DNA from: Cyanidium caldarium
Taxonomy: Eukaryota; Rhodophyta; Bangiophyceae; Cyanidiales; Cyanidiaceae
NCBI GenBank assembly: GCA_026184775.1
Contig: JANCYW010000005.1
Coordinates: forward strand, 334,501 to 398,500
Direction: 5' to 3'
Length of the DNA stretch: 64,000 nucleotides
Position numbers and translations under genes: made by a program. Shown here in pieces: positions 1 through 64,000 of this stretch; position 1 is the stretch's first letter, and each line of letters opens with the position of its first letter. The notes under the pieces were generated by a model. It was not told where the DNA came from. It did not search any database and was given only the letters and a program-made list of their open reading frames with translations.

Positions 1-23
1 GCGTGCCGTAACGAGGCCAGCAT
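1..23 (-). CDS. Possible 5' end of a minus-strand gene leaving the window
   Basis: On the minus strand an ATG at 23-21 opens a frame that runs off the left edge and reads M-L-A-S-L-R-H. This resembles the first residues of an organelle-targeting peptide. A TATA-like element (TATATTC on the plus strand near 57-63, so GAATATA on the minus strand) lies about 35 bp upstream, which would imply a very short leader. Only seven codons are visible, so neither the product nor the existence of the gene can be established. Confidence 0.2.
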
Positions 24-164
24 GTTCGTGGAGTACTGTGGACCGCTCTCCCGTCCTTATATTCCCAATTTGGCCACATTGCATGCGTTATTCCCCGCCG
101 CGATCTCGCTCAGGCGGGCGTTCGGGTGCAGAGCGACACGGCATGGGTGCGTGCGCAGGTCCCC

Positions 165-247
165 GGTGACGTGGCCGAGTGGTTAAGGCGACGGAATGAG
201 GTTCCGTTGGGCGCCAGCCCGCGCGCGTTCGAATCGCGTCGTCACCA
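165..247 (+). tRNA. tRNA-Leu (anticodon GAG)
   Basis: The segment folds as a class II tRNA. It has a 7-bp acceptor stem (GGTGACG with CGTCACC), a 3-bp D stem (GCC/GGC), a 5-bp anticodon stem (ACGGA/TCCGT) around the loop ATGAGGT, a long variable arm, and a T arm with loop TTCGAAT. T33 is followed by anticodon GAG, which reads leucine CUC/CUU codons. Discriminator base A73 and G37 suit leucine; serine tRNAs carry G73. No intron interrupts the anticodon loop, and CCA is not encoded. The internal A box (TGGCCGAGTGG) and B box (GTTCGAATCGC) are evident. The D arm looks eukaryotic nuclear rather than bacterial. A GAG anticodon is unusual for eukaryotic leucine, where AAG (inosine) is normal. Confidence 0.93.
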
Positions 248-253
248 GAAGAG

Positions 254-259
254 TTTTTT
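254..259 (+). terminator. RNA polymerase III terminator of tRNA-Leu
   Basis: A run of six T residues begins seven bases after the tRNA discriminator base. This is the standard Pol III stop signal. Confidence 0.8.
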
Positions 260-499
260 GGGGGACGCGACCGAGCACCCGGTGATCTGCTGATCTCAGG
301 CGACCGCTCTAGAAGGTGACGTCCGCTCGCTTGCTCGGTCGCTGGGGCAACAACCGCTTTGCTTCCGTTTGCTCCTCTGTTGCACGTCCACAAGCTCTGG
401 CAGCGGCTTCACGAACGCCGCTTCGACTTTTTGCCGCGACGCATCGTCGCTTCGTTCTGCAGCAGCCGCCCAAGAGTTAGCAACCTCCTCGCTTTTCGT

Positions 500-1477
500 A
501 TGCACGCCTTTGTATGCCTGCCTCTGTCCCGCCCACGCTCCTTTACGGTTCCCTCGCGCGCTCGCTCTCGAGCGCTGGGACTCCGCGCCACTGCCGATGA
601 CGCGGCACTGCGCGTTGTGGTCACCGGCGGTACGCGGGGCGTGGGGCTGGCGCTGTCCCGCGAACTGATCCAGCGCGGCCATCAAGTTGCGGTTTGTGGG
701 CGTAGCGCAGTGCACGTGGAACTGGCCAAACGCGCCCTGCCTCATGCGGTGTTGGTGGAGCAGTGCGACGTGGCCGACGCCGATGCGCTGCACCGATTCG
801 CCGAGCGAGTGGCACGATTGGGCGACGGACGCACGCCGCGGATCGACGCCTGGATCAACAACGCCGGCGCCGTCGGCCGGCGGGGGCCGCTCGCCACCGC
901 GCCTGCCGAGGCCGTCATCGCGCCGGTGCACACCAACTTGCTGGGCACGCTATTGGGATGCCGCGAGGCCATTCGCCAGATGCAGCAGTGGCCCGACCGC
1001 CACGGCCACGTCTTCAACACGGACGGCGCCGGGGTGTTCGGCGCGGGCACGCCCAACTTTGCGGCCTACGGTGCCACGAAACGCGCCATGCCGCAGCTGA
1101 TGCACTCGCTCAACACCGAGCTGCGCGGCAGCAACGTCTCCGTACACACCGTGTCGCCCGGCATGGTGCTCACGGAGTTGTTGCTGCGCGACTCCACGGC
1201 GGCCAATCGCGTCTTCTTCAATTGGCTGGCCGAACGGCCTGAGACGGTCGCCGCCTTTCTGGCGCCGCGCATCGTGCAGACAGTGCGCCGGCGCCCGGCT
1301 GCACGCGGTGCCTATATCCGCTTCAAGACGCTGCCGGCGGCATTCGCCACCATCGCCTGCAACGCGCTGCTGCCGCACCGCCGATATCGTTTCTTCGATC
1401 GCCTCGGCAACCCGGTGGGCGACCTCGCAGAACTTGCCGGGGAACCCATAGGGCCAGGGAAACAGAGGGAGCTGTGA
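500..1477 (+). CDS. NYC1/NOL-like short-chain dehydrogenase (chlorophyll b reductase family)
   Basis: This 325-aa SDR starts at the first in-frame ATG; the frame is open upstream but only with a TTG. Residues 1-32 are Arg/Ser/Ala-rich with Phe near the start and no acidic residue, which suits a plastid transit peptide. The Rossmann motif TGGTRGVG is at 42-49, NNAG at 120-123 and YGATK at 190-194. The catalytic serine is replaced in the segment FNTDGAG (172-178), followed by TPNFAAYGATKR. That Asp-for-Ser substitution and surrounding block are what I recall of plant NOL and NYC1, which reduce the 7-formyl group of chlorophyll b. Unlike NYC1 it has no membrane segments, so it is closer to NOL. 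Red algae lack chlorophyll b, so if the host is one, the substrate is unknown. Family placement is strong; the reaction is inferred. Confidence 0.85.
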   Translation: MHAFVCLPLSRPRSFTVPSRARSRALGLRATADDAALRVVVTGGTRGVGLALSRELIQRGHQVAVCGRSAVHVELAKRALPHAVLVEQCDVADADALHRFAERVARLGDGRTPRIDAWINNAGAVGRRGPLATAPAEAVIAPVHTNLLGTLLGCREAIRQMQQWPDRHGHVFNTDGAGVFGAGTPNFAAYGATKRAMPQLMHSLNTELRGSNVSVHTVSPGMVLTELLLRDSTAANRVFFNWLAERPETVAAFLAPRIVQTVRRRPAARGAYIRFKTLPAAFATIACNALLPHRRYRFFDRLGNPVGDLAELAGEPIGPGKQREL

Positions 1478-1733
1478 AAAGGACACCCGTGCCGCTCCCA
1501 TGAACTTTCAGTACATGAACCCTTCTTCCTGCCCTGGTTTCCGCACTTGCTCCTGTCCACACGCGGATACGAATCGCCTGCACCACTCCGCGCGGTGACA
1601 TTCGTGGACGCGCGCGCATCCCATCACCTCCACTGCGCGTGCGCGCGCGCGCGGCAGGGTGTGAGCCTTGGCGTTCGTCACCGACGTTCGGTCGGTCGGC
1701 GGGCACGCCCATCACGCCGCGCTCGTTGGCGCC

Positions 1734-2201
1734 ATGGAGACGCACAAGACGTACACCGCCGCAGAGGTGGCCGAGCACAACAACAGCAAGTCGTGCTGGA
1801 TGATCATCGCTGGTAAGGTGTATGCGGTGGAGCGGTTTCTGAGCGAGCACCCGGGCGGCGAAGACGTGCTGCTGGAGACCGCCGGGCGGGATGCCACGCG
1901 CGAGTTTGAGGACGTCGGGCACTCGAAATCGGCACGGGAGCAGCTGAATGAGTTTTTCATCGGTGATTTGGTGGAGGAGGCTGCGCAGAGCGGTGAAAAG
2001 AGAGCGGGTGGTGGCGCTCGCGACGGGGTGGCCACGAGCAACGGCGCGGCGGGCGAGGAGTTTGGCGGCGCGTTTGGTCGGGTGCCGGCCGCCGCCTCTG
2101 CTTCATCGGGCGGTGTGACACTCGTGCTGAAGCGAGTCACGGTGCCGGTGCTGATTGCGCTGCTTGTCTATTTGGTGCGGATGTACACGGCCGCCCAGTA
2201 G
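1734..2201 (+). CDS. CYB5: Tail-anchored cytochrome b5
   Basis: This is a 155-aa haem electron carrier, probably on the ER membrane, feeding desaturases and hydroxylases. The cytochrome b5 fold occupies residues 5-80, with axial histidines in EHPGG (H39) and VGHSKSA (H63). A linker rich in Ala, Gly and Glu follows. A single hydrophobic tail of about 18 residues at 133-150 is flanked by basic residues, with a short polar end, as in C-tail-anchored forms. The chosen ATG has good context (gccATGg) and directly precedes the conserved domain; the upstream frame lacks another ATG. An outer mitochondrial location is the alternative, because the tail is short and has Arg after it. Confidence 0.92.
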   Translation: METHKTYTAAEVAEHNNSKSCWMIIAGKVYAVERFLSEHPGGEDVLLETAGRDATREFEDVGHSKSAREQLNEFFIGDLVEEAAQSGEKRAGGGARDGVATSNGAAGEEFGGAFGRVPAAASASSGGVTLVLKRVTVPVLIALLVYLVRMYTAAQ

Positions 2202-2555
2202 TCGAGTCGGGGTAGGGGACGTGCTACCGGTGTCCGCGAGACGTTCGTCCGCTCGGTATGTAAACTGTGCAATTGTGACGACTCTGTCGCGTTAAGCGGG
2301 CTCTTCGGGAATCGTTCACCTCCGCCAACTGTGCCTGCTCTCCCGCACGCCCTTGCAACACCGCGACGCGTATCACAGCCCGCATCGCTTCTCCGCGGCC
2401 TCCCGCATCGGTTCCGCCCGACTGCGCCTCCTCGCCGCCCGAACGCCTCGTCGGTCGTCTCTCGCTCGCTGCCGCGGTCGTTCTCCGCCCCAGCACAACC
2501 GCCTCTCATCGCGAGTTCGCGGTCAGTGCGACCGGTGGTGCCATCTCCGACATAG
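2202..2555. other. Intergenic spacer between cytochrome b5 and cytochrome c1
   Basis: This holds the 3' end of the cytochrome b5 gene and the promoter/leader of cytochrome c1. The only ATG is at 2258, followed at once by TAA. In the shared frame of the two genes there is no stop from 2202 to 2552; a TAG at 2553-2555 directly abuts the cytochrome c1 ATG. No TATA box or hairpin stood out. Confidence 0.6.
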
Positions 2556-3368
2556 ATGCAGGTGGCACTGCGGGTGGGGGCGTTTGCCGCCGGTGGCGTG
2601 GCCACGGTGGTGGCGTTGGGGCAGGCACGGCCGCCGCTGCTGGCCGACGACGATCAGTTGCATCCGGCGCAGTACCCGTGGTCGCACCGAGGACCGTTGT
2701 CGGCGTTCGATGCGGCGTCGATCCGTCGCGGCTACCAGGTGTACAAAAACGTCTGTGCGTCGTGTCACTCCATGAACCGAGTGGCGTTTCGGAACCTGGT
2801 GGGGGTGGCGTTCACCGAGTCGGAGGTGAAGGAGATGGCCGAGGAGATCGAGGTGGAAGACGGTCCAAACGACGAGGGTGAGATGTTTACGCGGCCGGGG
2901 CGGTTGGCGGATCACTTCCCGGCGCCGTACCCGAACGCGGAGGCGGCGCGGTATGCCAACAACGGCGCGCTGCCGCCAGACCTGTCGCTCATCACCAAGG
3001 CGCGCCACGGCGGCGCCGACTACGTGTTCGCGCTGCTGACCGGGTATCGCGAGCCGCCCGCGGGCGTCCACGTGCGTGAAGGCTTGTATTATAACCCGTA
3101 TTTCCCGGGTCAGCAGATCGCCATGGCGCGCGCCCTGTATGACGACGGCGTCGAGTACGACGACGGCACACCGGCCACGACCAGCCAGATGGCCAAAGAC
3201 GTGGCCACGTTCCTCAGCTGGGCCGCCGAACCCGAACACGATCAGCGCAAACTCATGGGCGTGCAGTGGATGGCGACGCTCACCGTACTGGCCGGCTTGA
3301 TGCTGTTCATGAAACGCTTCAAGTGGTCGCTGTACAAGACGCGACGCATCGAGTTTCGCGACGTCTAG
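2556..3368 (+). CDS. CYC1: Cytochrome c1, haem subunit of respiratory complex III
   Basis: This 270-aa protein carries electrons from the Rieske protein to cytochrome c on the outer face of the mitochondrial inner membrane. The family-typical block around PWSHRG is at 41-46. The haem-binding CASCH is at 67-71, and the probable axial Met is M190 in [11 protein letters not shown], before the conserved DDGTPAT. A single C-terminal membrane helix spans about 235-252, followed by a basic tail. Residues 7-22 are a hydrophobic sorting segment ending near LLADDD, but the usual Arg-rich matrix-targeting part ahead of it is almost absent (MQVALR). ATG 2556 is the only usable start in the spacer. Confidence 0.96.
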
Positions 3369-3901
3369 CGCGATAAACGAGAGAAATGTGTGTGGACGAA
3401 AGGTTGGAGACGATGACTCGATGACCGATGCCGCTCGGTCGTCTGAGGCGCAGTGCTGGCGGTGCATGCGCTCTACGAATCCGCCACCCGTCGCCTCCAG
3501 TTGGACAGCCCTTGTTCCGGTCGTTGCCTTGAGACCGATCTCAACTCCTGCACCACGCCCTCTCGATGTCACGCGGACGCTTCATGGGCCTCTATGGCAC
3601 GCACTCCCCTCTTCGGTGTCTATCGGATGCGCTGCCCGCCTTGCCTCTCGCTGCAAGACGCGACACCCGATCGGAGATGTGCGTGTGCGTGTGGGATTCG
3701 CGCTTTGAAAAAAGGGGCGTCGACGGGCGCGCGCGCGCGCGCTCTGCTCCGTTGTCGATACGCTGTGCGCAGGAGGGAAGACTGTGCTGACCGCGAGTTG
3801 AGGTCAACGCCTTCTGCGCCTCACCCTCAATGACGTTGTTGTTCATCTCCACGGCAGGCTGCATATGGCAGTGTGCACCTGTGGCGCATCGTCGGTGGGT
3901 T
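3369..3901. other. Intergenic region upstream of the coiled-coil gene
   Basis: This holds the 3' end of cytochrome c1 and the promoter of the next gene. An alternating GC tract lies near 3730-3746, next to a run of A at about 3708-3713. Several overlapping frames are open, as expected from high GC, but none resembles a known protein. An in-frame ATG at 3830 could extend the downstream gene by 24 codons. Confidence 0.5.
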
Positions 3902-4759
3902 ATGGCGGAGGGCGTGCACCCGGCGGGACCGGCCAAGCTGGTGCGAGCGGCGGTACACGCGCTGGAGCGCAAGGTGGACGGGCGGGCGAGTTGGGCGACA
4001 CGGCTGGCGGCGGGAGCGGCGTCGGCGGGGCAAGCGTATGGGCGGACGCTGCAAAGTGCGGTGTCGGATTGGGCGCAGCGGGTGTCCCAGGCGCTGGAGG
4101 GGCGCGACGCTTGTCAGGCCGAGACGGCGCAAGTGCAGGCGTTGCGAGACAATGTGGCGGCGTTGCGAGACGAGGTGTGGCAGCTGCTGCACGAGGCGGA
4201 CGGGCGGGAGCGGCGCCTGGAGGAGAAGGAACGGGCGCTGTCGGCGGCCGACGCCGAGTTGTTGTTTCTGGAGGAACAGTGTCAGACGATGCGCACGGCA
4301 TTGCAGCGCGTGTTGCCGCTGTTGTCGCCGGAGGCGCAAGCGGAGACGGGCGCGCGGGCAGCAGCCACAACGGAGGAAAGCAGCGTGCACGCGCGAGCCG
4401 CTTGTCATGAACGGCGGCGGCGCTGGGAGGACGACTTGCGGCGGGCACGCGAGGAGAGTAGGTCCATTCGCGAGGCGCTGGAGCGCGCGCAGCAGGAGCT
4501 GCGGGCGCAGAAGGAGACGCCGCCGACGCCGACGCCGCGAACCAGACGCGCGGCGGTGGCCGAAGCAGCGCCGCGGCCGCGTCGCGCCCGCAAGTGCGAT
4601 GCGGCACCCGCTGCTGCGACCGCAGTGACTTCCATGAACCGCCGCGAACTGCAGCAACTGGCAAAACAGCACGGCATCGACGCGCGCCAGAAGACGGAGG
4701 CGCTCCGCGCCGCCATCGAAGCCGCCGTGCGCGCAAATAAATTGGGAAGCACGGGATGA
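3902..4759 (+). CDS. Coiled-coil protein with C-terminal SAP/HeH-like motif, function unknown
   Basis: I do not recognise a named family. The 285-aa product (start with strong context, gttATGg) is rich in Ala, Arg and Glu. From about residue 60 to 215 there are long heptad-like helices, for example LRDNVAALRDEVWQLLHEAD. A Pro/Ala/Arg-rich linker (about 215-250) follows. The last 40 residues contain NRRELQQLAKQHGID and then a second basic helix, which resembles the helix-extension-helix of SAP or Rho-N nucleic-acid-binding motifs. A role on DNA or RNA is inference. An upstream in-frame ATG at 3830 would add 24 residues with poorer, UTR-like composition. The stop overlaps the start of a strong hairpin. 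Confidence 0.7.
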   Translation: MAEGVHPAGPAKLVRAAVHALERKVDGRASWATRLAAGAASAGQAYGRTLQSAVSDWAQRVSQALEGRDACQAETAQVQALRDNVAALRDEVWQLLHEADGRERRLEEKERALSAADAELLFLEEQCQTMRTALQRVLPLLSPEAQAETGARAAATTEESSVHARAACHERRRRWEDDLRRAREESRSIREALERAQQELRAQKETPPTPTPRTRRAAVAEAAPRPRRARKCDAAPAAATAVTSMNRRELQQLAKQHGIDARQKTEALRAAIEAAVRANKLGSTG

Positions 4760-4818
4760 GGCGCCACCATCAGATGGCATGGCGCCTATCGTTGAGACGC
4801 CACTCTTCATGGCGTTTC
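4759..4818 (+). other. Two consecutive stem-loops right after the coiled-coil gene
   Basis: Hairpin 1 pairs 4759-4766 (AGGCGCCA) with 4780-4787 (TGGCGCCT); inside it CCAT (4767-4770) pairs with ATGG (4774-4777). Hairpin 2 pairs 4794-4802 (GAGACGCCA) with 4810-4818 (TGGCGTTTC), nine pairs including one G-U, around a 7-nt loop. Hairpin 1 begins on the last base of the stop codon. A role in 3'-end formation or mRNA stability is inferred. Confidence 0.5.
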
Positions 4819-5253
4819 TTCACGGCATTGGGGGCGCGAACACTGCCGCAGCGTTCTACGCCGGCATGCCGTAGCTTTTTGTGGGTGTATAAAGGGGTGC
4901 GATGTGACCAGGGCGGTCCATGGGCATACGCGAACACCAGGATGCACTGGGTGTGTTCTCTCGAGCCGTGCCTCAGTGTGTCTCCACCACTCCGCATACA
5001 CCCGTAAGGGGGAGCGGTTGCAACACAAGCTGATCTCCTCACGCTCGTCGCCGCCCGTCGCTTCGTGTTCGCTGTGCGGGAGACGTTCCGCGGTTCTCCA
5101 TCGGATCGGTTGTCCTATCTTGTCTCATTTACCGAAGAGATTGCGGTCGCCCCAGCCGTCTGCGCGGTCGATGGGCCCTGTCTCGTCAGCGCTCGCTTTC
5201 CCACACCACGCTGCACCGAACGGTTCATCTCTTCTCCGCGCTCCTCGCGCGGC
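4760..5253. other. Intergenic region upstream of the MgtE gene
   Basis: After the double hairpin, the region carries a TATAAA sequence at 4888-4893 in plus orientation, about 360 bp before the MgtE start. This is a possible core promoter element. The MgtE frame stays open back to 5065, but only from a GTG. No other gene is evident. Confidence 0.5.
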
Positions 5254-6702
5254 ATGGCGTTTGTGCCAGCGGTGGTTGTCGTGGCGAGGACGGCGCGGCG
5301 GAATGCGGTGGTCGCTCGGGTTGGGCGCCAGCGAACGTGGGTGTGCAGCGTCGGCGGTGGGCCCGGCGCCGCGCCGGGCGACCACGGGCAACCGGGCAGT
5401 CGGCCGGGATCCCGAACGCCGGACCGAAAAACGACCCCAACATCCCAGGCAGGCGTCAACGCCTCCCCATTGCAAATAGTCGCAAGTGGAACGCCGACGA
5501 CAGCACGCAACAACGGCCCGATGAATGGAGTGGTGCCTGCGGCGGCTCCAGCGTCCGCGTCCGCAGGCGCCAACGGCTCGGCGGATGCGCTGCTCAAGGT
5601 GCGCGTTTCCGATAAACAGGCGTGTGTGGCGTCGATGATAGGGCCCGGCTCGGTGCCGGCCGGTGGTGTGTGGAGCGATACCACGTCGCGGCGCGAGGCG
5701 GTCACGGTGCCGCTGGGCATGACCGTGGCCGAATGCAAACAGATGATGTGGCGTACACGACAAGCGACTCGCGATGCTGCCGGCGCCGGTGGATGCGCCA
5801 CGGACGCTGCCGCCTCATTGCCCACGCTGGATTGTCTGTACGTGCTGGATGCCTGTTCCTCCGCCCTGGTCGGGTACATCGCTGTGGAGGATCTGTTGTT
5901 TGTGGCCGATGACGACTCGCGGCGCATCGACGAGCTGGTGCGGGCGTGCTCGCTGGTGCTGTCGGTGCACGAGGGACTAGAGCTGGCGGTACGACGATTG
6001 CGGGCGGCGGGCGCGCTGACGGCGCCGGTGGTGGACGACGAGCAGCGGCTCGTCGGGCTGATTACCGCCGCCGACATCATACGAGAGATGGAGCTGGAGG
6101 CGACGGATGACATCCTGCGGTTTGGCGGTGTGGAGTCGCCGCTGCAGGGTGAAGACATCGAGACCTACTTTCAGACGCGACTGCAGTCGTTCATCGTGGG
6201 GCGGGCCACGTGGCTGGTGCTGCTGCTGCTACTGCAGTCGTTGAGTTCGATGATCCTGGGGCGGTACTCGTCGCTGATCGAGCGCCATGTGGTGTTAGCA
6301 CTGTTTCTGACCATGACGGTGGGCGCTGGTGGCAACGCCGGCAATCAGTCTAGTGCGCTGGTGATTCGCGGACTGGCCACCGGTGAGATCCACCGCGGCA
6401 ATGCCTGGCGGGTGCTGGCGCGCGAAGTGCTGGTGGGCGCCGCGCTCGCCACCATCTTGGCGGTGGTGGGCTTTGCGCGCGTCATTTCCAGCGGTGGCGG
6501 CGTGTTGGCGTGTGTCAGTGTGTCGCTGTCGCTGTGGATCACGGTGTTTTTGGCGGTGATCCTGGGCACTGCCGCACCGCTGATCTTGTATCGGCTCGGC
6601 CTCGACCCGTGCAACTGTGCTAGCCCGGCGCTGAGCACGCTAACCGATATTGGCGGCGTGCTCATCCTCTGTGCGGTCGCCAGTGTCATTCTGGGTCTGT
6701 AG
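5254..6702 (+). CDS. MgtE/SLC41-type Mg2+ transporter with CBS domains, probably plastid-targeted
   Basis: This 482-aa protein starts at the first ATG (ggcATGg). Residues 1-30 (MAFVPAVVVVARTARRNAV...) are basic and hydrophobic with Phe3, consistent with a red-algal-type transit peptide, followed by a disordered Gly/Pro/Ala stretch. A CBS pair covers about 130-280, with VYVLDA-like and APVVDDEQRLVGLITAADII segments. The C-terminal third has five hydrophobic segments. The pore signature GGNAGNQSSALVIRGL begins at 359 and the conserved LDP...TLTDIGG is at about 449-468. The cytoplasmic MgtE N domain of bacteria is not evident. It probably passes Mg2+ down its gradient, gated by the CBS module; the plastid location is inferred. 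Confidence 0.9.
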   Translation: MAFVPAVVVVARTARRNAVVARVGRQRTWVCSVGGGPGAAPGDHGQPGSRPGSRTPDRKTTPTSQAGVNASPLQIVASGTPTTARNNGPMNGVVPAAAPASASAGANGSADALLKVRVSDKQACVASMIGPGSVPAGGVWSDTTSRREAVTVPLGMTVAECKQMMWRTRQATRDAAGAGGCATDAAASLPTLDCLYVLDACSSALVGYIAVEDLLFVADDDSRRIDELVRACSLVLSVHEGLELAVRRLRAAGALTAPVVDDEQRLVGLITAADIIREMELEATDDILRFGGVESPLQGEDIETYFQTRLQSFIVGRATWLVLLLLLQSLSSMILGRYSSLIERHVVLALFLTMTVGAGGNAGNQSSALVIRGLATGEIHRGNAWRVLAREVLVGAALATILAVVGFARVISSGGGVLACVSVSLSLWITVFLAVILGTAAPLILYRLGLDPCNCASPALSTLTDIGGVLILCAVASVILGL

Positions 6703-7226
6703 CGAGGGAACGTGCAGCGCGAATGCTCTGGCGCAGACGAAGAGCGCAGAGTGCTGCAGACGGTTGCCGCAACGGCACCTCGTCGTCCAACCCGCACGAC
6801 TGACACTTTTCGGTTAATTCATCTAAACGGATTGCGTGGCGGTTTCAAAACTACACGAAACCGTTGCTGGCTGTGTCTGCATGGCTGGCGAAGAGGATAT
6901 CCCGATGAATTCAACCTCAAGTGCAAGGGAAAACGTTCCGAAGCACCGCGAACGGGCACTCTCGGAGGACCTTCCGCAGAACTCCCAAATCTTCCAAGAA
7001 TCGGATGCCTCCCGAAGCGCGTCGAAGACACCGGACAGGACGATGGGCGCGCATGCGACGGTCCGCGCGGTGCCCACGGCGGACGAAACGGAGAGGCGGG
7101 AGCGGTCGGAAGCGCGTTCGGGTTGTGAGAATAGAAGGGTTGTGAAACGAGGAGCGCTACCGAGCGGGTGGATCTCGGGACGTTTGTGACAAGTGATTAG
7201 AGAGCGAGTACAGAGGTTTGGCCAAA
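6703..7226. other. Intergenic region upstream of HSP70
   Basis: This should contain the HSP70 promoter and leader. A 7-bp inverted repeat (CGGTTTC at 6840-6846, GAAACCG at 6857-6863) is present. I looked for heat-shock elements (alternating nTTCn/nGAAn) and found only imperfect pieces with wrong spacing. An ATG-initiated frame (6881-7189, 102 codons) ends 37 bp before HSP70. Its base composition is less coding-like than its neighbours, so it may be a long uORF or chance. Confidence 0.5.
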
Positions 7227-9218
7227 ATGTCCAAGGCGAAAGCGATCGGAATCGACCTAGGCACGACCTACTCGTGCGTGGGCGTGATGGAGGGCAACAA
7301 GGTGGAGATCATCGCCAACGACCAGGGCAACCGCACGACGCCGTCGTACGTGGCGTTCACGGAGACGGAGCGGTTGATTGGCGACGCTGCCAAGAACCAG
7401 GTGGCGATGAACCCGGAGAACACCATCTTCGACGCGAAGCGGCTGATCGGGCGCAAGTTCTCCGACCCGAGCGTGCAGGAGGACATGAAGCACTGGCCGT
7501 TCAAGGTGGTGCAGGGCGCGGGTGACAAGCCACTCATTCAAGTGGTAGCGCACGGTGAAGTGAAGCGCTTCTCACCGGAGGAGATCAGCGCGATGGTGCT
7601 GACCAAGATGAAGGAGATCGCCGAAGCCTACCTGGGCACCAAAGCGAACGATGCGGTGGTCACCGTGCCGGCCTACTTTAACGACTCGCAGCGCCAGGCG
7701 ACCAAGGACGCCGGCGCCATCGCCGGTCTGAACGTGCTGCGCATCATCAACGAGCCGACGGCGGCGGCGATCGCGTACGGTATCGACAAGCAGACCACCG
7801 GTGGCAAGGAGAAGAACGTGTTGATTTTCGACTTGGGCGGCGGCACCTTCGATGTGAGTTTGTTGAGCGTGGACTCGGGCATTTTTGAGGTGCGCGCGGT
7901 GGCCGGCAATTCGCACCTAGGCGGTGAGGACTTTGACTCGCGCATGGTGGACCATTTCGTGCGCGAGTTCAAGCGCAAGCACAAGGAGGACATCACCAGC
8001 AACAACCGTGCGATGCGCCGTCTGCGCACGGCGTGCGAGCGCGCCAAGCGCACGCTGTCGTCGGCGACGCAGGCGACGGTGGAGATCGACTCGCTGTACA
8101 ATGGCATCGACTTTTATAGCACCATCACGCGCGCCAAGTTCGAGGAGCTGTGCGGCGACCTGTTCCGCAGCACGATGGAGCCAGTGGAGCGGGTGCTGAA
8201 AGACGCAAACCTGTCTAAGAGCCAGGTGGACGACGTGGTGCTGGTGGGCGGCTCGACGCGCATCCCCAAGGTGCAGCAGCTGCTAAGCCAGTTTTTCAAC
8301 GGCAAGGAGCTGTGCAAATCGATCAATCCGGACGAGGCGGTGGCGTACGGTGCGGCGGTGCAGGCGGCGATTCTGTCGGGCCACGAGTCCGAAGCCACCA
8401 AGGACATCCTGCTGCTGGACGTGACGCCGCTGTCACTCGGCCTGGAAACGGCCGGCGGCGTGATGACGACGCTGATCCCGCGCAACAGCACCATCCCCAC
8501 CAAGAAGAGCCAGGTGTTCACCACGTACGCGGACAACCAGCCGGCGGTGACCATTCAGGTGTTCGAGGGCGAACGCGCCATGACCAAGGACAACCACCTG
8601 CTGGGGCAGTTTACGCTGACCGGCATTCCGCCGGCGCCGCGCGGCGTGCCGCAGATCGAGGTCACTTTCGACCTGGATGCGAACGGTATCCTGAACGTGG
8701 CTGCGGTGGACAAGACCACCGGCAAGAGCGAGCGCATCGCCATCAAGAACGAGAAGGGTCGTCTCAGCGAGGCCGAGGTGGAGCGCATGATCAAGGAGGC
8801 CGAGGCGATGAAGGCCAAGGACGACGAGATGCGCAAAGTGATCGAGGCGAAGAACTCGCTGGAACAGCTGGCGTACGCCGCCAAGCGAACCGTGGAGGAG
8901 GAGCAAGTGGCCGCCAAGCTGAGCGACGCCGACAAACAGAAGGTGCTGGACAAGGCCAAGGAGGTGATCGAGTGGCTGGAGGAGAACGGCTCCACGGCCT
9001 CGCTGGACCAGATTCAGAGCATGCAGAAGGAGCTCGAATCGGTCACCACGCCTATCTTCACCAAGATGTACCAACAGGCGGGCGGTGCGCCCGGCGATAT
9101 GCCCGGCGGCATGCCTGGTGGCATGCCTGGTGGCATGCCCGGCGGCATGTCGGGCGATGCCGCAGGCGCTGGTGCGAGCGGCGGCGGCGGCGGCCCGACC
9201 GTCGAAGAGGTGGACTAG
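7227..9218 (+). CDS. HSP70: Cytosolic heat shock protein 70
   Basis: This 663-aa ATP-driven chaperone has the usual cytosolic HSP70 length. The ATPase signature [10 protein letters not shown] begins at residue 8. [14 protein letters not shown] and the third signature [16 protein letters not shown] follow. The substrate-binding domain runs from about 390 to 510, then a helical lid. The tail is Gly/Met/Pro-rich (repeated GGMP) and ends in EEVD, the cytosolic mark that docks TPR co-chaperones. The initiator is the ATG in gccaaaATGtcc; a TTG nine bases upstream is not a credible start. The next gene on the same strand encodes a TPR protein of the type that binds EEVD tails. Confidence 0.98.
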
Positions 9219-9872
9219 AGATGACGTACGCGTATCGAGAACGGGCACGTGCGCGAGGTCGGCCGCGACGCCGCCGGTCGACCGACCCGCGGCGCAGCGT
9301 CTGTATCCGATGTGTGTCTGGATGGGTGTAGAGGAGCGCAACGCGCACCGAGCGCATCCCCGTAAATGGACCGTGTTGCCCGTCAGCCGCGTGTAAACCG
9401 GTGAGAGTGGAATGTCGAGAAGGCAGAGAGAGCCATCGTCGCGGCTGTTTCCTGCGGGACAGTACCTGCAGTCAACTTTATGGTCGTCGCTTTCTCACCG
9501 GCATTTCGTGACCAGCCCCCGCATGCACGTACTACCGCGCGTGTCGATGTTCCGGTTGTGTCTGCGGAGGCGGTGTCGGAATCGCGCCCTTCCAAGACCG
9601 CCGTCGACGTCGTGCGGTGCCTTGTCGGTGCAGGTGACGCTGGGTGAATCGGTGACGGTGTGGGTTGCATCGGGAAGAATACCGGGGAGGAAGTGGATTC
9701 GGGCAGCTCGGGGAGGGAAAGCGAGGCAGTAGAGTAGTAGGGGGCGGATTTGCGAGGGCGACAGGCGTGTACGGTGCCCGAACGGTCCAGTCCAAGCGGG
9801 GAGCGCCGCGTTCACCGGGTGGAGCTGTGTTGCGCTCGTCGCGAGCGAGTGTACCGGGGCGTGGCGGGAGAC
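9219..9872. other. Intergenic region between HSP70 and the FKBP-TPR gene
   Basis: This holds the HSP70 3' end and the next promoter. One ATG-initiated plus frame (9412-9732, 106 codons) is Arg/Ser-rich and resembles no known protein; an opposing frame is open as well. The FKBP frame is open back to 9750 from a TTG only. No TATA box, hairpin or RNA gene stood out. Confidence 0.45.
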
Positions 9873-11363
9873 ATGACCAACGACGCGGATGTGGTGTGGT
9901 TGTTGCCACGCGGCCACGTGGACGCCAAACGGGTGTACAAGCGAGTGCTGCGGCCAGCAGCGGGTGCGGCTACCGAAACGGCGGCGACGACCGTGTCGAC
10001 CCTGTTGGAAAATGACGCCGCGGCCAGTGCGAGCGCTGAGCCACCACCACCACCACCACCGCCAGCGCTGGTGCCGCCGCCGGCAAAGGGCGAGCGGGTG
10101 GCCATTCACTACCAGCTGTTTGTGGCGGCGGCCGACACCGAATATCGGGCGGCAACGGCGGACGCGACCGGGCGGGTGCGGCTGGACGGCACCTACACGA
10201 CCGACGATGACCGGCGCGCGGCTCCGTTCACTTTTGTCATGGGACGCTCGCACGTGATCCCGGCGGTGGAGTTGGCGCTGGCCACCATGCGACCCGGCGA
10301 GCTGGCGCGGGTGCACTGCGGAGCGCCGGCGTGTGCGTTTGGGGTGCGCGGGCGACGCGGTGCCGATGGCACGCAGCTGGTGCGGCCGAATTGCGGCAGC
10401 GTGGAGATCGACATCGAGTATCTGGGCACGGTGCGGCCGAATGGGACGATGACCGCCGGGGTCGCGGCGCAGGCGCCGGCTGGGGAAAGCGCCGCCGCCG
10501 CCGCCGCCTTGTCCCCGCCGCCCGCGTTACGATACCGCAAGACGCGCCCGTTCACCGAGCTGAACACCGCTGCGGAACGGGAAGCGTACGCCAAGGAGGC
10601 CAAAGAGCTGGGCAATTATTATTTCAAGCAGGGCAACTGGGAAGCCGCCTTGCAAGAGTACCAAGTGGCGCTGCAGTCGCTGCGATTGGCGGCCGACATG
10701 GAGGAGGAGCAGGAGGAGCAGGAGAAGGGCGAGGCCGGAGTGGCGGAGCGGGAACGAGAGGCGTTGGTGCAGGCGCTGTGGAACAATCTGGCGCGCACGC
10801 ACTACCGCATGGGCGCCTATGCTGACAGTGCGCGCTGTGCCGATGCGGTGATTGAGGCACGTCGCGGCAACGCAGCAGCCGAGGTGGTGATCAGCCCGGA
10901 CACCGACGCCAACACCGATGCCGAAGCGTCCACTCGCCGCAACCCGTCGGTGTTGGCCAAGGCGCTGTTCACACGGGCGCAAGCGCGGACCGAACTGGGC
11001 GAGTACGAAGCCGCGCGACAGGATCTGCTGCAGGTGATGCGCCTCGAACCGAACCACTCAGCGGTGCGCACGCAACTGGACAAGGTACAGCGCCTGCGCG
11101 AGGCGTATCGGGATAAGGAACGCAGCACATTTGGCGGCATGTTTGCGGCGAACGCACCGGCGACGATGACGACGAGTAGCAGCAGTACAGCAGCGGCCGG
11201 CGCTCCGAACAAGGTATCCGCGTCATCATCGACGACGACGACAAGGACGACGAGCGGTGTCGTGAGGAGCAACCGCCTCCCGCTGCTGTCGTCGGCATCG
11301 TCGCGGGCCAAACCGACGGTGCGCGTCGGCGGCAGCGGCGGACGCACTCCCGCATCCCAGTGA
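9873..11363 (+). CDS. FKBP-like immunophilin with TPR domain (HSP90/HSP70 co-chaperone type)
   Basis: The 496-aa product begins at the first ATG. A proline run (57-64) precedes an FKBP fold at about 72-186, recognisable from GERVAIHYQL, the LDGTY turn, PFTFVMGRSHVIPAVE and CGSVEIDIEYLG. Three TPR helical pairs follow from about 230 to 430 (AKELGNYYFKQGNWEAALQEYQVAL; ALFTRAQARTELGEYEAARQDLLQV). The tail is Ser/Thr-rich and probably disordered. Compared with FKBP12, the pocket Trp (usual GW) is Val and the YAYG tyrosine is Phe, so prolyl isomerase activity may be weak, as in FKBP38/42-like proteins. No C-terminal membrane anchor is visible. The TPR part probably binds the EEVD tails of HSP90 or HSP70. 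Confidence 0.85.
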   Translation: MTNDADVVWLLPRGHVDAKRVYKRVLRPAAGAATETAATTVSTLLENDAAASASAEPPPPPPPPALVPPPAKGERVAIHYQLFVAAADTEYRAATADATGRVRLDGTYTTDDDRRAAPFTFVMGRSHVIPAVELALATMRPGELARVHCGAPACAFGVRGRRGADGTQLVRPNCGSVEIDIEYLGTVRPNGTMTAGVAAQAPAGESAAAAAALSPPPALRYRKTRPFTELNTAAEREAYAKEAKELGNYYFKQGNWEAALQEYQVALQSLRLAADMEEEQEEQEKGEAGVAEREREALVQALWNNLARTHYRMGAYADSARCADAVIEARRGNAAAEVVISPDTDANTDAEASTRRNPSVLAKALFTRAQARTELGEYEAARQDLLQVMRLEPNHSAVRTQLDKVQRLREAYRDKERSTFGGMFAANAPATMTTSSSSTAAAGAPNKVSASSSTTTTRTTSGVVRSNRLPLLSSASSRAKPTVRVGGSGGRTPASQ

Positions 11364-11442
11364 GTAAACACGCGGCGCTACACTCGAGGGCTGCATTTAC
11401 CTACCTATCTACACGCACACACACACACGCTTCAGGAATTCG

Positions 11443-12546
11443 CTAATCGTAGGCACCGAGGACGCGTTTGATGTCGATGCCCAGCTCGGCCCGGACGCGG
11501 GCGCGCAGTTCATCGCGCAGCGCGGCCAGCTCGGCGGCGATCACATCGCATATCTCCTCGTACAGCTCGAGCGGTTCCGTGATATCGCGCGATGCGGATT
11601 CCGGCAGTGTCAGCGTGAGCGCTGTCGACTCGCCATTGTCACCGGATGCGGCAGCGGCCACGGCCATCTCCGGCGGCGACGTCCGCACGCTGGCCACTGC
11701 CGCCGCCACCTGGGCGGCGCGCCGTCGCACGATCTCGCGCACGCTGAACGGCTCGCCGACGATCACAAAGATGTCCCGGCCGATACGCGGCACCATCGAC
11801 ACCAGTTCGTTGCTCTCGTCATCCTGCGGCATGACATGCTCCATGCCCTCGTGATACATGGGCACGATGAGCATGTCGGGGACGGGTTCCTCGCGCCAGG
11901 CACTGGCCAGCGCGATCAGCTTGCCGATGCCGTGACGTATCAGCCCGAGGCAGTGCTGGTTCACTTTGCCCTCCGGGTACACGTGCAGCCATTCACCGCG
12001 CGCCAGCTTCTCGGCAGCGCGCGCCAGCTCCGGCTGCTGCAGGCCGGCGCCGCGTCGTATGGGCAACACCTTGCCGGCGATGAAGAAACGGTTCAGGAAT
12101 TCGCTGCGGAAACAGATGTCCACCGCACACATGCTGTATCGCATGCGCGCCGGTCGCAATAGGAGCCGCGGCGGCAACAGCGACGCCAATAAAAACGGGT
12201 CATCCATCACCGACTTGTGATTGCTGACAGTGAGTAGCGGCGTGCCCGGCGACCGGTCCGTGATGAGTCGATGCAGGCGGTCGAGGTTGTAGGCGTGAAT
12301 GCGCTGCAGACCGGACATGAGCAGTTTCCCGGTGAAACCCACCGTGGCCACGACGGCCGCATTGCAGAGGCTGTGGCCGCTGCCGGGATCCAGAGGGCGA
12401 TAGCTCGGCGGCACCGGTGCCGGGCGCGAAGGCGCGATGGCGGGCAGCGGCGGCAAGGAAGGCAGCGTCGGGCGATACGCGTCCGGTGAGGTCAGCGAGG
12501 TGGCCACCGGCGCCCACGGCGTGTCGTCCGACACCGCTCGTCGCAT
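11443..12546 (-). CDS. TAZ: Tafazzin-like monolysocardiolipin/phospholipid acyltransferase
   Basis: This 367-aa PlsC/LPLAT-superfamily protein remodels cardiolipin by transferring acyl chains in mitochondrial membranes. The catalytic HX4D motif is in NHKSVMDDP (H110, D115), close to the tafazzin signature. The second block PEGKVNQ is at 191-197, and IVPMYHEGMEHVMP follows, also typical. The hydrophobic stretch at about 62-80 fits an interfacial membrane segment. The start chosen is the ATG at 12546 (gccATGc). The frame stays open to 13221 and has another ATG at 12834, but that extension is Trp/Gly/Cys-rich and looks like leader sequence. The stop lies 79 bp from the convergent FKBP-TPR stop. 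Confidence 0.9.
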   Translation of the reverse strand: MRRAVSDDTPWAPVATSLTSPDAYRPTLPSLPPLPAIAPSRPAPVPPSYRPLDPGSGHSLCNAAVVATVGFTGKLLMSGLQRIHAYNLDRLHRLITDRSPGTPLLTVSNHKSVMDDPFLLASLLPPRLLLRPARMRYSMCAVDICFRSEFLNRFFIAGKVLPIRRGAGLQQPELARAAEKLARGEWLHVYPEGKVNQHCLGLIRHGIGKLIALASAWREEPVPDMLIVPMYHEGMEHVMPQDDESNELVSMVPRIGRDIFVIVGEPFSVREIVRRRAAQVAAAVASVRTSPPEMAVAAAASGDNGESTALTLTLPESASRDITEPLELYEEICDVIAAELAALRDELRARVRAELGIDIKRVLGAYD

Positions 12547-13639
12547 GGCACTGTGCAGCAGGAGTTGGAAGATGGAGGGGGACGGTCGTGGCGGGTGAGA
12601 TGAGGAGGACGCGGCTGGCGCCGCCGGACATTCGGCTACGCCCGCTTCGGTGGGATCGCCCCCCTCGCAGACGGGCCCACCGAAAACCGATCGATGCCCT
12701 CCTTGCCACCACTTGTCCACCAGCCGATCCACCAGCAACCAGCCACCTCCTGCACGGTGATTCGTCGCGTCGTGCCCTCGCCCTTCCCCACACGGACAGT
12801 TCCCTCCCAGCGGGTTGCTTTCACCCGCCGACATGTTCCCGCACGCAACCACGACGCCTCCCACGCATAACCTGCACAATATCCCCAGCTCCCCGTTATA
12901 TCCTCCACAACAACTATCTCTGCTCCCGCAAGCAACCCATGGACCACTTCTGTTTGGACACGTTTCGGAGTGGGTGCGCACGCCCCCGCCTGCCTCCGCG
13001 CGCCGGCGCGCATCCCCGCGATCGCGTCGACGCGCGCCGCCCCGAATCGCCACCGTTGGGGCGCGCGCCGATGGGCCTCGGGACGCGGCACATCGGCTGC
13101 GGTTGCCGGGCAGGTGGGAGCTGCGGTGTCGTGTTGCGGTGTGCAAGGACGGGCGTCTGGGTAATTGGGTGTTTGCTATAGCGTCGAACGTCGTGGAAAG
13201 GAACGGGGGCGGATCGATCACATCTTCTGGGGAGTCGCGTCTGGATTGCGAGTGCTGACTGGGGCGGATCGCGCGGAGCTCGGTCGCCCGAGAAAACGAG
13301 CGCCCTCCTTGCGGTAACGCTGAAACGGGTTGGTCGGCGAAAGAGAGGTTGGTAACGGGTGCAGGGGAGATCCGTTGCGTACCGCGCGCTGGTCTGTCGG
13401 TGCCAGAGTGGGTGGTCGTTCCTGATTCGCCCGAGCGGGTCCGCAGGAGTTGGTGCTCGCATCGGCAGTGCCGCTGGTGGCGCGGCCTGGCAACGTTCGG
13501 GGGTGGTCAGGAGGTCACGAGCACACTTTCGAATACCTCCGTCTCCGGTGAGAGTGAAGAAATCGGTGCGCGCATCAAATTCGTGGACGCCCCTCTCCCT
13601 CTCGCGGCAGCGTCGAGTGTCGGTGCGCGCGCCCGCGGC
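12547..13639. other. Long divergent promoter region between tafazzin and the FabG-like gene
   Basis: About 1.1 kb without a supported gene. Frames are open on both strands (for example minus 13645-12914), but none has recognisable domains. A 14-bp GC palindrome, GCGCGCCGGCGCGC, lies near 12999-13012. The region presumably holds two promoters and long leaders; a lineage-specific small gene cannot be excluded. Confidence 0.45.
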
Positions 13640-14548
13640 ATGCAACCTTCTGGTCGCCGCTCATTGCCGCACTCGCCGCCTAGCGAACCATCCACCGACC
13701 GACAAGGGCGATCCGAGCTCGGTACCGGGGCATCCGGTGTGCGCAGCGAGCCTGAGCGCCCGTCGGCGCCGTATGACCCCTTCCGATTCCAGTCGTTTTC
13801 GCCGCTGACGCGCGTGGCCATGGTCACCGGCGCCACCGGCGTGCTAGGACAGGCCACCGTGCGCGCGTTCCTGGCCGAGGGTTTCCGAGTGGTGGTGCAC
13901 GACAATTCGGTCGACGATCTGAACACGTTCGTGATGCAGCTGGGCGCCAGCGCCACCGCCGCGCACGTGTATCCCATCTGTTTCGATGTATCGCGCCCGG
14001 ATGCCGTCGCTGCCGCCATGCATCGAGTGCGCAACGACTTTGGCGACGTGTTCTTCCTGGTCAACAACAACGCCGTGGTGAGCGCCACGCACGCGCTGGA
14101 GACCAGCTCGGACGACTGGCAGTACGCCTTTGCGCAAAATGTGCACAGCGCGTTTTATGTATCGCGCGAGGTGCTGCCGGCCATGCGCGCCAAGCGATTC
14201 GGCCGCATCATCAACACGTGCAGTTTGGCGGGCAAGACCGGCGGCATCACCACCGGCATCGCCTACTCGACCACCAAGGGCGCGCTGCAGACGCTGACGT
14301 TCAGTTTGGCACGCGAGACGGCTCGCGATGGCATCACTGTGAACGGTATCAGCTACGCGTACGTGCAAACGGCGTCGCTGGAGCGATTTCCCAAAGAGGT
14401 GGTGGATCAGCTGCTGAACAGCATTCCAGTGGGGCGGTTTATGCAGCCGGAGGAGTTTGCCTTTGCGGTGCTGTTTCTGTGCTCGCCACTGGCCGGGTTT
14501 GTGACCGGCGAGATTCTCGACTTGAACGGTGGTCTGCTCACCGACTAG
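13640..14548 (+). CDS. FabG-like short-chain dehydrogenase/reductase
   Basis: This 302-aa classical SDR is closest in layout to 3-oxoacyl-ACP reductases. The nucleotide motif TGATGVLG is at 63-70; the usual sixth-position Gly is Val. VNNNAV at 141-146 replaces the common NNAG. Ser195 and the YSTTK dyad (Y209, K213) give a complete catalytic set. The C-terminal FVTGEILDLNGGLL is a FabG hallmark. About 55 N-terminal residues rich in Ser, Pro and Arg precede the fold and might be targeting sequence, though they are not strongly transit-like. The start is the first in-frame ATG; a second ATG at 13817 sits right at the fold. The substrate (fatty acid synthesis or another ketone) is not determined. 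Confidence 0.8.
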   Translation: MQPSGRRSLPHSPPSEPSTDRQGRSELGTGASGVRSEPERPSAPYDPFRFQSFSPLTRVAMVTGATGVLGQATVRAFLAEGFRVVVHDNSVDDLNTFVMQLGASATAAHVYPICFDVSRPDAVAAAMHRVRNDFGDVFFLVNNNAVVSATHALETSSDDWQYAFAQNVHSAFYVSREVLPAMRAKRFGRIINTCSLAGKTGGITTGIAYSTTKGALQTLTFSLARETARDGITVNGISYAYVQTASLERFPKEVVDQLLNSIPVGRFMQPEEFAFAVLFLCSPLAGFVTGEILDLNGGLLTD

Positions 14549-14627
14549 GAGAGGCGTGAGAGGCGGGCGGCGGTGTGTCCCGCGCGACCCGCACGCCGCC
14601 CCCTCCTCCTCCTCTGCCCCTGGCGTA

Positions 14628-14843
14628 TCACTCCCCCTGCTTGGCAGCAGCAGCAGCAGCAGCAGCGCGCACGGCCAGTCGCTGCTCCCCCTCGCGCAAC
14701 ACCTGCGCATTGCGTTGCGCCAACCGTCGCCGCTTGCGCGCGTTCGCCTTGACGGTCGCCGGCGGTCGGCGCTTGGGCCGCGCGAACCGCACCCGCCCGT
14801 CCCACAACACCGCTGTGCGCCGCAGCCAGCCCCAGGTAAACAT
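14628..14843 (-). CDS. Small basic protein, possible organellar protein
   Basis: This 71-codon ATG-initiated frame lies between two larger genes. The product starts MFTWGWLRRTAVLWDGRVRF and continues into a strongly basic stretch (KANARKRRRLAQRN), then an Ala run encoded by a CAG/CTG repeat, ending in KQGE. The hydrophobic-plus-Arg start and the basic body recall small mitochondrial ribosomal proteins, but I cannot match a family. The frame is also compatible with chance in GC-rich DNA. It would share the strand with the CID gene 250 bp away. Confidence 0.4.
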   Translation of the reverse strand: MFTWGWLRRTAVLWDGRVRFARPKRRPPATVKANARKRRRLAQRNAQVLREGEQRLAVRAAAAAAAAKQGE

Positions 14844-15097
14844 TGGGACACACTATACACTAGGCGTGTACCGGAGAGGGTATGGTAGTGGTGTCTGTTT
14901 CAATCACACGTTGATCCTCAGGGGACAACCGGAGGCGCCGAATCGGTGTTCCGTACGAGACGGGGGCGCGTGAAAAGGCAGGCGCAAGCGATGCTGGATG
15001 CGGAGTTGAAGGGTAGAGGAACAAACAAGGTGCTGCGGGCGCGACGCAACGTGTATGCGGTGCAGCGTGCGTGACGTTTACTGATACGCGACTTGGC

Positions 15098-15691
15098 TCA
15101 TCGCAGCGTCTCCTCCTCCCCATTCACCTCTTCGGCTGCCAGCGCGTGGGCGACCCGCACCGCCTCGACCACCTCACGATATCGTTCATCGGACTGGTGT
15201 TCCTGGTCTTGCCCGGCATGCAGTCGCGTCAGCGCCTGCGCTAGCCAGCGCTCGGCATCGCGCAAACGCGCACGGCGCTCGGAGCGCCACCCCATGCCGC
15301 CCTCCAACTGCTGCAGCTCGTCCTCGTTGAATATGTTGCGCTCGCGCCACACTTGCAACAGACGCTGCAGGCGCGTGTCGTCGCCCACTTGTACCACTCC
15401 CTGTTGCAGCGCGGGCAGCAGGCGATGTTTCAGGCGATCCGTCGCTGCCGACGACGAACCCACCACCCTGCCGTTCTGCAACACGTCATTCATCACGTAC
15501 AGCAGCAACATCCTGTGCTCCGTGTCGCTCTCCCGAAAAACTTGCAGCCACTGCGACAGCAGCTCCTCCAGGAACGCCTCCGCCATGAACAGCAGGAAGA
15601 ACGACACCGACTGCACCGAGTCGGCCGCGGCCGTCAACCTCTCCAACCTCCGCCTCCAATTATCCGCATCATACCGCAAAGAAACGTCCAT
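15098..15691 (-). CDS. CID-domain protein (RNA polymerase II CTD-interacting; RPRD/Rtt103-like)
   Basis: The 197-aa product is essentially one CID fold plus a helical tail. VQSVSFFLLFMAEAF and the strongly typical HRMLLLYVMNDVLQN (about 60-74) correspond to the helices that grip the phosphorylated Pol II C-terminal repeat. LQRLLQVWRERNIF (about 108-121) is the conserved last helix of the domain. The acidic/helical tail may form a coiled coil as in RPRD1 proteins. No RNA-binding RRM is present, so it is not Nrd1- or SCAF-like in full. Expected role: transcription termination or 3'-end processing in the nucleus. Confidence 0.85.
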   Translation of the reverse strand: MDVSLRYDADNWRRRLERLTAAADSVQSVSFFLLFMAEAFLEELLSQWLQVFRESDTEHRMLLLYVMNDVLQNGRVVGSSSAATDRLKHRLLPALQQGVVQVGDDTRLQRLLQVWRERNIFNEDELQQLEGGMGWRSERRARLRDAERWLAQALTRLHAGQDQEHQSDERYREVVEAVRVAHALAAEEVNGEEETLR

Positions 15692-16183
15692 ACTTGGGTG
15701 GACCTAGAGCACCACACCGTTACACCGGTGCTGTTCCTCCCACAGCACGACCGCTGCGCCTGTGCGCCTCGCGCAACGCCCGTTCCGCTTTCGTCGTGCG
15801 CGACGATTTCGCTTCGCCGCCCGTTTCGGCGCGCGCGCGCTGAACGCTTCGCGTTGACGCCGCCGACGCGCACTCGGTGGACGAGGCATCGCGCGAGCGA
15901 GCCGAAACGGGCGGCGAAGCGATAGCGGAGAGGTCCAAGTGGCGCGGGACGTTGCGGGGCGAGTGGAGCGTTTGTGGTGGCGAGGCGCGCAGCTGCGCGC
16001 GCGCCTGCTAGAAGATTGTGTTGTCGGGGGCGTCGCGACCGGCGGTTGTCCGCGGATTCCCGACGCAGTCTGTGGTCTCGGCACGACTGGAACGCTCCTT
16101 GCACTTGACATCCAGCCGTGGGGCGCTCGCGCCTCTTCGTCATCGACATTCGCGTCTCATCGTCTCCTTCTTTCTCTCTCCCC
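15692..16183. other. Divergent promoter region between the CID gene and CK2 alpha, with large inverted repeats
   Basis: Most of this 492-bp spacer is occupied by nested complementary segments (see the ncRNA candidate at 15755-15998). The rest presumably holds both core promoters. A pyrimidine-rich tract (about 16160-16183) directly precedes the CK2 alpha ATG. No TATA box was found. Confidence 0.6.
15755..15998. ncRNA. Candidate structured RNA or cruciform element with nested inverted repeats
   Basis: Pairings read directly from the sequence are as follows. 15764-15772 pairs with 15980-15988 (9 bp). 15773-15782 pairs with 15945-15955 (10 bp, one bulge). 15784-15789 pairs with 15924-15929 (6 bp). 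15791-15796 and 15801-15806 form a hairpin with loop TGCG. 15809-15830 pairs perfectly with 15901-15922 (22 bp) and extends to 15840/15891 with two mismatches. Inside are hairpins 15843-15847/15851-15855 and 15860-15866/15874-15880 (one G-T). All nest without crossing. No RNase P, SRP, snRNA or snoRNA signature was recognised. Strand and transcription are unknown, and a DNA-level palindrome is the alternative. Confidence 0.45.
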
Positions 16184-17338
16184 ATGACCACGGTGCGGCG
16201 GCGAGGACCGCCGTCGATATCGCGCGTGTACGCCGAGGTCAACGCGCAAAAGCCGCGCGACTACTGGGACTACGAGAACCTGGTGGTCAACTGGGGCAAT
16301 CAGGATAACTACGAGGTGGTGCGAAAGGTTGGGCGCGGCAAGTACTCCGACGTGTTCGAGGGCGTGAACGTGATCAACGGCTCGCGGGTGATCATCAAGA
16401 TCCTGAAACCGGTCAAGAAGAAGAAGATCAAACGGGAGATCAAGATACTGGAGAACTTGTACGGCGGCCCGAATATCGTCAAGTTGCTGGATCTGTGTCG
16501 CGACCCGGTGTCCAAGACGCCCTCGCTCATCTTCGAGCACATCCAAAACGTCGACTTCAAGCAGCTGTACCCGTCGTTTACCCTGGACGAGGTGCGCTAT
16601 TATGTGTACGAGGTGCTGCGGGCGCTGGACTACTCGCACAGCATGGGCGTGATGCACCGCGATGTCAAACCGCACAATGTGATGATCGATCACGAGCGGC
16701 GACAGCTGCGGCTGATCGACTGGGGACTCGCCGAGTTTTATCACGCCGGCCGGCAGTACAACGTGCGGGTGGCATCGCGCTACTTCAAGGGACCCGAACT
16801 GCTGGTCGACCTGCAAGACTACGATTATTCGCTGGACATCTGGTCACTGGGATGCATGCTGGCGGGCATGATATTCCGAAAAGAGCCCTTCTTTCACGGC
16901 CACGACAACCAGGATCAGCTGGTGAAAATCGCCCGGGTGCTCGGCACCGACGAGCTGTTCGCCTACCTGAAGCGGTACGGCATTGAGTTGGGCGCTTCGT
17001 ACTTGAACTCAATTGGGCAGCATCCGAGGCGGCCATGGGAGCGCTTTGTCACCGCGGAGAACGCGCACCTGGTGTCGCCGGACGGAGTCGATCTGCTGGA
17101 ACGCATGCTACGCTACGATCATCAGGAGCGGTTGACGGCGCGTGAGTGCATGGCACATCCGTTTTTCGACACAGTGCGGCCGCCGACGGTCCCGGAACCG
17201 GTATCGACCGCGGAGGAGGGGGCGGTGGCGAACGGTGTACCGCCGCCGCCGACATCGGTGCGGTCGCATCAAGGCTCGGCGGAGGACGAGTCGGCCAGCA
17301 GGACGCCCACCGCGGCCACCGCCTCTGGGGCCCTCTAA
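16184..17338 (+). CDS. CKA: Casein kinase 2 catalytic subunit alpha
   Basis: The 384-aa Ser/Thr kinase begins at the first ATG, just after a pyrimidine tract. The N-terminal segment with SRVYAEVN and PRDYWDYE is characteristic of CK2 alpha. The catalytic lysine is K72 (VIIK), followed by the basic cluster [15 protein letters not shown] that binds regulatory beta subunits or acidic substrates. The loop HRDVKPHN (D160) is conserved, and the CK2-specific DWG at 179-181 replaces [27 protein letters not shown] is the constitutively active activation segment. The last 50 residues are Pro/Ser/Thr-rich and disordered, longer than in plants. It acts in nucleus and cytosol as a pleiotropic acidophilic kinase. 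Confidence 0.97.
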
Positions 17339-17465
17339 ACCTGGTGCACCTCGTCGAGTCCAGTCGACACGACAGCATATCGTGCCTGCAGACACCGCCT
17401 CGCTCCCACGCCCCGCTCTTCGTCGGTGGTTTACGCGCCCGCTCGCCCCCTGGCGCTACCTTTCT

Positions 17466-18515
17466 TTATCCCTCATGCCGCTGGGCCACCGCCAGAAACG
17501 CCTCCACATCCTCGGCGCTACCCAGAAACACCGGCACTCGCTGGTGAATGCCCTGCGGCACCACATCCAAAATATCCTGCTTGCCGGTGGTAGCCCGGCC
17601 GCCCGCCACCTCCATCAAAAACGCCATCGGCGCCGCCTCGTACAAATACCGCAATTTGCCCTGTTTGCTCTTGCTGTCCGCCGGATACATGAAGATGCCA
17701 CCGTACAACAACGTGCGGTGCACGTCGGCCACCATCGACCCGATGTACCGCAGCGAGCGCGGTTTCTCCCCGCTGCCCGCCTCGGGGAACTTGATCGAGT
17801 GCACATACTCCTTGACCGCCGCGCTCCAATCGCGGCAATTGCCCTCGTTGATGGAGTAGATGCTGCCGCGGCGCGGACACTTCATGTCGGGGTGTGTGAG
17901 CACAAACTCGCCCAGCGACGGGTCCAGCGTGAACCCGTTCACCGTCTCGCCGGTGGAGAACACCAAATTGGTCGCCGAGCCGTACATGGCATAACCGGCC
18001 GCCACCAGCGCCCGCCCGCTCACCAACAGGTGCCGGTTGACGTCGTCGGGTGTGTTCAACTTGTCCGGCTCGTCGATGCGGTAGATGCCGAATATGGTGC
18101 CGATGGAGACGTTGGCGTCGATATTGGACGAGCCGTCCAGCGGATCGAAAGCCACCGCATACCGCCCGCGCACACTCGGGTCCACCACCACCGCACACTC
18201 CTCCTCTTCGCTCACTAAACAGGCGCACTTTTCCGAGGCGACCAGGTTGAGCTTGAACGTGTCGTTGGCGATCACGTCCAACCGCTTCTGCTCCTCGCCC
18301 TGCACGTTGGTGTCGCCCGCCAGGCCGTACAGCTTGGCGATGCCCGCCCGACGCACACACGACTCGATCACCTTGCACGCCAATTGTACCGCGGAGAGGA
18401 GTAGCGTGAGGTCGCCCTGCGCCTCTTTGTGGCGCCGCTGCTCGGCGAGCACGTACCGGGTGAGGGTCATAGCCTCGGTGCCCTCCAGGAACGTGGGCGC
18501 TCCCTTCGTGGACAT
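17466..18515 (-). CDS. FBP: Fructose-1,6-bisphosphatase, cytosolic type
   Basis: The 349-aa enzyme hydrolyses fructose-1,6-bisphosphate in gluconeogenesis and sucrose or storage-carbohydrate synthesis. TLTRYVLAEQ opens the conserved domain. FDPLDGSS at 123-130 holds metal-binding acids. GFTLDPSLGEFVLTHP and RYIGSMVADVHRTLLYGG follow, with KQDILDVVP near the end. The regulatory cysteine loop of plastid enzymes is absent, so this is the cytosolic form by sequence. The chosen ATG (18515) lies just before the domain. The frame is open to another ATG at 18686, adding 57 His/Arg/Ser-rich residues that could be targeting sequence but read more like leader. It converges with CK2 alpha. Confidence 0.93.
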   Translation of the reverse strand: MSTKGAPTFLEGTEAMTLTRYVLAEQRRHKEAQGDLTLLLSAVQLACKVIESCVRRAGIAKLYGLAGDTNVQGEEQKRLDVIANDTFKLNLVASEKCACLVSEEEECAVVVDPSVRGRYAVAFDPLDGSSNIDANVSIGTIFGIYRIDEPDKLNTPDDVNRHLLVSGRALVAAGYAMYGSATNLVFSTGETVNGFTLDPSLGEFVLTHPDMKCPRRGSIYSINEGNCRDWSAAVKEYVHSIKFPEAGSGEKPRSLRYIGSMVADVHRTLLYGGIFMYPADSKSKQGKLRYLYEAAPMAFLMEVAGGRATTGKQDILDVVPQGIHQRVPVFLGSAEDVEAFLAVAQRHEG

Positions 18516-18694
18516 GGATGAAGAAGAGAGGCGGACAGGGTAAGAGAAGACGGAGACGAGGTGTTCGGGGTGGTGGCGCTGACAGTGGTGGCCGGCGGCG
18601 GAACGAGAACGAGTTGCGTGGGCGCGAGCGGCGACGAGCGCCGACGAAACGATGCGATGCACCGCGGCGTGATGCATGTGGGGCATACCCGCGT

Positions 18695-19543
18695 TTACCG
18701 ATGCAATATGGGCGATTCCGCAAAGGAAAAAGACTGCTGGGACGGTTGCACAGTGCTGGGCAGGGCGTCGGGCTCGTCAGGCGCCCGAGGCGGAGTGTGT
18801 GCGGCGGCGGTGGCGGTGGCCGCCTGGAGGGAGCGGCGGCGCTTGGTGGCACGGCGTGCCTCATCCGCGGTGTCGGTGGCCGTCGCCCTCGACGAGTCGC
18901 TGGCGGACTTTGCGTTGGATACATTGGCGTCTGGCGAGGGCAATAGGTTGGCCGCGGCGGCGCCGATATTCTCCTGATCGGCAGCGGACGACGGTATGGC
19001 ACCGGCGACCGAGCGAGCCGCCGAGGCGGACGATGCATCCGTCGCCGCCGACAGCGACGAGCACGCGGAGGATGCTGTTGCTGCTGCTGCTGCTGCTGCT
19101 GCTGACGGTTCCGAACGGGCCGGTGCAGGCGCCGCTGCGGCGGCATCAGCGTCGTCGGCTGCGGGTTGGGGCGCCGGTTCGGTGGGCCCCGGCGGTCGAT
19201 TCGTCGTCAACATCCCGCCTGGGCCACTATTTGCACTGCTGCTGGCGCTGCTGCTGGCGGTGAATGTCGCCAGCGACGCCATGGGCATCGGCAACGCCGA
19301 GACGGTGGCCGCCATCCAGCCGCGTCCCCCCGCCACGCTGCCCACGGCGCTGCTGCTGCTGGCGCTGCTGCTGGCGCTGCCGGCGGGACTGGCCATGTGG
19401 GCGGCGGTCGGCCGACTGCCCAAGTGCTTGCGCACCTCGGCCGCCAGGCGTTTGCTGCCGCTGGCGCCGTTGCCACCGCCCCAGGTGGCCGGTGACGTTG
19501 CCGTCGTCGGCGCTTTGCCGCCCTTATTCCCCGTAGCGGCGGG

Positions 19544-19574
<31 letters not shown>

Positions 19575-21346
19575 TTGAGCGGCACCATACCCTCCAATCG
19601 CTCCCCGAAGCCCGGAAGCCGCTGTCGCCGTTGCCGCTCTAGCAGCGGCCGCTGTTGCGCCGCCTCCGCCTCCCGCTCCTGCTCTGCCCGCACCTCCTCC
19701 AGCATCCGCACGCCCTGCACCATAAACGGCCGCTGAAACTCGCGCTCGTACGCCTCCAGCTGCGCCACCAGCGCGGCGCGCACCTTGGGAAGCGCCCGCA
19801 ACTGCCGCCGCAGCTGCTCCTCCCGCAGCAGCCCGCCCACATGCCGCCGTCCGCCGCTCCGGCCAAACAGGCGCTCCGGGTTCTTCATCTCCCGCTCCAG
19901 TTCCGTGCGCTTCTCGTACAAGTCGCGTCGCCGCGCCATCAACTCCAGTATCGGCCGCACCCGCTGTGCAACGCCCTCCAGGCGCGCCACCTCCGACTCG
20001 TACGCCTCCAGCAGCGCGTCGCTCACGTCGCCGGCCACGTCCGCCGCGTGAAAGGAGGCGCGCTCCGCCAGCGGGGTGCCCAGCTCCTCCCACAGCGCCT
20101 TCAGCTTGTGCTGCTCGCCCGCGATGAGCGTGCGCAGCCGCTGCTCCCGCGTCGCCCGTAGGCTGTCTACATGCGCGTGCCACGCCTCCAGGCAGGCTTG
20201 GCTCAGGGTGCCGTGCTCCGCCTGGAACGTGCTGAAACGCTCCGGCGGGTACCGCAGCAGCCGATACAGTTCGGCGGCCTCGCCAGATACTCGGTCGAGC
20301 TCCTCGACGCGCGCTTCGATCTCCCGCTCGAGGCAGGACACCCGCGCCGTCAACACCTCGATGGACACGAGGGAGGCGCCCAGCGGCTCGGAGTCGCCGT
20401 CGTAGCTGACGGCGATGCGGTCGATCTCCGACTCGGCCTGCTCGGGCGATGCAATGCACAGGCGCCGCAGCAGATTGCGCACCGACAGCAACAGCGAGGC
20501 AATAGTCTCTACGCGTTGGCGGCGCAGCTCCAGCAGCTCGGTAATTTTGGCATCCAGCGCTGCCAGCCGCTGGCCATAGTTGCGCAGCGACACACGGCGC
20601 AGCTGGATGCCCGACTCGGCCGCCAACACCGTGGTCACCTGCGTCTTGTTGACGCTGTCGTTGGACAGGTTGCGGCTGGTGGGCGGCCGGGCAACCGCAA
20701 CGGCAGCCGCCGGCGCCCGCTCCAAGCCGCGCGTCAGGATGAGCGTGTCGCGATACGCCTCCGGCAAGTCGTCCACCACCTCGCCCAGCTCGTCTACCCA
20801 CAGCGCCAGTATGCGTTTCTGCGCCTCACACACGCGCTCTAAAAAGCGGCGCTTTTCGGCCTCGAGCGCGCTCACGTGTCGCGACACCTCGTCCAAGCGT
20901 TGCAGCAGCCCGGGCAGCGCCGAGGCCGACGTCGTCGCCGCTCCGACGCGCGACTCGGAGGAACCGCGAGCGGTCTCGCCGGGGCGTGTGGTGGCGGAGT
21001 GGGGCAGCGCAGTGGACCGATTATCGTGGTAGCCGCCGCCGCTGTTGCTGCTGCTGTTGGCAATGCTGTGTTCTTGGCTGCACAGGAAAGAGGCCGCCGC
21101 GCCGGCACTCGACCGCGCCTCTTTCAACTCTGCCTCCAGCTCCCGGCTCAATAGCTCTGCCGCCTCCAGCTCGCTCTCCAGCGCGTCGCGCTCCTCGGTC
21201 GCACTGCTGAGCGCGTCCACGTACACGCGGATGATCTGCTGGCGCAGCCACTCGGTGCGCTTCACCCGCTCGCTGTCGCTCAGGCCGACCTCACTCCACA
21301 CATCGTTCAGACGCACGAGTACGTCTTGATTCAGACTGACCTCCAT
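18695..21346 (-). CDS. MAP65/PRC1/Ase1 microtubule cross-linker
   Basis: This 883-aa protein bundles antiparallel microtubules in the spindle midzone. Residues 1-470 form a long, mostly helical rod with several Leu/Glu/Arg heptad stretches. The spectrin-like microtubule-binding core is marked by ARRRDLYEKRTELE, NPERLF (489-494), GGLLREEQLRRQL and FMVQGVRMLEEV, all typical of PRC1 and MAP65. The last 300 residues are low complexity (Ser, Ala, Gly, Lys), partly from CTG/CAG-type triplet runs near 19078-19105, and are probably the phosphoregulated tail. The start is the first ATG (tcccATGgag); upstream only a GTG is in frame. Confidence 0.9.
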
Positions 21347-21858
21347 GGGATAGATTGGGGGTAGAGACAGAGGGCGCGGCGACGGCGTGCGGAGAATCGC
21401 GTTGGTGGTCAGGCGCTGGAAGCGAGCCGATACCACAGAGCGACGACGCTAGTGCACCCGATTCAGGGCGGGAAAAGCTTCACAATGGAAGTCCCCGACG
21501 CTGTGCACTCTGCGGTTACGCCAAAGGTGATCTACAACGTCCAGCAACACGGTGCACTCCGCCGGCCACCTCGGCGAAGTGTCTCTGCGGCGAGCGACAA
21601 CACCACTCCGGGGCGGGTCCGCGATTTGAAAAACGGTAACGGTCCATCGCGGAGGGAATTCCCTTAGCGGGACACGCGTGGAAAAGGAAAATTCGATGAT
21701 CGGAGGGACCCCTCGGTGAGCACCGACATTCCCCCCACGGCGCGGCAGGGCGGCGAGGAGGGAGTGGCCGACTCGTGTGCGTCCTCGAGGATATCCCGGT
21801 GAGGATATTGACGCACTGGGGCGACTCGTTCAAAGCCGAATACCAGGATGCGCTTGCG
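21347..21858. other. Divergent promoter region between MAP65/PRC1 and COQ9
   Basis: It carries three copies of GTGCAC (21452-21457, 21503-21508, 21552-21557) spaced about 50 bp apart. It also has an 8-bp inverted repeat (TCCGCGAT at 21618-21625 with ATCGCGGA at 21646-21653) and an adjoining 12-bp palindrome AGGGAATTCCCT (21653-21664). These are candidate regulatory sites. No additional gene is supported. Confidence 0.5.
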
Positions 21859-22794
21859 ATGATGCGGATATCCGGCGTCTCCCTGGACTCTATCTCCCGC
21901 TTGGCGCGGCCAGAAACTTTCTCGTTTTCGCGTGCAGTGCGATCCATCCCCACTCGACCCGATGCCCGCCTTCTGACGACCGCTCAGTCAGACGCTTCGG
22001 AGGGCGATCCCCGCGAGCATCTCCTGGAGACTTGCCTTGTGCATGACGTGCCGCACCACGGCTTCACCACCGAGGCCCTGATGAGTGCGGCCCGTCGCCT
22101 CAGTCTATCTCCCGCGGCGCACGCGCTGGTCAGCCGCGGGCCGATCGAGCTCGTCGAGGCGGTGCTGCAACGCGAGCGCCACCAGGTGCATCAACGACTG
22201 TTGCGTGACTGCGACTACACCCTGGTGGACAAAAGATACCGATCACCGTCATCATCATCATCATCAGCCTCCTCACTGCGAGCCCGTGCGTTGGCTTTTG
22301 TGCAGACGCGCCTCCGCCTCCGACAACCGTACCGCGGCCACTGGCACCAGGCCATGGCGTTGCAGGCGCTGCCGCAGCATTGGGAGTCCAGCTGGCAGTG
22401 GCTGGCGCTCACTGTGGACGATATGGCGGTGTACCTGGGCGACGCCTCAGCCGACACCCGATGGTACGTGCGTCGGGCGGCGCTGGCCACGCTGCTGCCG
22501 CCGATCGAGTTGCATTGGATAGCCGGGGCACACGAAGAGGCTGATGGCGGCATTGAAAAGGTGGAGGATGCATACAGCGACTTCCGTACCTGGCGCTTTG
22601 CGGAACGTCTGCTGGGCGACGACGCGCCCTTCATGCGTGCCTGGCACACGTCGGCACTGGAGGTTGAAGAGATGACCGCTGGAAAGGGTGCGGCGTTCAG
22701 CCCAGGCGATGCGCATCCGTGGAGAACGGTGGCGCAGGCGGTCGCCCGGACGGCGCGGTCGTGGATTCGTTCGCTGCAACAGGCGTCGGCGTGA
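21859..22794 (+). CDS. COQ9: COQ9, ubiquinone biosynthesis lipid-binding protein
   Basis: This 311-aa mitochondrial matrix protein presents quinone intermediates to COQ7 in the coenzyme Q synthome. From the tandem ATGs at 21859/21862 the first 40 residues (MMRISGVSLDSISRLARP, then FSRAVRSIPTRPDARLL) form a textbook Arg/Ser-rich presequence. A TetR-like helical region follows. The conserved C-terminal domain includes WLALTVDDMAVYLGD and DTRWYVRRAALATLL (about 190-225), the lipid-binding part. A short poly-Ser insert comes from TCA repeats near 22250. An upstream GTG extension lacks any initiator. The stop lies 33 bp from the convergent ADA2 stop. Confidence 0.92.
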   Translation: MMRISGVSLDSISRLARPETFSFSRAVRSIPTRPDARLLTTAQSDASEGDPREHLLETCLVHDVPHHGFTTEALMSAARRLSLSPAAHALVSRGPIELVEAVLQRERHQVHQRLLRDCDYTLVDKRYRSPSSSSSSASSLRARALAFVQTRLRLRQPYRGHWHQAMALQALPQHWESSWQWLALTVDDMAVYLGDASADTRWYVRRAALATLLPPIELHWIAGAHEEADGGIEKVEDAYSDFRTWRFAERLLGDDAPFMRAWHTSALEVEEMTAGKGAAFSPGDAHPWRTVAQAVARTARSWIRSLQQASA

Positions 22795-22827
22795 CCACCT
22801 CTCGAGAGATAGAGAGGGCCGAAGGGT

Positions 22828-25134
22828 TTAGGCGCCGGTACGCCGATCCCGGGTCAGCGTCACGTCGATGGCCACTCGCAGCGGATCGGCTGTAGTGCTG
22901 GCCGCGTTCGCGGCGGCATGTCGTGGGGATCGACGGGTACGCCCGCGTCCGTCGCGCCGTTTCACCACTTGTCCGCTATCTGCCGGCGCCGCGGCGATGG
23001 CCGCCTTCCGGGCGACCAGGGCGCGCCACTCCAGAAAGCGCTGCGGGGTGATGCGCATCAGCGCACACAACTGCCGCTCGTTGGCATCCAAACACTCCAC
23101 TCCGGGCATGTCTTTCACGTACAGTATATGCCGGCGATGGGCGATGCCGTACGCGTCCACACCGCGGGGCACCGCCCGCGACGTCCGCCGATAAATCGCA
23201 TCCCAGTAGCGCACCTGGTCCGCCTCGTTGCCGTTCAGCCAGGTGAAACGTGATGGTCGCATGGAGGTGAGCGGCACGGATGCGGGCGCGTCCGCAGTAG
23301 TCTGCTCTCGGTTGACGGCCGTCCGTCGTACCCCACTAACATTGCCGCGCGTCAGCGTTCGTGAGGCCGCGCCCGACTTTTCCGCCTCGCCCACCTCCTC
23401 GCCGCGCGCATCGCCGCCCATTCGACTGGCCATCATTTCCGCCAGGGCGGTTGGCGGCAACGCGTCCGCGGCCGGTCCGGTCTCGTTGCCGCCGTACCGC
23501 CGCGCCACCTCCGTCTCCCATCGGCGCCAATCGGTCACCGTGTGCGCGCCGTCCTGCAACGCTTGGATCATGCGGTGTACCTCCTCAGCGATGCGCAGCT
23601 CGTGCACGGTTTGCGACACCCACACATCGTGCGCCGCCCCGCCGCCGTCGTTATCGGCCTGCGCCAGTCGCGCCAGCGGTAGCAGCATCCATTCTACCTC
23701 GCGCTCCAGCGACGACTGAGCCTTGAGGCGCGTCCGCGTGACACTCAGGTCGGTCAGACCGCGTTGCTGCACCACCGTCTTGCGCAACGCACGCTCCTCC
23801 AGCCAACGGGAATAAATCTGCAGCAGCTGCACTTTCCGTTCGCGCTCCTCCGCGGTGTCCTCCTCGGTGATCGACAAGTCGGCGATGACCGTCTCGGCGT
23901 CGTTCATGAACGGCTCGACGTCGAAATCCAGGCGTTTGGGCATGTAGCCGCTGAGAGTGCCGCGGCGCTGTCGCTCCGGCGGCGACACCGGCACACCGGG
24001 CACATCCATCGTCCCGCTATCCGCTTCGGCCGCTGTCGGGACTGGCTGGGGGTCCGGCGCGGCGTCCGCCGATTCCGACAGTTGCAGGCGCCGTTGCTTG
24101 CGTCTTCCGTAGAGCGGCCGGCCGCGCTGTCGTCGTCGATGTCGCCGCCGATGTTCGCGCATCGTGCTGCTGGCGCTGCTGTCGCCGGCGGCCTCGCGCT
24201 GCGCCGACCATCCGTCCGACTCGCCGTCGCTGCTCTCCGCCTCTACCGAGGAAGTCGGCGAGGCGCTGCCCACCAGGTTCTCTCCGGCAGCATCCGAGGA
24301 GGCCCCCAAGCTACCCCAACGCCGCTCACTGGCGGTCGGCGATGGAGGCGCGCGCCCGTCTGCCACCGCCGCGAAGCGCATTCCGACACGCAGCAGGTCG
24401 GGCGCCATGTTCGATGCCGCCGCATTGATCAGGGCCATTTCGCGAGCCACCTGAGAGGCGCGCGGTGATCCAGCCGGCGTGACAGGCGCTGCCGCGTGGC
24501 GCGTGGCCGATCGAGCCGCAACGCCACCGGCGGCCGTGATGGTGGCCACCGTGTTGGCCGCAGCATTCCCGGCTGTCGCTGCGGTGGCCGTCCCGCTCAC
24601 CATTCGGCGCATGTTGGGCAGCGGCGCGGTGTCCACCGCATTCAAATACACCTCCAGGTAATGCTGCTCGCAGCGCACTCGCGATTTGGTGCCCACGTAC
24701 TCGGCCACGGTGGCGAAATTCCCCGGCCCGTACACCTCCAGGCCCTCGAGCAGTCGCAGCTCCTCGTCGGCGCTCCAGTCGGCGGCAAACACCGCCGCAG
24801 TAACGTGCTCCACCACGCGGTACGGGTGCGTGGGCTCGTGCGGGTACAGCGTTGCGCCCACCGCAAAGCAGCTAATGCACAGATCAAAGTCCTTGCACTT
24901 GACACAGGAGATGCGGGTGCCGGTGGAGATGTCTCGCGCGCAGTAGTTGCAGCGGTACCGCGAGCCGTAAACGTGGGGCACATGAAAGGCACGCACCGTA
25001 CTCCCGTCTACCGCCACATTCCCTCCGGTACCCGTGGCCACGTCCCGCGCGTCTCGTGCCCTGACGTCTGCCCCCGACCCGGTGCGCGCCCGTCGTGAAC
25101 GGGTGGCCGCCGGGAAGGCGTTCGTCGGCGCCAT
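22828..25134 (-). CDS. ADA2: ADA2, transcriptional adaptor of SAGA-type histone acetyltransferase complexes
   Basis: The 768-aa protein activates GCN5 and tethers it to chromatin complexes. A ZZ zinc finger at about 60-105 shows the Cys pattern YRCNYC, SCVKC, LCISC and HEPTHPY. A SANT domain follows at about 116-163 (DWSADEELRLLEGLEVYGPGNF, then HYLEVYLN). A long disordered Ala/Ser/Arg region (180-400) precedes the conserved ADA2 block with PKRLDFDVEPFMNDAE and ERERKVQLLQIYSRWLEER. Near the C-terminus, LDANERQLCALMRITPQRFLEW resembles the SWIRM domain. It is longer than the usual 430-550 aa because of the low-complexity inserts. The ATG has good context. Confidence 0.94.
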   Translation of the reverse strand: MAPTNAFPAATRSRRARTGSGADVRARDARDVATGTGGNVAVDGSTVRAFHVPHVYGSRYRCNYCARDISTGTRISCVKCKDFDLCISCFAVGATLYPHEPTHPYRVVEHVTAAVFAADWSADEELRLLEGLEVYGPGNFATVAEYVGTKSRVRCEQHYLEVYLNAVDTAPLPNMRRMVSGTATAATAGNAAANTVATITAAGGVAARSATRHAAAPVTPAGSPRASQVAREMALINAAASNMAPDLLRVGMRFAAVADGRAPPSPTASERRWGSLGASSDAAGENLVGSASPTSSVEAESSDGESDGWSAQREAAGDSSASSTMREHRRRHRRRQRGRPLYGRRKQRRLQLSESADAAPDPQPVPTAAEADSGTMDVPGVPVSPPERQRRGTLSGYMPKRLDFDVEPFMNDAETVIADLSITEEDTAEERERKVQLLQIYSRWLEERALRKTVVQQRGLTDLSVTRTRLKAQSSLEREVEWMLLPLARLAQADNDGGGAAHDVWVSQTVHELRIAEEVHRMIQALQDGAHTVTDWRRWETEVARRYGGNETGPAADALPPTALAEMMASRMGGDARGEEVGEAEKSGAASRTLTRGNVSGVRRTAVNREQTTADAPASVPLTSMRPSRFTWLNGNEADQVRYWDAIYRRTSRAVPRGVDAYGIAHRRHILYVKDMPGVECLDANERQLCALMRITPQRFLEWRALVARKAAIAAAPADSGQVVKRRDGRGRTRRSPRHAAANAASTTADPLRVAIDVTLTRDRRTGA

Positions 25135-25747
25135 GCCCTCAGGACACTATTCTGGATCGAAACAGGAAATGCCTTCAAGCGCAGGTGGTGTCAGACAGTA
25201 CGTCCTCACTTGCCCTCAACGTCGCACAGTGTTGTGGAGGTCACTGTGTGCGTGAACACTAGGCGATGTCGACGCCCACAACAGGAGCGTCGCGTGAAAT
25301 CCGAACGCGATCGTCGATCGCGCAGAGAACGCGCGCGGGCAGTGCGGACGCGTGCAGGGAGAGGGCGCGAAGGACGACGATGAGAGAACTCTCAGGCACG
25401 AGGCGCCCTCTACGAGGTGCGAAATAGTGCCTCAAGCATGACGCATCCCACTGCTTCCATCGAATGGTTGAAGGCACACCACGACGTTGCCACGACTGCT
25501 TGGCGCCATTTACGAAATGGTACACCGTTGCATCTCTTTCTCGCGTGTGTTCTGGTCTCTCTACGGTGAAATAATCGATACAAACGCTCACTGCGGAACG
25601 GACGCCTGGTGTGCCTGCTCGGGAGGCGCCATCTTGCCTTTTTTTGGTAGAGGGGTTCTCTGCGCATTCCATCGCGCTGCCCTCCCACGCTTTGCCTTCC
25701 CCGAGCAGCTCGCAGCCGCATCACTCCGGGCATCTCGCGTGCATCGT
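25135..25747. other. Intergenic region between ADA2 and the GATA gene
   Basis: This holds the ADA2 promoter and the GATA gene 3' end (both minus strand). It contains a near-perfect palindrome CGCGATCG-T-CGATCGCG at 25306-25322, a small hairpin CCATTT/AAATGG near 25512-25526 and a T7 run near 25639. An ATG-initiated minus frame (25672-25259, 137 codons) fills much of it with balanced composition but no recognised domain. I treat that frame as unsupported. Confidence 0.45.
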
Positions 25748-26650
25748 TCACGTCTCGCCCTTGGCACAGGCCACTGCCGCAAAGGCGTTGAGCAGCGAGC
25801 GTGCGGCGGTGCGTTTGTTGGCGGGCAGCGGTGTGGGCGGCCAGTCCCACTCGGGCGTCACCGGCGAGTGCGGCTGTTGCGCGCCGGCTGGCGTCGGCGG
25901 CTGCCGGGATAGGCGGATACCCCTCGGTGCGGCTGTGGTCTTGAAGGCGATCGCTCGCGGAGATGGTGATGGTGCGACGGTGGTGGCGGCGGCGGCGGTG
26001 CCGGGCTTGCCGTGCCTCCGAAATAAATGCGCTGGGCGATGCGAGCCGGTGCGTTTCCAGTATTTGCCACAGGCGTTGCATAGCGGGCGGCTGCGATCGC
26101 GACCTTGCAGATACCAGTTGGATGACCGAGTCTGGCCGCAGTTTTGGCAACGGCGCGCAGGCGCGGATGCGGCCGGCATCGCTGGTGGCGTCGTTGGGGC
26201 GGCTGGCGGGGAGCACGTGCTCTCGGTGGTGCTCTGTCGCGAGGAGATGTCGCCGGCGAGCACATGATCTGGCGGCACGTCCATCCGGCTCTGATCGCAT
26301 GACGGCACATTCGGTGCGCGCGGCAGTGGAAAGTAGTCGGCCAACGGTGGCAGCCGCATGGGGTGTGCCGCATACGGGCCACCGAGCGACTGCGGCCAGG
26401 TGACCAACCTGAGCATCGCCGGCGGGACAGGGCACGGATACGGCGCGCCGGCGTAGATACTGCGCGTCCAGCCGTATTGCGGGGTCAGGCCGGTTGGTTC
26501 CATCGGGCGAGGCGTTGGCGGAAGCGTTGGCAGCGGCGGCAGCGGCACGCCGGGGTGGCGATTGTGGGTGGCCCAGGCCAGCGAGGCTCCTGCCGCGTAA
26601 TCATACGCGAACGGCGGGTCGCTCAGTGAGACCTGGGATGGAGGAAACAT
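25748..26650 (-). CDS. GATA-type zinc finger protein
   Basis: This is a 300-aa probable transcription factor. One zinc finger has C168, C171, C191 and C194 in CQNC...CNAC, followed by the basic helix GKYWKRTGSHRP. The spacing is CX2C-X19-CX2C, between the standard 17/18 and the 20 seen in some plant factors, and the usual TPLWR is changed to SSNWY. The N-terminal 160 residues are Pro/Ala/Ser-rich and disordered, and the C-terminal tail is also Pro/Ala-rich. DNA contact at WGATAR-type sites is expected for the family but not shown here. The initiating ATG is the only reasonable one. Confidence 0.85.
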   Translation of the reverse strand: MFPPSQVSLSDPPFAYDYAAGASLAWATHNRHPGVPLPPLPTLPPTPRPMEPTGLTPQYGWTRSIYAGAPYPCPVPPAMLRLVTWPQSLGGPYAAHPMRLPPLADYFPLPRAPNVPSCDQSRMDVPPDHVLAGDISSRQSTTESTCSPPAAPTTPPAMPAASAPARRCQNCGQTRSSNWYLQGRDRSRPLCNACGKYWKRTGSHRPAHLFRRHGKPGTAAAATTVAPSPSPRAIAFKTTAAPRGIRLSRQPPTPAGAQQPHSPVTPEWDWPPTPLPANKRTAARSLLNAFAAVACAKGET

Positions 26651-27585
26651 GGCGTGAGTGCGCTCGCGAATGGACGTCAGAATTCAGATTAGAGCGCTGC
26701 ACCCCGGGATCCCGTACAGCAACCCTGTAATAGCCTATGGCAATAGCTCGAACGTGGGAAGGCCTAGGCGCACTCGCCGCTGCTACACGGCAATTGTATG
26801 TAATTGTGGAAATGCCTCGGTGGGTGCCGCGGGTGTTGTTGATGCTTTCCGGCAACGATCTTGTCGGAGAAGCGCACCACCACGTTGAAGGAAGAAAACG
26901 AGGCACGCATTGCTCGTGGGCGCGCCTATTCTTGGCGGCGCGCGTTGGCGAGCGCGCCAATCCGGTTTTCGCGTCTACGGTGCCCGCGAATTTGTGACGA
27001 CGAACACGCCAGCGCGTGACGGAGTGCCGCTCTGCATGCGCTCGTGAGAGAAATGTTGCCATTTCGACCCAGCAGGTCCTGGCAAGACGACAACGCGGGA
27101 AAAGTAGGGAGAGAGAGACGAGGGATGAGCGGAGGTGCAGATTGCGTGCACACGAGTCGGTGGCACTCTCTGCTGATGACGCGTGGGCGTCGCGGGAAAC
27201 TGAAGTAGACTCTGCAAATTCGATAAGAGCATGGGCGGTAACGCAGCGGCCGAAAGATGCTTCAAGATGCCGCCCTCGATGTCGGTTGCATCCCTGATTC
27301 GGCCTTTTGCATTCCTCGCAATGCGAACCGACTCATCCTTCATGCCCAAAATGCGACAACCTTGCACACAGAACCTCGAGGGGAGCACTCCCCAGGTCAT
27401 CGTGTCGAGCGTTTCGCGCGTGCGTCATCGCTCGCTCTTCCCCGCACCGCCCGAGCCTCCTCGCTCGGGAGACTGCTCGACTGGCACTTGCAGTCACCAA
27501 TCCCCATCCGGAGCGCCCATCGTCACCGCGCCACTTGCATTCGTCTCAACGCTCCCACTTCTTGCGGTGCACTGCCCACCCTCCC
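26651..27585. other. Divergent promoter region between the GATA gene and the HAD hydrolase
   Basis: About 935 bp, visibly less GC-rich in parts (26690-26840). It includes a 10-bp palindrome CGGGATCCCG near 26704, an AT-containing inverted repeat CAATT/AATTG near 26791-26806, and a hairpin TTGGCG-AGCG-CGCCAA at 26945-26960. Open frames here (minus 27062-26601 and 27400-26975) have no recognisable domain. I see no tRNA or other RNA gene. Confidence 0.45.
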
Positions 27586-28629
27586 ATGTCTTTCGGCGAG
27601 CAGCCATCGGACGGGCGGCTGGTGTACGCGCTGGACTTTGACGGGGTGCTGTGTGACTCGGTAGACGAATCCAGCCGCAGCGCATATAGGGCGGCGCTGT
27701 TGGCGTTTCCGGAACGACTGAAAGGGCCGCGGTGGACCGGGAGGCGTCTCGACGCGGACGCTGACCCGCCGCCAGCACCATCCGACGCCAAGGCAGCGAC
27801 GACCTCGTCTTCAGAGGACGCAGCGGCTGCGGGCCGGTCATCCTCGACAGAGACTGCCACGAGACGGGTAGGCCAGCTGCCCATCGCGTCGTGGCTGCTG
27901 CAAGTGCAGCCGCCGCAGTGGATGCTGAACGCGATGCGCAAACTACGGCCGGTCATCGAGACCGGCTACGAGAACGTGCTGCTGGTGCGGCTGCTCGCCG
28001 AGGAGCACATGGCGGCGGAACGCTCGGAACGGGGCATGCGCCCGTTGACGGTGGGCGAAATTGCCGCCAACTGGCAGTCGCTGCTGCACGACAAGCTGCT
28101 GCGCGACTGGGGCCTGGACGCCACCGATGTCGCCGAGCTGTTTGCGCGCGTGCGCGACGACTGGATCGAGCGTGACCTTTCCAGTTGGGTACAGTCCAGC
28201 CCGCTGTACCCCGGTGTGGCCGACGCCCTGAATCTGAGCCAGGAGACCGTGTACGTGGTGACCACAAAGAACGAGCGTTTCGTGCGGTTGTTGCTGGAGC
28301 ACGGCGGCGTCCGACCGGAGCGCATCCCGCCCGAGCGCATTTACGGCTTGGACCGGCGCATGAGCAAGATCGGTGTGTTGAAAGAGATACTGCGACGGGA
28401 GGAGGCGCCGCGCGAGGAGGGTGCCGCGAGCGCGCGCCGAGTTACCGTGCATTTCGTGGAGGATCGCGTGGAAACGCTCGAGTCGGCGTCGCTGTCGCTG
28501 CTAGGCGCACCCATACAGTACTACATGGCGATGTGGGGATATCACGACGCGTCACAACAGGCGCGCGCCGAGCGGCATCCGTTTATTCATCTGCTGGACT
28601 TGCCCACTTTCACCATGAAACTGCGGTGA
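27586..28629 (+). CDS. HAD-superfamily hydrolase of the cyanobacterial/plastid type
   Basis: This 347-aa HAD-fold protein has the nucleophile motif YALDFDGVLCD (D17, D19), motif II at VYVVTTKN, and motif IV in VHFVEDRVETLES. The segment LRPVIETGYENVLLVRLL and the late WGYHD...HPFIHLLDL match a family I know from cyanobacteria and plastid-bearing eukaryotes whose substrate is undefined. A 60-residue Ala/Ser/Asp-rich insert (about 50-105) sits in the cap. No transit peptide is evident from this ATG; the upstream frame is open but has no ATG, so location is uncertain. Phosphatase activity is expected from the fold only. Confidence 0.8.
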   Translation: MSFGEQPSDGRLVYALDFDGVLCDSVDESSRSAYRAALLAFPERLKGPRWTGRRLDADADPPPAPSDAKAATTSSSEDAAAAGRSSSTETATRRVGQLPIASWLLQVQPPQWMLNAMRKLRPVIETGYENVLLVRLLAEEHMAAERSERGMRPLTVGEIAANWQSLLHDKLLRDWGLDATDVAELFARVRDDWIERDLSSWVQSSPLYPGVADALNLSQETVYVVTTKNERFVRLLLEHGGVRPERIPPERIYGLDRRMSKIGVLKEILRREEAPREEGAASARRVTVHFVEDRVETLESASLSLLGAPIQYYMAMWGYHDASQQARAERHPFIHLLDLPTFTMKLR

Positions 28630-28754
28630 GGACGGCACGATAGGTCACAGAGAAGGCACCCGGTGGGCGTTGGCCAAACGGATCGCCAGCGGGCCACTCG
28701 ATCCGACCACCGACCGTGCAACTCGTCTCCGTCTCCTCACCGTATCCGGCATCG

Positions 28755-31007
28755 CTACAACAGATCCCGTGCGGTGATGAGCGCGGCCATTTTGTGGCCG
28801 TACCGCACCTGCAGCTCCATCAACAAATTCAGATGCTGCAGCACGCGTGCCAGTTGCGAGGCCGGAAAGCGGCACGACGGGTTCCGACGAGCACGCTGCG
28901 GGCGTCGTCGTAGCAGCGCGCGATTGACTGCCGCGGAACAGAGTTCTCGGCGCGTTGGTGCCAGCAGCGGCGAATCGGCGGTCGTCGTCGGAGTAGCCAA
29001 CAATCCCACATGGTGGAGGACGTATGCGCGCGCCAGCGCCTTGGGATCCTCGAGCGGCAGCGGCATTGCCGTCGGCCACAGCGGATGCGACGTGCCGAAT
29101 CGCGGACACGCCCAACCGTCCGCACGACCGTCGGCTGTGCCGTTGAGGTATCCAGCGGCACCGTGGCGCCCATCGAGGCCGTCGGCCAGCGCCCGTAGCG
29201 GTTTGGCGCTGTGCGGTTCCGGCTGCACCAGCGGCCACAGCTCTTGCCGCGCGAACACCAGCGCTGCCAGCAGTTGCGGATGGTCCGGCCCATCGCGCAG
29301 CATCTCGATAAACTTTTGGCAACGCAGCAACAACGTCGCGTAGAACGCATCGCTGATGTTATCGACGTCGCCGCCGCCGCCGTCGTCCGCGGCGGCAACT
29401 GCCACATCGCTCCACCGAGTCGCCGGCCGCGACGCTTCATTCCGGCGTCCGCTGCTGCGGGCACTGCGTCGCGGCCCCGCCGACGATGTCGGCGACGTCA
29501 ACTCCGCGGCGCATTCGCGCAACGCCGCGTCGATGTCGCCGCGCTCGATGCACTCCATCACGTGAGCGCGCTGCGCGGCCTCGGCCAGAGCGTGCTGGTA
29601 TTCGCGCGCCTGCAACGCGTTGCCGCCCTGCTGCTGCTCCTCCATCTCTTCGCTCGCCATCGCCTGCAGAAACGCCCGCGCCGTGCGATCATACCCCTCG
29701 GTGAGGAGATAATCCACAATGGCGCGACGCGCCGCACGCTGTTCCTCTTGCAACTGCTGCGCGCTGTGCACACCGCTCGGCGCCGTCGGTGCCGCCGCCA
29801 ACTGCCCCAGATACTGCTCCACCTCCCGCCGCACGTACGTCTCCAGATCGAACAAGAACGGCTGCTGGCCAAAGTTCACCTCCACCACCTCGCCGCAGGT
29901 GCGCAGTCCCACCACCGGGTACCAGCTCTCGGCGCGACGCTGACGGGCACTGTCGACGCCATCGCCGCCGTTGGCCGGCGCGGTAGGTTTGGGCGGCAGC
30001 AGTCGCGACGGGCCCACGTTGCGAAAAGCGCGTTTCAGCAGAGCGCCCTGCTTGGTGAAGTACACATCGCCGGTGATGCGATTCCAGCAGCAACCGACGA
30101 TATCGCCGGTGCCGTACTTGGGACCGTACGCGGTGCCCATGCCGGAGTCGCGGAAGATGTGGCCGTCGTCGCCATGCCAACCGATGCTGTTGCGTTCCCA
30201 ACCAGGCAGCCGGTCCAGCTGCACGTCGCCGGCGCACAGGCCGAGGCCGATAAACCCCTGCGCACCCGAGTCGATCACTTTCATCTCGTAGTAGTAGAGA
30301 CACACTTCGGGCGGCACCGGGCAGTTGGCCCGCACGGAAGCGGCGTCCATGTCGCTGCGACCGGGGCCGCCATAGAGGGCGCGCCGCGGGCGCGCCTCGT
30401 CGTCGCCGTCGAGTTGGATGCTGGGCGACTTGTGGTCCGACGAGAGGCACTCGGGGAAATGCAGCGCTGCTGCGGCCGCGGTGGCATTCTGCTGGGCAGC
30501 GTCGGCAGTCGCACGACGCGCCTGGTCACCAATATCCACCACGCGCAGTGCGTCGCCGCTCCACAGGTCGGCGGCGGAAGCGACCTCGTTCAGCGGGAGC
30601 GGCTCGGCAATATCGGGCGCGACCGCAGCCGCCTCGCCCACCACACCGTACGCCGCCAGGTACGGCAGCCGCGGGTGCACGCAACGACGATGCCAGTCGC
30701 CAAACACCCGCGCTCGATATCGACGCTCAAAGTGCTGCTCTTGTTGGCGCTTCAAGGTGTCCGCGGAGGGCGCCAGAGCGATCTCGGCGGCACCGGTCGG
30801 CGGCGGCCACAGCACGTCGGACGACGCGGAAACGCGCGCTGCAGCGTCAACCCCCAGCGACAAGTCGCCCTGCAGCGGATGAAACACCAGTCCGTCGCAC
30901 ACCATGCTGGTGTACAGCTGCAGGTCGGTGCGCGACGACACTGCCGCCCCGCAGCTGCCGCGGCCGGAGGGCGCCAGCCGCTCCGGCGACGTGTCGCTCG
31001 GCCGCAT
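28755..31007 (-). CDS. RanBP9/RanBPM-like SPRY-LisH-CTLH-CRA protein (CTLH/GID E3 ligase scaffold)
   Basis: This 750-aa protein corresponds to the Gid1/Vid30/RanBP9 subunit of the CTLH (GID) ubiquitin ligase. The SPRY domain (about 225-390) is clear from YYYEMKVIDSGAQGFIGLGL, GWHGDDGHIF and GDIVGCCWNRITGDVYFTKQG. The LisH motif follows (RRAIVDYLLTEGYDRTARAFL), then CTLH (MECIERGDIDAALREC) and a C-terminal CRA region ending in LNLLMELQVRYGHK. The N-terminal 200 residues are less ordered. The start is the first ATG (31007); the frame upstream has only a GTG. Expected role: substrate recruitment and scaffold in metabolic enzyme degradation. Confidence 0.9.
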   Translation of the reverse strand: MRPSDTSPERLAPSGRGSCGAAVSSRTDLQLYTSMVCDGLVFHPLQGDLSLGVDAAARVSASSDVLWPPPTGAAEIALAPSADTLKRQQEQHFERRYRARVFGDWHRRCVHPRLPYLAAYGVVGEAAAVAPDIAEPLPLNEVASAADLWSGDALRVVDIGDQARRATADAAQQNATAAAAALHFPECLSSDHKSPSIQLDGDDEARPRRALYGGPGRSDMDAASVRANCPVPPEVCLYYYEMKVIDSGAQGFIGLGLCAGDVQLDRLPGWERNSIGWHGDDGHIFRDSGMGTAYGPKYGTGDIVGCCWNRITGDVYFTKQGALLKRAFRNVGPSRLLPPKPTAPANGGDGVDSARQRRAESWYPVVGLRTCGEVVEVNFGQQPFLFDLETYVRREVEQYLGQLAAAPTAPSGVHSAQQLQEEQRAARRAIVDYLLTEGYDRTARAFLQAMASEEMEEQQQGGNALQAREYQHALAEAAQRAHVMECIERGDIDAALRECAAELTSPTSSAGPRRSARSSGRRNEASRPATRWSDVAVAAADDGGGGDVDNISDAFYATLLLRCQKFIEMLRDGPDHPQLLAALVFARQELWPLVQPEPHSAKPLRALADGLDGRHGAAGYLNGTADGRADGWACPRFGTSHPLWPTAMPLPLEDPKALARAYVLHHVGLLATPTTTADSPLLAPTRRELCSAAVNRALLRRRPQRARRNPSCRFPASQLARVLQHLNLLMELQVRYGHKMAALITARDLL

Positions 31008-31731
31008 GGAGGAGGCGGAAACGAGGATGGCGCGCGAGTGCTGGAGTGCGTAGAGTGGGGCCGCGGCGTGGCCGTCGTGTGCTCGGTAGCCCGTCGCTTC
31101 CCGTCGTCTTTTGACCAGGACGGTCGTCGGTTGTGAGCGTCCACTGCGCTCCAATTCTTCGGCTTGGCGCGCCAGCGCCTTCGTACAAGTGAGCAGCCAG
31201 GCACCTGTCTCCCGAATGGGACACTCCGCAGCCCTCTCGGTGGACACTTTTTGGGCACGACACTCTCCGCAGCGCGACCACGAGTTTTGCCTCGGCAGGT
31301 CGACCGCTGCAACGCGTTGCTGCCGTCAGGGAGTGTGCTTGAGTGCACCGAAATGCACGGCAGTACCTACACTGGGGAAGAGGAGGCAGCGGTGCAGGGT
31401 GACGGACAGGAACAGAGCGGCGGCTGTGATGGAGCAACCCAAGGTGGGGAATGCGGTGGGCGGGACGGACGTATATCGGCAAACGCTGCCAGCAGGACAA
31501 CTGGACATGGGTGCATAGGGTCAAGCTGGCAACACAATCGCCTCTCCGCTCAACCTCCTACCGACACGAGGTGCGCTGCATCTGCAGAACACGTCGGTGG
31601 ACGCGGTCAGCGGCAGCGGTCGCGAGTCGCCGTTGCACCGGAGGACCGAGGCGTCGGCGTCCCGCTCTTCCCGTTTCCCGTCCTCGGTGCACAACAGCTG
31701 TCTCTCGTCGCCGACGCTCACCTCTGTGCGG
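31008..31731. other. Divergent promoter region between the RanBP9-like gene and LSM6
   Basis: About 720 bp. Frames are open on several strands but carry no recognised domain, including a plus frame (31111-31518) that ends in a short methionine-initiated peptide. Two GTGCAC sites occur. It presumably contains both promoters. Confidence 0.45.
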
Positions 31732-31986
31732 ATGGATTCGATGCCGGGGCAGCACGAGACACAGCGGCCGGCGGATTTCCTGCGGCAGATACTCGGACGG
31801 CCGGCGGTGGTCAAGGTGAACAACGGCGCCGAGTACCGCGGGAATCTGGTGTGTCTGGACGGCTACTTGAACATTGTCATGGAGGGCACTGAAGAGTTTG
31901 TGGGCGGCGAGTTGAAGCGACGATACGGTGACGTGTTCTTGCGGGGGAATAACGTGATTTACGTAGGGCCGGCGCCGGCGAAATGA
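31732..31986 (+). CDS. LSM6: LSM6, U6 snRNP/mRNA decay Sm-like protein
   Basis: This 84-aa Sm-fold protein is one subunit of the LSM2-8 ring that binds the U6 snRNA 3' end and the LSM1-7 ring in mRNA decay. Sm1 covers about 15-48 (DFLRQILGRPAVVKVNNGAEY, then CLDGYLNIVME). Sm2 is RRYGDVFLRGNNVIYVG. The acidic loop GTEEFVGGELK is specific for LSM6. Starts at 31732 or nine bases later (31741) are both ATG; the longer one is given. Its presence implies an active spliceosome or decay machinery even though no introns are apparent in this window. Confidence 0.95.
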   Translation: MDSMPGQHETQRPADFLRQILGRPAVVKVNNGAEYRGNLVCLDGYLNIVMEGTEEFVGGELKRRYGDVFLRGNNVIYVGPAPAK

Positions 31987-31996
31987 CCGCGTCCTT

Positions 31997-32008
31997 GGGG
32001 GGGGGGGG
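31997..32008. repeat. Twelve-base poly-G tract
   Basis: An uninterrupted run of 12 G lies 10 bp after the LSM6 stop, in the 76-bp gap between convergent genes. It could form a G-quadruplex and is prone to slippage. Length errors in the assembly are also possible here. Confidence 0.85.
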
Positions 32009-32062
32009 TCGGTTGCTGCTGCGGGATATCGACTGCCGCAGCAGCGCCAGGTGCTCCTTCCC

Positions 32063-32695
32063 TCACGCGTCTCCTTCATTCGCGCTTACTTCCGGGTGCG
32101 TTGACGGCGTCGGCCCGGTCCACCGCTGCGGTTCGGCGTTGTCGGCTGCGATGCTGGTCTCTGCACCCGGATCGTCCACCTCGAGCGCGCCGTGCACGAC
32201 GGTCTCGGCGCCGAGCACATCGCCGGTGGCGCGCAGGCGCACAAACTCGTCAAGCAGACACTCGATGCGGTGATTCTGCAGGTCGAGCACCGCCAGGGTG
32301 CCTTGTGCGGCACACACTGTCGCCTCGTAGAGGACGCCCTTGATGTCTAACAGCAGCGTCTCGTCGCTGTCCGCACACGTCCGATGCGTGCTCTTTCGAT
32401 GGGCGCCCAGCGCCACCCACTTGACGCAGCCGACGGCACCCACGTCACCGGACAGCTCCAGCTGGTGCGAGTCGCTCTGCAAGATGACGGTGCGAGCGCC
32501 CTCTTCGAGCGCCTTGGGCACGTCCACCGTGAGGTCGACGGTAGCGGCCGGACCCTCGCGCACCGGTCGCTTGCGACTCTTGGTGCAGGATGCGGTCGGC
32601 GCTGGCGAGCCCGCGAAGAAATGGTCTTGATCGGTGGCCGACAAGCGGGAGTCGTCGATGACCTCCGCTCCTGAATCGCGGGTCGTGTCCTCCAT
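32063..32695 (-). CDS. BIN4/MIDGET-like topoisomerase VI-associated protein (tentative)
   Basis: The 210-aa product starts at the first ATG. After a disordered, basic N-terminal part (SRKRPVRE), a compact region includes VILQSDSHQLELSGDVGAVGCVKW, then DETLLLDIKGVLYEATV and a segment ending NHRIECLLDEFVRL. The pairing of an LSGDxGAVG motif with a LDLKGxxY-type motif is what I remember of plant BIN4 (MID), a DNA-binding partner of TOP6A/TOP6B and RHL1. This is a memory-based match to short motifs and remains tentative. The acidic C-terminus is probably disordered. If correct, it acts in the nucleus in chromosome decatenation and endoreduplication. Confidence 0.5.
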   Translation of the reverse strand: MEDTTRDSGAEVIDDSRLSATDQDHFFAGSPAPTASCTKSRKRPVREGPAATVDLTVDVPKALEEGARTVILQSDSHQLELSGDVGAVGCVKWVALGAHRKSTHRTCADSDETLLLDIKGVLYEATVCAAQGTLAVLDLQNHRIECLLDEFVRLRATGDVLGAETVVHGALEVDDPGAETSIAADNAEPQRWTGPTPSTHPEVSANEGDA

Positions 32696-33080
32696 GAGAA
32701 GATGGAAGGCGCCAAGCAGGCCTCTCACCGCAAACTCTCCGTTGGCGCCGAAAGGAAGGTCTCAAGCGCACTCCCGCCAAAACGCACGGCTCTGGTCTAA
32801 GCGGCGTCCAAACGTCCACTCCAGCGCAAGCGCGGCCACACACCTCTAGGCCCTCATTGCCCTAAAGCTGCCTGCGCATCGGCTTGCTCGCTTCGGCACG
32901 ATACCCATCGTCGTTCCAACCGTCACCGCTCCCTTGCCCTTTCGAGTTCCGCATCACACGCCACTGCGATCGACGATTCGGATTTCTCGGTCGTGCGGCT
33001 CCGAAACGCCGCTGCACCGTGGTGAACGCATCGACACTTGGGAGGGTGGGATGCGGTGAGGCAGCGTGTACGTTAGCAGA
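32696..33080. other. Divergent promoter region between the BIN4-like gene and ABC1K
   Basis: 385 bp with no recognised gene, TATA box or hairpin. Short open frames on both strands look like noise. Confidence 0.45.
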
Positions 33081-35327
33081 ATGAGCCACAGGACATCTGT
33101 GGGTGGTAGAGGCCAGTGCGGATTTGTGACGTCAGTGCCTGCGGGAAGGGCGTCGACGAGGCACCGCCAAACCCGTTATTCTTTGTCCGGTAGAGAGAGT
33201 CGGTTTCTCCGGGCGTGCAGGCCGCGAGGCCCCTGCGCTGCTCGCGTCTCACGACGCTCTTGGCGCTGTCGGTTAGGCGATCCGAGCTGGCCCAGCAGCC
33301 GCTCGTTGCGCTCGGGCGGTCACCATCACGCCTGGTCGCCTGGCGATGCCCGGGCGGTCTTGCCACCGGGCGCGACCGCAGCGGAACGCGCGCGGGCGTT
33401 GTGGGACCACACCTCCACCGGCGCCCAGGCGTTGTGGCAACGTGTGCGCTTGACGTCGGCCGAGGCGCGGCTGCTGTTGCGGCGGGCGTGGCGTCGGGCC
33501 CGACTGCGGCTGAAGGGCGCCGGCGGGGCGCCGGCCTCGCTCTCGCCGCCCAACGCAGCGCGGGCCATTGAGGCCGAGTGGACGCGCCGCGGCTTCGGCT
33601 CGCCGTTGGCGCGCACGGTGGAGATTTGGTTGTTCGCGCTGCGGCTGATCTTGCAGGAGCTGAAAATACGACGCACCGCCGACGATGCCGAGCGAGAGCA
33701 GATGCGCCACCGTGCCGCCCGCACCCTCCGAGAGGGTTGTCTGCGACTGGGCCCGACGTTCATCAAACTCGGTCAGCTGGCCAGCACGCGCGTAGATATC
33801 TTGCCCAAGGCGTACATCGCCGAGTTGAGCTCGCTGCAGGACAAGGTGCCGCCGTTCCCCGTCGAGCTGGTGAAGCGCATTGTGCGCGAGGATTTCGGAC
33901 GGCCACTGGAGGAGGTGTACGAGCAGTTCGAGGCCGAACCGATGGCGGCGGCGTCGCTCGGCCAGGTGCATCGGGCGGTGCTGCACGGCAAACCGGTGGC
34001 GGTGAAGGTGCAGCGCGCCGGCCTGCGCGAGCTGTTCGACGTCGACTTGAAGAACCTGGAGTGGCTGGCGCGACTGCTCGACTGGTTGGATCCGCGCACC
34101 GACGGGGTGGCGCGCAATTGGCTCGGGGTCTATCAGGAGTCGGCCCGTCTGCTGTACGAGGAGATCGATTATTTGCACGAGGCCAATAACGCCAAGCAGT
34201 TTGCGAGCAACTTTGCGGAGAGCGCCGGCAACGGCGACGCGGCATGGGTGCGCATCCCGGCGGTGATCGATGCGTGCACCACTGGGCGCGTGCTCACCAT
34301 GGAGTACGTGGCCGGGGTGAAGATCACCAACGTGAGCGTGCTGGAGCAGCGCGGACAGGACCTGTCGCTGCTGGCCGAGCGCCTCGGGCGCTTCTTCCTG
34401 GAGCAGACACTGCGGCACGGCTTCCTGCACTGCGATCCGCACCCCGGCAATGTGTCGGTAGACGAGCAGGGCCGCCTGCTGGTGTACGATTTCGGCATGT
34501 GCCAGCGGTTGACGCAGCAGGTGCGTCGCGGGGTGGTCAACCTGGTGTTTGCCACCTACGACAACGACGCCGCCGGGTTGGTGGAGGCACTGGAGCAGAT
34601 GGGCGTGGTGCGTCCGGACGCGGACCGCGTGTCGGTGCTGCGCATCGCCTGTTTCTTTCTGTCGGTGTTTCAGCGCCGTATGGATCGCATCAGCACCGCG
34701 CCGCCGTCGACGCCCGAGGAGGCCGCTGCGATGCTGCAGGCAGGCAAGACCGAGGTGCGCAGCCGGCTGGCCACCATCGGCGACGAGCTGCTGGCAGTAG
34801 CCGATGACCAGCCGTTCCAGTTCCCGGCGGTGTTCACGTTCGTGTTCCGCGCGCTCACCTCCATCGACGGCACCGCCAAGACGCTGGATCCGATGTTCGA
34901 CATCACGCGCCTCACCAAACCGTACCTGAAAGACCTGATCGATCTGCGGGACGGCTCAGCGGTGAAGACGGCGTTAAAGAGAACCGCCAAGGCGCTCGGA
35001 TGGCGGGGGGAGGATCTGGCCAGCGTGGTGACGCAGCCGCGCAAAGTGCGCTACATCGAGAAGCTGCTGCGCAAGATCGAGTCCGGCGAGCTGAAGATCC
35101 GGGTGCGTGCACTAGAAGTGGAGCGCTCCTTCAAGGTGATGAGCATGATGGTGGACGTGGTCGGACACGGCGTTCTGGCGAGCATTTTGGTGAACCTGGC
35201 GCTGGCCGGCATGTTTGTATCGCTGGCGTCGCTGGGGGCCGCCATCCTGGGCGTCCGTGCAATGATCGGACTGGCGATGTTGCGCTCGCTGCAGCGGCGC
35301 CAGTCGCGTTTCTCGCGATTGAACTGA
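33081..35327 (+). CDS. ABC1/ADCK/UbiB-family atypical kinase, probably plastid
   Basis: The 748-aa protein begins at the first ATG with an Arg/Ser/Gly-rich, acid-poor stretch of 65 residues suited to a plastid transit peptide. The ABC1K hallmarks are all present: KLGQ at 229-232 in the N-terminal extension, the Ala-rich nucleotide loop AAASLGQ at 289-295 (replacing the Gly-rich loop), the VAVK lysine at 309, EIDYLHEA, HCDPHPGN in the catalytic loop, and YDFGM for metal binding. After the kinase core there are about 200 residues, with one or two hydrophobic helices near the end (about 690-735). Plastid ABC1Ks regulate prenyl-quinone metabolism in plastoglobules; the mitochondrial COQ8 type is less likely given length and tail. 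Confidence 0.9.
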   Translation: MSHRTSVGGRGQCGFVTSVPAGRASTRHRQTRYSLSGRESRFLRACRPRGPCAARVSRRSWRCRLGDPSWPSSRSLRSGGHHHAWSPGDARAVLPPGATAAERARALWDHTSTGAQALWQRVRLTSAEARLLLRRAWRRARLRLKGAGGAPASLSPPNAARAIEAEWTRRGFGSPLARTVEIWLFALRLILQELKIRRTADDAEREQMRHRAARTLREGCLRLGPTFIKLGQLASTRVDILPKAYIAELSSLQDKVPPFPVELVKRIVREDFGRPLEEVYEQFEAEPMAAASLGQVHRAVLHGKPVAVKVQRAGLRELFDVDLKNLEWLARLLDWLDPRTDGVARNWLGVYQESARLLYEEIDYLHEANNAKQFASNFAESAGNGDAAWVRIPAVIDACTTGRVLTMEYVAGVKITNVSVLEQRGQDLSLLAERLGRFFLEQTLRHGFLHCDPHPGNVSVDEQGRLLVYDFGMCQRLTQQVRRGVVNLVFATYDNDAAGLVEALEQMGVVRPDADRVSVLRIACFFLSVFQRRMDRISTAPPSTPEEAAAMLQAGKTEVRSRLATIGDELLAVADDQPFQFPAVFTFVFRALTSIDGTAKTLDPMFDITRLTKPYLKDLIDLRDGSAVKTALKRTAKALGWRGEDLASVVTQPRKVRYIEKLLRKIESGELKIRVRALEVERSFKVMSMMVDVVGHGVLASILVNLALAGMFVSLASLGAAILGVRAMIGLAMLRSLQRRQSRFSRLN

Positions 35328-35375
35328 GGGATGAAAAACGGAAGGCAGCCGTCACAGTGGCCATATCGCCGCCCT

Positions 35376-36352
35376 CTAGTTCGGTGCCGAGTCGCCCGCC
35401 TCTACCGCGGCCTTGGCCGGCGGCAAGGCGTCGGCGACGCCTTTTCGATGATAATATTCATCCAATACCCCTTGGGACACCCGTTTCAGCAACGACGGCG
35501 GAAAGGTGCGCAGCAGACTCCACGCGAGGTCCAGCGACTCGAACACGCTGCGGTTCTCGTTGCGGCCCTGGGCGACGAACTTGGCCTCGAAGCGCGCCAG
35601 AAAGTCCAGGTGCAGGTGGTCTTCAGCGGTGAGCGCCTCCTCGCCCACGATAGCCTTCATGGCCAGCACATCTTTGCCGATGGCGTACGCTGCGTACAGC
35701 TGGTTGCTCACATCGCCGTGGTCCCTGCGGGTCATGCCCTCGCCGATGGCGCTCTTCATCAACCGCGACAGCGACGGCAACGGGTTGACCGGCGGGTAAA
35801 CCTCCCGACTGTGCAGCGCCGCATCCAGGAAGATCTGCCCCTCGGTGATGTATCCGGTCAGGTCCGGAATCGGATGGGTGATGTCGCCGTTGGGCATGGT
35901 GACCACCGGAATTTGGGTGATGGAGCCGGTGCGCCCCTCGATGCGCCCCGCACGCTCGTACAGCGAGCTCAGATCCGAGTACATGAACGACGGGTAACCG
36001 CGCCGCCCGGGCACCTCCTCGCGCGCCGCACTCACCTCCCGCAACGCGTCGCAGTACGAGGCCATGTCCGTCAGAATCACCAACACGTGCAGCCCGCAGT
36101 CGTACGCCAGGTACTCGGCGGTGGTCAGCGCCAGGCGCGGCGTGATGATGCGCTCTATGGTCGGGTCGCTGCTCATGTTCAAGAAGAGCACCGTGCGCGC
36201 CAGCGAGCCGTTCTCCTCGAAATCCTTGCGGAAGAAGCGTGCCGTCTCCTGGGTGGCACCCATGGCGGCAAACACGATGGCAAAGTTGTCGTGTCTGCTG
36301 GCCGGCGCGTCGGCGGCCCCGTCACCATCCACCACAGCGTTGCGATCTGGTA

Positions 36353-36387
<35 letters not shown>

Positions 36388-37016
36388 CTCTCTTCTGCGC
36401 GCACCAGACACGCCTGCCGACAAATCTGCGCGGCGACGGCGTCGCTGGGCAGGCCGCTGGAGGTGAAGATGGGGATCTTCTGGCCGCGAGCGATGCTCAT
36501 CATGACGTCGATGGTGGATATGCCCGTCTGGAACATCTCCTCTGGATACGTGCGCCGCTGCGGATTGATCGGCGAGCCGTTGATATCCAGATACCGCTCC
36601 GGCAATATCGCCGGTCCGCCGTCGATCGGGCGGCCCGACCCGTCGAACACACGCCCAAGCATATCCCGCGCCACCGGCAGGCGCAGCACGTCGCCGGTAA
36701 ACTCCACGCTGGTATTCCGGTTGTCGATGCCGTAGGTGCCCTCAAACACCTGCACCACCGCGCGGTCGCCGTTCGCCTCCAGCACCTGCCCGCGACGCTT
36801 GCTGCCGTCGCCGAGGGTGATGCGCACGATCTCCGCGTAACACGGCCGTCGCACTCGCTCCAAAACGATCAGCGGCCCGTTCACCGACTGCACCGAGCGA
36901 TACTCCAGGTGCGGCCGCACGGGATGCACGCCGCTCATGGCCGGTGCCTTGCCCGACTCGTCCAGTCGGACGCCGTCCAAACGGGAAGCGAGTTGAGGCT
37001 GCGCGTCGGTGGACAT
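35376..37016 (-). CDS. VMA2: V-type ATPase subunit B
   Basis: This 546-aa regulatory nucleotide-binding subunit belongs to the V1 sector of the vacuolar proton pump. The order [73 protein letters not shown] and [13 protein letters not shown] is standard, and the sequence then reads through to [14 protein letters not shown] and [14 protein letters not shown]. It lacks a Walker A GKT, as all B subunits do. An insert of about 35 residues after [13 protein letters not shown] holds nine Gln in a row plus an Ala/Asp-rich stretch; typical B subunits have about 490-510 aa. The start at MSTDAQPQL is chosen; an upstream in-frame ATG (37259) would add 81 residues of leader-like sequence. Confidence 0.96.
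36357..36384 (-). repeat. CAG repeat encoding polyglutamine in VMA2
   Basis: The plus strand reads a run of CTG triplets here, which on the coding (minus) strand is CAG and encodes nine consecutive Gln in the VMA2 insert. Pure triplet runs are prone to length change. Confidence 0.85.
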
Positions 37017-37411
37017 GGGGCGAGGCTTGGCAGCAGCGCTCCGCAAGAGGTGACTGCACGGAGGGCGGGAATGGCGGGGGTGTTGTGGGCGCAAGCGGCG
37101 GTCAGACGCAGGCAGACTGATTGCCGTAACGCGAGGCGTGCAGCGAGTGTTGCGGGGTCGCTCTCCGGAGAGGCAGGCGGCACTGAGTGGACGCATCGAT
37201 GCCAAATATTGTCTCATTTCAGGTGTGAGGCCCGCCGACGTTTCGTCCGGCAACTGCATGCAACCCGGGCGACGCCCGCATGACGGGCAGGGAATCCAGT
37301 GGACGGCGCTTCAGGATGTGCACGCACCGCCCACGGCTACGCACTCTGCCACTGAGCGACGTTGCGCTCTCTCGCCAACGACACTGCCACCTCCGCCACC
37401 CCGTCTCATTC
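37017..37411. other. Spacer between VMA2 and SUV3
   Basis: 395 bp lying upstream of VMA2 and downstream of SUV3 (both minus). It should hold the VMA2 promoter. I see no further gene or clear motif. Confidence 0.5.
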
Positions 37412-39787
37412 TCAGGCCACCGGGAGTGACGGTAGACCGCCCAGGCGCTCTGCCTCTTGCAACCACTGCTCCGCGATATCGTCGTCGTCGTCGTCGTGCT
37501 GGCGACCGCGGCGCTTCCGCGGCTTGCGGTGCATGCGCCTCGGCTCAGGCGCGACCGTCCTGCTCGGCAGCCGCAACGATGAGCGCAGACTGTGTTCGAT
37601 GGCGTCGGCACATACCGCCCGCAACTGGGCGGCGCGCTCGCAATCGACAAATGCCTCCGGATAGCGGTTCGCCAACCACAGATACAAGTCCAACACGTGA
37701 TATAGCGATTCCAGATCGCTGAGCTCGGCCACCGTGCGGGCGCCGCAGGCGCTCGCGCCCACTCGCCCCAGTCGCCGCAAGTACCTGCCCCACGAACACC
37801 CGCTCGCATCCAGACGCACGGTGCCGCGCAAGCCCAGCAGCTCCACAAAACGTACGAGCGCCTCGCACGCCGACGAGTCTTCCACCTTGAGCGGCGCCAT
37901 CGACGCAGTGTACCGCACGCTGAACGGCACGGTGTGCGCCACCCGAGCGCGCTCCAGCAGGCGGGAGATGGTCTTGGCATTGCTGAGATCGCACACAAAA
38001 TACTTGCCTGATTCGTCCAGCTGCGCCACCTGCTCAAAGCGCTCGTACAGCGTGCTCAGAGGCGGCATCGACAACCCCGGCGAGGGTGCGCCCGCATCGG
38101 CCTCGTCCTGGCGTTGTATGCTGGCAAACGTCTCCATCATTTCCCGCGTGGGCACCAGGCCGGCGCGCCGCACCCGCTCCGGGGACACGTGTTTCGGCCA
38201 GCCGTTGGCCCCGAATCCGGCACCATAGATAATCGACTGCAGCCGCTGCACATCCTCCTGACGAAACGCGGTTACGATACCGCCACCGTCGCCGTGGTGC
38301 TCGCAGCCGTAACGCCCGGCACGCCCGGCGATCTGCAAAACCTCCGCCACCGACAATCGCCGTCGGCACACGCCATCGTACTTTTCCAGGTCGGCAAAGA
38401 TCACCCGCCGCACGCTCAAGTTGAGGCCCATGCCCACGGCGTCGGTGGCCACCAGCACCGAGTGCGAACCCTGCTCGTTGAACAGCGTCGCCTGCTGCCG
38501 GCGTGTCTCCGGCGGCAGCGAGCCGTAGATCACCGCGCAGCGCAACTTGTCCCGTCGTCGTCGTTCCAGCTGCGACTTGATGCGAAACACGTCGTGCTTG
38601 GAAAACGACACGATGCAGTCGCCGGGCTGGACGCGCCGCGCCCACTGCGCCGGATCCTCGCCGAACGCCTCATCCGCGGCATGCAGCGGCGCCAGGCGCT
38701 CGTAACGTCGCAGCTCCAGCGAATCGCCGCAGTCACCCTCGACCAGCTGCCGTACGATAGGCACCGCACTGGGACACCCACACAGGTGCAACTCTTCCAC
38801 CGGCAAGCCGAGAATGGCACGCGTCCAAGCGCCGCCGCGATCGCGGCTGGCGATCATCTGCACCTCGTCCACGACGCCCACCTGCACCGGTCGATGCACG
38901 TCGGCCATCTCCACCGTGCACGACACGAAACGCACGTCGCCGGGCAGATCGAGGTAGGCGCTGCGCTGCCCGGTGGCGGTGTCGGGCGGATGCGCATCGT
39001 CGTCGCCGTCGTCGTCGTCCTCATCTTCCTCTTCCCGGTCGAGCTGGCTGCTGCTGCTACTGCTGCGATGCTCTTCACTCGAGCGCGGAGGCAGCTCGCG
39101 TTCCTGTCCCGTGAGCAGCGCGCAGGGCACGCCTCCTCGATTCAGACGGTCGTACACCTCCCAGGCGAGCAGTCGCAGCGGACCGCAATACACGCCCGAC
39201 TCCGCGGCCATCAGACGCTGCAACGCCTGGTAGGTCTTGCCACTGTTGGTCTTGCCGGCGTGGAAGATGACCCGTCTCCGTCTCGCACGCGCCAACGGAA
39301 ACCAGCTGGCCGGTGCCGACATATCTGCCGCCGAAGCCAGTCGTGAGCGCAACCGCAGCTCGTCTGCCAACGAGTCGCGACAATACCGCAGCACGGTCTG
39401 ATACGCCAATTCCTCTAGATCGACCGGCGCGGAAGGTGAAGCACCGACCGCCAGTTGGAGCGATGCAGGCGATGCCTCGCTTTCGCCGTTGACTACGGCA
39501 TTCTCGGTCTGCAGCAACAGCTGGCGCATGCGCGAGGTGCGCAACGAGCTCAGCCGCTGCAGCGCCACGCTCACCAGATCGTCCGGCGCAGCCAGATCCG
39601 TTTGCAGTCGCCGCCGCTGCTCCAGGTCACCGCTCACATCTCGCACCAGTCGACGGACCCTGCTACGCCGCAGTTCGCCCACGGAGGACCGCGCGGTGGT
39701 GCTGGAGGCGCGCAACCACTGCGGCGCCTGCCGATCCGCCAGCTGCCTCCAAAGCATAGAGAGAGCTGGCAGCGATGCTAGACGCAT
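37412..39787 (-). CDS. SUV3: SUV3, mitochondrial DExH RNA helicase
   Basis: This 791-aa helicase unwinds RNA for degradation in mitochondria. From ATG 39787 the first 35 residues (MRLASLPALSMLWRQLADRQ, then LRASSTTARS) make a good presequence. Walker A is GKTNSGKT at 178-185. Motif II is the SUV3-typical DEVQ at 307-310. Motif VI is QIAGRAGRYG, and the post-core block with MPPLSTLYERFEQVAQ is present. The tail is basic then acidic (HRKPRKRRGRQHDDDDDD). An insert of about 45 residues (about 234-280), rich in Ser, Glu and Asp, interrupts the RecA1 domain between motifs Ia and II. The GTG at 39832 is not a plausible start. Confidence 0.95.
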   Translation of the reverse strand: MRLASLPALSMLWRQLADRQAPQWLRASSTTARSSVGELRRSRVRRLVRDVSGDLEQRRRLQTDLAAPDDLVSVALQRLSSLRTSRMRQLLLQTENAVVNGESEASPASLQLAVGASPSAPVDLEELAYQTVLRYCRDSLADELRLRSRLASAADMSAPASWFPLARARRRRVIFHAGKTNSGKTYQALQRLMAAESGVYCGPLRLLAWEVYDRLNRGGVPCALLTGQERELPPRSSEEHRSSSSSSQLDREEEDEDDDDGDDDAHPPDTATGQRSAYLDLPGDVRFVSCTVEMADVHRPVQVGVVDEVQMIASRDRGGAWTRAILGLPVEELHLCGCPSAVPIVRQLVEGDCGDSLELRRYERLAPLHAADEAFGEDPAQWARRVQPGDCIVSFSKHDVFRIKSQLERRRRDKLRCAVIYGSLPPETRRQQATLFNEQGSHSVLVATDAVGMGLNLSVRRVIFADLEKYDGVCRRRLSVAEVLQIAGRAGRYGCEHHGDGGGIVTAFRQEDVQRLQSIIYGAGFGANGWPKHVSPERVRRAGLVPTREMMETFASIQRQDEADAGAPSPGLSMPPLSTLYERFEQVAQLDESGKYFVCDLSNAKTISRLLERARVAHTVPFSVRYTASMAPLKVEDSSACEALVRFVELLGLRGTVRLDASGCSWGRYLRRLGRVGASACGARTVAELSDLESLYHVLDLYLWLANRYPEAFVDCERAAQLRAVCADAIEHSLRSSLRLPSRTVAPEPRRMHRKPRKRRGRQHDDDDDDIAEQWLQEAERLGGLPSLPVA

Positions 39788-40386
39788 GCCCAGGTAAAGG
39801 TGATTCAGCCCATGTTGTGGCGACGCTCTCACTTGTGACGTTTTGTACTCAAGCTGGTCGATGCTTCTGCGGGGGTGTCCGGTTGCGAAAGTGACCCGGA
39901 AACGGGTGCGACCGGACGGGCGGCAATTCTAGCGCCAGCGAGCCCGCTCTCCCCATTCTGTTCAAGTATGTCTCATCTCTAAGGGTATCCACGTGCTCCC
40001 CTTTCGGTGCCTGACGCCATGCGGTGCCGATCCTCTCGTCACTTCATCGTCCACGTCGCGACCTTGTTGACATTGCCAGACTGTGATGCGGATGAGCGCC
40101 ACCGCCATTCTTCCCGTGATATGTGTCTTGAGCAAAACAGCAAGCCGCTGCCGATCTCATTCTCCACGCCCTCGCCTCTCACAAGCTACCCGCTGGCGGT
40201 GTCTCGCCGATCGACGAAGCGGTTGGAGCGAATTGTGCGCGGGCCGCATACACGGCGCGTTCGTCGCGAAGGGTGAAGCACGCTCGAGCACGGCTTCCGG
40301 GGCACGCGTGAAGAGAATTGAGGGCGGGACAGGTTCACGGTGCACATCGTGAACGACGCTGCTGGGAGCGTGTGCGGGGGGAGGTC
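39788..40386. other. Divergent promoter region between SUV3 and RIBA
   Basis: About 600 bp, presumably two promoters. Short open frames (for example 40007-40276) are unconvincing. No RNA gene, TATA box or strong inverted repeat found. Confidence 0.5.
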
Positions 40387-42066
40387 ATGAAGTTGAGGCA
40401 AGCGGCGTTCTTGTCACCGGGATTGGTAGGGAGCGTCCAGCGGCCGGTCGGACGCCGGCAATCAACCAGCACCGTGCGGCGGGCAGTTCCACCAAACTGG
40501 TTCGGCGAGCGGTCGCATCGTCCACGAGCGTTCATTGGCAGAGGCGCGGACGGGTGGCGGCGCGCCGGAGCACTCTCAACACCTCGGCAGCAGGGCACGG
40601 CGGGCATGCCCGATTCACCGATCTTGCATGCCAGAGCGTTGCGCGCCCAGGCAGCTGCATCACCGGAGGGTAATGGCCACGCGGCGGTGCCGTGGGTGAA
40701 TGCATTCGATGCGCCGGTGCCCGCGACGGCGAACGGGGAGCGCCCGGATGTGCCATCCGTCCATGGTTCAGTGGCGGCGGCGCCCGACGGCTGGTGCTTC
40801 GGGGAGCAGTCGGTGTTGGATGCTTTGGAGGCACTTCGGCGCGGCGAATTTATTCTCGTCACCGACGACGAAGATCGGGAGAACGAGGGTGACCTCATCA
40901 TCGCCGCCGAGAAGGCCACGCCTCAGTCCATCGCGTTCATGGTGCGGCACACGTCGGGTGTCATCTGCGTGTCCCTGGAGGAGAGTCGTCTGGAGGAGCT
41001 GCGCCTGGCGCAGATGGTGCCGAACAACGAGGATCCGAAGCGCACCTCGTTCACGGTATCGGTGGATTATCGACACGGCACCACCACGGGTATCTCGGCG
41101 GCGGACCGCTCCGCGACCCTACGGGCACTGGCCGATCCAGCGTCCAAGCCGAGCGATTTCACGCGACCTGGCCACATCTTCCCGCTGCGGTATGCGACTG
41201 GCGGCGTGTTGAAACGCGCCGGACATACCGAAGCGAGCTTGGACTTTTGTCGGCTGGCGGGACTGGCGCCGGTGGGCGTACTGTGCGAGTTGGTCGACGA
41301 CGCGGACGGCAACACGGCGCGAATGCCGCAGCTGCAAGAGTTTGCCCGGCGACACCGCATCGTGATGACCAGCATTGCCGATCTGGTGCGGTATCGGCGA
41401 CAGCGCGAAAAGCTGGTGCGGCGGGTCGAGCCGCAAGGAGCCCGCATGCCCACCAAATACGGCGCCTTTGCGGCGTACGCGTACGTGAGCGAACTGGACG
41501 GTTGTGAGCACTTGGCGCTGGTCAAGGGCGATCTGAGCACGGTGGGCGACGAGCCGGTGTTGGTGCGGGTGCACAGCGAGTGCTGCACCGGCGACGTGTT
41601 CGGCTCGCTGCGTTGCGACTGCGGCGTCCAGCTGCAGTTTGCCATGGAGCTGATCGCGAAGGAGGGTCTGGGCGTGCTGCTGTACCTGCGCGGCCAAGAG
41701 GGCCGCGGCATCGGCTTGTCGCACAAGATTCGCGCCTACACCCTGCAGGATGCCGGTCGCGACACCGTCGAGGCCAATCAGGATCTCGGACTGCCGGTGG
41801 ACAGCCGCGAATACGGCATCGGTGCACAGATCTTGGCCGACCTGGGCGTGCGCAACATGCGCCTCATGACCAACAATCCGCAAAAGTACACCGGCCTCGG
41901 CGGCTACCACCTGCGCATCGTGGAGCGCGTGCCGGTGCGCGTGCAACCGAACCAGTGGAACATTCGCTACCTGCGCACCAAAAAGGCCAAACTCGGCCAC
42001 CTTATCGACCTCGAGGATGAGGTCGATAAGGAAAAGGAGGTGGAAGTCGAGATCAGAGACCTGTAA
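40387..42066 (+). CDS. RIBA: Bifunctional DHBP synthase / GTP cyclohydrolase II, plastid riboflavin biosynthesis
   Basis: The 559-aa protein fuses RibB and RibA. The N-terminal 130 residues (MKLRQAAFLSPGL, then Arg/Ser/Gly-rich) form a plastid transit peptide plus linker. The DHBP synthase half has DDEDRENEGD at 160-169 and HTSGVICVSL, converting ribulose-5-phosphate to the four-carbon precursor. The cyclohydrolase half has the zinc cysteines in SECCTGDVFGSLRCDCG, then LRGQEGRGIGL and the final TNNPQKYTGL block, opening GTP. Both active sites look complete. The last 20 codons add an acidic/basic tail after the usual end, and their DNA contains a perfect 12-bp hairpin. Confidence 0.96.
   Translation: MKLRQAAFLSPGLVGSVQRPVGRRQSTSTVRRAVPPNWFGERSHRPRAFIGRGADGWRRAGALSTPRQQGTAGMPDSPILHARALRAQAAASPEGNGHAAVPWVNAFDAPVPATANGERPDVPSVHGSVAAAPDGWCFGEQSVLDALEALRRGEFILVTDDEDRENEGDLIIAAEKATPQSIAFMVRHTSGVICVSLEESRLEELRLAQMVPNNEDPKRTSFTVSVDYRHGTTTGISAADRSATLRALADPASKPSDFTRPGHIFPLRYATGGVLKRAGHTEASLDFCRLAGLAPVGVLCELVDDADGNTARMPQLQEFARRHRIVMTSIADLVRYRRQREKLVRRVEPQGARMPTKYGAFAAYAYVSELDGCEHLALVKGDLSTVGDEPVLVRVHSECCTGDVFGSLRCDCGVQLQFAMELIAKEGLGVLLYLRGQEGRGIGLSHKIRAYTLQDAGRDTVEANQDLGLPVDSREYGIGAQILADLGVRNMRLMTNNPQKYTGLGGYHLRIVERVPVRVQPNQWNIRYLRTKKAKLGHLIDLEDEVDKEKEVEVEIRDL
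42001..42030 (+). repeat. Perfect 12-bp inverted repeat inside the RIBA 3' coding end
   Basis: CTTATCGACCTC (42001-42012) is fully complementary to GAGGTCGATAAG (42019-42030) around a 6-nt loop. It codes for LIDLEDEVDK, so it is under protein constraint but would make a stable mRNA hairpin about 36 bases before the stop. Confidence 0.8.
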
Positions 42067-42308
42067 AGGGTGCGACGCAAGTGTCAGCGATGCGAGAGAG
42101 GCGTGAGAGGAAGGGCAGTGGTGTGTCTGAGGAACGTCCGCGAGTGTTGCATCACGTCGTCGCGTCGGGGGGAATCCGCGAACCGGACGTCTCGCGGGGA
42201 GAACGTCTGCGCAGTGCGCTCGCGCACCACGGGCGTCTGCGCGGGTCGGCCGCGGTGCCAGCGGGTGCAACCAGTGCAGCCGCGAACAGCGCAAGTTGAA
42301 CAGGGAGC

Positions 42309-43022
42309 ATGGAGTTGCGGGACGTTTCGCGTCGCCGCTGTTTGTTCATCAGCGGCGGTCTGCCGCGGCGGGGCGGGGAGTCCGTTGCACGCAGGCAAGG
42401 GGGCAAAAGCGGCTTGCGGCCCGCATTCGCGCCACTGCCTCCCCCGTCCACTCACTGTCCACGCGCTCGTTTACCTACGCGCTGCGCACTCTCCTCACCG
42501 GCGCCGCATCCGTGGCTCCCGCTGACGCAGGCAGCTTGCGCCGTGCTCGCCAGCGCCTACCTCTCGCAGGCGTCCCCGCCAGCCGCGCACGCTATATCCG
42601 GCGGCGGCCTGGACTACGCCGGGCAGCAGCTGTCGGGCATGGACATGTCCGACGGCAAGTACGCCGGGATGGATTTCTCGGGTTCCCGCTGCCGCGGCAC
42701 CAACTTTCGTGGTGCGGACTTGTCGAGGGTGCGCTTCTTCAAGGCGGACCTGGCCGAAGCCGACCTCACCGACGCCAACCTCACCGGTGCCTCGCTGGAA
42801 CAGGCGGTGCTGCGGGACGCCATCCTGCACGATGCCTTGTTGCAGTCGACGTACTGGACGGAGACCGTGTTGGAGGTGAAGGACATCGAGAACAGCGACT
42901 GGACCGATGCGCTGCTGCAGCCCTTCGTGCAGTCCCGCCTTTGCAAACGCGCAGACGCCAAGGGCACCAACACCCGCACCGGGGCGGATACGCGGGCCAG
43001 CCTCATGTGTCCCGATGAATAG
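42309..43022 (+). CDS. Thylakoid-lumen pentapeptide-repeat protein
   Basis: The 237-aa product has a bipartite leader. It has an Arg/Ser/Pro-rich stromal part (1-70), then a hydrophobic stretch (about 72-90) ending in AAHA before ISGG, a good thylakoid processing peptidase site near residue 95. The mature part carries about eight A(D/N)LXX-type pentapeptides (MDFSGSRCRGTNFRGADLSR, ADLAEADLTDANLTGASLEQ), forming a right-handed beta helix. The C-terminal region has two Cys (LCKRAD, LMCPDE), similar to plant lumenal TL17/TL20-type proteins. Function in the lumen is not known for the family. It follows RIBA on the same strand after 242 bp. Confidence 0.88.
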   Translation: MELRDVSRRRCLFISGGLPRRGGESVARRQGGKSGLRPAFAPLPPPSTHCPRARLPTRCALSSPAPHPWLPLTQAACAVLASAYLSQASPPAAHAISGGGLDYAGQQLSGMDMSDGKYAGMDFSGSRCRGTNFRGADLSRVRFFKADLAEADLTDANLTGASLEQAVLRDAILHDALLQSTYWTETVLEVKDIENSDWTDALLQPFVQSRLCKRADAKGTNTRTGADTRASLMCPDE

Positions 43023-43395
43023 TGAAATAGGGACTGCGAAGTAGGATGCAGGTGGGATGGCGAGTAGACTGCCGGGTGTATCGTGTAGACACTTTGGCCG
43101 CCGTGGCCATAAAGTCCGACTGCCTGAGCAGGGCTATCACCGCGCAGCCAAGTCGCACATCCTAGCGCGCAACAGAGGAGACGCATGCCACGAGAAATCT
43201 CCACGTCCGCTGCCTCTCGTCGCGCTTTCCCGGTCGGGCGCTGCGCGGCATCGCGACAACGGGTGCCGTTTCGGTCGCTCCGGTGGGTTGCGGCCGCTCG
43301 GAGGGAGCGGTGCGGCGACGATTCCCTCCCCCAAAGGGAGAGCTCTTCGTGCAGCGGGCTTGCAGCGTCACGAGTCGTGCCTCTTTTTCGCTTCC
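43023..43395. other. Spacer upstream of SKP1
   Basis: 373 bp. The SKP1 frame is open to an ATG at 43057, but that extension is Arg/His/Gly-rich and resembles leader rather than protein. No promoter element recognised. Confidence 0.5.
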
Positions 43396-44025
43396 ATGGT
43401 GCGCAAGTCGTTTAAGAAAAAGGCGGGAGAGAGTGCCGCGGCGGCCGCGTCGTCATCGCGCGCGGCGGCGGGCACCAGCAACAACAACGACGACAACAGC
43501 GCGCCGGTCGACGTTAAGGCGGAAGCGACGACGGCGCCTCTGCCGAGGGCATCGGCGGCGCCGACCGAGCGCGCCATTCGGCTGCGGTCGGCCGAGGGCA
43601 CGGTGTTCACGGTGGAGGACAGCACCGCCAGAATGTCGGCGTTCATCCGCAACATGCTAGAGTTTGTGGGCGACGAGGACGACTCGGCGGTGCCGCTGGA
43701 GGACATCGATGCCAAGACGCTCGCCAAGGTGATCGAGTACTGTCGCTACCACGCGCAAGCCGATCGGCCCAAGGAGGAGAAGGTGCAGTGGGACCGGGAC
43801 TTTCTTCGGGTGGATCAGAGTCTGCTCTTCTCGCTGACGCTGGCAGCGAATTTTCTGGACATTCCCGACTTGCTGGAGTTGTGCTGCCGCCATATCGCTG
43901 ACATGATTCGTGGCAAGACGCCCGAGCAGATCCGAGCGGCATTCAACATCGAGAACGACTTCACGCCCGAGGAGGAAGAGCAGGTGCGTGCCGAGAACGC
44001 CTGGGCCGAAGCCGACACGCACTGA
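43396..44025 (+). CDS. SKP1: SKP1, adaptor of SCF ubiquitin ligases
   Basis: The 209-aa protein links cullin-1 to F-box proteins. The BTB/POZ fold starts at about residue 62 (IRLRSAEGTVFTVEDSTAR) and continues with VPLEDIDAKTLAKVIEYCRYH. The C-terminal F-box-binding helices are DLLELCCRHIADMIRGKTPEQIR, then FNIENDFTPEEEEQVRAENAW, nearly invariant in the family. The first 60 residues are a Lys-rich start (MVRKSFKKKAGE) plus Ala/Ser/Asn/Thr low complexity, absent from typical 155-165-aa SKP1. The start at 43396 (tccATGgtg) is favoured over the 43057 ATG. Confidence 0.95.
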   Translation: MVRKSFKKKAGESAAAAASSSRAAAGTSNNNDDNSAPVDVKAEATTAPLPRASAAPTERAIRLRSAEGTVFTVEDSTARMSAFIRNMLEFVGDEDDSAVPLEDIDAKTLAKVIEYCRYHAQADRPKEEKVQWDRDFLRVDQSLLFSLTLAANFLDIPDLLELCCRHIADMIRGKTPEQIRAAFNIENDFTPEEEEQVRAENAWAEADTH

Positions 44026-44145
44026 ATACTGCAGACAGGAGCGCGTGCGCGAACTTTTGTATGGAAAGTGCGACGGGGGATGAGGATCGCGGCCGTTTTG
44101 CCCCCTCTCCTCTCTCTTCCTTTATCGGCACTCCCATCCCCGCCT

Positions 44146-46404
44146 TCACCCTCGCTCTACCCACAACACGCACTGGCCGTCGGCACCGACCGAGAAGAGC
44201 CACGGCAACCGCGGATGAAAGGCCACGCTGAACACGCCCAAACCATCCACCGGTTGGTGGCCGCGCATCGTGCACAGCGGCACGAGTAACGGATCCTGGT
44301 CCAGACGGTCGTAAACGGTGCCGTGAAACACGTGCACCCTCCCGGAATCGTCGGCGCACGCGAACAGCGGCAACGCGTCGTGAACGGCCACCGCCCGCAC
44401 GGCCCGGTCGAAGTTGTGCATGCTGCGGTACGGCCGCTCGCCCGCGTCCAAATCGAACCAGCACAACCGCCGGTCGTAACTGCCGCACAGCACGTGGTCG
44501 CCGCCGGGATGTACCGTCAGCGACGAGATCCATTTCACGCCTGGCAGCAACCGCTTGGCCAGGCTCTGCGTCGTCAGCGAATACACCCGAATGTGCTGCT
44601 GCGAGGCCACGAAGAAGAACGGCCGGCTCGGGTGGAAGGCGGTGCACTGCACGGTGCTGAGGCGTTTGCGGAAGGGAATGTGCGAGCGGCGTCGCGACAG
44701 CTGGTGAATGTAGACGGTGGTGCGGGCGGCGTGATGGCCCACCACCGCCGACAGGTAATCGCCGCGATGGTGCACTTCGAGGCGGCGCACGCGCTGCGGA
44801 TGGCGAATCAGCAGGAAGCGCCGGCCGAGGGCGACATCATCATGCATCTGCCACTCGACACCGGGAGGCGCCTCGCCCACCGGTGTGTCAGCGTGGGTGA
44901 GGCGGTCATCGACGCTGTCGGGTGCCAGCGTGGTCGCCGGCAACGGCACCGCGAACAACACCACGCACGCGTCACAAGCTGCCACTAAATACGGCGGGTG
45001 TTGCACGCTCTGCGCATCCAAAGTCGCCGCCGTTTCATCGCCGAATATGGCGGCCGGTATCCACCGGACATCCACCACCGGCATCGCCACCGCTGCCGCG
45101 GTTTCCCCACCGGCTGCATTTCCGCTCCCCGCATCGGGTCGGTATCCCGCCCCACATAACATTTCCGCCACATTCCAACGCTGCAGCAAGCAGCCGCTCA
45201 TGACATCAAACACCCGCACGTGCCCGTCTTCGGCGGCGGTGGCCAGCCATTGGCCACTGCCCGGGTACACCGCCACAGCGCGCAGACGACTCGGCACCGT
45301 CGCCGCCGCCGCCGCCGCATCCACGTAACGCAAACGGTCCGCCGACGGGAAGGGACGCAGCTCGTGCGGGTCCGGCAGCGGCGGCAGCAACGTCGCCGGG
45401 TCCTCGATGCGTTCGCGCGACTTGAGCACCCGCGGACACAGATACAGATCCAGACAGCGCTCGAAACGCTCGCGCAACAGATGCTCGTACGCCGGCACTT
45501 GCCGCAACGATGCATAGCGCCGCGGCAAGAACGGTAACAGCCGGTCCTCGGGATCGGCCTTGCGCCACGCCTCCGCCTCGCCATCGGTGGGCAGATACTC
45601 GGGCGGCGGATTATACGACTCGGCATGTCCGGGCGGCAGCGGCTTGGGCGGCGGCAACCGACGAGTCTGGTGCGCTCGAGCGGCTCTGCTCAGAGGCGCG
45701 TCGGCTGCCGCCTCCTCCGATTCGCCACCCCACAGGTCGTAGTGGTATCGACGCAGCGACCGTTGCTCCTCTCGTTCCCGCAGCAGCACCCGCATCGGTC
45801 GGATGCGGCCTTCACGCAGCCCGCGCACCAAGTAGGCCACTTGGCGCGCCTCGTGCCGCGACGGCTCGAAGCGACGGCGCGACTCGGTGGCGCTGTCCAG
45901 CGGGTGCGGCTGCGACGGCGCCCAAGCGATGACCTCTTCTGTGCCGCCGCCGACGTCGCCGCCGCCGCCGGCAGAAGAACCCTCGCATAGCCGCAACAAC
46001 AACGCCACCTGGTCATCGTTCAGGCGAATCTCGTTGCCGCTCCGGGCGTCGTATAACACGCGCCAGTCGTCAGCCGCCTCGGTGCCCGCCAATCGCTCCA
46101 GCGCCGACGGCGGACGTTTGCGGACGATGCGCGCGCCCTCCAAGTCGTAACCGACGTGATCGTACCCGTCGTACCAGCGCAGCGGCACGTCGCCCACAGG
46201 ATCATATTCCGAATCGGAGGAGTCGTTGGATTCGGCGTCCTGCCCGCGATGGACAGAGCCGAGCCCCGCACCCGTCCTCGGTACGTCGCCTGCCTCCCAA
46301 CCGTTCGCGGCCGCCACTGTAACCATTTCAGATACGTCTCCACTCCGATTGGGAGTCGCTCTAGCGGCCACAACTCGGTCGTGACCTTTCACGACGCTGC
46401 TCAT
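44146..46404 (-). CDS. BOP1: BOP1/Erb1, large ribosomal subunit biogenesis WD-repeat protein
   Basis: This 752-aa nucleolar protein forms the PeBoW complex with PES1 and WDR12 for 27S pre-rRNA processing. The acidic stretch SNDSSDSEYDPVGDVPLRWYDGYDHVGYDLEG opens the BOP1NT domain (about 60-330), which continues with FEPSRHEARQVAYLVRGLREG and AESYNPPPEYLPT. The C-terminal half (about 370-752) is a WD40 propeller, for example AVYPGSGQWLATAAEDGHVRVFD. The start is the ATG at 46404. The frame is open to an ATG at 46803, but that extension overlaps the upstream Ap4A phosphorylase coding region and is rejected. Confidence 0.95.
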   Translation of the reverse strand: MSSVVKGHDRVVAARATPNRSGDVSEMVTVAAANGWEAGDVPRTGAGLGSVHRGQDAESNDSSDSEYDPVGDVPLRWYDGYDHVGYDLEGARIVRKRPPSALERLAGTEAADDWRVLYDARSGNEIRLNDDQVALLLRLCEGSSAGGGGDVGGGTEEVIAWAPSQPHPLDSATESRRRFEPSRHEARQVAYLVRGLREGRIRPMRVLLREREEQRSLRRYHYDLWGGESEEAAADAPLSRAARAHQTRRLPPPKPLPPGHAESYNPPPEYLPTDGEAEAWRKADPEDRLLPFLPRRYASLRQVPAYEHLLRERFERCLDLYLCPRVLKSRERIEDPATLLPPLPDPHELRPFPSADRLRYVDAAAAAATVPSRLRAVAVYPGSGQWLATAAEDGHVRVFDVMSGCLLQRWNVAEMLCGAGYRPDAGSGNAAGGETAAAVAMPVVDVRWIPAAIFGDETAATLDAQSVQHPPYLVAACDACVVLFAVPLPATTLAPDSVDDRLTHADTPVGEAPPGVEWQMHDDVALGRRFLLIRHPQRVRRLEVHHRGDYLSAVVGHHAARTTVYIHQLSRRRSHIPFRKRLSTVQCTAFHPSRPFFFVASQQHIRVYSLTTQSLAKRLLPGVKWISSLTVHPGGDHVLCGSYDRRLCWFDLDAGERPYRSMHNFDRAVRAVAVHDALPLFACADDSGRVHVFHGTVYDRLDQDPLLVPLCTMRGHQPVDGLGVFSVAFHPRLPWLFSVGADGQCVLWVERG

Positions 46405-46602
46405 GGCTCCTGTTCGTCTGGCGTCCGCCGAACCGAGACACCGGCGTCCGCCCGCGGCCCGTGCACGGGGCGCGACGATGTGGTGTTGCGGCGGGGACCG
46501 CGCAGCAGCGACACATGCGGGTTCGCGAAAAGTGGTGATGGGGCATCGCGACGTCCACCGCACCAGACTCCGTGAAGACGTCGCAGCAATACGTCGATGA
46601 AT

Positions 46603-46632
46603 CACACACACACACACACGCATATATATATC
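46603..46632. repeat. CA/TA dinucleotide microsatellite
   Basis: A (CA)8 run followed by a short (AT)n run lies in the 256-bp gap between the Ap4A phosphorylase stop and the BOP1 start. This gap must hold the BOP1 promoter. Confidence 0.85.
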
Positions 46633-46660
46633 TCTGCACCTAGAGATAAGCAGCACACGT

Positions 46661-47704
46661 TTATCGCGACTGCGCGCAGGATTCCGCAGCACTCGCCGCC
46701 TCGAAGGCCACTTGGGACAACACGTGCAGAGCACCTCTGCGTCGCAAATACTCCAGCTGCTCGGTGGTCTTGGCCAGCAGGTAGCCAGCGAAACCCAAAG
46801 CATTCACGTTGATGCCGTGGCAGGCCTCCAGGCGCCGCGGCACCAACAGCATCCACGACGGCGTCAGCAGCAGGTTGTAGGGGAATGGTTGCGCTTCTTT
46901 GACATCGCCAGACACGTCCCGCTCCCCGAAGCGATGTGCCCCGGCCTGTTCCGCCACATGCCATAACAACTTGAGGTACTGCGCGTGCAGTTCCGCCCCG
47001 GTGCTGATGTCTGCCTCTCGACGCGCCGCGGTCACCTCGGCGGTCCATACGGCCGCGTGCAGAAACGGGAAGGCGGCCACCTGAAAACAGCCCGACGCCT
47101 CCTCGCGCCGGCCGGCCGCCTGCCGCATTACCGCGTCAATGGGTATATCGGATTCAGGCGTCACCGGTATCAGCTGCAGGTGGCGATGCCGCTGCGAGGC
47201 GCCCGCCACCTTGCCGGAGTTGTAAAACGCCAATCCCGGATACTGACGCAGACAATGCCACAAGCCGGCAAAGTCCTCCACCTGCAACAGACTGGTCTGT
47301 TCTTGGAAGAGGCGAGTGACGATCAGCAGGTGTCCGTCCACCACCGGAAACTTGTTCAGTAGACACACACGCTCCGGTGGCACGTCGGCCACGTGCATCT
47401 CCGGATCGTACGGCAAGAACGGGTTCCGAAACGCTCTCTCGGAGGTGTGCGAGGTGGCCGCCTGCGCTGCCATAGCCAACGCGTCGCTCGTGCCCGCTGC
47501 TGTAGCATTGGACGCCGAATGGGCTGTCGGGCCTCGGCCGACATCACGAGACGCCGTCACCACCCGCACCAAGAACGGCACGCCGGCATCGCGCAACACC
47601 TCCGCCCGCGTCGACACCGAGTAGAGCACACCCCGCTGTCGTGCTCGCTGAATCGCCTGCCGCACCGCATCTTGAAACGTGTTGCCCACTGCCCTACCGG
47701 ACAT
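46661..47704 (-). CDS. APA: Ap4A phosphorylase (ATP adenylyltransferase, HIT superfamily)
   Basis: This 347-aa enzyme splits diadenosine tetraphosphate with phosphate into ATP and ADP. The catalytic HIT-like motif is SQRHRHLQLIPV (HXHXQ). The conserved NPFLPYDPEMHV, LLNKFPVVDGHLLIVTR and PYNLLLTPSWMLLVPRR blocks match yeast Apa1/Apa2, as does the length. The C-terminal INVNALGFAGYLLAK is also typical. The single ATG at 47704 is unambiguous. It is divergent from MSH2 with about 170 bp between start codons, so a shared promoter region is likely. Confidence 0.93.
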   Translation of the reverse strand: MSGRAVGNTFQDAVRQAIQRARQRGVLYSVSTRAEVLRDAGVPFLVRVVTASRDVGRGPTAHSASNATAAGTSDALAMAAQAATSHTSERAFRNPFLPYDPEMHVADVPPERVCLLNKFPVVDGHLLIVTRLFQEQTSLLQVEDFAGLWHCLRQYPGLAFYNSGKVAGASQRHRHLQLIPVTPESDIPIDAVMRQAAGRREEASGCFQVAAFPFLHAAVWTAEVTAARREADISTGAELHAQYLKLLWHVAEQAGAHRFGERDVSGDVKEAQPFPYNLLLTPSWMLLVPRRLEACHGINVNALGFAGYLLAKTTEQLEYLRRRGALHVLSQVAFEAASAAESCAQSR

Positions 47705-47874
47705 GAACTCCAGACAAGTCTAACGCCAACGTGTTCATTCGTGATGCGGACCGCTGCCCGAACCGGGGCGGGGAGGCCGCGCACGATGCGCCCGACCGAG
47801 ATGGCGCGCTCGCAACGTTTCGGAAGGCGCGCGTTACGCTCCCGTCGACGGCACCGTGAGAGGTGGACCTCGGC

Positions 47875-50800
47875 ATGACCACCGCCGAGGAGAGCAGCCT
47901 ATGGAAACTCCTGGGTGGGGAGGCGTTCGCGAAGGAGTTGGTGACGGGACTGGGCGAGGCCGTGGGGTGCGACGCGGCGGTCGGTGGGCAACGCCTGCGC
48001 GAGGTGCTGCTGATGGTATCGTTGGATGGCACCAGTGGCGGCGCTGAGGGAACGGTGGGTGTGTTGGGCGACCCGAGTTGGTTGCCTCACGCGGTGTGCA
48101 CGGATGCGTTGCGTCTCGAGCTGGGTGGTGCCGGGCGACCGACGGTGTTGTACGCGGTGCGTTGGGGTGCGGCCCAGCGGTCGCAACTGCGCGAGGTGGT
48201 GTGGCTTGCGTTGCAACGCGGCAAGGCCGTGGCCGCGTACACCCGCGGCCCGGTGTTGGCCGCGGCCGGGAGTGCTGGTGGGGAGGCGCGCGGAATTCCG
48301 CAACGACTGGCGCGGCAGTGGAGGCTGAGCGCCTGGGGTGCCGGGACGGCGGCTGAGGGCGTGTTGGCGGTGTGGGGTCTGCGGCCGCCGGATGAGGAAC
48401 TGGAAGGGGCGCCGAGCGGCGACCAGCGGCTGTTGGCGACGGAGATAGGGCAGGGCGGGGTGTTGGCGATGCGCTGTGTCAACAGTGCCGGTGCGTCGTC
48501 GCGAGGCTGCACCGGCGTATATGTTGGAGGCAGCGGCGGTATGCATCGAGTGATCGGTCTGGGTTACGGCGACCCGGCAAGTCGGCAGCTGTTGGTGTGC
48601 GAGCTGCAAGATGCCGGTCAGGTGTTGAGCGAGTGGGCGCTGGATCAGCTGGAACGCGTCGTCTTGCAGACCGGAGCACGCGAGTGGGCAGTGTGTGCGT
48701 CCGACTTGACTGGATACGAGTTGCGGCAACTGGAGGCGTTGGCGGAGGCGCTGGGCACCGTCAGCTTGACCTGTGCGCCGCGGTCGGTGTTTCACAGCAC
48801 CGCGCTGGAGGAGGAGGTGGCGCTGCTGGCCCGCCGAGACCAGCAAGCGCCATCGGCCGCGGAAGTGTCGGTTGTCGAGGGCCAGCGCGCTCCGTTCTCC
48901 GCATCTGCCTTTGGAATGGTGGATCCGGCCACTTGCGGGGTGTCCCGGGACTGTCTGGCGGCGTGCATTCGGTTGTTGGACTTGACCAAGGATCCGGCCC
49001 AGTGGCAGCAGTTTGTGATCGGCGAACTGTCGCTGCGGTCGTTTATGAGGCTGGACGCGGCCGCGTTGCGTGCCTTGAACGTGTTCCGCGGAGACGAAGG
49101 TGGCGGCATTGGCGGCACGAGTGGCGATGGCGGTCACGACACTTCGCTGTATGCGCTGTTGAATCGGTGTCGCACGCGAATGGGCGCGGCGCTGCTGCGG
49201 CGGTACCTGGCACAACCGCTGCAAGACCGGACGCGCATCGAGCGGCGCCTGAACGCGGTGGAGTTGCTTTGCGTGGACGCGCTGATGCGGCAGAGCCTGC
49301 ACGAGGACCACCTGAAGCGGATGCCTGATTTGGGGTCACTCTGCCGCCGCCTGGCCTCCAAGCGCGGCACCTTGCGCGATGTGGTGTTGCTGTACCAGAC
49401 GGCGGTGCGGTTGCCGTCGCTGTCGTGTGCCCTGGAGGAGGGCGTGCGTGACGGCTGCGCCTCGCATGCTGCGGCCTGTGAGGCACTGGAGTCGGATATC
49501 GGGCGGCCGTTGCAGCGGCTGTCGGCGCGCCTGGAGTCGTTTTCGGCGACGGTGGAAAAGTATGTGGATTTGGAGCGCATCGCCAATCACGAGTACGTCG
49601 TGCACCCGGGCGCCGATCCAGAGCTCGGCGACATCCGCGCCGAGATGGATACCGTGCTGGCGCGCATCGGTGACGCCTACGAAGAGGCGTGCAGTGCGCT
49701 GGGCCTGAAGGGCGCCGGCCCACAGGGACTCGATCGCCTCAAGCTGGATCGCAAAGACGGGCTGGGGTACTCGCTCCGGGTGTCGCGTCGTGACGAAGTG
49801 CTGATCCGGAACCAGCCGCAGTATTTGGTGCTGGAGACCCGCAAGGATGGCGTGCGCTTCACCACACCGGCGCTACGCCACCTCAGCAATCGGTACGCCG
49901 ATGCGGCCGCGTGGTACGAGGACAAGGAGCGCGGTATTCGCGCACGGGCGCTGGAACTGTTCGGGTCGTATCTGCCGTGCTTTAGCGAGCTGGCGGCGGT
50001 GGTGGCCGAACTGGACGTGTTGGTGGCGTTGGCGGTGGTGGCCAGCACACAGCAGTGGAGCCGGCCGCACCTGCTGGAAGCAGCGGACGACGTCGTCGCC
50101 ACCGCCGACCCGCCGGGGCTGGTGTTGCGCGGCGCCCGTCACCCGGTGGTAGAGCGCTGGCTGCCCGCCGGCCAGGGCTTTATCGCCAACGACGTCGATC
50201 TGTCCTCGCCCGGCCGCCTCGCCATCATCACCGGACCGAACATGGGTGGCAAATCGGTGGCCATACGCTCGGTGGGCGTGATCGTGCTGCTTGCGCATGT
50301 GGGCAGTTTCGTGCCGGCCAGCCACGCGCAGATACCGCTGGTGGACCAAATTCTGGCGCGGGTGGGCGCTGGCGATCAACAGACGCGCGGGGTGAGCACC
50401 TTCATGGCGGAGATGATCGATGCGGCCGCCATCGTCCGCAACGCCACCCGCAACAGCCTGGTGATCATCGACGAGCTCGGCCGCGGCACCAGCACCCAAG
50501 ACGGATACGGTCTGGCGGCGGCGATATGCGAGGAGCTGGCGCGACGGCGCTCGTTGGCGCTGGTGGCCACGCATTTTCACGAGCTCACCCAATTGGCGGC
50601 CGTCCTGCCACCGGATACCGTCCACAACTATCACGTTGCCGCCGAGCAGCGGCCACCTGAGACCGGGAGCAGCAGGGATGCCACCGGTCCATTGGTGTTC
50701 CTGTATGAGCTGCGTCCGGGTCCGAGTGAGACCTCCTTCGGCATCCACGTGGCCGAGATGGCCGGCTTTCCCGAAGTGGTGCTGGAAGACGCTCGGCAGA

Positions 50801-50895
50801 AGGCGGCACAACTGGAGCACTGCAAACAGGTGTTGCAGCTGAGTAAGGATGTTGAGTCGCCCTTGCCGGAGCCCTTCTCATCGGCGAGCACCTGA
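47875..50895 (+). CDS. MSH2: MSH2, mismatch repair MutS homologue
   Basis: The 1006-aa protein is the common partner of MSH6 and MSH3 in mismatch recognition. The N-terminal domain is divergent and Gly/Ala-rich and lacks the Phe-X-Glu wedge, as expected for MSH2. FMRLDAAALRALNVF and LLNRCRTRMGAALLRRYLAQPL mark the lever domain. The ATPase has Walker A GPNMGGKS at 787-794, STFMAEM, and Walker B/signature VIIDELGRGTSTQDGYGLA, then ATHFHEL. It is slightly longer than the usual 930-960 aa. The start is the first ATG, 12 bases inside a GTG-initiated frame. Confidence 0.95.
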   Translation: MTTAEESSLWKLLGGEAFAKELVTGLGEAVGCDAAVGGQRLREVLLMVSLDGTSGGAEGTVGVLGDPSWLPHAVCTDALRLELGGAGRPTVLYAVRWGAAQRSQLREVVWLALQRGKAVAAYTRGPVLAAAGSAGGEARGIPQRLARQWRLSAWGAGTAAEGVLAVWGLRPPDEELEGAPSGDQRLLATEIGQGGVLAMRCVNSAGASSRGCTGVYVGGSGGMHRVIGLGYGDPASRQLLVCELQDAGQVLSEWALDQLERVVLQTGAREWAVCASDLTGYELRQLEALAEALGTVSLTCAPRSVFHSTALEEEVALLARRDQQAPSAAEVSVVEGQRAPFSASAFGMVDPATCGVSRDCLAACIRLLDLTKDPAQWQQFVIGELSLRSFMRLDAAALRALNVFRGDEGGGIGGTSGDGGHDTSLYALLNRCRTRMGAALLRRYLAQPLQDRTRIERRLNAVELLCVDALMRQSLHEDHLKRMPDLGSLCRRLASKRGTLRDVVLLYQTAVRLPSLSCALEEGVRDGCASHAAACEALESDIGRPLQRLSARLESFSATVEKYVDLERIANHEYVVHPGADPELGDIRAEMDTVLARIGDAYEEACSALGLKGAGPQGLDRLKLDRKDGLGYSLRVSRRDEVLIRNQPQYLVLETRKDGVRFTTPALRHLSNRYADAAAWYEDKERGIRARALELFGSYLPCFSELAAVVAELDVLVALAVVASTQQWSRPHLLEAADDVVATADPPGLVLRGARHPVVERWLPAGQGFIANDVDLSSPGRLAIITGPNMGGKSVAIRSVGVIVLLAHVGSFVPASHAQIPLVDQILARVGAGDQQTRGVSTFMAEMIDAAAIVRNATRNSLVIIDELGRGTSTQDGYGLAAAICEELARRRSLALVATHFHELTQLAAVLPPDTVHNYHVAAEQRPPETGSSRDATGPLVFLYELRPGPSETSFGIHVAEMAGFPEVVLEDARQKAAQLEHCKQVLQLSKDVESPLPEPFSSAST

Positions 50896-51083
50896 AAGCA
50901 CGCACATCGGAGGTGTCGGGCCACGCGCCATCGCGCGGCGACGACGACGGCACCTTCGGTTCGGTACCCCTGGTGGCCGAGACAGAGGCAGGGAAGCGCT
51001 ACCATCGGTCAGAAGGAGCATGCAGCACAGTAGTCGTCGTATGAAGCCCATACTCCGATAGCGCTAGGATAAACCGACGAGCC

Positions 51084-54000
51084 ATGGACGTGCCAGCTCA
51101 TTTCACAGAGGTACAGCGGCTGGCGTCGCGACGAGACACCCCGCTGGAGCGACGGCTGGCGTGCCTGCGGTGCATGGCCAGTCGAAAGCCGCACGAGGGA
51201 GTGGCCTGGTTCATTCCGGCGGCGGAACGTGAGGCGCTGCAGCTGGTATTGGATGTGCTGCGGGATCTGCTGGACGGGCGGCGGCTGCCGTCCAGGCAAG
51301 ACGACGGCGAGGACAGCGGCGCGGTGCGGTCCGGGCAGCACTATCTCTCTTTTATGCGGTTGTTGGAGCAACTGTTACGGCAGTTGGGTGATGCGCACGG
51401 CGTGGCGTTGCCGCGATCGCTTGTGCCGGTATTGGCAGCGGGAATGGAGGGTCGGCTGCCGCCGTCGGTGACGGATCAGATGGCGGTCGATCGCCGCGAG
51501 CAGGACGAGCAGGATGAACCGACGGTGCCGGTGGCAGCTGCCCTACACCTGGAACGCGATGCGCCCGTGTCTCTCCCGCTTGCGCAGGAGTTGCAGTTGG
51601 TGGCACTGCGGGTGATGCGTCGATGCCTCTGCAGTTACACCTTTCAGCCGACCCACCTCGACCTGCTCCAGTTGCTGCGGGCGGTGTTGCTGCCGAGGCG
51701 CGCCTTTGCGGCGGCCGACCCGGAGACTCGATGGCATGGGGAGCGTTCTGCCGGCGTGGATGCCTTGTGCACTCGATGGGCCGCACACAAGGAGCTGCTC
51801 GCGGCCGATGCGCAGCGCGTGCATGAGCTTTTCGGCGGGGCGGACGGGCTGTTTGTTGCGCTGGCGGCGCTGCAACCGCGAGACGCATCGGTGGATCGGG
51901 TGTTGCGGTCGGTGGTGGATCGTCTCTATGAAGCCGCTGGCGCCGCGAGCTCCCGCACGGAGGGAGAAACGGGCAGGTCGCTGGCCGCGCTGCTGTGGGA
52001 GATGCTCGGGCTGGGCCCGGCTGCGAGCAACAGAGAGAGACCCCCGGGGAATGGCGAGCTGTCAGCGCCGGACCAGCGAAATCCCCATCCACCAAGGGGG
52101 GCCGCAAATGCCGCTGCTGCTGCCGCCGCCGCCGCGATATCTACGGCGTTCATTCTGGGGGCGGAACGGCTGGCGCCGCCGGAGCTGTTGACGGCAGAGG
52201 AGACTGGCACGGCCGGAGCGGTGGCCCTGAAGCGCCCACGACGAGCGGTCGACGCGGCGGCTGAACCACGTGACCGCGCCTCTATGCGGGCGTTCTTGGT
52301 GGCGTGTCTGGACTCGATGACGGCGATGCCACCGCTGTCGACGGACGCGGAGACCGCGTTGTGGGAGACGGTGCTCAGGGCTGCGGATCGGCTGCGAATG
52401 TATTCGCGGTTGGATGCCGCTGCTGCCGACGAGGAAACGGTGATAGAAGCGTTGAAGCGCGTGGTGTTCCATGTTGGACGGTTGCCGCTGTCGGCGCGCC
52501 TCGTCGCGCGCTTGTCGGTGCAGCCGCTGTTGGATGAACGCATCATGCGACGGGTGTTCGGAGGGGAGCGGGGGATGGCGAGTGCGTCGCTGGAGTTCCG
52601 CACGAGTCTGCTGCAAGAGGTGTTCGTGGCGCGAGAGGGTGCCACCCTGGTGAAGTTTTTGTGTGGCATCGCGGCGAGCGATGCGCACGGATGGTTGCAA
52701 TGGCATGCCGACTGCGATCGGGCAGTGGCGCGGGGCGTGTCCATGCTAGCGCCGGCCGAAGCGGTGCGCACGCTCCAAACCGCCGTGCGATCCGCGATGG
52801 ACGCGAATGCTCGCGCGCCAGCGAGCACAGGGGGAGAGAAGCTGTTGTGGCGGCTGCTGGTGTTGTGTGCGGAGAATCTGCCGAGAGAGTGTGTCGCCAG
52901 CGAGGCGAAGCACCTGGAGTCGGTGGCCGAGTCGTTGCAACAACTCGGACAGCGGTTGCGAGAGCAGGCGGACGTCACTGCCGCCGCCGCCGTGTGCCGA
53001 GCGCATTGGGCACTGACGGCGTTTGTAACCAGTGTTGGATCCAGTGCGCCTCGGCCGCCGCCGGATATCGCCACCATACCCGACGGCGTGTTTGAAGATG
53101 CGCTGATGGCCCGATGGCATGCGGTGCGGGCCGGATGTGCGCACGAGCGAACAGCACTCGATCGTCTGTCGCTCGATGAGCGTGGGTCTGGCGAGGCGGG
53201 CGCGGGCTTCACCGTCGCCGCGTTGCGGTTGGCGGACAGTAACGGAGATGAACGAGTCCTTCGGCTGGCCATCCAACAAGCGGTGCGGGACGCCGCCTCG
53301 CGGCAGCTCTTTTTAGAGGATGCCGATGTGTGGGATATTGCGGTGCGGGCAGAGCCAAAAAGCAACGACGACGCCGAGGACACGGAAGTGTTGTGCCCCG
53401 TCTGGCATACAGCGGACGTGCTGGTGCGATGCGCGGCGGTCGCAGACACCACGGCGCTGTGCAGTCGACCGTGGTTGCAGTTACTGGCGCACATGCCCGC
53501 GGTGACGGGCGCTAGCCGCGAGGTCGGCGCGCAGCTGCTGGCGCGCCTGCTGCGAAATTCGCGATCCATGACCGGCGAGCCGTCGTGCCTCCCGGACGGC
53601 ATGCGGGCGATGCTGCGCCTGGCCTCGCTGGTGGCCCGCAAACGGGAGCGCTTTCGGGCCTTATATTCCGATGCCATCGAGGTGGCGCTGCAGGCGGCGA
53701 TGGAGATGTCGGTCGCGGTGGAGTCGGAGCGCTTCTGGCAAGCCTATCCCGGTTGGGTGCAGCTGGTGGTGCGGCTGGCGGGCCCGGAATTGCTGACGAC
53801 GATGTGGCAGCGATGGACGCGGGAGCGTCGCGAGTGGCGCTCTCTACGTCGTCGACTGCGATACGATCCGGTATTGGCCACCTGCATGGCCGCCGTGGTG
53901 GCACCTCTGCCCGGTGGGCTGCTTGCAGGGCAGCCGTCCGGGCGGCATTCTCTCCGGCGGTGGTTGCGGCACGTTGGGAAACGCGCCCTGCAGGATGCCA

Positions 54001-55226
54001 CCTCCAGGAACGACATCCTCTGCTGCCGGCCGCGTTTGCTGTCTGCGTGGGCGAGCATGTGTGCGGCGGTGGACGGGCGACAGGCCGAGCGATGCGTCAC
54101 CATGCAGTTGCACGCCTGCGCGGCTCGTGTGCCTGCGGTTGCACTTGACGATGCGACTACCATCGCCTGGGAGCAGCTGCGGCCGCGTCCCTCACCGCGA
54201 GCAACACGGGCCGCCGGCCTCACGCTGGCATCGCTGATGGAAGCGTTGATTCGCAGTCGCAGCGCGCTGGCCATGCAGCAGGCACAAAAGTGGATCGAGT
54301 GCATGGTGTCGTCGGCGCCGTCCTGGATGGTGCGCGCGATATGGCAGTTGCTGGAGGTGGAGCTGGGGCGTGCATCCGCATCCACAATTCACTCCGTGCT
54401 GCCAGCGCTGCTGTATTTCGTGGTGACCGTGGCCGCGGCCGCTGCAGCGGGCAAGACCCGCGACAGCGCCTGGGTGGAGGCGCGCCTGGCGGAGCGGCTA
54501 CAGACGCACTCGCGCCGCGACACCGTCTGGGTGCTGCAGCTGTTCCGACATGCGGCCGCGATGACCGTAACGATGCGCAACGACGACGACGACGACGACG
54601 ACGACGCGGGGGCCACCGCGTCGATACCCGCCGATCACGCGCTGTGTCGATTGGTAGAGGTGCTGCGGCGACTGGTGGAGCGGCGCCAGCTGCGGCGTCG
54701 GGCACTGTTGGCGCAGCTACTGACCGGCGTGGCCGAGCACACCCTGCCCATAACCGTGCATCCGTCCTGCCAACTCATCGCTGCCGCCGCCCAGTTGGCC
54801 ACGGTGTGCAGTCGCGCGCGGGTGGATGGCACCGGGGCACTTTGCCATCCGCTGTTGGCGCTGGCGCACCGCCTCACTGCGCGCTATCCGGACCATCCGG
54901 CGGTGCGTCGGCTGATGTACGCCCTGTTGCACAATCAAGAGGCGACACTGCGGCCAGTGGTGCACCTGCTGCTGCCCGATTACGTGCAGTGGATCGGGCA
55001 GGTGCGTCAGCGGGTTGCGGCGCTTGCGGACGCGCCCCCCGAGGTGGTCGCCGTGCGTGGGCGCGCGGAGCGCTGCCTGCGCTTTATCTTGTTCGAGCTG
55101 TACGCGCTGGGTGACGAGGCGCAAGCGGAATACGCGGTGGCAGTGCTGGGCGGGCCGTGGAAAGCACTGGCCCGACAGCTGCACCGCGACTATCTCCGCT
55201 TCCACCAATACAGTGGCATCGCCTGA
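51084..55226 (+). CDS. Large helical-repeat protein, possible Urb2/Npa2-like ribosome biogenesis factor
   Basis: The 1380-aa product starts at an ideal context (gccATGg). It is almost entirely Leu/Ala/Arg helices without transmembrane segments, consistent with HEAT/ARM-like repeats. A poly-Asp run near residue 1170 comes from GAC repeats. I recognise no motif in the body. The C-terminus (CLRFILFELYALGDEAQ, then a Leu-rich stretch and LARQLHRDYLRFHQYSG) resembles the ending I recall for Urb2/Npa2 proteins, which act in early 60S assembly. That match is weak and memory-based. Other giant HEAT proteins remain possible. Its stop is 13 bp from the convergent 5-oxoprolinase stop. Confidence 0.5.
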   Translation: MDVPAHFTEVQRLASRRDTPLERRLACLRCMASRKPHEGVAWFIPAAEREALQLVLDVLRDLLDGRRLPSRQDDGEDSGAVRSGQHYLSFMRLLEQLLRQLGDAHGVALPRSLVPVLAAGMEGRLPPSVTDQMAVDRREQDEQDEPTVPVAAALHLERDAPVSLPLAQELQLVALRVMRRCLCSYTFQPTHLDLLQLLRAVLLPRRAFAAADPETRWHGERSAGVDALCTRWAAHKELLAADAQRVHELFGGADGLFVALAALQPRDASVDRVLRSVVDRLYEAAGAASSRTEGETGRSLAALLWEMLGLGPAASNRERPPGNGELSAPDQRNPHPPRGAANAAAAAAAAAISTAFILGAERLAPPELLTAEETGTAGAVALKRPRRAVDAAAEPRDRASMRAFLVACLDSMTAMPPLSTDAETALWETVLRAADRLRMYSRLDAAAADEETVIEALKRVVFHVGRLPLSARLVARLSVQPLLDERIMRRVFGGERGMASASLEFRTSLLQEVFVAREGATLVKFLCGIAASDAHGWLQWHADCDRAVARGVSMLAPAEAVRTLQTAVRSAMDANARAPASTGGEKLLWRLLVLCAENLPRECVASEAKHLESVAESLQQLGQRLREQADVTAAAAVCRAHWALTAFVTSVGSSAPRPPPDIATIPDGVFEDALMARWHAVRAGCAHERTALDRLSLDERGSGEAGAGFTVAALRLADSNGDERVLRLAIQQAVRDAASRQLFLEDADVWDIAVRAEPKSNDDAEDTEVLCPVWHTADVLVRCAAVADTTALCSRPWLQLLAHMPAVTGASREVGAQLLARLLRNSRSMTGEPSCLPDGMRAMLRLASLVARKRERFRALYSDAIEVALQAAMEMSVAVESERFWQAYPGWVQLVVRLAGPELLTTMWQRWTRERREWRSLRRRLRYDPVLATCMAAVVAPLPGGLLAGQPSGRHSLRRWLRHVGKRALQDATSRNDILCCRPRLLSAWASMCAAVDGRQAERCVTMQLHACAARVPAVALDDATTIAWEQLRPRPSPRATRAAGLTLASLMEALIRSRSALAMQQAQKWIECMVSSAPSWMVRAIWQLLEVELGRASASTIHSVLPALLYFVVTVAAAAAAGKTRDSAWVEARLAERLQTHSRRDTVWVLQLFRHAAAMTVTMRNDDDDDDDDAGATASIPADHALCRLVEVLRRLVERRQLRRRALLAQLLTGVAEHTLPITVHPSCQLIAAAAQLATVCSRARVDGTGALCHPLLALAHRLTARYPDHPAVRRLMYALLHNQEATLRPVVHLLLPDYVQWIGQVRQRVAALADAPPEVVAVRGRAERCLRFILFELYALGDEAQAEYAVAVLGGPWKALARQLHRDYLRFHQYSGIA

Positions 55227-55239
55227 GAGGAGCCAAAAC

Positions 55240-58200
55240 TCATTTTGGCGCCGGGCCGTACCCGCCACCGCCCGGCGTGCCGATGCGGATGCGGTCGCCG
55301 GCCTTGACGGTCACCGACTGCTTGCCGCCCATGTTGATGTACGACTCCTCGCCGCCATGGCCACCATTCGGCGCTGCCCGCTGAATCCACACGTTCTCCC
55401 CGCACGCACCATCCTCGCCGCCGGCCATACCAAACGGGGCAAACACTCGTCTCTCCGACAGAATGCTCACCTGCATGTCATCCTGCAGAAACTCCAGCTC
55501 GCGCAGCACGCCCTCGCCGCCGCGCCACTGCCCCGCCCCGCCGCTCCCATCGCGTAGCTGAAAACGCCGCAGCAGCACCGGGTAGCGCAACTCCAGCACC
55601 TCCGGGTCGGTCATGCGCGTGTTGGTCATGTGCACTTGCACGCCGCTCTCGCCGTGCCAACCGGGCCCGGCGCCGCTGCCCCCGCCGATGGTCTCGTAGT
55701 AGCTCATATCGCGTGTGCCAAACGTCAAATTGTTCATGCAGCCCTGGCTGGCCGCACAGGCGCCGAACGCCCGCAACACCACATCGGTGACCCGCTGCGA
55801 GGTGAGCACGTTGCCGCCCACCACCGCCGCCCCGTCGCGAGGGTCCAGCAGCGAGCCCGACGGTATGCGGATCTGTACCGGGTCCAGAAAGCCCTGGTTC
55901 AACGGCACGTCCTGCCGCACCAGACACCGCAGACAGTAGATGATGGCCGAGGCGGCCACCGAGCGCGGTGCGTTCCAGTTGGCGACCACCTGGAGTGCAG
56001 TGCCGTGGAAATCGAACTCGGCACCGCCGTGTTGCGGATCCAGACGCACGCGCAAGCAGATGCGCGAGCCGTCATCCATCCGATCCTCCGCCGACAGCTC
56101 GTACGAGTTGGTGGATGTCCGGCGGGCAGCGCACAGCTCGCGGATCATGGTGCGCACAAAACCCGCCGACGTGCGCTGAATCTCCACCATGTACCGCTGC
56201 ACCGTCGGCAGTCCGTGTTCGGCCACCAGCGACTCCATCAGGGTGATGCCGCGCTGATTGGCGGCGACCTGGGCGCGCAGGTCGCTGAGCACGTCGCGCA
56301 GACAGCGGCATCCCGCGCGTCGCAACACCTCGGATACGCCCTGCTCCTGGAAGTGACCGTCGTCGACGATTTTGAACGAGGTGAAGGCGGCGCCCTCGTC
56401 GTCCAGATGTCGCGAGAAGGGCGGCATCGAGCCGGGCGTAAGCCCGCCCACGTCGGCGTGGTGGCCGCGGCTGGCCACATAGAACACCGGCTGTCGCTGC
56501 CCGTGAAACACGGCGGTGATCACGGTGATGTCCGGCAGATGCGTGCCGCCCACGGCCGGGTGGTTGGTCAGCAGCACATCGCCCGGTCGCCACCGATCCC
56601 CCTGCAGCGCCACCTGCTGCCGCACCGCGTCCTGCATCGAGCCCAGATGCACCGGGATGTGCGGCGCGTTGGCCACCAGCCCACCGCGCGCATCGAAGAG
56701 CGCGCAACTAAAGTCCAGCCGCTCCTTGATGTTGGTGGACACTGCCGTGCGCTGGAACGTGCGTCCCATCTGCTCGGCGATGCCCATGAAGCGGTGCGCA
56801 AACACCGACAGCTGGATCGGGTCGACTGGCTCTTCCACCGCATCGGTTGCAGCGGCGGCGTCTCCGCGTGGTGATGCCGGCGACACCTGTATTTGCACGG
56901 TGCGGTCGGGCAGCAGCTTCGCGTGACAATCCGGCTCGACCAGAATGGTGACCCCGCCGGCGGCATCCAACAGCAGCGCCGGCCCGTCCATGTGGTCGCC
57001 CGCTTGCAGACGCGACAACTCGTAGACGCTGGTGCGCTCGTGCCAGCCGTCCTCGAAATAGACGCGCGCTCGGGCCACCGGCTCCGGCTGCGGAGCGTGC
57101 TCCACCGCTCCCGACGCTTTCGGGCGTTTGGGCGGCGGCAGCCCATGCTCCCCGGCGATGCCGCTGGTGCCGACACTGCGCACGCGCACATCATCCACCA
57201 GCACTCGCCGGTTCGACAGCACGAAGCCGTGCTCGCGCTGGTACTCGCGACGGAACGCCGAGACGTAATCGCCATCGGACGGCTCGGCAATCATCATCGC
57301 CACATCGGTGCCCTCGAACCGCAAGTGCAGAAAGCGCTCGTGATGCAGGCGTTCCCGCGGAATGCCGCGGCGTCGCAACGCCCGCTCGCCCGCCGCCAAC
57401 AGCTCGTCCAGACGCCGCCGCGCCTCCGCCCCGTCATCGGGCAAGCACAGCGCACACGGCGCCTGCACATCCTCCACCGAGTCGCTCAAACCGATACCGT
57501 ACGCCGACAAGATGCCCGCATAGCGATGGATGAACACCGTGCGCATGCCCAACGTCTTGGCGATGGCGCAAGCGTGCTGGCCGCCGGCGCCGCCGAAGCA
57601 TGCCAGCACGTGCGCAGACGGATCGTACCCGCGCGACTCGGTGATGGTGCGGATCGGCCGACACATGGCCTCGTTGGCCACGCGCACAAACCCCAGCGCC
57701 AACTCCTCCACGCTCATGCGCTTCTCCTCGCCATAATGCTGGTGCACCTCGGCCAGCAGCCGCTCCATGGCCGTTCGCGACGCCTCCACATCGATCGGCA
57801 GGCGCTCCGACGCGCCGAAAATGTGCGGAAAGTACTCGGGCTGCACCCGGCCGAGCACCGCGTTGGCATCGGTCACCGCCAGCTGGCCATCCTGACGCCG
57901 ATAACACACCGGACCGGGGTTGGCGCCAGCGCTCTCCGGGCCCACCTGGAGCAGGCCGGCGCGGAAAAACAGCCGCGAACCGCCGCCGGCGGCCACCGTG
58001 TGCACGTCCAACTGCGGCGCTTGGATGACGACGCCGGCGGTCTCGCACTCCAGCACGTGCTCCAGGCGGCCCGCATACCGTGACACGTCGGTGCTGGTGC
58101 CGCCCATGTCGAATCCGATCACTGGACACGGCTGGCCGTCGTGCCGCAGCTGCGCGGTGAGCGGATACACGGTGCGCGCGTAACCGACCACGCCGCCGGC

Positions 58201-59247
58201 CGGCCCGCTCAGAATCGCCTTGTAACCGCTAAATTCCGCCACCGGACACAGCCCGCCGTCCGACTGCATAAACTCCACCTGAGTGTGCGCCAGCGCATCG
58301 CCAAAGCCGGCGCGAAATGTGCGGATGTAGCGCTGGATGGCCGGAGTGAGGTACGCGTCCACCACGCACGTCTGTCCGCGCGCCACCAGCTTCTTCATGT
58401 TGGTGAGCGCGGACGACAGGGAGACGTGTCGAAAGCCGAGCGACTCGGCCAGTGCGCCGAGCGCCCGCTCATGGTCCGGGAACGCGTACGAGTGCATCAA
58501 CGCGATGGCCACCGAGGTGATGCCGGCGCGTCGCGCCTCCTCCAGCTCGCGCCCGGCGGCGGACAGGTCCGGCGCGCGCAACACCTGCACCCAGTCGCCG
58601 GTGAGTCCGCGCTGCCACTGGGGCGCCGCGCGGTCGGCAACCCCATCGACATGATGAGAAGGTACCACCCGCACGCGCTCCTCCACTTCAATCACTCGCT
58701 CGTACAGCGGCTGCGACCGGCGCACTTGCAGGTCGAAAATGTCCGGGCGCGACTGGTTGCCGATGCGCAGCAGGTCGCGCAGGCCGGCGCTCACCAACAG
58801 ACAACACCGCTCACCCTTGCGCTCTAGCAACGCGTTGGTGGCCACGGTGGTGCCCATGCGGATCCACTCGATCTGCAAAGTGTCGATGGCGCCGTGCTCT
58901 TGGTGCACGCCGGTATAGGATTCGATAATGCGCCGGATGCCCTCTCGCGGCGCATCGTCGTAGTGCTCCGGATCCTCGGACAGCAACTTGCACACGCGCA
59001 CACTGCCGTCCGGCAACTCTGCGTACACGTCCGTGAACGTGCCTCCGCGATCAATGGCGAAGCGGAATTGGCCGGCGCGTTGCGCACAGGTTGCCTCGTG
59101 CCTCTCTGCCGCTGGAGATACCCCCGACCGGTTCGACGTGTCTGGCAACTGCCCCGCCTCCCTCTCCGGTTCGAAGCCGGCACCGGAATCTCTCCCCCCA
59201 TCTTCCTTGCCCTTTCCGCGACTGTGTCTCCTCTTCCCAGTGACCAT
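55240..59247 (-). CDS. OXP1: 5-oxoprolinase (ATP-hydrolysing), HyuA-HyuB fusion
   Basis: This 1335-aa cytosolic enzyme opens 5-oxoproline to glutamate in glutathione turnover. The HyuA half begins with FRFAIDRGGTFTDVYAEL (about 61-78), then MGTTVATNALLERKGERC and IGFDMGGTSTDVSRY, phosphate-binding blocks of the ASKHA fold. The HyuB half runs from about 800 (QLSVFAHRFMGIAEQMGRTFQRTAVS) to near the end (GGGGYGPAPK), with HIPVHLGSMQDAVR and LLTNHPAVGGTHLPD. The first 60 residues are basic and disordered. The frame is open to an ATG at 59817, but that part overlaps the divergent OTU gene, so ATG 59247 is chosen. Confidence 0.96.
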   Translation of the reverse strand: MVTGKRRHSRGKGKEDGGRDSGAGFEPEREAGQLPDTSNRSGVSPAAERHEATCAQRAGQFRFAIDRGGTFTDVYAELPDGSVRVCKLLSEDPEHYDDAPREGIRRIIESYTGVHQEHGAIDTLQIEWIRMGTTVATNALLERKGERCCLLVSAGLRDLLRIGNQSRPDIFDLQVRRSQPLYERVIEVEERVRVVPSHHVDGVADRAAPQWQRGLTGDWVQVLRAPDLSAAGRELEEARRAGITSVAIALMHSYAFPDHERALGALAESLGFRHVSLSSALTNMKKLVARGQTCVVDAYLTPAIQRYIRTFRAGFGDALAHTQVEFMQSDGGLCPVAEFSGYKAILSGPAGGVVGYARTVYPLTAQLRHDGQPCPVIGFDMGGTSTDVSRYAGRLEHVLECETAGVVIQAPQLDVHTVAAGGGSRLFFRAGLLQVGPESAGANPGPVCYRRQDGQLAVTDANAVLGRVQPEYFPHIFGASERLPIDVEASRTAMERLLAEVHQHYGEEKRMSVEELALGFVRVANEAMCRPIRTITESRGYDPSAHVLACFGGAGGQHACAIAKTLGMRTVFIHRYAGILSAYGIGLSDSVEDVQAPCALCLPDDGAEARRRLDELLAAGERALRRRGIPRERLHHERFLHLRFEGTDVAMMIAEPSDGDYVSAFRREYQREHGFVLSNRRVLVDDVRVRSVGTSGIAGEHGLPPPKRPKASGAVEHAPQPEPVARARVYFEDGWHERTSVYELSRLQAGDHMDGPALLLDAAGGVTILVEPDCHAKLLPDRTVQIQVSPASPRGDAAAATDAVEEPVDPIQLSVFAHRFMGIAEQMGRTFQRTAVSTNIKERLDFSCALFDARGGLVANAPHIPVHLGSMQDAVRQQVALQGDRWRPGDVLLTNHPAVGGTHLPDITVITAVFHGQRQPVFYVASRGHHADVGGLTPGSMPPFSRHLDDEGAAFTSFKIVDDGHFQEQGVSEVLRRAGCRCLRDVLSDLRAQVAANQRGITLMESLVAEHGLPTVQRYMVEIQRTSAGFVRTMIRELCAARRTSTNSYELSAEDRMDDGSRICLRVRLDPQHGGAEFDFHGTALQVVANWNAPRSVAASAIIYCLRCLVRQDVPLNQGFLDPVQIRIPSGSLLDPRDGAAVVGGNVLTSQRVTDVVLRAFGACAASQGCMNNLTFGTRDMSYYETIGGGSGAGPGWHGESGVQVHMTNTRMTDPEVLELRYPVLLRRFQLRDGSGGAGQWRGGEGVLRELEFLQDDMQVSILSERRVFAPFGMAGGEDGACGENVWIQRAAPNGGHGGEESYINMGGKQSVTVKAGDRIRIGTPGGGGYGPAPK

Positions 59248-59441
59248 ATTCCGCTTAGTGGGCGATGGAGGCGTTCTTGGTGGCCCCCTTGCACTGTGGG
59301 TCCATCTCGGACACACGACGCGCCCCCATCCACACGACCGATGCCCGCGACCGACCGATCGACCGCGCTCGGGGAGCGTTCCGGCTTGCCGCCGCCGCTG
59401 CGACAGAAACGGCGCTCCGTGCTGACGCGTCCGTCTACCCG

Positions 59442-60581
59442 ATGGCACAGCCGGAGGAATCTCACTCCGAGTCTCATCGCATCCTCCAGCGACATGAGGA
59501 GGAACGGCAGGCACTGCAGAGCAAGTTCGAGGCGCTGCTACGGAACATTCCGCGACGCAACAAGGTGGAGCGGCGGCTGGTGGAACGCGACTGGAGGATG
59601 GAGCAAGACCAATTACAGAGGCGACAAGCGGCTGAGGCGGAACAAGCAGGTGTGCCGTTGCAGGCGGTTGACGCGATGAACAGTGAAAGAGACCCGGCGC
59701 CGGGGTTTTATGTACGGCGCGAGTTGTCGAAGAAGCAGCGGAGGAAGCTGGCCAAAGCGAGTGCGCAGGCCGACGCCGACAGACGCGCTGCCGAAGAGCG
59801 ACAGTTGGCGGCGCCATCCGAAAGGGATGAAGAGAGCCGCCGCATCGAGGCGGTATTGGCGCGGTATGCTTTGCGGGTGGCGGAGGTGCGTCCGGATGGC
59901 CACTGCCTGTTTCGAGCGGTGGCGCACCAGCTGCACACCTCGTGTCCCGAAGGAATGGCCGATGGGCTGCGCGTGTCGGACCCGCAAGTGGCCGATGGGC
60001 TGCGCGTGTCGGACCCGCAAGTGGCCGACAGGCTGCGCGAGTGGCCGGATGATGTCGATGCCGATGGGCGCGTCTGGATTCTGCGCGACGTGGCTGCCGA
60101 CTACATGCGACAGCATCGCGACGACTTTATGCCCTTTGTGGCGTATGACGAGCACGGCATCGAGGCGGACGCCTCGGAGGAGCGCGCATTCGAGACGTAC
60201 TGCGCCCGCATGAGCAGCACTGCGGCGTGGGGCACGCAGCTGGAGATTCAGGCGCTGGCGCGGGCGTTGGGCGTGCCGGTGGAGGTGTACGGCGATCCGG
60301 CAGTGTTGACCGGCGGTGTGTTGCGCATGGGCGAGGAGCCGGTGGTGGCCGCGGTGGACGACTCTTCCCGACCGCGACCTGTTCTGCGCTTGTCCTATCA
60401 CCGGCGATACTACGAACTGGGAGAGCATTTCAACTCCGTGGTGCCCATGGAGAGCGATGTCGAGCCCGCCGCGCATGACGATGCCAACGCGGTGGATGTC
60501 CTGACGCGAACGCTACCACAGGAGCGGCGAATGGAGTCGGCGACCGCTCGAGAATGCGTGAACAAGACGCAGCGCACCTGA
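59442..60581 (+). CDS. OTUD6-like ovarian-tumour-domain deubiquitinase
   Basis: This 379-aa cysteine protease cleaves ubiquitin. An N-terminal coiled coil (HRILQRHEEERQALQSKF) and the basic ELSKKQRRKLAKA match OTUD6 proteins, which associate with ribosomes. In the OTU domain D152 and C155 lie in DGHCLFRAV, and the catalytic His is H329 in LGEHFNSV. ILRDVAADYMRQHRDDF and TAAWGTQLEIQALARAL complete the fold. An 11-residue unit (ADGLRVSDPQV) is repeated exactly next to the active site. An ATG at 59265 would extend the protein, but only 17 bp would then separate it from the divergent 5-oxoprolinase ATG. Confidence 0.92.
   Translation: MAQPEESHSESHRILQRHEEERQALQSKFEALLRNIPRRNKVERRLVERDWRMEQDQLQRRQAAEAEQAGVPLQAVDAMNSERDPAPGFYVRRELSKKQRRKLAKASAQADADRRAAEERQLAAPSERDEESRRIEAVLARYALRVAEVRPDGHCLFRAVAHQLHTSCPEGMADGLRVSDPQVADGLRVSDPQVADRLREWPDDVDADGRVWILRDVAADYMRQHRDDFMPFVAYDEHGIEADASEERAFETYCARMSSTAAWGTQLEIQALARALGVPVEVYGDPAVLTGGVLRMGEEPVVAAVDDSSRPRPVLRLSYHRRYYELGEHFNSVVPMESDVEPAAHDDANAVDVLTRTLPQERRMESATARECVNKTQRT
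59958..60023 (+). repeat. Perfect tandem duplication of 33 bp inside the OTU gene
   Basis: Two identical 33-bp units (59958-59990 and 59991-60023) keep the frame and code for the doubled 11-residue segment. The following codons (GCC GAC AGG CTG) look like a third, diverged start of the unit. Confidence 0.95.
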
Positions 60582-60584
60582 GTA

Positions 60585-61610
60585 TCACGTCGGTTTATGG
60601 TCCGCAGCAGTGCTGGATGATGTCGTCGAGGGCAGATGCGCGGCGCGCCAGGTGCGCTCCAGGATGCCGATAGCCGCCTCGAAATCGCTGGCATCACCCA
60701 GCACTTTCAGCACGTACTGCTGCTGCGATGCGGTCACGATGCGGATGTGACGGTCACGTCCGCGCTGCACCTTGGCCACCGTCTCCAGGGCCGCCAACAG
60801 CTGCACCGGTTCGGGGCACGTCGCGGCGCCCACGTCCTCGGTCGACGGTGCCCAGGCACCGGTGCCGCCGGGCTCGCTGAGAAATGCCAGGCTGGTCGGC
60901 GTCAGAAACAGTCGGCCGCATATGGTGACCGCCCGCTCTGGCGTCAGGTCGTTGTACACGCATCGATATCGCTGCACCAGCTGCACGTAAAACGAGTCCA
61001 CCACTGCGCTGGCGGAGTCGCTGCCCGTCAGCGCCTCCACTTCGCCACCAAACTGCTGCTGGAAGAGTTGCTCCAACTCGGACGCACTGCCTCCGCGAAT
61101 GCAGTCGCGAACTTGCCGCTCCGCCGCGGTGAGCGCGGCCGAGCCGGTGACGCTGGCAGTGCTTGTCAGCGCACCGGTCGCCTCCGCATCGCCGTTGGCT
61201 GGGCGGGATCCGCCACGCAGCCACGACTCGGCTACCGGCGCGTGGGATGCCACAAACGTGGAAAAGTCGCGCCAAGATAACGAGGACGCCGGGCCACCCT
61301 CCCCGGTCGCCGCTGCCGCTCCCTCCGCAGCGTCCGTCGGGTGCGACGCGCTGTCGCCGCGGTGCTCCTCATACCAGTGCTCCCAGTACGTGCTCAACTT
61401 GTCCCAGCCTTTCCTCACCCCCTCCGTAGCGTGTTCGAGTGTCTCTTGCGCTCGCCGAGCCACCTCCTCCACCGTGTGGTGGACCTCGACCGCCTCCGCT
61501 GGCCGTTGCCCGGTCTGACCGGCGTCGACAGTCGCTGCCACATAAGGCTCCGTCTCCGCCGCGGGTGGCTGACTCGGCGGCTCTTCTGGTGGCACTCCAC
61601 GCTCGGTCAT
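60585..61610 (-). CDS. GRAM-domain protein
   Basis: The 341-aa product has a disordered, acidic/Pro-rich N-terminus, then an amphipathic stretch (HTVEEVARRAQETLEHATEGVRKGW). The C-terminal third is a PH-like GRAM domain: a helix-rich lead (AALTAAERQVRDC), YNDLTPERAVTICGRLFLTPTSLAFL, ALETVAKVQRGRDRHIRIVTASQQQYVLKV, and a closing helix ending EAAIGILERTW. GRAM domains bind phosphoinositides or proteins at membranes; the partner is unknown. No transmembrane segment is seen. The start is the first ATG. The stop codon lies only 3 bp from the stop of the OTU gene. Confidence 0.8.
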   Translation of the reverse strand: MTERGVPPEEPPSQPPAAETEPYVAATVDAGQTGQRPAEAVEVHHTVEEVARRAQETLEHATEGVRKGWDKLSTYWEHWYEEHRGDSASHPTDAAEGAAAATGEGGPASSLSWRDFSTFVASHAPVAESWLRGGSRPANGDAEATGALTSTASVTGSAALTAAERQVRDCIRGGSASELEQLFQQQFGGEVEALTGSDSASAVVDSFYVQLVQRYRCVYNDLTPERAVTICGRLFLTPTSLAFLSEPGGTGAWAPSTEDVGAATCPEPVQLLAALETVAKVQRGRDRHIRIVTASQQQYVLKVLGDASDFEAAIGILERTWRAAHLPSTTSSSTAADHKPT

Positions 61611-61756
61611 GATCGGGTGGACATAGAAAGAAGTGCTTGGAAGCGGGCCATGAACGCGCGAGCGTTTCTTCGGCAGGGCCAGCTCCACCGACCATCCGCG
61701 TTGCCGCGGCGGGCGTTTGGTGGGGAGGTCGCACCCGCGGCGCAACTGGTTGGAGC

Positions 61757-63052
61757 ATGTTTCTGGGCTGTAATGCGGTACTTGCGACTAGATCAGGGGA
61801 TCGGAGATGCATCGTCGGTGATGTACGATGGCGAGAACATCTTGGCGCGTGGGCAGTGCGCACCGAATTCCTCTCCGGGAGGCCGCGACGCGGGGCGGTG
61901 CAACCGCGGCCCGGCAGCGCATCCGCCACCTCGCCTGCGAGGTTCCGTTCCCGCAGCCATCGCACCCGTCTGTGTCGAATGAAAAGCAGTCGGATCGGAT
62001 CTGCACAAAGTCGTCTCTATTTGGCGTGTGTGCCGCTCATCTGGGGCACGTACTCGCCCTCCATCCGATACCTGTACCAGTTGGGCGAGGTCACCCCGTC
62101 GGCCGCGCTGGTGAATCTCGGCCCGACGGTGGTGGGAGCGTTGGCGTATGCGGCACCGCTGGGGTGGAGTTGGTGGCGGCGAAGGCGACACAGTGAAAAG
62201 GCGCAGCTCTGGGACGGCATGGCGGTTCGGGTCGGCCTGGAGCTGGCGCTGTACATGTTTATCGGCACCATCTTTCACCTGCAGGCGCTGCGATACACGA
62301 CGGCATCGCAGGTGGGTTTTCTGCTGCAGCTGAGTACTTTGTTCACCGCGTTACTGGACTGCAGTCAAGAACACATTCGGCAGCGGCGCACGCCGTCGGG
62401 CACCACACGCGGTGGGCGTTCGGCGGCCCGCCCGTGGCTAGGCATAGGCGGCGCGCTGAGCGGCACCGCGCTGCTGGCCGTAGACGATCCCAGCGCCGCC
62501 TCGAACGCCACCCACTGGCTCGGTGCCGTGAACGCATTCGGCATCGGCGCCGCGCTGGGTCAGTGGCGAGGCCAGGCGCTGGCGGTCATGGCGGCGTTCA
62601 CGTTCGGCCTCTACGTGGTGCGCCTGGCGGATCCGGCGGTGCGCGGTCGGCGTATGCACCCGGTGGCGGCTATTGAAAACGCGGCGCTGGCGGTGTTGGC
62701 GGCGTGCTGGTTGCTGGTCAGTCCGCAGCGGTTCAGCGATGGGGAGTTTTTCCGCGCCGCCGGCACGCGCGGCGCGCTGGCGTACACGCTGAGCAGTTTG
62801 TGGAACGGGATTGTGGGCACGGCGGTGGTGACCTGGTTGCAGTTTCGCGGCCAAACGTCGGGCCAGGTGTCGCCCACCGAGGCGGCCATTCTGTACGCCA
62901 CTGCACCGCTGTGCAGTGCGTTGTTTGCGTGGGCATTTCTGCACGAGCGCATCGGTTGGCTGGGCGCCATCGGGGCAGCGATGTTGATGGGGAGCACCGT
63001 GGCCATGAGCGTGCAACAGGCGTCGAGCGATGCCGATGCGGATCGCACGTAG
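61757..63052 (+). CDS. EamA/DMT-family transporter, possibly plastid-targeted
   Basis: This 431-aa drug/metabolite-transporter-fold protein has two EamA repeats and about ten hydrophobic segments. The first repeat starts LACVPLIWGTYSPSIRYLY and includes the typical LQALRYTTASQVGFLLQLSTLFTALLD. The second ends with SPTEAAILYATAPLCSALFAW and FLHERIGWLGAIGAAMLMG, the standard closing motif. From ATG 61757 an 80-residue Arg/Ser-rich leader beginning MFLGCNAV precedes the membrane part, consistent with a transit peptide. A second ATG at 61979 would start directly at the membrane domain. The substrate is unknown; plastid relatives export metabolites. Confidence 0.88.
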   Translation: MFLGCNAVLATRSGDRRCIVGDVRWREHLGAWAVRTEFLSGRPRRGAVQPRPGSASATSPARFRSRSHRTRLCRMKSSRIGSAQSRLYLACVPLIWGTYSPSIRYLYQLGEVTPSAALVNLGPTVVGALAYAAPLGWSWWRRRRHSEKAQLWDGMAVRVGLELALYMFIGTIFHLQALRYTTASQVGFLLQLSTLFTALLDCSQEHIRQRRTPSGTTRGGRSAARPWLGIGGALSGTALLAVDDPSAASNATHWLGAVNAFGIGAALGQWRGQALAVMAAFTFGLYVVRLADPAVRGRRMHPVAAIENAALAVLAACWLLVSPQRFSDGEFFRAAGTRGALAYTLSSLWNGIVGTAVVTWLQFRGQTSGQVSPTEAAILYATAPLCSALFAWAFLHERIGWLGAIGAAMLMGSTVAMSVQQASSDADADRT

Positions 63053-63119
63053 AGGAGGTGAGCGGCACGCATGGGGGGCGTGCGCGTCGTGCGTGCGCAC
63101 GCACACGTCGGAGCGCAAC

Positions 63120-63344
63120 ATGACGACCCCACCCGGCAGCACCCCGTCGGGGAAGGGCGATGCCAGCAGCTCGCGCACGGTGCAGATAACCACGGCAATG
63201 CGTGCAGGCGAGCGCAGCGGTAAGGAGAGGACGGCGGATGGCAAAACGGTATCGCGTGCGCGTCCCCCGTGGCTGGCAGGCGTCGACTTTGGCGAGTGGA
63301 TCCTGCCGCGCCTGGAGAGTCTGGTGGCCGAATCCGACAAGTGA
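63120..63344 (+). CDS. Small hypothetical protein
   Basis: A 74-codon ATG frame between two supported genes. It is Ser/Thr/Gly/Arg-rich at first and ends in a more ordered segment, PPWLAGVDFGEWILPRLESL. I recognise no family. It lies 67 bp after the DMT stop and its stop is 9 bp from the convergent COA4 stop. It could be a short lineage-specific protein, or part of the DMT 3' UTR. Confidence 0.35.
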   Translation: MTTPPGSTPSGKGDASSSRTVQITTAMRAGERSGKERTADGKTVSRARPPWLAGVDFGEWILPRLESLVAESDK

Positions 63345-63353
63345 AGGCAGAGG

Positions 63354-63638
63354 TCACCGCGACGGTGGACGTTGCCGCTGCGCTTCACCGCTCGTCGCAC
63401 GGACGGCGCCAGCACGCTGTTGTCGCGCCGACCACGCTTCGTAACACCGCCGCAGCGCTTGCACCTGACTCTGGCACTTGCTCCAGTCGCGGTCATTCTC
63501 GCCCATGCATTCCTCCAGCTCACGGTACAAGTGGCCACAGCCCTGTTGATCGATTAAAGCGTCCTCCTCCTCCTCCTCCTCCTCGTCGTCGTCGTCGTCC
63601 CTAGGCCGGCTGCCGTGAGGCGTGGCCGGTGATCTCAT
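63354..63638 (-). CDS. COA4: COA4/CHCHD8-like twin CX9C protein
   Basis: This 94-aa intermembrane-space protein is required for cytochrome c oxidase assembly. C33 and C43 form the first CX9C, and C54 and C64 the second. The sequence between, ECMGENDRDWSKCQSQVQALRRC, closely resembles COA4 (ECM...DWRxCQxxVQxFxxC). An acidic run of 12 residues (D14-E24 plus D25) sits just before the domain, longer than usual, encoded by GAG/GAC triplets. It is expected to be imported and oxidised by the MIA40 pathway. The start is a clear ATG at 63638. Confidence 0.9.
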   Translation of the reverse strand: MRSPATPHGSRPRDDDDDEEEEEEEDALIDQQGCGHLYRELEECMGENDRDWSKCQSQVQALRRCYEAWSARQQRAGAVRATSGEAQRQRPPSR

Positions 63639-63930
63639 GGTCGCTGAGGATATCGATCCGTTGAGCGCAGTAGCGCTGTGCGGAACGCCTCGTCGCGTGC
63701 ACGCAGTGAGTGTTGGTTGTGTGGAGTGCTCGCGAACAGCTCTAGCTTTGGACTGGCTGCACCTCCGCGGCCCTCATCCGAGCGGGAGACGTCGGAAGAT
63801 AGCGGCGGCGCGGCTGGCACACGACCGCGTTCTCTTTCGCTGCACGCGGTGCCGTGCAACCGGGCGGAAAGCATGCCGTGGGCGTTGCGAGGAGGCGCAC
63901 GGCGCAGAGGGACGTAGCCGCCAGTGCATC

Positions 63931-64000
63931 ATGGAGCAGATGCGAGTGGGCGCCCATACCCAGAGCTCAGCGGCGGTGCCGGTCGCGTTTGTGGCCGGGC
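63931..64000 (+). CDS. Possible 5' end of a plus-strand gene leaving the window
   Basis: An ATG at 63931 opens a frame that stays open to the right edge (23 codons): MEQMRVGAHTQSSAAVPVAF and then VAG. The ending VPVAFVAG could be the start of a P-loop of the CobW type (usually PV-x4-G-F-L-G-x-G-K-T), but the diagnostic residues lie outside the window. The 292 bp before it show no gene. Confidence 0.3.
   Translation, partial: MEQMRVGAHTQSSAAVPVAFVAG

What the first reader, a model, noticed from the sequence alone, without database searches (positions are those of the whole stretch)
15755..15998. Large nested inverted-repeat structure with a perfect 22-bp stem between the CID gene and CK2 alpha
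Arms 15809-15830 and 15901-15922 are perfectly complementary over 22 bp, and over 32 bp with two mismatches. The 50-nt apex holds two further hairpins, and outside the stem three more segments pair in nested order (6, 10 and 9 bp), plus a hairpin with loop TGCG. A perfect 22-bp repeat at this spacing is not expected by chance in 64 kb, even with GC bias. I find no RNase P, SRP, snRNA or tRNA signature. It may be an undescribed structured ncRNA, a hairpin precursor, or a cruciform/replication element in a shared promoter.
Basis: seen in the sequence. Interest (0 to 1): 0.75.

Follow-up and report, generated by a model that had tools for sequence, protein, structure and literature searches.

The report
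Lone hairpin repeat between two genes
A single-copy, near-perfect reverse-complement stretch of DNA about 120 bases long sits in the gap between two oppositely oriented genes of a tiny-genome red alga; it is too regular to be chance but is most likely a leftover of a copying error rather than a new functional RNA.

Summary
The repeat is real: arms 15804-15840 and 15891-15927 (33 of 37 complementary; 22 perfect; 50-nt apex). It has the highest ungapped inverted-repeat score in 264 kb, unmatched by 10 shuffles; by gapped alignment a foldback on C2 is stronger. The rest of the described structure fails controls: the apex folds no better than its shuffles (z +0.2/+0.7) and 5.5-8% of shuffled flanks are as complementary. 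So this is one stem, not a nested fold.

The host matches Cyanidium caldarium 063 E5. The stem lies in a 492-bp divergent spacer between a CID-domain gene and a kinase gene. The spacer looks non-coding; the repeat is single copy, far below Rfam cut-offs. No Piwi domain was found; Dicer/Argonaute loss is published. All four arm mismatches are transversions giving no G-U pair.

Best reading: a reverse-complement duplication made by replication template switching, lightly decayed, probably neutral. No related genome was reached, so covariation is untested. In passing: a family of inverted-repeat elements at 13 or more loci.

The parts
15804..15840 (+). left arm of the inverted repeat (perfect core 15809-15830)
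15891..15927 (-). right arm of the inverted repeat (perfect core 15901-15922)
15841..15890 (.). 50-nt apex; its folding is no better than that of its own shuffles
15755..15803 (.). left outer flank said to pair in nested order; complementarity near chance level
15928..15998 (.). right outer flank said to pair in nested order; complementarity near chance level
15692..16183 (.). 492-bp divergent intergenic spacer that holds the repeat; all six frames have negative codon scores
15098..15691 (-). CID-domain protein gene (197 aa, PF04818, 66 bits)
16184..17338 (+). protein kinase gene (384 aa, PF00069, 205 bits); named CK2 alpha by recall of its sequence signature, not by a call

Best explanation
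A single-copy quasi-palindrome made at the DNA level: during replication the nascent strand switched template once and copied roughly 37 bases of the local sequence in reverse complement about 50 bases away, giving a perfect hairpin-capable stem in one event. Four later substitutions, outside the inner 22 bp, have begun to erode it. It sits in a divergent spacer that looks non-coding, where such a change is tolerated, and most likely has no selected function now. Shown: the stem, its non-random nature, single copy at the sensitivity of the searches, and no clear structure beyond the stem. Inferred: the template-switch event and neutrality.
For: Stem far beyond shuffles, while apex and flanks are near chance: one duplication explains nearly all of the signal. 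Single copy in the 8.79-Mb genome by DNA search of the 271-bp region and of the whole spacer, and by a 27-base pattern with up to 3 mismatches, so not a dispersed element that these searches can see. The arms differ by 4 transversions and none gives a G-U pair on either strand, which does not look like a stem kept by RNA-level selection. A 22-bp uninterrupted Watson-Crick helix is longer than the 2-10 consecutive pairs that PMC8794818 calls characteristic of RNA helices, and that paper reports template switching making perfect stems in one event (abstract and start of the text; one section). A covariance model of the hairpin over 289,740 held bases finds itself on both strands and then nothing below E 0.065.
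Against: No outgroup sequence was available, so the ancestral state without the stem has not been seen. Four mismatches are too few to test the mutation spectrum. Template-switch origin does not itself exclude function: the same paper describes microRNA genes born that way. The stem's window ranks first of 294 spacer windows for folding z in one gene map, so selection on it is possible. Flank folding keeps a weak excess (z -1.4 to -3.7). The margin over shuffles on gapped self-BLAST is small (53.6 against 49.1 bits).
Confidence: 0.52

Rival explanations
1. A lineage-specific structured non-coding RNA, or a structured leader in the transcript of one of the two flanking genes, whose long stem is the protein-binding or stability element.
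For: z -4.6/-4.8 for the region; first of 294 spacer windows; spacer of 492 bp against a reported mean of 319.7 bp; non-coding scores; weak flank excess on the minus strand.
Against: Only the stem clearly exceeds chance; apex at z +0.2/+0.7. No Rfam match near a gathering score: 8 matches up to E 10, the best at 30.2 bits (E 0.002) where the microRNA family MIR918 needs 268, which I read as a generic long-hairpin match. No wobble-type changes. No relative in the genome. The two strands have similar z, so no strand preference.
Confidence: 0.2
2. A DNA-level cis element of the shared divergent promoter: inverted copies of a factor site (CGCCCGTTYCG occurs at 15777, 15818 and, inverted, in the right arm) that serve both genes, with or without cruciform formation.
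For: Position between divergent start codons; a second direct copy, 10 of 11 matching, at 15777-15787.
Against: Of 12 arm words counted in the 264-kb sample, none is clearly enriched in spacers: for example CCGTTTCGG 1 found, 1.3 expected; CGCTTCG 20 found, 17.1 expected; CCCGTTTC 4 found, 2.1 expected (that gene map seems to leave this spacer itself out, since it counts only one CCGTTTCGG). The arms are far longer than a usual factor site. A 50-nt GC-rich centre is unfavourable for cruciform extrusion (general knowledge, not tested).
Confidence: 0.15
3. A solo, decayed foldback or terminal-inverted-repeat element, like the 427-bp foldback on C2 but from another family.
For: The same genome carries such a family, so foldback elements exist here.
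Against: No second copy found; no match at E 1 between the C2 element and 15601-16250; no significant complementarity beyond the 37-bp arms. Target-site duplications were not searched for at this locus.
Confidence: 0.1

Closest known systems
Template-switch-born hairpins and quasi-palindromes (PMC8794818; abstract, start of text and one section seen)
   Same: Single-copy perfect reverse-complement stem with a short loop, with scattered mismatches
   Different: No phylogeny here to place the event; not linked to a known RNA gene
microRNA / long hairpin RNA precursors
   Same: Long stem with a 50-nt apex
   Different: Loss of DCL1 and AGO1 reported for Cyanidiophyceae (PMC9812998, passage seen); no Piwi domain found; no Rfam gathering match
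Foldback / MITE-like inverted-repeat elements
   Same: Inverted repeat in an intergenic spacer
   Different: No other copy found in the genome

Membership tests
Template-switch quasi-palindrome | Reverse-complement copy of nearby sequence, beyond chance | tested here: met
   smaller margin on gapped self-BLAST
Template-switch quasi-palindrome | Outgroup lacks one arm, so a single event is inferred on the tree | not testable with these tools
   no other Cyanidium genome is held; scans with the kinase protein gave no relatives
Structured non-coding RNA | Base pairs kept by compensatory changes in relatives | not testable with these tools
   no relatives found
Structured non-coding RNA | Structure beyond a single stem more stable than shuffles | tested here: inconclusive
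   apex z +0.2/+0.7; flanks z -1.4 to -3.7 depending on boundaries and strand; flank alignment reached by 5.5-8% of shuffles
Known Rfam families (4227 models) | Score at or above the gathering score | tested here: not met
   only a tRNA at 165-247 in the whole window; 8 sub-threshold matches around the locus
microRNA precursor | Silencing machinery (Argonaute/Piwi) in the genome | tested here: not met
   PF02171: 0 matches; the control rang in 1 of 14 genomes, Methanocaldococcus jannaschii; published loss of DCL1 and AGO1
microRNA precursor | Precise small RNAs from the arms | not testable with these tools
   no RNA-seq available
Foldback / MITE element | Several copies in the genome | tested here: not met
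Foldback / MITE element | Target-site duplication at the ends | not tested
   no defined element ends at this locus
Protein-coding sequence | Codon usage of the genome's genes, or protein relatives | tested here: not met
   six frames -0.07 to -0.21 against +0.35 (CID) and +0.33 (kinase), though 5% of 135-codon gene pieces fall below -0.11; 135-aa ORF: none of 1012 candidates at E 0.001; three ORFs over the spacer without Pfam match

The most novel reading that the evidence does not exclude
A Cyanidium-specific hairpin RNA transcribed from the divergent CID/kinase promoter, kept in an alga without Dicer or Argonaute, acting as a double-stranded-RNA-like regulator of its two neighbours.
Probability: 0.07. 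Interest if true: 0.55.

Novelty: new member of a known kind. Interest (0 to 1): 0.2.

Why it matters
Mostly as a calibrated negative: an eye-catching nested structure in a GC-rich spacer reduces to one non-random stem. If a sister strain lacks one arm, the locus would be a clean example of a one-step hairpin birth in a streamlined eukaryotic genome reported to lack Dicer and Argonaute; if the arms co-vary instead, it would be a new RNA.

Tried and rejected
Rfam matches below gathering score (8 up to E 10; MIR918 on both strands at E 0.002 and 0.004, L-myc IRES at E 0.0045, MIR8788 and others) were rejected although three have small E-values: their scores (25.5-30.2 bits) are far below the curated cut-offs (60-268), and I read the microRNA hits as what any long GC-rich stem gives. 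SRP RNA: one weak match on C8 (27.7 bits, cut-off 70); that model also rang below its cut-off in 5 of 14 control genomes, so this is a candidate only. RNase MRP RNA: a clear match on C4 (94.2 bits, cut-off 50). RNase P (RF00009), U3, U6 and U2 gave nothing, but their controls rang nowhere, so these say nothing about absence. Coding explanation rejected. Enrichment of arm words in spacers: none clear among 12 words. Comparative search with the kinase protein in genome contigs and viral contigs: 6 and 3 pattern matches, none a relative. The first run of the spacer ranking (209 windows) did not list the finding's spacer, presumably because of its gene map; it was replaced (87 spacers, 294 windows), which in turn does not list the C2 foldback among its top 14 windows although that element folds at z -19.1/-21.6, so 'first of 294' holds only for the windows of that map. 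GC skew of 28 divergent spacers shows no strong left-right pattern (left below right in 17 of 28). Literature, listings only unless said otherwise: Cyanidium caldarium with palindrom gave 7 papers, none of whose titles concerns the Cyanidium nuclear genome; with casein kinase and promoter, 0 papers; some searches were used for orientation. No claim is made that the locus or the element family is absent from print.

Full report
Setting. The window is C5:334501-398500 of an 8,787,356-base genome in 20 contigs, with 65.2-66.0% GC in the three parts read. The repeat lies in the 492-bp spacer 15692-16183 between a CID-domain gene on the minus strand (15098-15691, PF04818) and a protein kinase gene on the plus strand (16184-17338, PF00069). 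The name CK2 alpha is by recall of the sequence signature. The mean intergenic length reported for this species is 319.7 bp.

The observation. Arms 15804-15840 and 15891-15927 are complementary at 33 of 37 positions, with a perfect 22-bp core. In 264 kb (the window plus 100 kb each of C1 and C2) an ungapped scan with +1/-2 scoring found 3 inverted repeats scoring 15 or more: this one at 26, one at 21 on C2, and one simple repeat at 15; ten dinucleotide shuffles of the same sequence reached at most 17. On a gapped self-BLAST it scores 53.6 bits, against maxima of 49.1, 38.3 and 39.2 in three shuffles, so by that measure the margin is smaller, and the C2 repeat is far stronger at 199 bits. The region 15740-16010 folds at -169.8 and -158.1 kcal/mol on the two strands, z -4.6 and -4.8, 0 of 200 shuffles each. 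Among 1063 sliding windows of the 64 kb, the two that deviate most from the energy expected for their GC content lie over this locus (z -3.5 and -2.9; the next is -2.7). It ranks first of 294 spacer windows in the 264 kb by shuffle z (-4.6, 40 shuffles each), with the limitation that this list does not show the C2 foldback.

What is not there. I separated the structure into stem, apex and flanks. Shuffling the left arm alone destroys the signal (z -7.5 and -9.3). Shuffling the apex alone changes nothing (106 and 149 of 200 shuffles fold at least as well). Plain complementarity of the flanks is reached by 55 to 80 of 1000 shuffles. The nested outer pairings are therefore weak at best, and the finding reduces in the main to one stem.

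Identity. It appears to be single copy: a DNA search with 271 bp and one with the whole spacer return only the place itself and its own inverted match, and a 27-base pattern with up to three mismatches returns only the two arms. A covariance model of the hairpin, searched over 29 held sources (289,740 bases), finds itself on both strands; the next match has E 0.065. No Rfam family reaches its gathering score in the window except a tRNA at 165-247; permissive matches at the locus score 30.2 bits or less, three of them with E-values of 0.002 to 0.0045 but far under their cut-offs. The six frames of the spacer have negative codon scores, and the 135-aa ORF over it has no relative among 1012 candidates. 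RNase MRP RNA and a weak SRP RNA candidate are found on other chromosomes. A Piwi domain is not found, in line with the published loss of DCL1 and AGO1.

Mechanism. The four arm differences are A/C, T/A, G/T and G/T, all transversions, none forming a G-U pair on either strand. With so few changes this is only a hint, but together with an uninterrupted 22-bp Watson-Crick helix, an ordinary apex, near-ordinary flanks, and single copy, it fits a reverse-complement duplication by template switching, which PMC8794818 (abstract, start of text and one section seen) reports can make perfect stems in one event. The same paper describes microRNA genes born in this way, so such an origin would not by itself rule out function. 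I put the neutral template-switch reading at about one half, and leave a fifth for a real structured RNA because neither transcripts nor relatives could be examined. Scans for relatives through the neighbouring kinase gave none.

By-product. The other strong repeat of the sample, C2:183165-183591, is a 427-bp foldback (199 bits; z -19.1 and -21.6). Parts of it recur at 12 further loci on C6, C7, C8, C9, C10, C16 and C19 at 69-91% identity (a lower bound by the tool's own statement). One copy on C10 has inverted ends of about 105 bp some 600 bp apart, so it looks like a family of non-autonomous inverted-repeat elements; that label is inference. It shows no match at E 1 to the finding's spacer.

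Noticed in passing
L024:3165-3591 (C2:183165-183591); related places on C6, C7, C8, C9, C10, C16, C19: A 427-bp near-complete foldback (z -19.1/-21.6), one of at least 13 loci of a dispersed family; the C10 copy spans about 800 bp with inverted ends of about 105 bp. Looks like a MITE-like element; no Rfam match at gathering score in the 100 kb around the C2 copy.
   Followed up: partly
window 25255-25494: Second-best folding window among the spacers mapped in the 264 kb (z -4.2), in a long stretch without a mapped gene; no Rfam match up to E 0.5 in 24900-27700 and no long inverted repeat.
   Followed up: partly
L033:1501-1810 minus (C4:158457-158766): Clear RNase MRP RNA gene, 94.2 bits against a cut-off of 50.
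   Followed up: yes
L005:1501-1702 minus (C8:476530-476731): Weak SRP RNA candidate, 27.7 bits against a cut-off of 70, matching model positions 102-249.
   Followed up: partly
own genome, G000: Rfam U6 and U2 models give no match in the whole genome, although introns are reported for the species; the controls did not ring either, so this may be a limit of the search.
   Followed up: no
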